A stretch of 34,500 nt of DNA, from the NCBI GenBank assembly GCA_024275095.1, contig JAJRZV010000056.1, forward strand, positions 1 through 34,500, read 5' to 3'. The notes under the pieces are model-generated. The model was given only the letters and a program-made list of their open reading frames with translations. It did no database searches and was not told where the DNA came from. The position numbers and the translations under genes are program-made. This DNA comes from a bacterium. GTDB lineage: Bacteria > JAJRZV01. This document shows positions 1-34,500 of this stretch, piece after piece. Position 1 is the stretch's first letter. Each line of letters starts with the position of its first letter.

Positions 1-798
1 CCCGATTTTTTTGACGACTTCATAGGTGAGGTAATAGGGGGTTACATTATCAAGCTGCCCGACAATGACGGTAAAGGATGAAAGGCGCTTTAAGGTCCGC
101 AGAAGTTTCTGATGATTGAATAAAAAATTGTCACCCGTGTGGCCTTTTTTAATCCACAGATTTAAATCTTTGAGTACACCCGAGGGAATGGACCCCATGA
201 ATTTGCGCAGAGGGTTTTTTTCCAGTTCTTCGCTCGTCCAGTCATTGAAGTAGAGAAGTCTAGGAATGTCTTTCCGGGTACGAAATCGAGGAATGTGAAC
301 GCCCGCAAGTAACTGCCAGTTTACAGGTTCTTCTTTGCCTTCTGCCATTTCCAGCACTTTTACAAAAGCAGGAGAAAAGTTGTCTGGCTTGAGCACAGGG
401 GCAATGAACACGGTTCTGAATTTGTAATCTCCCACCGCCATTGCCTGCATGTAAGGAAGAGAGGCGATTCCATGCACAACCACTGCAAATCTGGGAATCA
501 TGATCTTTTCAAATGTTCGTTCTATGGCATAGGAGTAATCAGTGAGCGAATAATTTCCCTTTACAGGCGGAAAAAGAAACCAGGTGCTCCAGCACTTTGC
601 CTGGAGGTATTTGACCAGTGGCCGGTATGCGTCCGGTAAAACACCGGGCTCCGGCAATACAAGTACGCCTGTTTGACCACAACCACGGTGGTATTCCAGG
701 GTGAAATCGTTTCCCGCTGATACGTGGAAAGGGTAAATCCAAATCGTTAATGCGCAAACAACAAGGCCGGCAATTTTCTTTTCTGCATTCCTATTCAT
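1..798 (-). CDS. Exported alpha/beta-hydrolase-like protein lacking an obvious nucleophile, 3' end outside window
   Basis: An open frame of 266 codons runs without a stop from ATG at 798 to the window edge. Residues 1-28 look like a signal peptide (basic start, hydrophobic core, HVSA before GND). The rest resembles the alpha/beta hydrolase encoded just upstream: the acid-loop segment QLDNVTP (D250) aligns with GNLDNLAP in the neighbour. Where the neighbour has GHSMG, this protein reads VVHGIAS (about residues 107-113), so the nucleophile serine seems absent. Its ATG overlaps the stop of the upstream gene by 8 bases (ATGAATAG), which implies translational coupling. It may be a non-catalytic paralogue or a hydrolase with a different nucleophile. 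The C-terminal histidine region is not in the window. The reading frame is certain; the fold is inferred from the neighbour. Confidence 0.7.
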   Translation of the reverse strand, partial: MNRNAEKKIAGLVVCALTIWIYPFHVSAGNDFTLEYHRGCGQTGVLVLPEPGVLPDAYRPLVKYLQAKCWSTWFLFPPVKGNYSLTDYSYAIERTFEKIMIPRFAVVVHGIASLPYMQAMAVGDYKFRTVFIAPVLKPDNFSPAFVKVLEMAEGKEEPVNWQLLAGVHIPRFRTRKDIPRLLYFNDWTSEELEKNPLRKFMGSIPSGVLKDLNLWIKKGHTGDNFLFNHQKLLRTLKRLSSFTVIVGQLDNVTPYYLTYEVVKKIG

Positions 799-1903
799 CG
801 TGTTCCTCGAGCCACCGGTCTATGAGCGGATACACATCTTTTTCCGCGGGATCGCCGATGATGAGGTCCACGTGACCGTAGTCGGATGAGAATCCCGTGG
901 CCTCTGAGACAACAGTAAATCTTTTTTCCTGTGACGCGACGGCATCGTAAGCAGGCTTTATGTTGTGAGGAGGTGCAAGGTTGTCCAGGTTGCCGGCAAT
1001 GAATAAGATGGGCACCGTGATATTTTTCATTTGCTTTAAATAATCTACTGAACCATCCAGGGATAGAAATCTTCCCGTCCTGATGAAAGCGGCGAACTGT
1101 TGAATAACCCCGCCGGATATGTTGTCAACAGCAAGGGTCATGAGCTTGCGGATAAGGCGGGGTGTGAGATTCCCCGGATTCCATATGGCAAAATCGAAAG
1201 CCTGAAGGGGCACTTCACCGAGAGGTGCGGCAATGAGAGCAGCAGGTCTTGAAGGAATGAACCTGAATCCATGGGCAACGGTGCTGTACTTTTTTACGAG
1301 TTTCCACAAGCGCGCCGGTATGTCAAAGGATACCGGTGAAGCAACAGAGACAATGGATTGAATTTTCCGGTTTTTGTATACACCTGCATACGCATACATG
1401 ACCATGGTTCCCATGCTGTGACCCACCCAGTGTACTGCATCCACCCCGGTGCGTTCTGTAACGTAATCAATTACAGCAGGGAGGTCTTCGTTGACGTAGT
1501 CGTCAAAGGTAAAGTTGTAGGTTTTTCCTTTTAAAAGTGAGGGCTTGGTTCCTCTGTCTGCTCCCCTAAGGTTCACCATCCATACTTCAAACCCCTTTGA
1601 TTTAAGGTAGAAAGCAATGGAGTGTTCAGGCTCCAGGTCCCACGACCATTTATTGGAGCTGATGCCGTGGCATATGAGTACCGGGTGGTTTCTTTGGGGC
1701 GTATCCGGGTCTGGAAAATACCTGTAAAGAGCAAGTTCCCATCCCGAGGGGGTCTGTACCAGGTGAAATTCATCACTTTTGTGACGCTGGCCCCATAACG
1801 ACGTGGAAATGCAGCTCTCTGATACGATTGATCCAATACCCAGGCAAAACAGCGTTACTGTTATGGTGGAAATTTTCCGAACTTTTAAAGCACTGGATTT
1901 CAT
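791..1903 (-). CDS. Exported or membrane-anchored alpha/beta-hydrolase (lipase/esterase-like)
   Basis: The 370-residue protein has an N-terminal hydrophobic segment (about residues 10-30), so it is probably exported or anchored. The catalytic layout of the alpha/beta-hydrolase fold is complete: an oxyanion-hole motif HGISSN (79-84), a nucleophile elbow GHSMG with S163, an acid D307 in GNLDNLAP, and H344 in YGHVD. The spacing fits lipases and esterases that act on lipid or ester substrates; the substrate cannot be told. Its ATG overlaps the TGA of the matrixin gene (ATGA, 4 bases). The only purine-rich site (GGGAGGT) lies about 16 bases upstream, so translation is probably coupled. It belongs to a minus-strand cluster of four exported proteins and is followed by a degenerate-looking paralogue. 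Confidence 0.85.
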   Translation of the reverse strand: MKSSALKVRKISTITVTLFCLGIGSIVSESCISTSLWGQRHKSDEFHLVQTPSGWELALYRYFPDPDTPQRNHPVLICHGISSNKWSWDLEPEHSIAFYLKSKGFEVWMVNLRGADRGTKPSLLKGKTYNFTFDDYVNEDLPAVIDYVTERTGVDAVHWVGHSMGTMVMYAYAGVYKNRKIQSIVSVASPVSFDIPARLWKLVKKYSTVAHGFRFIPSRPAALIAAPLGEVPLQAFDFAIWNPGNLTPRLIRKLMTLAVDNISGGVIQQFAAFIRTGRFLSLDGSVDYLKQMKNITVPILFIAGNLDNLAPPHNIKPAYDAVASQEKRFTVVSEATGFSSDYGHVDLIIGDPAEKDVYPLIDRWLEEHDE

Positions 1904-3060
1904 GTAAGTTTATTATCATACCTCCCACGTTTTTTGGAGCGTTGTGAAAAGAAAAATAAAACGATAAAGGAAATGACAAACTCCTTGAGAGCCCATAAGG
2001 AATATCCGGATGGTGTGGTGGAACACGTACAACCACCTGCATCCTGCGTGTCATCAACGGGAATGTTGCCACTCACGATTTGAAACGCATCCGGCAGGTA
2101 GGCGTGCTGAGGTGAACCATTAACAACCTGCTCGATGATAACTGTGTATGTGCCGGTGTCCATATATGTAAGATTGAACAAAGCCTGAATGTGGCCCTGG
2201 TTGATGTAGCGGGTTTCCGCGGCCTGATGTGCTCCTTCGAGAGAGGCCTGGGGAGAGAGATACGCCACCGCATCCGAAGAAAAGTTTTTCCCGTAAATGT
2301 CGAGTGTAAATGTGTTTTCACCTCTTGAGCCCTGGTAAGGGTCAACACGTTCAATAACCGGATAATTTGATACCGGATAAAGAAAAACAACCCCGTCTAT
2401 GTCATCCTGATGGAGCGTGCGTTTTTCAGTATCGCACGGGGGCGAGGCGTAGTACATGGTCGCCCCTTCCACAGGAGTGTGATCAAGACCTATGAAATGA
2501 CCGATTTCATGGGTCACAATGTTCTGAACATCAACAACATCAGTGTCCACCTGGGGATTGCACGTGAGAGGGTCATTGATGATCCGCCACGTGTAGTGTT
2601 GCATGTTGAATTCTATGTCAGAAGAGATAATTTCTCCGGAATCTACATAGTACCAGTTTGTTGTCAGACCGATAACGGTGGGATCGTAAGGCCAGGTGCT
2701 TAACCACACGAGCAAGGATACAGAATCGGGGTAGAGACATGTGTTTGTGGGATTGTCAGCACACGGGGCTTCTTCCCCGATTTCCGTGAGCGTGGTATCA
2801 CCCATGTACCGGAAGGCGATGAAAGATTCCTCCACGCTTTCCCAGGCATTGAAAGAGTTTTGGATTGCATTGAGCAGGGCATTCGGATCAGTAATGTCTG
2901 TACACGAAGCCAGGTTGACGCTGTACTCGACCCTGTCTCCCGGTTGAATGAACCACCTGAGTGTGGCCCCCGATTCGGATTTTTCAACCACATACGAAAA
3001 TGCGAACAGATGAAACATTACGACAAATGTTAACGTGTACATAAACAGGCGAGTATTCAA
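1900..3060 (-). CDS. Secreted matrixin-type zinc metalloprotease with MYXO-CTERM-like C-terminus
   Basis: A 386-residue exported protein. Residues 1-23 form a signal peptide. The metzincin zinc site HEIGHFIGLDH (184-194) supplies three histidines and the general-base glutamate, and TMYY at 201-204 fits the Met-turn. The following DDIDGVVFLYP segment is typical of matrixin domains. Residues about 232-330 look like an IPT/TIG-type beta-sandwich. The C-terminus has a GGCTC motif (342-346), a hydrophobic stretch (about 355-371) and a basic tail (SQRSKKRGR), the layout of MYXO-CTERM-like sorting signals. The gene follows the small secreted-protein gene by 15 bases and precedes an alpha/beta hydrolase by overlap. 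AGGAGG lies 12 bases and GGGAGA 5 bases before the ATG. The protease family is secure; the target is unknown. Confidence 0.9.
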   Translation of the reverse strand: MNTRLFMYTLTFVVMFHLFAFSYVVEKSESGATLRWFIQPGDRVEYSVNLASCTDITDPNALLNAIQNSFNAWESVEESFIAFRYMGDTTLTEIGEEAPCADNPTNTCLYPDSVSLLVWLSTWPYDPTVIGLTTNWYYVDSGEIISSDIEFNMQHYTWRIINDPLTCNPQVDTDVVDVQNIVTHEIGHFIGLDHTPVEGATMYYASPPCDTEKRTLHQDDIDGVVFLYPVSNYPVIERVDPYQGSRGENTFTLDIYGKNFSSDAVAYLSPQASLEGAHQAAETRYINQGHIQALFNLTYMDTGTYTVIIEQVVNGSPQHAYLPDAFQIVSGNIPVDDTQDAGGCTCSTTPSGYSLWALKEFVISFIVLFFFSQRSKKRGRYDNKLT

Positions 3061-3075
3061 TCTCCCAACCTCCTT

Positions 3076-3615
3076 TTATTTCCTGAACAGCGAAATAAAT
3101 TCATCCAGCGGGATGCGTTTTACCTTGCGCCCATTGAACACAACATATGGAAGTGCAAGTGGCTTGAGGTATGAGCGTTCGGTTTGCGAATCAAATACTT
3201 TCATAAACACACCCTGGTTGAATCCCGCAATTGAATATCCAGGGGCGGGAATATCAGGTTTCGTGAGAATGAACACGTAGTTCTGTCTCTTTTCCAGGCG
3301 CGGGGCCCCGGCGACTTTCGCACCGATATTGCCTTTTTCTCCGCCCGGTATGTCCACGAAATATTGAGCCCCTTCTTCGCAACCAATGTAGCACACAAGG
3401 GCTCTTAAATAATACCTGGTAAAAATGTGGCGATTGTTAACGGATACAGTATCTATTGAGGTCACCTTGAACAGGCCAGCCATTTTGGCGGATGCTGCCA
3501 GTTCTTTCAGGTCTTTCAATTTTACAACCGTTGCCCTTGCTGAGTGTACGGTCAGAACAGTGATGCAAAGGACGACAAAAGCATTCAAAACGGTCCGTAT
3601 TTTGTGATGAATCAT
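3076..3615 (-). CDS. Secreted protein of unknown function, partner of the matrixin gene
   Basis: A 179-residue protein with a signal peptide (residues 1-28, VHSARA before TVVKL). I do not recognise a catalytic motif. The mature N-terminus (LKDLKELAASAKMAGLFKV) resembles a pattern I recall from small exported proteins encoded beside matrixin proteases in deltaproteobacteria, in which a surveyed-residue segment leads into a beta-rich domain; this link is from memory and unproven. Two cysteines (VCYIGCEE) could form a disulfide. The start is supported by AGGAGGGGG seven bases before the ATG. It is first in the minus-strand operon and its promoter must lie in the 93-base gap shared with gltX. A role as inhibitor, chaperone or substrate of the protease is possible but not shown. 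Confidence 0.75.
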   Translation of the reverse strand: MIHHKIRTVLNAFVVLCITVLTVHSARATVVKLKDLKELAASAKMAGLFKVTSIDTVSVNNRHIFTRYYLRALVCYIGCEEGAQYFVDIPGGEKGNIGAKVAGAPRLEKRQNYVFILTKPDIPAPGYSIAGFNQGVFMKVFDSQTERSYLKPLALPYVVFNGRKVKRIPLDEFISLFRK

Positions 3616-3708
3616 TTTAAGTCCCCCTCCTTCCCATAATCTTTGTATTCCCCTTTCGAGCCCTCACGATTGAGAATATAACATAAACATTTTATCATTC
3701 ACCAACAG
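3616..3708. promoter_or_regulatory. Divergent promoter region between secreted-protein operon and gltX
   Basis: The 93-base gap between two divergent operons must hold both promoters. On the minus strand TTGGTG (3705-3700) and TATATT (3680-3675) are 19 bases apart. On the plus strand TATAAC (3677-3682) could be a -10 element with a poor -35 (TTTCGA, 3654-3659) 17 bases upstream. The two -10 candidates overlap back to back, which would make the promoters compete. Matches are modest, so the exact boxes are uncertain. Confidence 0.3.
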
Positions 3709-5139
3709 ATGACGCATCATAAGGAAGAAATAATCAGGGTCAGGTTTGCCCCCTCACCAACGGGTCACCTTCACATTGGGGGCGCGCGGACGGCTCTTTA
3801 TAACTTCCTGTATGCAAGGCATGCGGGAGGCCAGTTTATCCTTCGCATAGAGGATACGGATGTGGAAAGGTCTGAACAGAGGTTTGTGGATGCAATCATC
3901 CACGACCTCCAGTGGCTGGGTATTAGCTGGGATGAAGGACCTGTGTTTCAATCGGATAGATTGGATATTTATCGTGAGTACGTGGAAAAACTCCTGGAAC
4001 AGGGCCGTGCGTACCGGTGCTACTGTACGCCCGAGGAGCTGGAGAGAAAAAGAAAAAAGGCTGTTGCCGAGGGTAAAAGACCCGGCTACGATGGTACGTG
4101 TCGCAACAGGAAATTACCCGGTGAGGGCCCCTTTACCGTAAGATTGAAGACACCGGATACAGGAAGTGTGAGTTTCACAGATGTACTAAGGGGTGAGGTG
4201 GTCTGGCAGTGCCAGGAAATTGAAGACTTTATTATTATGCGCAGCAACGGTATTCCCACGTATAACTTCACGGCGGTAATCGATGATGCACTGATGGGGA
4301 TTACTCACGTAATTCGCGGCGATGACCACATCGCCAATACACCACGGCAGCTTCTCATTTACCGTGCACTTCAATTTGAGCCTCCTGTGTTCGCGCATAT
4401 TCCTTTAATTGTCGGTCCGGACCGTGCTCCTTTGAGCAAACGACATGGAGCCGTGGCTGTATCCGCTTTCAGGGAAATGGGATTCCTGGCGGAAGCGATG
4501 GTCAATTACATTGCGCGTTTGGGATGGGGATATGGAGACCAGGAAATTTTTTCGATGGAAGAACTTATAGAACTTTTTGACGTAAAGGACGTAAACCGTT
4601 CACCCGCTACTTTTGATATAGAGAAATTACGGTGGATGAATTCACACTACATTCAACAGAAGAGGCCCGGGGAGCTGGCCGGTCTTTTGAAACCATTCAT
4701 GGACAAGCGCGGCCTTCCATGTCCTTCCGGCGATTCGAAATTTTTGATGTTGGTCAGGGAACTTCAACCGCGTGCAAAGACACTTGACGAAATGGCTGAA
4801 GGAGCAGCGTTCTTCTTCCGTGCTCCTGAATTCTACGACGATAGGGGCCTGAGGAAATTTTGCGGGAAGGAGGGAAGACAGTACCTGAGAATGATTCGAA
4901 ACGAACTTGCTCAGCTTTCTTCCAGTGCATCAAGAGATGAAATTCAGAAAGTTTTTGAAAAGGTGATGGAAACTACAGGTGCAAAAATGATAAAACTGGC
5001 TCAACCTGTAAGATTGGCCCTCACCGGAAAAACTGTGAGCCCTGGTATTTTTGAAATCATTGAAATTCTGGGAGTAGAAGAAGCAGTTAAAAGGATTGAT
5101 TTATTGTTACAGTACATTAAAGAAAATGAAATTTCATAA
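3709..5139 (+). CDS. gltX: Glutamyl-tRNA synthetase
   Basis: This class I synthetase charges tRNA-Glu with glutamate in the cytoplasm. The 476-residue length is normal. The HIGH-type signature APSPTGHLHIGGAR lies at residues 14-27 and the KMSKS-type loop is PLSKRHG (242-248). A zinc site of the E. coli type is intact: C105 and C107, then Y128 and C132 in YDGTC, with the expected spacing. The C-terminal third carries the helical anticodon-binding domain. The ATG at 3709 has no clear Shine-Dalgarno sequence, but it places the catalytic motif at the usual distance and no better start exists. The 3' end overlaps the LptE-like gene by 14 bases. Whether the enzyme also charges tRNA-Gln cannot be judged from motifs alone. 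Confidence 0.97.
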   Translation: MTHHKEEIIRVRFAPSPTGHLHIGGARTALYNFLYARHAGGQFILRIEDTDVERSEQRFVDAIIHDLQWLGISWDEGPVFQSDRLDIYREYVEKLLEQGRAYRCYCTPEELERKRKKAVAEGKRPGYDGTCRNRKLPGEGPFTVRLKTPDTGSVSFTDVLRGEVVWQCQEIEDFIIMRSNGIPTYNFTAVIDDALMGITHVIRGDDHIANTPRQLLIYRALQFEPPVFAHIPLIVGPDRAPLSKRHGAVAVSAFREMGFLAEAMVNYIARLGWGYGDQEIFSMEELIELFDVKDVNRSPATFDIEKLRWMNSHYIQQKRPGELAGLLKPFMDKRGLPCPSGDSKFLMLVRELQPRAKTLDEMAEGAAFFFRAPEFYDDRGLRKFCGKEGRQYLRMIRNELAQLSSSASRDEIQKVFEKVMETTGAKMIKLAQPVRLALTGKTVSPGIFEIIEILGVEEAVKRIDLLLQYIKENEIS

Positions 5140-5677
5140 AATTTTCCTTATCCTTATTGTTTCAACTTCAACATTGCTGACAGGAGGATGTTCATATACT
5201 CTTATGACGTATGCTCCCTATGATTTCTATCTGGACAGGGTGATTAATAAAACAAATATACCACTTGCAGATGTGATTTTGGAGCGTGCACTTAAAGAAG
5301 AGATGAGACTGTATCGCGCACATCCGCAAAGTGTTACGGGAGGTGTGTTTCCTGTAAGGGCCGCTTTCACGGGGTTCGGTGTTTATACCGCCATCTATTC
5401 ACCAAGTGTTCCCATGCAGGGCGCACGCGCCAGTACCTCTGTGTACGTACTCGACTCGTGTGGCAGAAAAGTCCTGGCCCGGAGTTTCACCTATACATGG
5501 AATTTCCCCACCGAGAGTACCATCAAGCGAACCGAGATTCAAAAAAGTCGCGTTATGGAGATCGTTATTGCCGGCCTTGCCAGGGAAATTGCCACGTGGT
5601 TGGCCGCAGCGAAAAAAAGATTGTCCAGGGTGTTAGAAAAAAGTGAAGCCGAACGTCATTATTGTCCAGACAGATAG
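5126..5677 (+). CDS. lptE: LptE-like outer-membrane lipoprotein (probable LPS-assembly partner)
   Basis: A 183-residue lipoprotein. Starting at the ATG at 5126 gives a textbook lipoprotein signal with lipobox LTGGC and C22 as the lipidated cysteine; an in-frame ATG 30 bases upstream would only lengthen the signal and overlap gltX more. The mature part has short beta-strand patterns (VFPVRAAF, STSVYVLDS) and a helical end, compatible with the LptE fold, in which the protein plugs the LptD barrel that inserts LPS. Sequence conservation in this family is low, so the call rests mainly on size, lipobox and position directly before holA, a common place for lptE. It overlaps gltX by 14 bases and holA by 35 bases. 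Confidence 0.6.
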   Translation: MKFHKIFLILIVSTSTLLTGGCSYTLMTYAPYDFYLDRVINKTNIPLADVILERALKEEMRLYRAHPQSVTGGVFPVRAAFTGFGVYTAIYSPSVPMQGARASTSVYVLDSCGRKVLARSFTYTWNFPTESTIKRTEIQKSRVMEIVIAGLAREIATWLAAAKKRLSRVLEKSEAERHYCPDR

Positions 5678-6578
5678 TGTTGAACTCTTTCAGGAATTCT
5701 TAAAGACGTTAGCGTCTTCTCTTCATTCTCCTACGATTGAGAAATATGATGGAGATGCCCAGGATGTTCCACGACTTGTTACAGGCGTCCTAAACACCAA
5801 TCTTTTTTCACCAAAAAAGCTGGCCGTGATTCGAATCAGCGAGAAGAGTCGTTTAAAGATGGTACCGGAGTTGCTGGATCGTCTTCACAATGTCCCGGAG
5901 AGTACAACCGTGGTGATTGAGCTGCTTCGAACAGGTATCGAGCAACGAATTAAGAAAACAGCAGAGTCGTTTAATGTACCTGTTAAAGTACTCGGAGATA
6001 GCACACGCCAGGCCAGACAAAAAGTTTCCAGGGTACAGAATCTCCTGGAAAAGAAAGGTCTGAAGGCTACACGTGATGCCGTCAGCTTGCTCGAAGCACT
6101 TGCGGAAGATTTCGATACACTTGCAGGGGAAATTGATAAACTCGCAGTTTTCAAGAGCGGAACCGGTGACGTTACGGTGACCCGTAACGATGTAATGCTT
6201 CTGATAGCCCTGCCCGCAAGCTTCGACCTTTTTGCCTTTATCAATGCGCTCTTGCTGGGCAGAAGAAAGGAGATGTTAAGAATGATTCGATCACTCGAAG
6301 AGACAGGAGCTCCGGATATGATCATGCGTATTATTCACCTGGCTGCGCGACAGGTTATGGCTGCCGTGATGGTTACACAGGGAGTGAATGCCCAGCAAAT
6401 CGTCAGCGTTTTGCGAGTGCCCTCGTTCGCTGTGCGCCGAATCGAAAAAATGCGTGCAAACCTTAATCCTGCAAGGCTTGCAGAAACACTTGAACTTCTG
6501 GTGAACCTCGATGTGGCCCTCAAGTTTCGCAGAACCAGTCCTGCTGATGCAGCCGTAAGACTTGCGTTGAATACTTAA
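5643..6578 (+). CDS. holA: DNA polymerase III, delta subunit
   Basis: HolA opens and loads the sliding clamp as part of the clamp-loader complex. The 311-residue protein shows the family course: an N-terminal segment ending in LFSPKKLAVIRI, a middle region GDVTVTRNDVMLLIALP, then SFDLFAFINALLLGRRKEML and a helical C-terminal collar domain (MIMRIIHLAARQVM). It lacks the catalytic P-loop of DnaX, as expected for delta. Translation probably begins at GTG 5643 inside the LptE-like gene, without a good Shine-Dalgarno, so coupling is likely. The stop codon overlaps the purD stop on the other strand (tail to tail, 4 bases). Confidence 0.9.
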   Translation: MKPNVIIVQTDSVELFQEFLKTLASSLHSPTIEKYDGDAQDVPRLVTGVLNTNLFSPKKLAVIRISEKSRLKMVPELLDRLHNVPESTTVVIELLRTGIEQRIKKTAESFNVPVKVLGDSTRQARQKVSRVQNLLEKKGLKATRDAVSLLEALAEDFDTLAGEIDKLAVFKSGTGDVTVTRNDVMLLIALPASFDLFAFINALLLGRRKEMLRMIRSLEETGAPDMIMRIIHLAARQVMAAVMVTQGVNAQQIVSVLRVPSFAVRRIEKMRANLNPARLAETLELLVNLDVALKFRRTSPADAAVRLALNT

Positions 6579-7849
6579 CCGGTTTTGTGAATGGCCTGAT
6601 AAGCGATGTCCCTTCGGTAATGCAAACCATCCCACCGGATCTTTTTTACAGCCGTGTAAGCCTTGTCGGCCGCGGTAGCCACATTACTTCCGAGAGCTGT
6701 TACACCGAGTACCCGTCCGCCCGAAGTGTAAAAATAACCTTCTTTAAATGTTGTACCGGCGTGGAAAACTTTTACTTTTTCCATTTTTTCCACTTCGTCC
6801 AGCCCTTCTATCTGTTTACCTTTTTCGTATGCTCCAGGATAGCCCGCAGACGCCATTACCACGCACACTGCTGCTTCGGTACTGAATGATACAGAGGTTT
6901 TGCCCAGCTCCTTATTCCAGGTTGCCTGCAAAAGCTCCAGCAAAGGAGTGTCCAGGCGCATGATCAAAGGCTGGGCTTCCGGGTCACCAAAGCGAACGTT
7001 AAACTCCAGCACGTAAGGTTCTCCATCTACCATCATAAGTCCTGCATAAATCACCCCGCGATACTCTATGCCTCGTTTGTGGAGGGCCTCTGCAAGCCGT
7101 GAAAATACTTTCGTTTTTATTTTTTCTACAGTTTCAGAAGAGATGAACGGTACCGGCGAATAAGCGCCCATACCACCCGTGTTCGGTCCCTTGTCCCCAT
7201 CAAATACCCTTTTGTGATCCTGTGAGAGGTCGAAAAAGAGAAAGTCGCGCCCGTCGAAAAGGGCGATGGCCGAGCATTCGTATCCCTCCAGCCTTTCTTC
7301 TACAACAATTCTGGCTCCTGCTTCTCCAAATTCTTTTTTCACCATAATGCGATCTACAGCATGGAGAGCTTCCTCCACGCTTTCGGGTACAATCACCCCT
7401 TTACCTGCAGCAAGCCCATCTGCTTTTACGACCCATGCGCGGTTGCTCTTTTTTATAAAGCTTGCTGCGTCTTCGGGGTTGCTGAATACATGAAATTCTG
7501 CAGTGGGAATCTTCGCCTCTTTCATAAGCTCTTTTGCAAACACCTTGCTCCCTTCGAGCAGTGCTCCTGCGCGTGGAGGGCCGATAATAGGAAGGTTGCG
7601 GCTATGGAATTCGTCCGCAAGCCCTGCAACAAGAGGTGCTTCAGGCCCTGCTATCGTGAGGTTAACTCTTTCTTTCTCTGCAAAATCAGCAAGTGCTTTT
7701 GTATCTGTGGCCGCGATGTTTACATTGTTAAATTCAACAGCGGTACCACCGTTGCCGGGGGCACAGAAGATTTTTACACCACCTGTTCTGGAAATTCCCC
7801 AGGCTATGGCATGTTCACGACCACCGCCTCCCACTATGAGAACTTTCAT
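6575..7849 (-). CDS. purD: Phosphoribosylamine-glycine ligase (GAR synthetase)
   Basis: PurD joins glycine to 5-phosphoribosylamine using ATP in de novo purine synthesis. The protein begins MKVLIVGGGGREHAIAW, the usual N-domain, continues with an ATP-grasp domain, and carries the family signature RFGDPEAQP. With the start at 7849 it is 424 residues, the usual size. The frame is open up to 7936, but GGAGG (7861-7857) sits seven bases before the ATG at 7849 and four before the tandem ATG at 7852, so the longer version is unlikely. It is a single-gene unit on the minus strand, convergent with holA and divergent from proA. No purine riboswitch is seen upstream. Confidence 0.96.
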   Translation of the reverse strand: MKVLIVGGGGREHAIAWGISRTGGVKIFCAPGNGGTAVEFNNVNIAATDTKALADFAEKERVNLTIAGPEAPLVAGLADEFHSRNLPIIGPPRAGALLEGSKVFAKELMKEAKIPTAEFHVFSNPEDAASFIKKSNRAWVVKADGLAAGKGVIVPESVEEALHAVDRIMVKKEFGEAGARIVVEERLEGYECSAIALFDGRDFLFFDLSQDHKRVFDGDKGPNTGGMGAYSPVPFISSETVEKIKTKVFSRLAEALHKRGIEYRGVIYAGLMMVDGEPYVLEFNVRFGDPEAQPLIMRLDTPLLELLQATWNKELGKTSVSFSTEAAVCVVMASAGYPGAYEKGKQIEGLDEVEKMEKVKVFHAGTTFKEGYFYTSGGRVLGVTALGSNVATAADKAYTAVKKIRWDGLHYRRDIAYQAIHKTG

Positions 7850-7925
7850 CATTTCACCTCCGTTAAGGAGCTGGTACGGTTTTATAAGAGAATAGCAACC
7901 TTCTACGAGATTCGCCATATTATGC

Positions 7926-7941
7926 AACACAAGCATGTGTT
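7926..7941. promoter_or_regulatory. Inverted repeat in the purD/proA divergent region (possible operator)
   Basis: AACACA-agca-TGTGTT is a perfect inverted repeat with six-base arms, about 75 bases upstream of purD and about 100 bases upstream of proA. Its position between divergent genes suits a repressor or activator site for either. No matching family operator is recognised, and a six-base palindrome can occur by chance. No convincing -35/-10 pair was found on either strand of this 190-base gap. Confidence 0.3.
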
Positions 7942-8039
7942 CGCTGGCGCAAACTCACGTTTCGTGGTAAATTTCAAGACACAGGATTGGCAAGAAGCCA
8001 GAATGTCCAAAAGCATTATTGCGTGGATGGAGGTGTAAA

Positions 8040-9299
8040 ATGAGTAGTCCGAGGAATATCGTCGAAGACATAGTCCGAAGAGCCAAAAAAGCTTCATTTA
8101 TCATGGCCAAGGCGAATGAAAGCGCCAAGAACCGGGCACTCGAGATTATAGCGCAGAACCTGGTGGCCAAACATAAAGAAATCGTAAGAGCCAACTCGGT
8201 GGACATATCGAACGCACGGAAGAAGAAACTTTCCAGCGCCATGATTGACAGGTTGAGGCTTAACAAGGAAAGGATAGAGGAAATGGCGGAAACCATTATG
8301 GATATAGTAAACCTTCCAGATCCCGTTGGTGAAATCACACGCATATGGAAAAGACCAAATGGGTTGCTCGTCGGTAAGATGAGAATTCCCATCGGTGTGA
8401 TAGGAATTATTTACGAGTCCCGCCCGAACGTTACGTCTGATGCAGCGGCTCTGTGCATAAAATCAGGCAACGCGGTGGTTTTGCGCGGTGGTTCTGAAGC
8501 CATCAATACCAACATGGTCATCGCCTCTATTATCAAAAGTTCTATGAAAATGGCAGGACTTCCGGAGGATGGTGTTCAGGTTGTTCCCACCACGGACCGG
8601 GAGGCAGTGCTTCACATTCTTACGCTTGAGGATTACATTGATCTTATTATTCCCCGGGGTGGAGAAGGGCTGATTAAATTTGTGGTAGAAAACTCCCGCA
8701 TTCCCGTGGTCAAACATTATAAAGGTGTGTGTCACATATATGTGGATGAATACGCGGATATGAATAAGGCCGTGAACATTACGGTCAACGCGAAGGTTCA
8801 GAGACCGAGTGTATGTAATGCTGTTGAAACATTGCTCGTGCACGAAAAAATCGCCCGGAAGTTCCTTCCCATCGTGGGTAAGGAGCTTAAAAAACACGGT
8901 GTTGAGATCCGGGGTTGCCGGCGGACAGCAGGAATTCTCAAGGGCATTAAACGTGCTTCTGAAGACGACTGGTATGCAGAGTACCTAGACATGATACTGG
9001 CGGTGAAGGTCGTCAGGAGCATTGAAGAGGCTATTGAACACATAGAAACTTACGGTTCATCCCATACGGAGAGTATTGTTACGGAAAATTATACAAACGC
9101 CATGAAATTCCTTACAGAGGTGAACTCTTCATCAGTGATGGTTAATGCTTCTACACGTTTCAGTGATGGTAACCAATACGGTCTTGGAGCAGAAATGGGC
9201 ATCAGCACCACAAAGCTCCACGCATATGGTCCCATGGGACTTGAAGGTCTTACAATTGAAAAATTTATTGTTTTCGGACAGGGTCAGATCAGGGAGTAG
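8040..9299 (+). CDS. proA: Gamma-glutamyl phosphate reductase
   Basis: ProA reduces gamma-glutamyl phosphate to glutamate semialdehyde with NADPH, the second step of proline synthesis. The 419-residue protein has the conserved segments [20 protein letters not shown], the [12 protein letters not shown] cofactor loop, and the catalytic cysteine C259 in [12 protein letters not shown]. The closing part ([20 protein letters not shown]) is also typical. The start at 8040 is preceded by GGAGGT at a good distance; a GTG/ATG further upstream at 8019 would bury that site. It heads an operon of tightly packed genes. proB is not adjacent, although in many deltaproteobacteria proB sits just before proA; here the upstream neighbour is divergent purD. 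Confidence 0.97.
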
Positions 9300-9304
9300 G
9301 AGCG

Positions 9305-9970
9305 CTGAAGTCCGTCGCACCCATTGGTATTCTGGGTGGAACATTCGATCCTGTACATCTGGGCCACCTCAGGCTTGCAGAAGCTGTGGCGGAAAAACTC
9401 TTTCTTGAAAAAGTTTATTTCGTACCTGCTAGAGAACCTCCACACAAGGACCCGACGACCATTGTAGCAAGTGCGGAGGACCGCCTGAAAATGCTGGAGA
9501 TGGCTGTGGAAGAGAACCCGCTTTTCCAAATTTCACAGGTTGAACTGGATAGAGAAGGTCCTTCATATACCATTGATACGCTGATGCATTTTTACCGGAG
9601 ATTTGATAAGAAGGTATATTTCATCACAGGTATTGATACTATTGTCGAGGTTCCTGCATGGCATCGTTTTCCCGAACATTTCAACTACTGCATAATGGTC
9701 ACGGCTCCACGCCCAGGATGTGTACCGGATGATTTTCACGAACGTTTGGAAAAGCTATACCACTCGGAGAAGGGTTTTGAAGTCAGTCGCCATGAAATCG
9801 GGTATTATGGGAACAGAGCCGTGTTGTTCCTTAATGTGAAGACCATCGATGTGTCCGCTACGGAAATCAGGGAAATGCTCCGCGCTGGAGAAAGCATCAG
9901 GTACCTTGTCCCGGAGAACGTGCACAAATACATAATGCAAAAAAAACTTTATTGCGAAGATGAAAGTTAA
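9305..9970 (+). CDS. nadD: Nicotinate-nucleotide adenylyltransferase, apparent CTG start
   Basis: NadD adenylylates nicotinate mononucleotide in NAD synthesis. The nucleotide-binding motif GGTFDPVHLGH and the C-terminal VSATEIREML (the family SxTxIR motif) are both present in one frame. The first ATG/GTG/TTG in that frame is GTG 9386, which lies after GGTFDP and would delete the active site. The frame is open back to a stop at 9257. Within it CTG 9305 gives MKSVAPIGILGGTFDP, a normal NadD N-terminus of 221 residues, with AGGGAG (9291-9296) eight bases upstream. ATT codons at 9323 and 9329 are less likely alternatives. It starts five bases after the proA stop and overlaps rsfS by 11 bases. Confidence 0.9.
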   Translation: MKSVAPIGILGGTFDPVHLGHLRLAEAVAEKLFLEKVYFVPAREPPHKDPTTIVASAEDRLKMLEMAVEENPLFQISQVELDREGPSYTIDTLMHFYRRFDKKVYFITGIDTIVEVPAWHRFPEHFNYCIMVTAPRPGCVPDDFHERLEKLYHSEKGFEVSRHEIGYYGNRAVLFLNVKTIDVSATEIREMLRAGESIRYLVPENVHKYIMQKKLYCEDES

Positions 9971-10331
9971 GAAAAAGAAAATGTTTCCAAAACGGTTTGC
10001 CAGAACCTGCGGCAGGTTTCTCTACCGCAAGCTCGCCGAAGATGTTCGGGTGGTGGATGTGAGAAAAGCGCTCCCGGTAGCTGATTATTTTGTGCTTGCC
10101 ACAGGTACCTCAGAGCGACACGTGAGATCCCTCGCGTACGACCTGATGGATGAAATGGAAAAGAGGGGGTATGAATTGCTCGGTCATGAAGGAATTGATG
10201 AGGGACGCTGGGCCCTGCTGGATTACGGTGATGTTGTAATTCACCTTTTTACACGTGAACTGCGAACTTTTTATGATGTTGAAGGCTTATGGGCTGATTG
10301 TGAATTCTTCGTTATAGAGGAAGGTTGGTAG
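9960..10331 (+). CDS. rsfS: Ribosomal silencing factor RsfS (Iojap/YbeB)
   Basis: RsfS binds ribosomal protein uL14 and blocks joining of the subunits when nutrients are scarce. The 123-residue protein contains the family core: VVDVRKALPVADYFVLATGT, then GHEGIDEGRWALLDYGDVVI, then LFTRELRTFYDVEGLWAD. The ATG at 9960 overlaps nadD; a second ATG at 9981 (MFPKRF) is an alternative start that would remove seven lysine-rich residues. The nadD-rsfS-rlmH order is widely conserved among bacteria, which supports all three calls. Confidence 0.95.
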   Translation: MKVKKKKMFPKRFARTCGRFLYRKLAEDVRVVDVRKALPVADYFVLATGTSERHVRSLAYDLMDEMEKRGYELLGHEGIDEGRWALLDYGDVVIHLFTRELRTFYDVEGLWADCEFFVIEEGW

Positions 10332-10349
10332 CAGGATATTGAGCAAGTC

Positions 10350-10832
10350 GTGAAGTTTGTTTTCATATTACCGGGTAAAATTACAGACCATCACATACAG
10401 GCACTTCTGGAGCGTTATTCAAGGTATCTTCGAAAATATGGTATAGTTGAATTTAGATGGACAAAACCTGTTAAGAAGGCTGTAAAATCAGCCGGTGATA
10501 TTGAGAGGAGAGTAGAGGAGGAGGGTCGGCACATTATACACGCAATGGAAAATCTGCCACGTGGACCAAGGGTGGTATTCGATGTTAAGGGGAAAGCAAT
10601 GACTTCAGAAGAGTTTGCCGCCTGTTTGAAAGAGATGAGCAATGTCATTGGTCCATGCATGGTTTTCGTTATAGGAGGTCCTTATGGACTGGATGAAGAG
10701 GTAAAAAGACGTGCTGATGTTTCAGTCTCTTTTTCGCGTATGACTTTACCACATGAACTGGCCGTGGTGGTGGCTGTAGAACAGGTGTTCCGTGCCATGA
10801 GCATCATTCACGGAGAACATTATCATCATTGA
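10350..10832 (+). CDS. rlmH: 23S rRNA (pseudouridine1915-N3)-methyltransferase RlmH
   Basis: RlmH methylates pseudouridine 1915 in helix 69 of 23S rRNA using S-adenosylmethionine. The 160-residue SPOUT protein shows the trefoil-knot SAM loop FVIGGPYGLDEEV and the characteristic C-terminus TLPHELAVVVAVEQVFRA ending in HGEHYHH, close to the usual PYHR-type end. The start is GTG at 10350 (MKFVFILPGK), 18 bases after rsfS, with only a weak GAG purine patch upstream. The final residues HH replace the more usual HR/HK end, a minor variation. Confidence 0.95.
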   Translation: MKFVFILPGKITDHHIQALLERYSRYLRKYGIVEFRWTKPVKKAVKSAGDIERRVEEEGRHIIHAMENLPRGPRVVFDVKGKAMTSEEFAACLKEMSNVIGPCMVFVIGGPYGLDEEVKRRADVSVSFSRMTLPHELAVVVAVEQVFRAMSIIHGEHYHH

Positions 10833-10844
10833 GGAGTATACATT

Positions 10845-12161
10845 ATGAAGCGTGCTCTCAAAATCAGTGGATGGATAATTATTGCAGCATTGTTGATGTA
10901 CCTTATTTATTTAAATTCCCAGCAGGTGGATTTTAACTTTTACGGTTTCCGCTTTTCGCTGCCTGCCGGCGTGCTTTTTATCGCCGTGTTGCTGATTGGT
11001 GGCTATGCAGCATTTCTGCTCACAAGCCTGCGGATTATTACTTTGAAGACTTCCCTCGGGAGGGAAAGGAAGCTTCTTCAGAGGAATCTGGACGTGGCCC
11101 AGAAGGTTATCCAGGCAGCCTGGCTCTCAGAGGAAAATGAAGAAAGTGCAGCACTTGGACTGTTGGAAAAAGATATGCAATCGACCGACGCACGAGTTGT
11201 GCATTCCCTTATGCTTTGCAGAGCCGGAGACCATAAAAAAGCACTCCAGCTTCTTCCAGGCGACTCTTCCGAGAGAGAAAATCCCGCCGTGATGTGGCGA
11301 CGCATTGTTGAGCTTGTACACACGGGAAACAGGATGGAAGCGGTGAAAGAATATGAAGATATCGAAGACAAAAATCTCAAACGCCATCCCCTGGTTGCTT
11401 CGGCGGCAAGATTTGCATATATGGCGGCAGAGGAATGGGACAGGGCCGTTGCTGTTCAAAGAGACATATTCGTGAACAGAAAGTCCGGTGCTGCAGAAAA
11501 GTCGCGTCTGGCAGCTCTGCTTACAGCACGGGGCCAGGATTTGAGAAAAAAGAAGGATTTTGGAGAGGCTGAGAAGTCCCTCCAGGAAGCAATTTCTGTT
11601 GATGAGACATTTGTACCCGCGTATGAAAACCTTGGCACGCTTCTGGCAGATAAAAGTAATCCTCGAAAAAACACAGATAAGGCCTTAAAAATATTGAAAA
11701 AGGGCTTTTCGCACACAGGGGCGTTCGTGTTGCTTGCACGTGCCATGGACATATTCATCCAGGAAAACCGTCCTGAGGACCTTCTGCAGTTTGCACAGGA
11801 CATTTCCAGTGAAGTGAAGTTTTTACCTCAAGCACTGACTTTTCGTATCTACGCGTTTCTCAGACTGGGAATGGTGGACGAGGCAGAAAAGAACTTTTTA
11901 GAAAATGTGATTCCGAATGACATGCCATATCCATGGCGCCATAGATTAGAGTTGCTGGGACTCGTTTTAGCCATCCGCAAGGGTGATCTTGAGGGTATCC
12001 GCGATCGCTTGAGAAATGTTGAGCGGTATTTTGTGGCATTTGAAGAAAAGGCGTACAGGTGCACCAGGTGCAACTCGTCGTTTGAGACCTGGCAGCCCCT
12101 GTGTTCTGTGTGCATGAATACCTTTAGCGTGTTTGCGGAACACACAAATCCTGGAAAGTAA
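10845..12161 (+). CDS. lapB: LapA-LapB fusion: membrane TPR protein with C-terminal rubredoxin-like zinc ribbon
   Basis: A 438-residue inner-membrane protein. Residues 9-24 and 40-60 are two membrane helices separated by NSQQVDFNFYGFRFSLP, the hallmark of LapA-type (DUF1049) proteins. A coiled segment (about 66-95) leads into TPR-like helices (about 95-390, with VPAYENLGTLLAD the clearest). The end carries a zinc ribbon, YRCTRC and PLCSVC (C406, C409, C420, C423), as in LapB/YciM. In E. coli, LapB uses its TPRs and rubredoxin domain to send LpxC to FtsH and so limits LPS synthesis, while LapA is a separate neighbouring protein. Here both appear joined. GAGGAG lies eight bases before the ATG. 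The operon position is 12 bases after rlmH. The fusion call is inference from motif order. Confidence 0.8.
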   Translation: MKRALKISGWIIIAALLMYLIYLNSQQVDFNFYGFRFSLPAGVLFIAVLLIGGYAAFLLTSLRIITLKTSLGRERKLLQRNLDVAQKVIQAAWLSEENEESAALGLLEKDMQSTDARVVHSLMLCRAGDHKKALQLLPGDSSERENPAVMWRRIVELVHTGNRMEAVKEYEDIEDKNLKRHPLVASAARFAYMAAEEWDRAVAVQRDIFVNRKSGAAEKSRLAALLTARGQDLRKKKDFGEAEKSLQEAISVDETFVPAYENLGTLLADKSNPRKNTDKALKILKKGFSHTGAFVLLARAMDIFIQENRPEDLLQFAQDISSEVKFLPQALTFRIYAFLRLGMVDEAEKNFLENVIPNDMPYPWRHRLELLGLVLAIRKGDLEGIRDRLRNVERYFVAFEEKAYRCTRCNSSFETWQPLCSVCMNTFSVFAEHTNPGK

Positions 12162-12163
12162 GA

Positions 12164-14260
12164 ATGAGGAGAATCCCGGTATTTGCCACGTGTATCGTCG
12201 TCTTGATACCGGCAGGATGTTCTCAAAAGGTCAATCTCCCTCCCGCTATTGAACGAGTCTCTCCTGACCAGGAGGAACAAACCGTGCTCACGTTGAGGGA
12301 TTATACTTTTTCCGTAACCGCTCACGATCCGGAAGGGGCGACTGTTACCGTGAGGTGGTTTCTCAATGGAGAAGACCTTCACTCCTACAGTTTTTCTGTT
12401 ACTGTGAATCTGGAAGAAGAATGGGCAGGTACAGAAATGCTGTTGGAAGCCGAGGCGTCGGATGGTCGAAAAACATCAAAAGTTGACTGGAACCTGAACG
12501 TGCTTTCTCCTTTATACCTGACTCGCAAGGCTGTGGAAGCCCTTGCTCATCCAGATGCCATATCCGGGGTGTACGCAGATAAAACTCTCAGGAATTGGTA
12601 CATTTTATGGCTGAAAAACTCTTTTCGGGATGCAGACGCTTTGTACTCAGGGCACGATTTCGACAATGATTCCGTGGATGATGCTTACTACGTGCAGGTA
12701 ACAGGACACGCTGTGCTCGGTGTCCTGTTGTTCGTTGATGCACTTGTATTCATGGAGACGGCAGGGACACAAATCAGTACAGATGCTCTGCTTTACGCGG
12801 TTGCACCTTATCCAGGTTCGATGCTTCCCGGCGTTATCCCGGGAAATACATGTTCTGTTTTGACAAGCCCCAATTCGCTCTTATGGGTGATTGCCGAAAG
12901 CCTTGTACCGGAAGTGGAACAACGAGCTTCTGAAATACTGGAAACATTATCGCCGCTTTTAAACAGTGGCGATCCATTCGAGATAGAAATTTCAGGTGTG
13001 GAACACCTTTCCCTGATAGACCAGTGGGCCTGGCTTTTTCGTGGAAAAATGGATACGGGGGATATTTACTTAATGGGGGCTTTGATCAATGCGGTGCTGG
13101 GAATGCTTCAGTATTTGTCTGCATATTCGACCGATACGTTTCGCGGCTTACTATCGTATTTTTTCGACCCGTGCTATTACCTGGGACCATGGGCTGATTC
13201 GGACAATTTTCCTCAATTCGGTGTTCCCGCAACTGTATACGCAGAGAGCCTCGCCGGTGCCAAGGAAAATATTCTCTCTTCTGTGAGCTCGCTCGCCCGC
13301 TTTTTTCAACTGGCAACCCGCTCTATTGCCCCGGCTTCCAGGGAGATGACCGGTGTGGATGAATACGGGCGCCTGTTTTTACCTTTCGGTGTGGTGGTCA
13401 ACGATGGTGTCTATGTGCTTGCGCTCACTGGATTCGACTGGATAGAGATGAGAAGAACACTTCAGAATTTTGTCACTGCAATATCCAATGGTTACAATTT
13501 TCCTCTTACCAGCCTGTTTCAAACAGAAATTACTTTTTCTGACCTCTGGATTAATACGTCTCGTCTTTTCTCTGAACCTCTCACGTTGAGTCAGGTATTA
13601 CCTTTATTTATCGAATCCGATAGGGGCGAGTATATTTCCGATACTCCCAACGGAACCTCCAGGCTTTACGATTTACCAGAGCCGTGTTTGGATGTTAATT
13701 TCGACGGCGTGTGTTCAGGTGAAGAAGACTTTGCTGATCTGGATGAAAACGGGGCTTACACTGGTGGAGATGCCTTTATAGATGATTCATGGCCCAACGG
13801 TGTGCTTGATGGCCTGTATTCTCCTCCGGGAGCCTTTTACTACGAGAGAGAAACTTCGTTTTTCTACGACACGGGTCGCGACGGGCTTATGCCCTATTCC
13901 AACGGTTATCCAGGACCTGATCCCGACGGTTCCCAGAACAACGGCCTCTATGAACCTGGTGAGCCGGTGGAGGGTGGTACGTACTCGCAACAGAGTACAA
14001 CTCACACCTGGCCTGATGTGACGGGCACACGCTGGGCTTCGTGTACAAGCTGTACCGGTACCGACCCTGACAATGGAGTGATAGACGAGTTTTACCTGTT
14101 TTTTCCGGACCCAACACTTTCCGGCCTTCTGGTGCCCGGGGCTGCTTTCGACCCCGACGGTAGCGGCGGATTCTCAAACGGGGACCTCAATGCAGCTCTA
14201 AGTGTTATACGACACAAACTGGGAAAATCCCGGCGTTTTATTCCGCTCACTGTTCCCTGA
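12164..14260 (+). CDS. Large lipoprotein with Ig-like N-domain and Asp-rich C-terminal loops, function unknown
   Basis: A 698-residue protein that I do not recognise. Its N-terminus is a lipoprotein signal (IPAGC, lipidated C19). Residues about 25-115 resemble an Ig/cadherin-type beta domain (TFSVTAHDPEGATVTVRWF). A long helix-rich middle follows (about 120-500). From about residue 507 the sequence has repeated calcium-loop-like segments: DVNFDGVCSGEEDFAD, DLDENGAYTGGD, DPDGSQNNGLYEPGE, DPDNGVIDEF and DPDGSGGFSNGD. A CTSC pair could form a disulfide. It starts two bases after the LapA-LapB gene and its stop overlaps the next start (TGATG), so it is co-translated with the redox fusion protein. 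An envelope role is likely; the specific job is unknown. Confidence 0.8.
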   Translation: MRRIPVFATCIVVLIPAGCSQKVNLPPAIERVSPDQEEQTVLTLRDYTFSVTAHDPEGATVTVRWFLNGEDLHSYSFSVTVNLEEEWAGTEMLLEAEASDGRKTSKVDWNLNVLSPLYLTRKAVEALAHPDAISGVYADKTLRNWYILWLKNSFRDADALYSGHDFDNDSVDDAYYVQVTGHAVLGVLLFVDALVFMETAGTQISTDALLYAVAPYPGSMLPGVIPGNTCSVLTSPNSLLWVIAESLVPEVEQRASEILETLSPLLNSGDPFEIEISGVEHLSLIDQWAWLFRGKMDTGDIYLMGALINAVLGMLQYLSAYSTDTFRGLLSYFFDPCYYLGPWADSDNFPQFGVPATVYAESLAGAKENILSSVSSLARFFQLATRSIAPASREMTGVDEYGRLFLPFGVVVNDGVYVLALTGFDWIEMRRTLQNFVTAISNGYNFPLTSLFQTEITFSDLWINTSRLFSEPLTLSQVLPLFIESDRGEYISDTPNGTSRLYDLPEPCLDVNFDGVCSGEEDFADLDENGAYTGGDAFIDDSWPNGVLDGLYSPPGAFYYERETSFFYDTGRDGLMPYSNGYPGPDPDGSQNNGLYEPGEPVEGGTYSQQSTTHTWPDVTGTRWASCTSCTGTDPDNGVIDEFYLFFPDPTLSGLLVPGAAFDPDGSGGFSNGDLNAALSVIRHKLGKSRRFIPLTVP

Positions 14261-16494
14261 TGGTCATCACACGCTTAAGCAGATATGGGCTCTTTTTTTA
14301 CTTTTGTGGTTTGATGGTTTATCTCTTCATCACGAAGCCTGAGAAAAAACCTGTCTCCCCCAAAGATTTAAAAAAAATAACAGCTGTGGAATGGAAAAGA
14401 ATGGAACAACCGGTACCACATTTCGTTTCCGGTGATGGTAAAAGACAGGGCTTTGTAACCGACGAAATTCCTCCAAAGGTTCGGGGGTATTGTGATGAGG
14501 TTGGCGTGTTTATCGAAACAGATAACAACGGACGTATTTCGGGCGCTTATCCCATCCGATACTGTGAGACACCATATTATTTTGACATTGTGAAGGACTC
14601 GGGTTTTTTTGAAAAATTGAAAGGGCAATCTCTTTCACAACCTCTCAAAATAGACACCGTAACCGGTGCCACAGTAACCTCCCGGGCAATTATCAAAGAT
14701 GTGGAAAAAAGCGGCGTTCGTTTTGCAAAAGATGTTCTGAAAATCCCTGTTGTTGGCAGGAAGGGATTTCATATACCGTGGGAATCCGTACTGGTGGTTG
14801 TGATTCTCTTTGCAGGAATTTTACCCCGCCTCTATCGCAAAAGATGGACGGGTTTGGTAATACAGGGTATCAGTTTTATCGTGATAGGCGTGTATCTGTG
14901 TGCTCCTGTAACCGTCTCCGCAATAGGTGAGCTCATGAAAGGAGGATCCGTGTTTTCGTCTGTTGCATACCTGCTGGCTGCGGGGGCTTTTGTTCTCGCA
15001 TTTTTTTATCGCAATGTGTACTGCCAGTACGTGTGTCCTTTTGGCTGTGCGATAGACCTTGCAGGTGCTCCAGTAAAAACCGTGTTTCCCATCGAGGCCC
15101 GGGATGCAGGCATTGGTCGCTTTGTACGTGATGTCATCACGGTGATTATATTGAGCATCCTCCTCCTCGCAGGAGACCGCAGGGCGGGATTCGTTGAGCC
15201 ATTTGCCTGGCTCTTTTCAAAAGCTCTTTTTGGTGCATTTGCATTAACTTACGGCATTTTAACCATTGCAGCATCCGTTATGGTCAGGCGCATGTGGTGT
15301 TATTACCTCTGTCCCACAGGGGCTATCTTCAGCGCAGCCGAGCAGACGGGATTGAAGGTGAGAGAAAAAATTGGAAGGCTGTTCAAACGAGTTGGAAAGT
15401 TTAAAATTACCACCGCCTTAATTCTGCTCGTGCTGATCGTTTCTGGTTGTGGTGGGAAGAGTGGTTTTTCCAGAGATGAGCAACAACCTTTCGACATGGC
15501 CTATTATGCTGAATTTGTCGAATATTCGTCCCTCAAAGATCTTCTTCCTTCTTTTGCTGCATCGAAATATTCCATACACCTGGCAGTGCCTTCATCGCTG
15601 CTCGGTGATTCCAAGACCGCCGCTTTCCTCACAGATGCAGAAAAAAACGGAGTAAATGTGTATCTCTGGCTGACCCTGCCGTATGAATCCGGCTACTGGA
15701 TAAGCGAGACAAACATAGAGGAAGCCTGTGAACTTTTCAAAAAGTTTGGACAATGGAATGTGGATGAAAATCTTGGCCTGGACGGTTTTGTCTTTGACAT
15801 GGAAGCGCCGTATGAATTTGCAGTACTTGCCCAGGGAGGGCTTACGGGTATTACCACGGCAGTGGTGCGTCTTATGGATCAAATTAATCCTTTTCAGTAC
15901 GAAAATTCCCGCGCTATTTTAGAAAGTTGCATAGCGGATTTAAAGCAAAACTTTAGCTTGCCAGTGTTTGCTGTTACATATCCCATGGTTCTTGATGACC
16001 TCGTGGCTGGAGGAGAGGGATTTCAGGACCTTTTCGGCATTCCTGTGGCAGGGCTACCGTGGGATGAAGTGGGGTTTATGGTGTACACCACCACCTTCAA
16101 AAGCTCAGGTATTACAGCCGGCCCCGGGATAGTGAAATCCTACGCGAGGGATGCTGTCCTGTTTTTCGGCAAAAAGGCAGCAATTGGACTGGGGATTGCA
16201 GGCAACGCGGGAATTGGAGTTCACTCGGGGGATGCATCACCTCTTTATTTTTTCCCGGAGATTTACTGTGCCGCAGCAGAGGAGATTTCCCGGTTTCGCA
16301 TTTATTCAGTCGTAGGGATACTTCTCGACCCTGATCAACTCTGGTTTCAGTTGGAAAAAGAAGCTGGCGGTGCTGCAAATTACTCCTGTGCAGAAACGCC
16401 TGCAGAAAGGGGATTTCGAAAGGCTTTGATTTCAGTGGCTCGATACCTGGAGGAAAAACGGCAGCAAATTATAGGAACTTACGTTCAGGAATAA
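14260..16494 (+). CDS. Membrane FMN/4Fe-4S (NosR/NapH-like) module fused to a periplasmic glycosidase-like domain
   Basis: A 744-residue two-part protein. After an N-terminal helix (8-25), residues about 55-155 form an FMN-binding domain with the flavinylation motif DTVTGAT (132-138, acceptor T138), a site used by ApbE for covalent FMN. Membrane helices follow, with two CxxxCPxG clusters, CQYVCPFGC (255-263) and CYYLCPTGA (347-355), as in NosR and NapH. The soluble ferredoxin domain usual in NosR is missing. At 382-397 comes a helix ending in LIVSGC, a lipobox-like site, then a domain of about 340 residues with LDGFVFDME (507-515), matching the GH18 glycosidase pattern DGxxxDxE (possible acid E515). 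The first half should pass electrons across the membrane; the second would be periplasmic. GTG 15358 could start a separate lipoprotein, but no Shine-Dalgarno supports it. Confidence 0.8.
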   Translation: MVITRLSRYGLFFYFCGLMVYLFITKPEKKPVSPKDLKKITAVEWKRMEQPVPHFVSGDGKRQGFVTDEIPPKVRGYCDEVGVFIETDNNGRISGAYPIRYCETPYYFDIVKDSGFFEKLKGQSLSQPLKIDTVTGATVTSRAIIKDVEKSGVRFAKDVLKIPVVGRKGFHIPWESVLVVVILFAGILPRLYRKRWTGLVIQGISFIVIGVYLCAPVTVSAIGELMKGGSVFSSVAYLLAAGAFVLAFFYRNVYCQYVCPFGCAIDLAGAPVKTVFPIEARDAGIGRFVRDVITVIILSILLLAGDRRAGFVEPFAWLFSKALFGAFALTYGILTIAASVMVRRMWCYYLCPTGAIFSAAEQTGLKVREKIGRLFKRVGKFKITTALILLVLIVSGCGGKSGFSRDEQQPFDMAYYAEFVEYSSLKDLLPSFAASKYSIHLAVPSSLLGDSKTAAFLTDAEKNGVNVYLWLTLPYESGYWISETNIEEACELFKKFGQWNVDENLGLDGFVFDMEAPYEFAVLAQGGLTGITTAVVRLMDQINPFQYENSRAILESCIADLKQNFSLPVFAVTYPMVLDDLVAGGEGFQDLFGIPVAGLPWDEVGFMVYTTTFKSSGITAGPGIVKSYARDAVLFFGKKAAIGLGIAGNAGIGVHSGDASPLYFFPEIYCAAAEEISRFRIYSVVGILLDPDQLWFQLEKEAGGAANYSCAETPAERGFRKALISVARYLEEKRQQIIGTYVQE

Positions 16495-16523
16495 AAAGCA
16501 CGATTTTCCAGGGAGGAAACACC

Positions 16524-17195
16524 ATGGTAAAAAGAGAACAGGCACCTTCTTCATCTCTCCTTTTTGAGCCTGTGACAATAGGTGGACTTGAATTAAAAAA
16601 CCGGTTGATAATGCCGGCCATGCACCTCAATTTCACCCCGGGTGGTGACGTCAACGAGAAAATTATAGAGTTTTACAGGCTGCGAGCGAAGGGTGGGGTA
16701 GGACTTATCATTGTCGGGGGAGCCTCTGTGGACAGGCTCGGCTCCAATCCCCTCATGCTTGGACTTCATGAGGACAGGTTCATACCAGGTCTCCGGGAAC
16801 TGGTCAAAGCGGTGAAGAACGAGGGGGCAAAAATTGGTGTCCAGCTGTATCATGCCGGTAGATACAATTATCGGGTCCTTACAGGGGGTGAGCAGCCTGT
16901 TGCACCTTCAGCGGTTGCGTCACGTCTGGGGGATACTCCCAGAGAAATGACATTAGAGGATATTCAAAGGGTCCAGCAGGCTTTTATCGATGCTGCTCGT
17001 CGTGCTGCAGAAGCAGGATTCGACGTGGTGGAAATATCCGGCTCAGCGGGTTATCTCGTGTGCCAGTTTCTTTCACCCTTAACCAACCGCAGAAATGATG
17101 AATATGGTGGCTCGCTCGAGAACAGATTCCGGTTCGTAAGCGAAATTATTGCGGGTATAAAAAAGGAACTCGGCGTTGATTTCCTCTGTCAGTGA
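16524..17195 (+). CDS. fadH: 2,4-dienoyl-CoA reductase (FadH family), N-terminal part before a frameshift
   Basis: This 223-codon frame encodes the first two thirds of an OYE-type FMN barrel: VQLYHAGRYN, GSAGYLVCQFLSPLTNRR and DEYGGSLENRFRF are all family features, and the GSxGYL segment matches FadH rather than the HxAHGYL version of other old yellow enzymes. It ends prematurely with DFLCQ and a TGA at 17193. Continuing in the +2 frame restores PLSVRMAGDD and the rest of FadH, so one base appears lost at TTCCTC (17181-17186). GGGAGGAAACACC before the ATG at 16524 is a strong ribosome site. FadH reduces 2,4-dienoyl-CoA during oxidation of unsaturated fatty acids. Unless the base is a sequencing error, this is a truncated, inactive barrel. 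Confidence 0.88.
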   Translation: MVKREQAPSSSLLFEPVTIGGLELKNRLIMPAMHLNFTPGGDVNEKIIEFYRLRAKGGVGLIIVGGASVDRLGSNPLMLGLHEDRFIPGLRELVKAVKNEGAKIGVQLYHAGRYNYRVLTGGEQPVAPSAVASRLGDTPREMTLEDIQRVQQAFIDAARRAAEAGFDVVEISGSAGYLVCQFLSPLTNRRNDEYGGSLENRFRFVSEIIAGIKKELGVDFLCQ

Positions 17196-18544
17196 GAATG
17201 GCAGGTGATGATTTCGTAGGGGGTAGTAACAATATTCTCGAAACGGTGAAAATCGCCAGGCTTTACCAGGATGCAGGAGTACATCTTCTGTCGGTAACCG
17301 GAGGATGGCATGAAACGCGTGTGCCCCAGATTACTATGAATGTACCAGAGGGAGCTTTTGCATACCTTGCAAGAGAAATCAAGAAAGCTGTAGATATTCC
17401 TGTTGCGGCATCCAACCGTATCCGGCATAAAGCATTTGCAGAGCAACTGCTCAAAGAAGGATGGTGTGATCTGGTCAACCTTGGGCGTCCTCTCATTGCT
17501 GATCCTCATCTCCCTGCCAAGTGGTCGTGGAACAGAGAAAATGAAGTGTTGCTTTGTACTGGGTGCAACCAGGGTTGTTTTGATCCCCTGTTCACGGGAG
17601 AGCCCTCCACGTGTACGGTCAATCCTTACGCAGGCAGGGAAAGCGAATGGATGTTCACATCTGCGGGAAAAAAGAAAAAAGTTTTGATAATAGGAGCTGG
17701 GCCTGCAGGAATGAATGCGGCGATTACCGCAGCAGAGCGAGGACATGATGTCGTACTTTTCGAAAAGGAGGATGAACCGGGTGGAATGCTCAGGTATGCA
17801 GGTCTTCCTCCCGGACGTGAAGACTGGATGGAATACCTGGATTACATGAAGCGCCAACTCGAAAAAGCGCCTGTAGATATAAATTTCAGTGCAAAAATTT
17901 CTTCTAAGGAAGTACTGAGTATTAAACCTGACGCCCTCGTTGTGGCTACAGGAGGGGAACCTGTGATTCCGGAGATCCCCGGGGTTCACCTGGACCACGT
18001 CGTCAGTGCTATTGATGTACTCGCCGGTCGGATCAAGCCCGGAAAAAGAGTGGTCATAATCGGCGGTGGCGGGACGGGTGTGGAGGCTGCGCTCGCCCTT
18101 GCAGCGAGGGGGACGGTGGACAGCAAACAGTTTTTCTTTTTGTGGATGTGGGGAGCCGTAACAGAGGATATTGCAAAGCGGATCACGTTAAGAGGAACCC
18201 ACGAAGTTACAATTCTCAAAAGGAGCCCGGGAATGGGCCGGGGACTGTCGCGCTCCACGCGATGGGTGATGATTCACGAACTCAGGAAACGAGGTGTGCA
18301 CATGTACGATGGTGTCACTTTTCATTCCATCAGCGAGGAAGGCATCACATGTACAGTAAGAGGAGAAGAAAAATTTTTTCCAGCTGACACCGTTGTCATT
18401 GCCGCAGGGCTACGGCCGCGACGGGAGATTTACGACGAGCTGAAAGAACAATTTAAAGAAATTTACCTGATTGGTGATGCTGCTTCACCCAGAAGAGCAT
18501 TGCAGGCCATTAACGAGGGTGTGGAAATAGGGTTGAAGATATGA
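17192..18544 (+). CDS. fadH: 2,4-dienoyl-CoA reductase (FadH family), C-terminal part after a frameshift
   Basis: This 450-codon frame completes the protein begun at 16524; together they give 673 residues against about 672 for E. coli FadH. It starts formally at GTG 17192, but the reading frame extends upstream to the frameshift site. It holds the end of the FMN barrel (TGGWHETRVP, LVNLGRPLIADPHLP), the 4Fe-4S cysteines CTGCNQGC and STCTVNP, an FAD-binding IGAGPAGMNAA motif and a second dinucleotide fold IGGGGTGVEAA for NAD(P)H. The C-terminal VVIAAGLRPRRE and IYLIGDAASPRRALQA segments are also typical. There is no ribosome site of its own before 17192. Related enzymes such as enoate reductases share this layout, so the exact substrate is less certain than the family. 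Confidence 0.88.
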   Translation: MRMAGDDFVGGSNNILETVKIARLYQDAGVHLLSVTGGWHETRVPQITMNVPEGAFAYLAREIKKAVDIPVAASNRIRHKAFAEQLLKEGWCDLVNLGRPLIADPHLPAKWSWNRENEVLLCTGCNQGCFDPLFTGEPSTCTVNPYAGRESEWMFTSAGKKKKVLIIGAGPAGMNAAITAAERGHDVVLFEKEDEPGGMLRYAGLPPGREDWMEYLDYMKRQLEKAPVDINFSAKISSKEVLSIKPDALVVATGGEPVIPEIPGVHLDHVVSAIDVLAGRIKPGKRVVIIGGGGTGVEAALALAARGTVDSKQFFFLWMWGAVTEDIAKRITLRGTHEVTILKRSPGMGRGLSRSTRWVMIHELRKRGVHMYDGVTFHSISEEGITCTVRGEEKFFPADTVVIAAGLRPRREIYDELKEQFKEIYLIGDAASPRRALQAINEGVEIGLKI

Positions 18545-18855
18545 GAGTAGAAAACAGTATTTTGTAATTTTATTGGAGCTATAGAGGGTTGTGTTAAAGC
18601 AACAAGTGAAGATTTTTTTGAACGTTTACCAATGGTGAAGGTAATTTTGTGTTGTTTGTTCCGGTGATATTCGCATCTGTTCAGTTCTTTTCAAAAACCG
18701 TGATTCTTGATTAACTCAGGTACTTTTGATAATGTTTCAATTACTTTAAAAATTCTGTTATTCCGGTGGGGATTTGAGGTGGAGAGGGAGAGAGGGGCTG
18801 TAACCCTGATGGTGAAAAAAATTGCCATAACAAATTACCTTAAAGGAGGAGAATA
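18545..18855 (+). promoter_or_regulatory. 311-base gap before the acyl-CoA synthetase; possible promoter
   Basis: No gene is seen here; the longest ATG frames are around ten codons. The stretch is AT-rich and ends in AAAGGAGGAGAATA before the ATG at 18856, a strong ribosome site. A weak promoter candidate is TTGATT (18707-18712) and GATAAT (18728-18733), but the 15-base spacer is short. A purine-rich run lies at about 18775-18795. GTTG-N8-CAAC near 18590 followed by a T run at about 18613 could be a feeble terminator for the fadH unit. No FadR or PsrA operator was recognised. Confidence 0.3.
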
Positions 18856-20661
18856 ATGACAGAAGCCTTAAAGTTCCCGTTTAAAAATTTACCCGAGATG
18901 TTTTTTAAACGAGTTGAGAAAGATCCTGACAGGGTTGCCTACATCTACCATGACGGCACGCAGTGGAAAAAAGCAACGTGGAAAGAAACCGGCGAAAAGG
19001 TGAAACAGGCTGCATCCGCCATAATCAATATGGGGCTTGAAAAAGGCGATAGGGTGTGTATTTTCGGTTACAACTCCTACCCATGGCTCATCGCTGACTA
19101 TGGTACGCTCTGTGCCGGAGGGGTGGTTGTCCCCATTTATCACACATTACCCGCAGACCAGGCAGGTTACATTATCAAAGACTGTGAAGCAAAGTTCGTG
19201 TTCGTTGAAAATGAGGTGGCTCTTGAAAAGGTTAAATCTGTAAAGGATGAAATCCCGTTCGTAAAAAAAGTTATTACTTTCTCAGGGCTTGACAGGGGTG
19301 ACGGCGAGTGGCTCATGACATTTGAGGAGTTTATGCAGGAGGGTATCTCTAACCCGCGAGAGGAGGAGATTCAGAGAAGAGTAGAGAGTGTTGATACAGA
19401 TGCCCTGGCGTGCTTTGTGTATACATCCGGTACAACTGGGCCGCCCAAGGGAGTAATGCAAAGTCACCGCAATCATTTAGCCATGGCTGAAATGCTCCAG
19501 AGCATCGGCACGTTTGAAGAAGATGACCTCATGTACCTGTTTCTGCCGGTTGCCCACTCTTTTGCACGCGCTGCATGGTATGGGGCTCCATTTATAGGAT
19601 TTACCATTGCCATCTCAAGAGGCATAGACAAGGTTGTGGACGACCTTCAGGAGATTAAACCCACGATAGTGCCGTCTGTCCCCAGAATTTTTGAAAAAAT
19701 ATACGATGCTGTCCATTCCAACGCCATGGCCAGCCCTGTAAAAAAGAAGATTTTCGACTGGGCTGTGAAGGTGGGTAAGGAGAGAAGTAAATACATCATT
19801 AACAAAAAGCCTGTGCCCTTGCTGTTAAAAATCAAGTATAAAATCGCGTTCGCCCTCGTATTCAAAAAGCTTCATGAACGCGTGGGTGGACGCATCAGGT
19901 TTTTTATTTCCGGGGGGGCGCCCCTTTCTGCGGAAATCGCCGAATTTTTTCATGCTGCTGATTTGCTGGTTCTGGAAGGTTATGGACTCACGGAAACAAC
20001 GCCTGCTGTTACAATCAACCGGGCAGAAGCGTATAAGTTTGGAACGGTGGGGCTTCCACTACCGGGGGTGGAATTGAAGATCGCTGATGATGGAGAAATC
20101 CTGGCAAAAGGTCCCAATATCGCCCTTGGTTACTACAAGAAAGAAGCAGAAACAAAAGAAGCTTTTGAAGAATCTGGTTGGTTCCATACGGGCGATATCG
20201 GCGAGTTCGATGAAGACGGCTTCCTCAGGATAACCGACAGAAAGAAAGACCTTATCGTCACTGCCGGTGGTAAAAACATCGCTCCCCAGATCATTGAAAA
20301 CATGGTGAAAGCCGAAACCCCCCTTATCAGTCAGGTGGTAATGATAGGAGACAAAAAGCCTTACTGCGTGGCACTCGTGTCACTGAATGAAGAAGAACTG
20401 AAGAAATGGGCGGACAATCAAGGCAAGGGGGATAAATCCCTCGAAGAACTTGCAAGAGATAGCGAGGTCGAAAATATTGTACGCCAGGCCATAGAGCGGG
20501 TGAACGCACGTCTCGCATCTTTTGAAACCATAAAAAAGTTCCGTATTGTGCCCAGGGATTTCACAATCGAGAACGGTGAGTTGACCCCCACTTTGAAAGT
20601 GAAACGAAAGGTTGTCATGCAAAAATACAAAGACCTCATAGAACAGATGTACGCGGAATAG
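18856..20661 (+). CDS. Long-chain fatty-acid-CoA ligase (AMP-forming)
   Basis: The 601-residue enzyme activates fatty acids to acyl-CoA through an acyl-adenylate. The adenylating-enzyme motifs are complete: the ATP loop YTSGTTGPPKGV near residue 190, YGLTETTP near 376, GWFHTGDIGEFDEDGFL, DRKKDLIVTAGGKNIAP, and the C-terminal LTPTLKVKR with the catalytic lysine at about 581. The layout (HSFARAAWYG and the large PSVPRIFEKIYDAV loop) is that of the long-chain FadD15/ACSL group rather than acetyl-CoA synthetase. No membrane segment is obvious. Its nearness to fadH suggests a shared role in fatty-acid use, though the 311-base gap means separate transcription is possible. Substrate length is inferred only. 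Confidence 0.93.
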   Translation: MTEALKFPFKNLPEMFFKRVEKDPDRVAYIYHDGTQWKKATWKETGEKVKQAASAIINMGLEKGDRVCIFGYNSYPWLIADYGTLCAGGVVVPIYHTLPADQAGYIIKDCEAKFVFVENEVALEKVKSVKDEIPFVKKVITFSGLDRGDGEWLMTFEEFMQEGISNPREEEIQRRVESVDTDALACFVYTSGTTGPPKGVMQSHRNHLAMAEMLQSIGTFEEDDLMYLFLPVAHSFARAAWYGAPFIGFTIAISRGIDKVVDDLQEIKPTIVPSVPRIFEKIYDAVHSNAMASPVKKKIFDWAVKVGKERSKYIINKKPVPLLLKIKYKIAFALVFKKLHERVGGRIRFFISGGAPLSAEIAEFFHAADLLVLEGYGLTETTPAVTINRAEAYKFGTVGLPLPGVELKIADDGEILAKGPNIALGYYKKEAETKEAFEESGWFHTGDIGEFDEDGFLRITDRKKDLIVTAGGKNIAPQIIENMVKAETPLISQVVMIGDKKPYCVALVSLNEEELKKWADNQGKGDKSLEELARDSEVENIVRQAIERVNARLASFETIKKFRIVPRDFTIENGELTPTLKVKRKVVMQKYKDLIEQMYAE

Positions 20662-20703
20662 AGGCGGCGTAGAGAAGCAATACTCGCTTAACAGGTAAAA
20701 CCC

Positions 20704-22488
20704 ATGAGGCGGGAACACTGGGGTACTCGGATAGGCTTGATTCTTGCGATGGCAGGAAACGCCATCGGCCTTGGCAATTTTCTGCGCTTTCCTGTTCAGG
20801 CTGCCAAGAACGGTGGCGGTGCCTTTATGATTCCCTATTTCATATCGTTTATTTTACTGGGCATTCCACTCATGTGGGTGGAATGGACCATTGGTCGTTA
20901 CGGAGGCGTAAGAGGGCATGGGTCCACACCGGGCATGTTCGATGCTATGTGGAGATCGCGGGCTGCCAAGTTTATAGGGGTTGTAGGAATTTTTACACCA
21001 TTGGTGATTGCTATTTACTATGTTTACATAGAGTCATGGACACTTGCCTACAGCATATTTTCATTTACAGGGGGATTTTACCACCTCGGCGCTATTGCAA
21101 AGGGTGCTCAGGATTTTCACAAGATGCTTCTTCCTTTTCAGAGCTTTTTTAATGAATTTACCGGCATGGCGCAATCCGGTTACGTGATAAAGCCTGCTGT
21201 ATACGCCTATCTTGTTTTCGTGTTTACCCTGGCAGTGAACATATGGGTTATTTATCGTGGCATTTCCGCGGGAATTGAACGACTTGCGAAACTGGCGATG
21301 CCATTGCTCTTTATCATGGCGGTAATTCTTATGATTCGCGTTCTTACTCTTGGCCAGCAGGTACCTGGAGGACCGACTCCCATTGAAGGCCTCGCATTTC
21401 TGTGGGAGCCGGACTTCAGCCAGCTGACCAATGCCAGTATATGGCTTGCTGCTGCAGGTCAAATCTTTTTTACGCTTTCACTGGGCACAGCCGCCATTCA
21501 CGCATACGCGAGTTACCTTTCGGAGAAGGATGATATCGTCCTTTCTGGACTTACCACTTCTACCATTAACGAATTTGCAGAAATTGTTCTGGGAGCTTCC
21601 ATTGCCATTCCTGCAGCTGTCGTCTTTTTTGGTGTTACAGGTGCGACCGAAATAGCAGAAAGCGGAGCCTTTACGCTCGGCTTCATTACCATGCCATCCA
21701 TATTCAGCACCATGAAAGCCGGGGCTTTCTTTGGAGGCTTGTGGTTTGGTTTGCTGTTTTTTGCTGGCATTACCTCCTCGGTGGCGCTTTCACAACCTGC
21801 CATGGCATTTCTGGAAGACGAGTTTGGACTGGACAGGAAAAAGTCCGCGTATATTCTTGGATTGTTTATCTTCGTCACGGCTCACATACCTATATTTCTC
21901 AGCGGCGCGCTGGACGAGATGGACTTCTGGGCAGGCACCTTTGGACTTGTGTTTTTCGCGACCCTCGAGATACTCGTGTTCATTCTTGCATTTGGTATTG
22001 ATCGAGGATGGGAGGAGATGCATAAAGGTGCACAAATTCAGGTCCCAAAATTTTTCAAAATTGTTATCAAGTACATTACGCCAACTTTTCTCCTTGTTAT
22101 TCTTGCAGTGTGGATTACACAGGACATCGGAAGAATATTTTCCGGGGTATCTTTAACCATTACGTACACCCGGGTTTTCCTGCTGTTTCTTTTTCTGGGC
22201 CTTCTTTACGCAGTGAAGGTTATCTGGAGCTGGAAGGAGTGGGGCAGAGAACTCGATGCTTCCAGGCGCATGTCGTTTTTTGCAAAAGAAACAGGGGAAT
22301 TTTTTTCCTGGGTTGTGATGGTCGTGTCCGTTGCTGGTGTGCTTGCCGGCGTGGCCAAGCTGGCAGGCTCTTCCACAACAGACGGGTGGAACATAATCTT
22401 TCTCTCGATAACTATATTTGTTCTTGGTATTATTGCTCTTGTGGGAAGCCGATTGCTTGAAGAAAGAATCAGGAGGAGGGGATCTTGA
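20704..22488 (+). CDS. Sodium-dependent transporter, neurotransmitter:sodium symporter (SNF) family
   Basis: A 594-residue inner-membrane protein with about 12 helices. The first helix carries the family signature GNAIGLGNFLRFP followed by NGGGAFMIPYF, which forms the sodium and substrate sites in the LeuT fold. Further helices include the GQIFFTLSLGTAAIHAYASY segment of helix 6 and the TSSVALSQPAMAFLEDEFG region of helix 8. Bacterial members import amino acids such as methionine, alanine, leucine or tryptophan, or tyramine-like amines; the substrate is not readable here. It lies 42 bases after the acyl-CoA synthetase with only AGGT as a ribosome site. The stop overlaps a tiny membrane-protein gene resembling MetS subunits, which favours the MetP-like methionine/alanine branch. 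Confidence 0.94.
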   Translation: MRREHWGTRIGLILAMAGNAIGLGNFLRFPVQAAKNGGGAFMIPYFISFILLGIPLMWVEWTIGRYGGVRGHGSTPGMFDAMWRSRAAKFIGVVGIFTPLVIAIYYVYIESWTLAYSIFSFTGGFYHLGAIAKGAQDFHKMLLPFQSFFNEFTGMAQSGYVIKPAVYAYLVFVFTLAVNIWVIYRGISAGIERLAKLAMPLLFIMAVILMIRVLTLGQQVPGGPTPIEGLAFLWEPDFSQLTNASIWLAAAGQIFFTLSLGTAAIHAYASYLSEKDDIVLSGLTTSTINEFAEIVLGASIAIPAAVVFFGVTGATEIAESGAFTLGFITMPSIFSTMKAGAFFGGLWFGLLFFAGITSSVALSQPAMAFLEDEFGLDRKKSAYILGLFIFVTAHIPIFLSGALDEMDFWAGTFGLVFFATLEILVFILAFGIDRGWEEMHKGAQIQVPKFFKIVIKYITPTFLLVILAVWITQDIGRIFSGVSLTITYTRVFLLFLFLGLLYAVKVIWSWKEWGRELDASRRMSFFAKETGEFFSWVVMVVSVAGVLAGVAKLAGSSTTDGWNIIFLSITIFVLGIIALVGSRLLEERIRRRGS

Positions 22489-22613
22489 GCATAGCAGGGT
22501 GGGTGTTCATGCTTACTGCATGGACTCTCGTGACTGTACTGCTTGCAGTGTGTTTTTATTTTGTTTTGAAAACCAATTCCAGGGGAGAGAATACTCATGG
22601 CCAGACTGAATAA
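22485..22613 (+). CDS. Small single-helix membrane protein, probable MetS-like subunit of the symporter
   Basis: A 42-codon frame starts at TTG 22485, overlapping the symporter stop (TTGA), and ends with TAA at 22611-22613, inside the start of the TPR gene. AGGAGG (22471-22476) lies eight bases before the TTG, an ideal ribosome site. The product has one membrane helix (GWVFMLTAWTLVTVLLAVCF) and a short polar tail. In Corynebacterium glutamicum the symporter MetP needs a small one-helix partner, MetS, encoded immediately downstream, and the same layout recurs in many bacteria. Size, topology, overlap and ribosome site agree with that role. Sequence identity to the family was not tested and the TTG start is inferred. 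Confidence 0.7.
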   Translation: MSIAGWVFMLTAWTLVTVLLAVCFYFVLKTNSRGENTHGQTE

Positions 22614-23295
22614 AGGTTCCAAAAGTGTGGCAAAGCAGGTGGACCCGTTTTTCGCTTTTATGGGTCGAATCGGAACATTCATCAGAGTACACTGGATACC
22701 CCTGATCGTCGCTGTAGGGGTGGTGGTTCTACTTGCAGGCGTTGCTTATACTGTGGATTATCTTCACGCGAAAAGGGAATCCAGCGCGTGGATTACGTAC
22801 TTCAACATTATTGTAAGCAAGCAGAAAGGTGGAAACGAGAGCAGGAGTCTGGAAGAGGTGGTTGCCTCTCACCCCAATACCATCGCTTCCAAGCTGGCAG
22901 CCATGGAGGTGGCAGCACGGCTGTATCAGGAAGGAAGGTATTCCGAGGCAATGGAATTCATTAAGGATATTGAAAAAGAAGACGAACAGCCGTTTTTTAA
23001 ATACACCTACATGCTGCTAAAGGCCAAGATACTGGATAAGCTGGGTAAAACCAAGGATGCTCTTGGAATATACGAGGATATAATGGTGTCAGAAGATGCC
23101 CTGTTCCTTGGAATGGAACCTTACGTCCAGTCGGCAATTCTCTACTTTAAAACAGGAAATACCCAGGCGGCACTGAGAATTATCAACCAGGGAATGATGA
23201 AATTTCAAAAGGGTTATGAAACGATGGCTGTATTGTTGAACAGTTTTTACAGGCTTTTTGCTCTCAACCTTGTATCACCTTCAGAATTATTTTGA
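22597..23295 (+). CDS. Membrane-anchored TPR protein, YfgM-like
   Basis: A 232-residue protein with a short basic cytoplasmic N-terminus, one membrane helix (about residues 34-54, WIPLIVAVGVVVLLAGVAYT) and a periplasmic helical region. The segment IASKLAAMEVAARLYQEGRY opens TPR-type helix pairs that continue through QAALRIINQGMMKF. This architecture is that of YfgM, which binds the SecYEG translocon and works with periplasmic chaperones. A secreted beta-propeller-like protein follows after 17 bases, the same pairing as yfgM and bamB in gammaproteobacteria. GGGGAGAG lies eight bases before the ATG, which itself overlaps the small transporter subunit. The YfgM call is by architecture and context, not by close sequence match. 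Confidence 0.65.
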   Translation: MARLNKGSKSVAKQVDPFFAFMGRIGTFIRVHWIPLIVAVGVVVLLAGVAYTVDYLHAKRESSAWITYFNIIVSKQKGGNESRSLEEVVASHPNTIASKLAAMEVAARLYQEGRYSEAMEFIKDIEKEDEQPFFKYTYMLLKAKILDKLGKTKDALGIYEDIMVSEDALFLGMEPYVQSAILYFKTGNTQAALRIINQGMMKFQKGYETMAVLLNSFYRLFALNLVSPSELF

Positions 23296-23312
23296 TAGTT
23301 TAGAACAACGGG

Positions 23313-24740
23313 ATGAAACAGCGTTTCTTTCTTTTTCTGAGTGCTGTGGTTGTTTCTGCAGTTGTTCCTCTCGCTTCCGCGATTGAAGAGAGCAGTGCGG
23401 AAGCGTGGAAAGGTCCGAATCCACAGGCCGAAGCGCTTCTGGTAATCAAAAAACGGATGACACCACATCACCGGGCTTCACTGTTTACGGCCCTGAAGGG
23501 TAGGGAAAACACGGCAGGCCCTGTCATCTGTGCAGGTGAGGTTGTGGCGATAACGGAAGATGGAGTTCTGTACAGCATCAACACCGGTACCCTTAAAACC
23601 CGGAGTGTAGAATTTGGACGCCAGGTTTACACAACTCCATTGTGCATAAACGGGAAAGAAGTGGTTATCGGTGACGAGGACGGCTGGCTGTATGTAGTAG
23701 ATGTGTCTTCATTTGAAGTTTCAGAAAAGCGGCGGGTGGCAACATATCCTGTAAGAAAATTGTGGAAAAAGGAGGATCGCATCTTTGTCAAGGATGCTTC
23801 TGGTAAGCTCATGATTTTGAAATTGTCGGCTGGTGGCACGAGCAAAAAAATTCTGGGCAACACCTTGTTCACGTTTGATCTCTCCTCGAAGGGATACCTT
23901 AAAGACTACGTTATTATCAGAGATGCACCAATACGCGCTTGCGGTGCTTATGCAGGTACTGTGGTGGACGGACGAGCAAAAATAGTCAATTTTCTATCAG
24001 GTACGAACATTATGCAGCAGCATAAAACCCCGCCTATCGATGATGTCATTTGCTTTGAAGATAAATCCAGCAAAGACCGTCCAGCATGGGCAGGCCTGGA
24101 TGCCGGCGGAGGTATTATTTACCAGATTAAACTTGCTTCTTCTAATAAAGATAAGAGTGAACAAGAAATTGAGATGGGTAGAGAAGTTTATCAGTTTGAA
24201 AGAAAAGAAAAAATTGTTTACCCGTTCTTTTTAAAATGCCATGAGGATGGAAATGGAAATACCGGCGCCGCTCGTACTACGGGTGTTGCTCCCGTGTTGA
24301 TCATTACCAATCAGCGGATACTTTTGTTGACCCCCGGCAAGTTGGAAGGGGAGTGGAGAAGGGAGAATTCAAAAAGTAGATTCTTACCCACAATTCGAAC
24401 TCTGGGAGTTTTTCGACGTGAATTGCCTGAGGGTACAGGCTTTTCAGGAATGAATTGTGTCGTGAGGAAAATTTCAGATAATAAAGGGGTGAACTATTAC
24501 GTTGCCGGTGTCGCGGGAAAATCCCTGTTTGTTATGGGACCTGCCGCCGCGGGAGAGAAAATCGATTACGTCGTGGAACCACTGCCGTATACAGCCCTTG
24601 CTCCTCCTCGCGTGTTTATTCCGCCTTTCGCGTCGTCTTTCTTCATGGTGGCGCTTCTTGACTCCGGGGATGAACTGACGCTTTTCGAAGTCCTTTCTGA
24701 AGATGCTCTTCACAATCTTCCACATGATGTGATGCGCTGA
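23313..24740 (+). CDS. Secreted beta-propeller-like protein (PQQ-repeat/BamB-type), function uncertain
   Basis: A 475-residue exported protein with a signal peptide (residues 1-23, VPLASA before IEES). It has repeats resembling PQQ/BamB propeller blades: AGEVVAITEDGVLYSINTGT, then KEVVIGDEDGWLYVVDVSS, then DRIFVKDASGKLMILKL, each a strand pair ending in a D/E-G-x-L-Y/M motif. The second half is more divergent but keeps short beta-strands (VLIITNQRILLLTPG). It has no lipobox, so it differs from BamB, which is a lipoprotein. It follows the YfgM-like gene by 17 bases. A role in outer-membrane protein assembly is a reasonable guess from context, but an unrelated periplasmic propeller cannot be excluded. 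Confidence 0.65.
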   Translation: MKQRFFLFLSAVVVSAVVPLASAIEESSAEAWKGPNPQAEALLVIKKRMTPHHRASLFTALKGRENTAGPVICAGEVVAITEDGVLYSINTGTLKTRSVEFGRQVYTTPLCINGKEVVIGDEDGWLYVVDVSSFEVSEKRRVATYPVRKLWKKEDRIFVKDASGKLMILKLSAGGTSKKILGNTLFTFDLSSKGYLKDYVIIRDAPIRACGAYAGTVVDGRAKIVNFLSGTNIMQQHKTPPIDDVICFEDKSSKDRPAWAGLDAGGGIIYQIKLASSNKDKSEQEIEMGREVYQFERKEKIVYPFFLKCHEDGNGNTGAARTTGVAPVLIITNQRILLLTPGKLEGEWRRENSKSRFLPTIRTLGVFRRELPEGTGFSGMNCVVRKISDNKGVNYYVAGVAGKSLFVMGPAAAGEKIDYVVEPLPYTALAPPRVFIPPFASSFFMVALLDSGDELTLFEVLSEDALHNLPHDVMR

Positions 24741-24757
24741 GTGAAGTTCATGTAATG

Positions 24758-24781
24758 GGGGTGCACCCCGCTTCTTTTTCT
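24758..24781 (+). terminator. Possible rho-independent terminator after the beta-propeller gene
   Basis: GGGGTGCACCCC (24758-24769) is a perfect palindrome that can fold as a four-base GC stem with a four-base loop, followed by CTTCTTTTTC. It lies 18 bases after the stop of the plus-strand operon and before a convergent gene, where a terminator is expected. The stem is short and the T run is broken, so strength is doubtful. Confidence 0.4.
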
Positions 24782-24845
24782 ATGCGATTGCATAATTTGA
24801 CATAATGTATATTATCGGAACTTATTGATAGGAAGGAAATATAAA

Positions 24846-24859
24846 GATTAAAAATAATC
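24846..24859 (-). terminator. Weak AT-rich hairpin after the response-regulator gene
   Basis: Read on the minus strand, GATTA-TTTT-TAATC forms a five-base stem with a four-base loop about 13 bases after the stop of the response-regulator gene, followed by TTTATATTT. The stem is almost all A:T, so it may be only a pause site. It is the sole candidate terminator for the pilus operon in this gap. Confidence 0.25.
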
Positions 24860-24872
24860 GCCCTTATTTTAT

Positions 24873-26357
24873 TTATCCTCTTGGGTATTTACGACGTTTC
24901 CTGAGTTCTTCGACCTTATCTGAAAGATTGTATTCCTGAATTTTGTATACAATTGCCCGGTGTGAAATACCCAGCAGTTTTGAAGCCCTGAGTACATTCC
25001 CTCGGGTTTTTTCAAGTGCCTTTAAAATAAAGTACTGTTCAAGCCTTTTTTGAGCATTTTTGAGAGACAGGCCGGCCTCTTTGATTTTTTCGAGAAATCC
25101 GATATCTTCTTCAGTGATTAAGAACCTGTTGCCGCTGCCAGTATTTACGTGGACAATCCCCGGTGATGCAGATGCTCCAAGATAATGGGGTCCAAGAAGC
25201 AAGAGGTCTTTTTCTGTAAGCACATCCCCTTCACAAAGGATTACAGCACGTTCAATGAGATTTTCCAGCTCCCTCACATTTCCAGGCCACGGGTGGTTAA
25301 TGAGGCGCTCCATGGCTTTGTTCGAAATGTTTTTTACACCTTTTCCGTGGATGGCCGAATATTTTTCGAGGAAATGTTTAACAAGAACGGGAATATCTTC
25401 TTTGCGCTCCCTGAGTGGCGGAATCCTGAGATGGATCACGTTCAATCGAAAAAATAAATCCTCTCGAAAAAGCCCCTGTTTTACCTCCCTTTCCAGGTCT
25501 TTTGCTGTTGCGGAAATCACCCTGACGTTTACGTGAATGGGCGTGGTGCCCCCGACACGCATAAAAGATCCATCCTGAAGCACCCTCAGAAGTTTCACTT
25601 GCAGAGGCAGTGCCAGTTCGGCTATTTCGTCAAGAAATATCGTTCCACCATCCGCGACCTCAAAAATTCCCTTTTTTCGCACGTAAGCTCCTGTAAAAGC
25701 GCCTTTTTCATGACCAAAGAGTTCGCTTTCGACCAGCTCGGAAGGTATGGCTCCGCAGTTTACAGCAACAAATGGTCCCTCAGCACGGTCGCTGACGCTG
25801 TGGATGAAACGCGCCATGACCTCCTTGCCTACCCCGCTTTCTCCGGTGATAAGCACCGGGGTCTTAAAGGGAGCTATTCGTTGAGCTGTTTCCACGAGAG
25901 AAGCCATACCCGGGCTTACACTTACGGGTTTCAGTTCAGGTCCTGTTTCAGCGAGTTTCCTGCGCAGGTAATTTCTTTCAAGAATTACACGCTCTTTTTC
26001 AAGTATTTTGTCGATAATAAATTCTAACTCTTCGATATCAAAAGGTTTTTGTATGTAATCATCAGCACCCCTGCGAATGGCTTCTATGGCTACTTCCCTG
26101 TCTCCGTATGCGGACGCAACTATTACCGGGGCTTTGAGACCCATGTTGTCCCGGATTTCCGAAAGGAGCTCCAGTCCCGAAATATCCGGCAACTTCACAT
26201 CCAGGATGAACAGGTCTGCCAGTTCAGCCTCTTTCTGAGCTTCCAGGAAAGCCTTGCCGGTGTAAAAGACAGAAACATCCCAGCCTCTTCTGGTGCCGAG
26301 GAGATGTTTGAGCATGTCTGCCAGGGAACGATCGTCTTCAACAACCACGATTTTCAT
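24873..26357 (-). CDS. NtrC-type sigma-54-dependent response regulator
   Basis: A 494-residue regulator with the full three-domain layout. The receiver (1-120) has D8/D9, phospho-acceptor D53 (ILDVKLPD) and K104 (IQKPFD). The AAA+ domain (about 147-385) has Walker A GESGVGKE (172-179), the sigma-54 contact loop GAFTGA (219-224), Walker B FLDEIAE (241-247) and the WPGNVRELENL end. A Fis-type helix-turn-helix (GNVLRASKLLGISHRAIVYK) closes it. Phosphorylation should drive open-complex formation at sigma-54 promoters. Its ATG overlaps the stop of the kinase gene (ATGA), so they form a pair. It sits at the end of a minor-pilin operon, as a PilR-like function would suggest, but the DNA targets are not visible in this window. 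Confidence 0.95.
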   Translation of the reverse strand: MKIVVVEDDRSLADMLKHLLGTRRGWDVSVFYTGKAFLEAQKEAELADLFILDVKLPDISGLELLSEIRDNMGLKAPVIVASAYGDREVAIEAIRRGADDYIQKPFDIEELEFIIDKILEKERVILERNYLRRKLAETGPELKPVSVSPGMASLVETAQRIAPFKTPVLITGESGVGKEVMARFIHSVSDRAEGPFVAVNCGAIPSELVESELFGHEKGAFTGAYVRKKGIFEVADGGTIFLDEIAELALPLQVKLLRVLQDGSFMRVGGTTPIHVNVRVISATAKDLEREVKQGLFREDLFFRLNVIHLRIPPLRERKEDIPVLVKHFLEKYSAIHGKGVKNISNKAMERLINHPWPGNVRELENLIERAVILCEGDVLTEKDLLLLGPHYLGASASPGIVHVNTGSGNRFLITEEDIGFLEKIKEAGLSLKNAQKRLEQYFILKALEKTRGNVLRASKLLGISHRAIVYKIQEYNLSDKVEELRKRRKYPRG

Positions 26358-27625
26358 GCGTCCTCCCCAATTCCCTCTTCTTTAAAGGGTTTCCCCGGCG
26401 TTCCCTCTTCGGCCATTGGAATATACAAACGAAATTCTGTACCTTTGTTTTCCAGGGACCGCACGAAGATGCGACCTCTTAAGTGTGTCATGGCCTGTTT
26501 TACCACATAAAGTCCCAGTCCAGTACCCTGCTCTCCTTCTTTCGTGGTATAGAAAGGCTGAAAAATATTTTTCATTGTGGTCCAGGGGATTCCGGCGCCA
26601 TTATCTTTTATTGTTATTAGCACGACTGGCTCACCCTCACCGATCCTCATTCTCTCGAGGTTCACCTCTGGCGAAAACCAGTTAGTGGATTCACTTCCAG
26701 GCTCTGTAAAAATCGTGTCTCTCACCTCCGCCTCAATGAGCCCACCCTCCCCCACTGCATGTATCGCATTATCGATAATGTTAAATACCACGCGGTAGAG
26801 AAGATCAGGGTCACCTTTTATTCTTGCATCACATGATACAGAAGTTTTTATCCGGCATTTTTTTACGGTCGCTCTCTCCTGAAGAACCGGATTGTCCAGG
26901 ACCTTTCCCACCACCTCAGAAGGCCTGAAAATTTCCTCTGCCCGGGGGTTGCCTGCCCTTGCCAGGTGGCGCAGGTCCTCTATCAGTCGCTCCATGCCTT
27001 TTATAATGTCATTGCACTTGGAAACAAACATGCTTACGGATTCACCATCTGCTGTGGTTTGAATGCCTTTTAAATATCCTTTCATGGCACTGAGTGGGCT
27101 GGACATTTCGTGGACAATCGACGAGGCAAGAAGTCCCACCGTGATGGCCTTTTCGTATTCTGCAAGTTCGGTTTTTATTCTGGAAACTTTTTCATTTAGT
27201 TCTGACTGTTTCTTTATGAGATCGTCAATAACCCGATCGACTGTTTTCAGGGGGTCCTTCGGCGGGAGCATGTTGACGGGGTCATTTCCCAGTTGGGGCT
27301 GATTTGCTATCAATGTGAGCACCTTGGCAGCGAGGTTTGTTAACTGTTTTTCCGTGTTGCCAGTCCACAGGCGGATAATAAGCAGCACGATGAAAGCAAA
27401 TACGGCTGCATTCAGGAGAGATGTGTACACCTGGAAAGCCAGCAGTGATTTCCACACCTCGATCGTTCTTACTCCTATTGAATAGTGCCCGTGCTGTAGC
27501 ATTTGCCTGAAGAAAAAGATCGTGATCCACTGGTGAAAATTGAGAAAAACAAAAAAAACAATGAAAAGAACAAAAAACCTGTATGCTATCTTACCTGTCT
27601 GAGGGATCAGGCGGCCATTGCTCAT
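26354..27625 (-). CDS. Membrane sensor histidine kinase, partner of the sigma-54 regulator
   Basis: A 423-residue kinase. Two membrane helices (about 15-35 and 66-86) enclose a short loop of about 30 residues, so it may sense a membrane or protein partner rather than a large ligand. A coiled linker (about 125-160) leads to the phosphorylated H172 in SSIVHEMSSPLSAMKGYL. The ATPase region shows the N box NIIDNAIHAV, G1 KDNGAGIP, F box FQPFYTTK and G2 GTGLGLYV. It has no PAS domain and does not look like the six-helix PilS. The start at 27625 has only a weak GGGTG upstream. It lies 26 bases after a small secreted-protein gene and overlaps the regulator by four bases. Confidence 0.93.
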   Translation of the reverse strand: MSNGRLIPQTGKIAYRFFVLFIVFFVFLNFHQWITIFFFRQMLQHGHYSIGVRTIEVWKSLLAFQVYTSLLNAAVFAFIVLLIIRLWTGNTEKQLTNLAAKVLTLIANQPQLGNDPVNMLPPKDPLKTVDRVIDDLIKKQSELNEKVSRIKTELAEYEKAITVGLLASSIVHEMSSPLSAMKGYLKGIQTTADGESVSMFVSKCNDIIKGMERLIEDLRHLARAGNPRAEEIFRPSEVVGKVLDNPVLQERATVKKCRIKTSVSCDARIKGDPDLLYRVVFNIIDNAIHAVGEGGLIEAEVRDTIFTEPGSESTNWFSPEVNLERMRIGEGEPVVLITIKDNGAGIPWTTMKNIFQPFYTTKEGEQGTGLGLYVVKQAMTHLRGRIFVRSLENKGTEFRLYIPMAEEGTPGKPFKEEGIGEDA

Positions 27626-27651
27626 TCATCAGCACCCTGGGCCAAACAGCA

Positions 27652-28047
27652 TCACTCGAATATTTTTTCAACAACTTCTCTTTTTATGAATTTGAGTTTT
27701 ACATCTACCTTGTTTGCAGCGTTGATAATGGCTTTTTCTTTCAGTGTACAGCGCACGAGCATGGAGATGTGGTGGTGGTTTTTGTTGTACTTGATGGAAG
27801 AATATACCTGTTTTGGGAAGAGGGATTTGAGGCGTTTTTCGAGTTTTTTGATGTCATCTTTATCAAGGTTTATGGGCGAGAGGACGGCGAATGTAACACG
27901 GTCTACAGTGGTTATTTTCATGTCGTAGTTTTTGGGGGATGTTTCAGCCCGTGTAGCAGTGCTGTTGAGCAGTATGATCCCTGTGGCAAATATCATGCAG
28001 GCAATGATTGTTGAACATAATGCCGGTGATTTTTTTGCGGGTTTCAT
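27652..28047 (-). CDS. Small secreted basic protein between pilY1 and the histidine kinase, unknown function
   Basis: With the start at 28047 the protein has 131 residues and a signal peptide (KPAKKSPALC then a hydrophobic run to TATRA before ETSPK). AGGGGGTG lies eight bases before this ATG; the open frame reaches 28131 but that would overlap pilY1. The mature part of about 95 residues has alternating strand/helix patterns (YDMKITTVDRVTFAVLSP, then DKDDIKKLEKRLKSLF, then SMLVRCTLKEKAIINAAN) and many lysines, suggesting a small alpha/beta domain. I recognise no family. Its place 16 bases after pilY1 and 26 before the kinase suggests a role in pilus assembly or in signalling to the kinase. Confidence 0.7.
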   Translation of the reverse strand: MKPAKKSPALCSTIIACMIFATGIILLNSTATRAETSPKNYDMKITTVDRVTFAVLSPINLDKDDIKKLEKRLKSLFPKQVYSSIKYNKNHHHISMLVRCTLKEKAIINAANKVDVKLKFIKREVVEKIFE

Positions 28048-28063
28048 TATTTTGCACCCCCTT

Positions 28064-31000
28064 TCACGGAATGCTTGGTATTTTGAAGTTTTCGTGTCTG
28101 AGTCTGTGCAGCCATGGAAAATCCAGGTCAATCACGTAGATCATATTGTAGAGCTGATTGCTTTCGGTAACGGTGAATGTGGTGATGTCTCCGGAGCTTC
28201 CTGCTGAAAGGAGCTGGATGGAGAACGAGCTTTCACCGATGATACGGATGAAATTCGGTGGTGTGGGGAGGCCAACGCCGATCTCTTGCTGGTAGGCCCC
28301 ACCGGCAAAACCGGGTTCGGCAGTAAGAAGGTCAAAGGCGTGGAGGTAGGAGACTCCGGATTTTGCTCCGCCTTCGCAGTATTCAGCATTGAGTGCTTCC
28401 ACGGAGGCGGATGCCGCGGCTGTAGTGCCCGTGGCACAATCCGGGTAGAAGGAGGAGAAAAGCACGAGCAATGCAGGTTCGCCGTTCTCGTTTTCCACAG
28501 CCAGGAGCTGGGCAGGATATACCACCTTTGCCGAAGCTCCGAGCTCGTAGTAAAAGCCGGTTTGACCCGGTCCTGTCACTGTTGTTCCGAGGGGATAGCC
28601 GAAATAGCTGGAGTCGGAATATGGAGTAGCACTTAAGGCAAGGGGGTCGATCTGGGCATTGAGCAGTTGTTCGGGCAGCTGCAGTACATACAGGCGGTTG
28701 TACGTGCCAGCAGGTGGTGAATCGCAGTTTGAAACCTCCATGCGATCACCTGTGCCTGCAATCAGCCAGTGGGTGGTTTTACCGGTGATGTCGCGTGTGA
28801 CGCCGATCTGCGGCAAGTAGTAAAACGGCTCACCTGTGTCTGACTTGAAGAACCGAACAACGGTCCAGTCTGTGTTGGTGATTCTGCCGGTGGTGTCGAG
28901 TACAGCGGGCGTGGTCATGGCGATCATCCACAGGGAGCCACTTGTATCGCCGAAGAAGGCGTGGTCGAAGAGGCAATCTCCTGGTTCGCAAAACAGTGAG
29001 CTTGTTTGTGCGTAGTTTTCATCCCATGTGTCTAACAGGGCAACTGAGCCGGGGACACTGTTCGTAAGATACTGGTTCACCCCTGCAGTGTCGTACGCAA
29101 ATTCCCACATTTTTTTACCGGTGTATGCATCGAGAAAGTATACCCTTCGGCCCACGTCTGCAGTGGATGTGTCCTCGTCAGGATAGAGTCCACCGTTGAT
29201 GCCTATGATATAGTAGTCGTAGGGTTGTTGCGATGCAGGATTCTGCACGGCAATAGGTCCAATCTGAGGAAGCGCCGGATCGGTCTCGTTCCATGTCTCT
29301 CCCATTTTCTCCAGGTCACTCTGATCTTCAAGGGTTGTGTTGATGACACTGCCTTCCAGTTCCGCGATGGAACGCGGGAAAATCCAGAGAAACTTGGGAT
29401 TAAGATGGTCAGTGATATCAAGAGCAAACCAGTGCTTGCCACCGCGCCTCTCACCCATGGTGACAATAAGCTTGAATTCCGTCGGATCCTTGCTCTTGTC
29501 TCCATCCTGGTCCACCCAGATCTCCCTCACCCAGAGGGTTCCGTCAAGCATGTAACAGTGATACGACATCAGGTTTTTAAGACGCGGCAACAGATCAGGC
29601 GGTATAAAACCCCACTCTTCAACACCACTCGTGTAGTTGAAAGCGTGAAGTATACCATCGTTGGAGGCCGTCAATACAATCGGCGTCTGGTCATTATTAT
29701 TTACCACGTACTGAAAAAATGCATTTAATGCATCCTGTGGATTCCCTCCACCATCGTACGACCACAACGCCCCAAAACACCTGCTTTCAAAGAACGGATT
29801 GCACAGCGGGGATACAGGCGTGGCTCCTGGCTGAAGCAGGTTACCGTCAGGATCAACCGTGCGGTAAAACACGTAGTGCGTGTTTGTAACCCTCTGGGGA
29901 GAGGTATGAAAAATATCCCCGAGAAGCCACGGGCGCGTGTCCGTCCTGTCTCCATCAGCATCCCAGTCAAGCACGTCCACTCCCCTTACGAAGTTTATAA
30001 GGTATTCAGCACACTGGAGATTCGTCAGCGTAAGACCAAGTTTCTTGGAAAGCCACGCACAAAAAGAACTCTCACCCTCAAACGTCCCCGTGGCCACCTG
30101 CAGGTAATTCACGAGTTGCGATGCATTGGTCGCATCAAAAGCAATAAGCCCGTCGTTGCCATCTATGACACCGTCCCCGTTGGAGTCAACCACAGTGTAA
30201 AGATTGCGGTTGGCAGGCCCCAGGGCCAGAAGCTGCTCGCCAGCCTCCCAGAAATAGTTGGCCGGCGTGTTCGTGCCCGCCTTTACAAGGTCACCATCTA
30301 AATTCACCTCGACGATGTCACCATCCGCGTCTATCAGGAGAATGTCGTCTGTGTCACCGTCCCCGTTCTTGTCCACCTTGTTGAGAATTTCGGAAAAGGT
30401 CTGAAACTGGTACACGTATCCATACCAGATGGGCCTGTCAGACGGCTTGAATCGAGCCACTATCCCGATGTTGGACTCGCTCGTCTGAGTGGTCTCCACT
30501 GTCGCACGCGTGAAGGACATCGTGCGCTTCAAAATGTCTATCAGCACCTGCTCCAGGGCATTTACAAGCTCCTGGTAGGTGTCTGCCGAGTAAAACAAGC
30601 CTCCACCGTTGCTGGCAGCGTCCAGAAGCACCTGGGGAATGTTCTGGCCCAGGCCAAAACTCACCGTGTAGACCACCATGTTCTGGGCTCCATCGTAGGC
30701 AGAATAGGCTAAATTGTAATCATCTGGTTTCAAGTCTATCTGCTGGTGCTCAAGAAATGAAACGTCATCAAGACAGTCATCCCCCCTGTATACGTCTTCA
30801 GGGTTGAGATCCCCGTCCCTGTCACCCCACGACGAAAACTCGTCGCAGTCCGCGGTGGGCAAACCGTCGGTCACGAGCACGGTAAAATTTTTCTGACACT
30901 TGGCGCATATGGCCCGCGTGACGGTGGTAGTATCGCACACGTTTGAATTCCCGAGATTCACTGTTTTGATGTTGTATCCATAATAACTACTGTACACATC

Positions 31001-32206
31001 GTCACACGCAAAGTACTGACCGATGTTCATGAGTGCCTCGCCGATGGGGGTGTTGGTCCAGAACTGCGTAACATCCAGGTTATCGAGGAGATCAAAAAGT
31101 GCCTGCCTGGTGGCATCGTATGCACTTACGTCGTCCAGGAGATCACACGTGGGATTAATGTCTGACTGCACGTAACCGCCGCTATTGTAGTAGGTAAGGT
31201 CAAAGGTCATCAGGCCCATCCTGATTTTCCGTGTTCTTGCAATGAGATCCCGGAATACCTTCCTGGCAACGATGAATTTGGGAGGATAGTAGTTCAGCAG
31301 GTTACCCACAAAGTAGTAAAGCCCTGACGTGCAGTTACTGATAGTCTGTGCAGTTGTATCGCAGTACATGTACCCCTGCTGGAACAACGTGGTTGCACAC
31401 TGGCCGGAGTACGAAAAGGACTGGGATGAATAGGTGCAGGTGCCCGTGGCCTGGGTGCACGTGCCGCTGGTTTGACAGCTGGCCAGACATTCGGTTTCTG
31501 TCCAGTACGCCGAACCGTCGAGACTGCACCACCAGAGCCCCCACCTGCGTGTACAAGTACCTTGGACCACGCATGCATTTTGACAATCCGTCTGCGTGGG
31601 AAAAAGGTCGGTTACGTCGGGAAGGTCACAGACCCATCCCGAACAGTTTGCCACGCAGGTAGTCTCAGTGGGATATGCCTGGTTGTTCAAATCGCAGATC
31701 CAGCCGGATACCGGTTGGCATGATGCGGTACTGCCGTCTGTGCAAAACGTGTCTATCGTACCAACATCAGACCACCGAATGTATGAGGAACACGCATCAT
31801 TTCCTAAGGTAGAACTGGACCTCAGGTACACGTGACATGGATCAAAACACGGACTGCTGGTAGAGTTAGCATAATCATCACACTGGGGATAAAACACAGG
31901 GTATAAAGTATTGGGGTCGTATCCCAAGTCAGTGAATATCGTTGGTGTAAGGTTCCCATTCACACCACACTCGGTTTCAAGCTTGCAGTTACCCTCGCAC
32001 GGAAGACCTCTCATTGACCCCGAGGAGTCTATAAACCACATGATATTGGGTGGTGCATTTACTCCTGTGTAGAGCATGGAGAGGTCTTCCTTGTCATAGT
32101 CGCAACCTCCCCAACTCGAAGAAGGGAACAGGAGCAAAGCGAGTGTTCCTGTTATTACCAGGGTAACAACAGTAATTTTTATCTGCTTTTTTATTGGTTT
32201 ACACAT
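28064..32206 (-). CDS. pilY1: PilY1: type IV pilus tip adhesin/assembly protein with vWA domain
   Basis: A 1380-residue exported protein. The signal peptide is residues 1-32. A von Willebrand A domain spans about 52-560 with the metal site D60-S-S62-G-S64, a T386 candidate in NTPIGEAL and D447 in LVTDG; a Cys-rich insert sits inside it at about 155-290. Asp-rich loops such as DKNGDGDTDD (612-621) and DSNGDGVIDGND (674-685) could bind calcium. The C-terminal propeller (about 745-1350) has the PilY1 signatures TASNDGILHAFN (847-857) and GGKHWFALDITD (922-933). PilY1 promotes pilus extension, adhesion and surface sensing. GGTGAG lies six bases before the ATG. The gene follows pilX by 13 bases in a minor-pilin operon. 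Confidence 0.95.
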   Translation of the reverse strand: MCKPIKKQIKITVVTLVITGTLALLLFPSSSWGGCDYDKEDLSMLYTGVNAPPNIMWFIDSSGSMRGLPCEGNCKLETECGVNGNLTPTIFTDLGYDPNTLYPVFYPQCDDYANSTSSPCFDPCHVYLRSSSTLGNDACSSYIRWSDVGTIDTFCTDGSTASCQPVSGWICDLNNQAYPTETTCVANCSGWVCDLPDVTDLFPTQTDCQNACVVQGTCTRRWGLWWCSLDGSAYWTETECLASCQTSGTCTQATGTCTYSSQSFSYSGQCATTLFQQGYMYCDTTAQTISNCTSGLYYFVGNLLNYYPPKFIVARKVFRDLIARTRKIRMGLMTFDLTYYNSGGYVQSDINPTCDLLDDVSAYDATRQALFDLLDNLDVTQFWTNTPIGEALMNIGQYFACDDVYSSYYGYNIKTVNLGNSNVCDTTTVTRAICAKCQKNFTVLVTDGLPTADCDEFSSWGDRDGDLNPEDVYRGDDCLDDVSFLEHQQIDLKPDDYNLAYSAYDGAQNMVVYTVSFGLGQNIPQVLLDAASNGGGLFYSADTYQELVNALEQVLIDILKRTMSFTRATVETTQTSESNIGIVARFKPSDRPIWYGYVYQFQTFSEILNKVDKNGDGDTDDILLIDADGDIVEVNLDGDLVKAGTNTPANYFWEAGEQLLALGPANRNLYTVVDSNGDGVIDGNDGLIAFDATNASQLVNYLQVATGTFEGESSFCAWLSKKLGLTLTNLQCAEYLINFVRGVDVLDWDADGDRTDTRPWLLGDIFHTSPQRVTNTHYVFYRTVDPDGNLLQPGATPVSPLCNPFFESRCFGALWSYDGGGNPQDALNAFFQYVVNNNDQTPIVLTASNDGILHAFNYTSGVEEWGFIPPDLLPRLKNLMSYHCYMLDGTLWVREIWVDQDGDKSKDPTEFKLIVTMGERRGGKHWFALDITDHLNPKFLWIFPRSIAELEGSVINTTLEDQSDLEKMGETWNETDPALPQIGPIAVQNPASQQPYDYYIIGINGGLYPDEDTSTADVGRRVYFLDAYTGKKMWEFAYDTAGVNQYLTNSVPGSVALLDTWDENYAQTSSLFCEPGDCLFDHAFFGDTSGSLWMIAMTTPAVLDTTGRITNTDWTVVRFFKSDTGEPFYYLPQIGVTRDITGKTTHWLIAGTGDRMEVSNCDSPPAGTYNRLYVLQLPEQLLNAQIDPLALSATPYSDSSYFGYPLGTTVTGPGQTGFYYELGASAKVVYPAQLLAVENENGEPALLVLFSSFYPDCATGTTAAASASVEALNAEYCEGGAKSGVSYLHAFDLLTAEPGFAGGAYQQEIGVGLPTPPNFIRIIGESSFSIQLLSAGSSGDITTFTVTESNQLYNMIYVIDLDFPWLHRLRHENFKIPSIP
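31475..31702 (-). repeat. Three tandem Cys-rich units inserted in the PilY1 vWA domain
   Basis: Residues 169-244 of PilY1 contain three related units: CDLNNQAYPTETTCVANC (171-188), CDLPDVTDLFPTQTDCQNAC (193-212) and CSLDGSAYWTETECLASC (227-244). The shared pattern is W-x-C-[DS]-L-x(4-6)-[YF]-x-T-x-T-x-C-x3-C. GTCT follows units two and three. The even cysteine number suggests disulfide-bonded small modules on the face of the adhesin. Unit similarity is seen directly; the structural role is inferred. Confidence 0.75.
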
Positions 32207-32219
32207 AATAGCTCACCCC

Positions 32220-32753
32220 TTAAAAGACCGTTTTATAGGTTAATGCTATTTCGATTTCGACGAAGTTTTGCACATTACCTGAGCTGTCGAGCATCAAACA
32301 GGAAACAACCGGGCCCAGTGGAACGCCCGTGGCCCCACCACCTTTGCAGGGGAATCCCTTGTAACATGTCATACCAGCAAGCCCAGCACCTGAGACTGTA
32401 CCACCTCCTGCAACTGATTCATTTAACAGGGGAAATTCTTCACTGGGTACTGGTGTACTTATTGATCCACCTGTGTAATGCCCTGAGTATATCAGCATAC
32501 CCGGAACAACAATGTTGAGTCGATTTCGGATATTCTGCCCCACGAGAGAAGCCATTACAGCTTCATATGCAAGTTCGGCACATTGCTGTAACTGGCTGCG
32601 CTTGCCAAGAGCTGTGAGCTCGGACCACTGATGAGATTGTCGCATCAGCAGTGCTGTTGCTATAGCGGAAAACACCAGCATGAACATCATAGCCATAACG
32701 AGTGTAAAACCTTTTTCTTTAAGCTGTTTTGGGAGAAATGTTTTTATGTACAT
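32220..32753 (-). CDS. pilX: Minor pilin PilX-like
   Basis: A 177-residue prepilin-like protein. The N-terminus KEKGFTLVMAMMFMLVF has the prepilin peptidase site after glycine, then a hydrophobic helix that forms the pilus core; methionine replaces the usual glutamate at position +5, a variation known from PilX-type minor pilins. The C-terminal domain has a short Cys pair (CYKGFPC) and beta-rich segments. The ATG at 32753 is preceded by AGGAGG at six bases, so the longer frame from 32774 is rejected. It lies 23 bases after pilW and 13 before pilY1. PilX-type pilins prime pilus assembly and help expose PilY1 at the tip. Confidence 0.85.
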   Translation of the reverse strand: MYIKTFLPKQLKEKGFTLVMAMMFMLVFSAIATALLMRQSHQWSELTALGKRSQLQQCAELAYEAVMASLVGQNIRNRLNIVVPGMLIYSGHYTGGSISTPVPSEEFPLLNESVAGGGTVSGAGLAGMTCYKGFPCKGGGATGVPLGPVVSCLMLDSSGNVQNFVEIEIALTYKTVF

Positions 32754-32776
32754 TCCTTGCCTCCTTCCAGGCATTT

Positions 32777-33997
32777 TTATTCCACCGAGAGGGGAATTCG
32801 TCGAAACAGTTTGGTTGTGAGCATATTGCGGACCACCACTTCATCAGAGATGGTGATGCGGAAGAAATTGTCATTTGTCAAAAGAGTATTGGGTATATCT
32901 CCTGCCGGCTCCGTGTGATTGGAAAGAGCCGGCCGCGGTGAGGAAACACCCAGGTTTCTCTCAGAATAACCCACGAGACGCACGATCACTTTTCTGATGT
33001 TCGCTGGATGAAGAAGCATTCGATCAGGATCGTTATAAGGGGCATTGATTTTATCCGGCACAGGAAATGAAGTTGTAAGCGAACCGAAGGTATCAGCTGT
33101 ACTGCTGGAGTAAAGAGGAGGACCTACAGTGTTGATGTCGGTGGCGTTCCAGAGATGAGTGGCGAGTAAATATTCCACCTGCAGATCTTCTATTCCCTCG
33201 GCAACGACGATATGGTCGGCACTACTTGCCGGTCCAAAAACACCGTCACCGTCCATATCCACTCCTGGATCGAGTATCAATGAAGTAATTCCTGAAGGAG
33301 CTTTACCAATGTAATAGCGGAAATACCTCACAAGCATGGCAACTGCTCGCCTGTCGTCAAACACCGGGTCGTCTGCTGTGGGAATGCTTACAGGTAAGGG
33401 ACTGTTACCATCAATATTGCCTCCGCAGAAGTTGTAATCCATAACCGTTGTCCCATAAAGAGACACTGTTACAGTCCCGCTCCCGTTCGTCACCGCCTGG
33501 GACACCCGTACAAAAGTTCCTTCTCTCTTATTGTTGCGGACACTGGAGATGATAAACAAAATCGATCCAACCGGGAGATTGATTGGATTGGTTGTGGCAT
33601 CTGCATAAAGAACAAGGGAAGAACATGAGGCATCAAGCACCTGCCAGTAATAACGGGGGTCTGGCTCCCTGTACACAAACCTGAGCTCATCAGTACCACT
33701 TGGACCTCCATCAGAGTCCACAACTCCATCATTGTTTATGTCCAGATCGAACGTAAAACGAGGATCTATTCCAAACCCTGCCCTCCTCAAATTCCGATCA
33801 ATATCATCCATGGCCCTTGAAATATTAAGCTGAACCTCAGTAATTCCTCTCTCCCTGTCCAAAGACTTCTGCATCACAACGGCCATGTAAGCCACCATCC
33901 CTCCCAGAATGGCGAGAAGTGCCACCACAACCATCAGCTCCACCAATGTAAATCCATCCCTCGCTTTCAGTGCTCCCTTGATAGTTTCATCTACCAT
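32777..33997 (-). CDS. pilW: Minor pilin PilW-like, prepilin-type N-methylation protein
   Basis: With the start at 33997 this is a 406-residue minor pilin. The class III prepilin signal is textbook: ARDGFTLVELMVVVALLAIL with cleavage after G15 and E at +5. The large C-terminal domain has Asp-rich loops (DLDINNDGVVDSDGG, DMDGDGVFGPASSADH) that may bind calcium, and a NYNFCGG segment. Starting at 34138 would overlap the upstream pilin by 127 bases and put the signal far inside the protein, so it is rejected; a GTG at 34000, with AGGGG seven bases upstream, is a credible alternative to the ATG. The operon order pilV-pilW-pilX-pilY1 matches the minor-pilin cluster of Pseudomonas and deltaproteobacteria. 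Confidence 0.9.
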   Translation of the reverse strand: MVDETIKGALKARDGFTLVELMVVVALLAILGGMVAYMAVVMQKSLDRERGITEVQLNISRAMDDIDRNLRRAGFGIDPRFTFDLDINNDGVVDSDGGPSGTDELRFVYREPDPRYYWQVLDASCSSLVLYADATTNPINLPVGSILFIISSVRNNKREGTFVRVSQAVTNGSGTVTVSLYGTTVMDYNFCGGNIDGNSPLPVSIPTADDPVFDDRRAVAMLVRYFRYYIGKAPSGITSLILDPGVDMDGDGVFGPASSADHIVVAEGIEDLQVEYLLATHLWNATDINTVGPPLYSSSTADTFGSLTTSFPVPDKINAPYNDPDRMLLHPANIRKVIVRLVGYSERNLGVSSPRPALSNHTEPAGDIPNTLLTNDNFFRITISDEVVVRNMLTTKLFRRIPLSVE

Positions 33998-34011
33998 CAC
34001 CACACATCCCC

Positions 34012-34500
34012 TTACTTGATAATCGCTGTTCTGTATACGCTTACATAAGTTGTACCTACCTTCCTCACAACCTGGGCAATTGCAACAATGAATTGATTCG
34101 TTCCTATCTGCACGGGCTCCAGATATACATATCTGCATACCCCCTTATTACAAGGAGGATTGTCAGAACTGAGAGGTACGTAATCTGCCGGTGTCGAAGG
34201 TAATGCATTGGGCAAATCAACAGGTCGAATTACAAGATTTATGTCCGAAGTGGTAGAGCCTGTGGTGTCTATAGAGATGTTGTTGTCCTGGGCTGTAACC
34301 GAGGAGATTATATCGTACTCGTTGGGTGCCATGTCTCCACGCCTCACCTGGCTGATTAACGCATCTGCGGCACCCTCAAGATGAGAGTACCTCAAGAGAT
34401 TGGAAGAAGTCTTGCTCACCTGTACCGCCATCGAAGAAAACAGCACCGCAAGAATGAAAATAAGAGCAATTGTCACCATGGCTTCCGTAAGGGTAAAACC
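34012..34500 (-). CDS. Minor pilin PilV-like, 5' end outside window
   Basis: The frame is open to the window edge and encodes 162 residues beginning GFTLTEAMVTIALIFILAV, the prepilin cleavage glycine and the hydrophobic core with E at +5. The true start and leader peptide lie beyond 34500; the internal ATG at 34479 would remove the cleavage site and is not the start. The remainder has a Cys pair (CNKGVC) and beta-strand patterns typical of minor pilin heads. It precedes pilW by 14 bases. Position and size suggest PilV, but FimT/FimU is possible, so no symbol is given. Confidence 0.85.
   Translation of the reverse strand, partial: GFTLTEAMVTIALIFILAVLFSSMAVQVSKTSSNLLRYSHLEGAADALISQVRRGDMAPNEYDIISSVTAQDNNISIDTTGSTTSDINLVIRPVDLPNALPSTPADYVPLSSDNPPCNKGVCRYVYLEPVQIGTNQFIVAIAQVVRKVGTTYVSVYRTAIIK

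Follow-up and report, generated by a model that had tools for sequence, protein, structure and literature searches.

Why a flavin-dependent electron-transfer module of the bacterial inner membrane should be continuous, in a single open reading frame, with what resembles an envelope glycosidase is the question raised by a gene found in a window of 34 500 nucleotides (the whole stretch of DNA that was analysed). The gene is known from one genome, 97% complete, of a bacterium belonging to a poorly sampled phylum. A first-pass annotation, made from the letters of the DNA, had proposed that a frame of 744 codons joins a covalent-FMN/iron-sulfur membrane module to a GH18-like domain, and that the product may link the redox state of the quinone pool to a polysaccharide process in the envelope. 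The frame is present exactly as proposed (table 1) and is continuous, with no stop codon between the two halves. For the fusion, the reading frame, the identity of the module, the lipobox, the predicted fold of the barrel and the existence of the parts as separate genes elsewhere were computed directly.

The reading preferred here, at a little better than an even chance, is that two entire genes, separate elsewhere, have become fused in frame, one encoding the membrane module and the other a lipoprotein precursor. The two families are real and their joining is unusual, but a new redox machine is not thereby proven. What is new is that a known module is combined with a TIM-barrel family not described before and, as a point of anatomy, that a lipoprotein signal peptide is embedded in the protein, which alters the interpretation of the fusion.

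Table 1. Coordinates (window numbering) of the fusion gene, its parts and the preceding gene, with the basis of each assignment; A2 and A7 are the module and barrel alignments described in the text.
Feature	Position	Strand	Basis
Upstream lipoprotein, 698 aa	12164..14260	+	overlaps fusion start codon (TGATG); no Pfam family
Whole fusion ORF	14260..16494	+	single open frame, ATG start, 744 aa
PceC/RdhC-type (NapH-like) membrane module, residues 1-382, six predicted helices	14260..15405	+	FMN_bind and two Fer4_5 matches; hydropathy; 26-31% identity to stand-alone proteins of 390-408 aa
FMN_bind domain, residues 76-149	14485..14706	+	PF04205 above cut-off, 5e-10, 40 bits
Flavinylation motif DTVTGAT, predicted FMN-threonine T138	14653..14673	+	sequence; V134, G136, A137 and T138 invariant in A2
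First CX3CP motif, CQYVCP, residues 255-260	15022..15039	+	sequence; invariant in A2
Second CX3CP motif, CYYLCP, residues 347-352	15298..15315	+	sequence; invariant in A2
Predicted lipoprotein signal peptide/seventh helix, residues 367-397, lipobox VSGC397 at 15439-15450	15358..15450	+	sequence, hydropathy; same layout in stand-alone family members
Predicted (beta/alpha)8 barrel domain, residues 412-744, no Pfam entry	15493..16491	+	AlphaFold2, Foldseek, relatives in 27 genomes
DGFVFDME, residues 508-515, where strand 4 ends; candidate catalytic acids D513 and E515, both invariant in A7	15781..15804	+	predicted structure, alignment

The membrane redox module

On the evidence of its sequence, the first half of the protein is assigned to the flavinylated membrane proteins of the PceC/RdhC type (NapH-like). 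In the Pfam search Fer4_5 (PF12801) matches it twice (3e-10), and these matches, together with that of FMN_bind, support the earlier claim of a membrane redox module of the covalent-FMN type, the proposed DTVTGAT motif ending at T138 as described; the NapH, RnfG and NosR matches in NCBIfam were all below threshold. Attachment of FMN to the module and its redox activity are predicted properties. The iron-sulfur clusters of the first-pass annotation fare less well: the two CX3CP motifs are indeed found, at residues 255 and 347, but whether such motifs bind Fe-S in PceC-type proteins is unsettled (PMC5928378).

The fusion protein sequence contains no further cysteine cluster and no C-terminal ferredoxin-type motifs. 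What had been taken for an oddity, namely the missing ferredoxin domain, is ordinary because the PceC/RdhC architecture has no C-terminal Fe-S motifs, which Buttet et al. describe as a striking difference of RdhC from NosR and NapH (PMC5928378), and most of the module relatives found here are likewise devoid of the domain. A survey of flavinylated systems classes such proteins as NapH-like, used with several outside oxidoreductases (PMC8238504).

A profile of the module made from four members (alignment A2) yields many relatives. Among the best 29 loci, excluding the window, 23 end 21-61 residues past the start of the second CX3CP motif and five bear a third such motif close to their end. The remaining one (L086, in genome G124) goes on, by way of an extra helix, to a nitroreductase domain, and the window protein runs on for 398 residues. 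At three loci with a stand-alone module (L119, L121 and L122, in G039, G190 and G322) the neighbouring gene resembles priA by eye, and inspection of these loci revealed no evident oxidoreductase partner beside the module.

Whether the genome has the means to flavinylate the module had also been raised at the outset, and one apbE is found, on another contig than the fusion ORF. In the profile search of this genome FMN_bind gave one match, the fusion protein itself, so that no other ApbE client of the FMN_bind type is seen there; with a single FMN_bind domain and a single ApbE, the module is probably still in service. At L128:4123-7357 (G000:C96) the apbE gene is flanked by a Sir2-family gene and by a gene of the RACo type (corrinoid-protein activator). 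One apbE and one FMN_bind protein provide a clean setting in which to ask what a minimal flavinylation system is for.

The junction

The sequence at the junction, KVREKIGRLFKRVGKFK-ITTALILLVLIVSGC397-GG, passes from a basic stretch through a hydrophobic helix to a lipobox. The pattern [LVI][ASTVI][GAS]C is matched by V394-S-G-C397 (KRVGKFK-ITTALILLVLIVSGC397), but at an internal position rather than at the N-terminus. Counting of the helices places both CX3CP motifs in the cytoplasm and gives the seventh helix an in-to-out direction. The residues immediately ahead of this helix carry a net charge of +6, and C397 and the barrel should accordingly face the periplasm; the basic tail and the direction of the helix agree with the positive-inside rule. 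By hand count, 21 residues separate Cys397 from the conserved glutamate of strand 1, versus 17-23 in nine stand-alone members with short linkers (L035, L036, L037, L040, L043, L045, L048, L049 and L053, the lipoboxes of L036 and L049 being loose), the linkers of the other members being longer. Having a signal peptide with a lipobox and a family-like spacing, the second half has the make-up of a complete lipoprotein precursor and is not merely a domain.

An LspA gene is found in the genome, and lipidation and LspA cleavage may take place at C397, as predicted from the lipobox; no precedent for cleavage at an internal lipobox of a multi-helix protein was found in the literature searched. If the fusion is genuine, it would, unusually, place a lipoprotein precursor within the final part of a membrane protein with several helices, and would offer a way to find out directly whether internal signal peptides are substrates for Lgt and LspA.

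The barrel domain

Sequence comparison says little of the second half, for which the Pfam search gave nothing credible and a sequence search of the PDB with the barrel returned only repeat-protein matches of low meaning. AlphaFold2, run with ten aligned sequences, predicts a complete eight-strand barrel (mean pLDDT 87.7, pTM 0.87), with strands at residues 412-417, 438-444, 467-472, 509-514, 569-573, 603-607, 640-647 and 678-682 of the protein; prediction of the full-length protein gives the same barrel elements, and renders the first half poorly without homologues. The earlier claim of a fusion to an extracytoplasmic TIM barrel, for which an unrelated fold of the second half would have been the unfavourable outcome, is thereby supported, and the LDGFVFDME motif that had suggested it does lie in this half (D508 to E515).

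Five residues, E418, D513, E515, D579 and Y609, are invariant in the ten-sequence alignment (A7). They map to the C-terminal ends of strands 1, 4, 5 and 6 of the predicted barrel, or immediately beyond these ends, which form the active-site face of such barrels. In the PDB, Foldseek relates the model to beta-amylase (GH14), GH164, the C-terminal domain of PgaB (GH153) and sugar epimerases, with TM scores of about 0.5 or below, and a structure search of a viral library gave GH5, GH18 and hexosaminidase-like barrels among others. To judge from the model, the barrel is glycosidase-like; it belongs to no Pfam family, no redox-cofactor signature is evident in it, and its best folds are those of glycosidases and epimerases.

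The more specific designation 'GH18-like', taken as a family, was abandoned, GH18 membership failing on profile, motif and profile-profile evidence. Neither the window protein nor any of 13 members matched PF00704 above threshold in the Pfam search, and the fusion's own genome has no match to this profile. In DGFVFDME the middle Asp of DxxDxDxE is replaced by Val; the final Glu of the motif is invariant across the alignment A3, and the Asp two positions before it is Asp or Asn in nearly all members. The profile-profile probability for GH18 is only 22%, though DGFVFDME aligns with DGVDIDWE, and a very distant tie to GH18 may exist.

The two families in other genomes

The barrel family is present in 27 other genomes. 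It occurs in four of seven genomes from the phylum to which G034 belongs, where a genome may hold as many as four copies, and in 16 genomes of a 386-genome sample besides the one with the fusion, two of them from that phylum; nine loci come from GTDB, mostly labelled Myxococcota. The searched collections of viral contigs and plasmids gave no useful match. Wherever the gene start is visible the barrel is a separate gene (the copy in G194 runs off its contig upstream), and the stand-alone relatives are mostly lipoproteins or secreted proteins, many being clear lipoproteins, often with long Asp/Asn-rich linkers. In the tree, the window copy belongs to a clade of 25 rows that holds lipoproteins (100/100), its placement within the clade not being fixed by the tree, and the other clade comprises ten rows, several members of which have no evident signal peptide. 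The loci of this widespread TIM-barrel family (L020-L062), unnamed, glycosidase-like and without a Pfam entry, make it a target for enzyme discovery.

No module gene lies beside a stand-alone barrel, either within 1.5 kb in the loci from the genome search or, for L032-L040, up to 6 kb where the contig allows, and no recurring neighbour was seen by eye at seven loci of 7-13 kb. A close full-length module is found in only five of the 27 genomes (G034, G039, G190, G194 and G322), on other contigs, and is missing from the other 22. The proposal of redox-driven polysaccharide processing is therefore unsupported, since other genomes encode the barrel by a gene of its own and most of them have no close module. 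The other outcome that would have told against the first-pass annotation, two separate genes in related genomes together with a frame error here, is seen only in part: the genes are indeed separate and unlinked in relatives, but the junction itself shows no frame error.

A functional link by co-occurrence was considered and is not relied on. In the 386-genome sample six of the 17 barrel genomes, this one included, have a close module (hypergeometric 3e-5), the module profile having been built from three of these genomes and two others sharing a genus; p is about 0.009, on few events, after leaving out the genomes used for the profile. No close module was found in the further barrel genomes that were searched.

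Neighbouring genes

The fusion is preceded by the gene of a lipoprotein that is likely to be on the same transcript and is not part of the fusion. Near its end this lipoprotein has acidic calcium-loop-like repeats, and other genomes match it weakly and over part of its length, G194 among them with pairs of such lipoproteins. Upstream of it, the gene at 10845-12161 combines a LapA-type membrane domain, LapB-like TPR repeats and a C-terminal zinc-ribbon-like CxxC pair; as a rule, LapA and LapB are encoded separately. On the other side of the fusion, at 16524-18544, lies a gene of the Old-yellow-enzyme/dienoyl-CoA-reductase type, split over two frames inside its TIM-barrel domain: the match to TIGR03997 covers profile positions 2-211 and then 214-645, with the frame change about 0.7 kb after the fusion ORF. 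This gene is a frameshifted pseudogene or the result of an assembly indel, and the contig thus has at least one indel fault or pseudogene.

Proposed mechanism and alternatives

The simplest reading is a true fusion in which the tail of the module serves as the n-region of the signal peptide. The topology, flavinylation, lipidation, cleavage and activities that it entails are predictions, which can be set out as follows. ApbE would attach FMN to T138 on the outward side of the inner membrane. Electrons would reach this FMN through the helix bundle, whose two CX3CP motifs would lie on the inner side, from a donor that, by analogy, may be quinol or cytosolic; the FMN module would hand them on to some outside acceptor. 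The basic C-terminal tail of the module would double as the n-region of the lipoprotein signal peptide, and helix 7, inserting N-in/C-out, would present C397 and the barrel to the periplasm, where Lgt would lipidate C397 and LspA may cut before it. The barrel, as a glycosidase-like lipoprotein, would act on an envelope glycan or a similar ligand. The two functions probably run side by side, with no chemical coupling between them, and the two halves most likely work much as they do when separate, with lipidation, and perhaps LspA cleavage, at C397.

Several other explanations have to be weighed against such a fusion. That two neighbouring genes only seem to be fused, through loss of a stop codon in this strain only or through a sequencing or assembly error, is unlikely. 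In its favour, every relative examined has the parts as separate genes, the module tail up to the joint has the length usual in the family while a complete signal peptide starts right after it, and the gene that follows on the contig is broken in frame. Against it, the frame is continuous through both parts, and a start at GTG 367 leaves the module with a tail shorter than in any (ferredoxin-less) relative. Were there an indel in the A6 run at the junction, the module could end in a tail like that of its family, yet the lipoprotein would then have no start codon in its frame, and a frame error at this site was rejected on this ground. The same GTG (15358, residue 367), or the TTG at 15352, might instead serve as an internal start, one ORF giving both the long protein and a lipoprotein. 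From the GTG, a stretch of 31 residues, lipobox Cys included, resembles a standard lipoprotein signal peptide, and several genes here have no Shine-Dalgarno sequence; the Shine-Dalgarno energy upstream of GTG 15358 is, in turn, an ordinary -4.1, with about 42% of the other internal start-like codons as good or better, so that internal initiation does not rise above background in this scoring and is the least probable of the explanations considered.

A different kind of alternative makes the protein one redox-coupled machine, in which helix 7 tethers the barrel and electrons arriving through the covalent FMN drive or gate its reaction or its binding of a ligand. It has in its favour that the two parts form one polypeptide with the FMN domain and the barrel on the same side of the membrane, and that NapH-like modules serve many outside oxidoreductases (PMC8238504). 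Moreover, the same module bears in G124 a nitroreductase, an enzyme that plausibly uses its electrons, so that coupling stays a live minority reading. Set against this are the glycosidase- and epimerase-like fold of a barrel with no redox-cofactor signature, the 22 of 27 barrel genomes that do without a close full-length module, none of the 27 showing the two genes adjacent, and the retained lipobox, which suggests processing rather than a permanent tether; on balance such a machine is rather improbable. Slightly more doubtful is the variant of a polyprotein in which a flavinylated conduit powers or gates a tethered TIM-barrel enzyme of the envelope and the internal signal peptide can be cut to release the enzyme.

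Comparison with known systems

The closest counterpart of the first half of the fusion is PceC/RdhC, the C subunit encoded in reductive dehalogenase clusters (PMC5928378), with which it shares an outside FMN domain with a flavinylated Thr, six helices, two CX3CP motifs and the lack of C-terminal Fe-S motifs, and from which it differs in the addition of a seventh helix and a TIM barrel. The annotated genes of the window include none for a dehalogenase, and PF13486 (RdhA) was not found in the genome, a search in which the control genomes gave no match either. With NosR the fusion has in common FMN_bind and a membrane CX3CP module; unlike NosR, it has no C-terminal 4Fe-4S motifs and a shorter outside part, and the NosR model scores far below cut-off.

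The barrel shares with the chitinase family GH18 a predicted TIM barrel, a fold common to many unrelated families, a DG-x(4)-DxE-like sequence (DGFVFDME) at the end of strand 4 and a Met-x-Tyr on strand 6, whereas its best matches among solved structures are GH14, GH164 and PgaB (GH153), at TM of about 0.5.

As a whole, the protein resembles the NapH-like flavinylated systems (PMC8238504) in having a PF12801 membrane protein with an N-terminal FMN_bind domain, used in a modular way with outside enzymes. The usual partners in those systems are separately encoded oxidoreductases, whereas here the partner is fused and not evidently redox-active. A parallel in overall design is the protein of G124 (L086:709-2637, +), in which FMN_bind, two Fer4_5 matches, an extra helix and a nitroreductase are found in one chain. 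It has the same module, followed likewise by an extra helix and an outside enzyme domain, but the enzyme is a nitroreductase (PF00881) and no lipobox is seen in the tail; it is an independent tail fusion of the same electron-transfer module.
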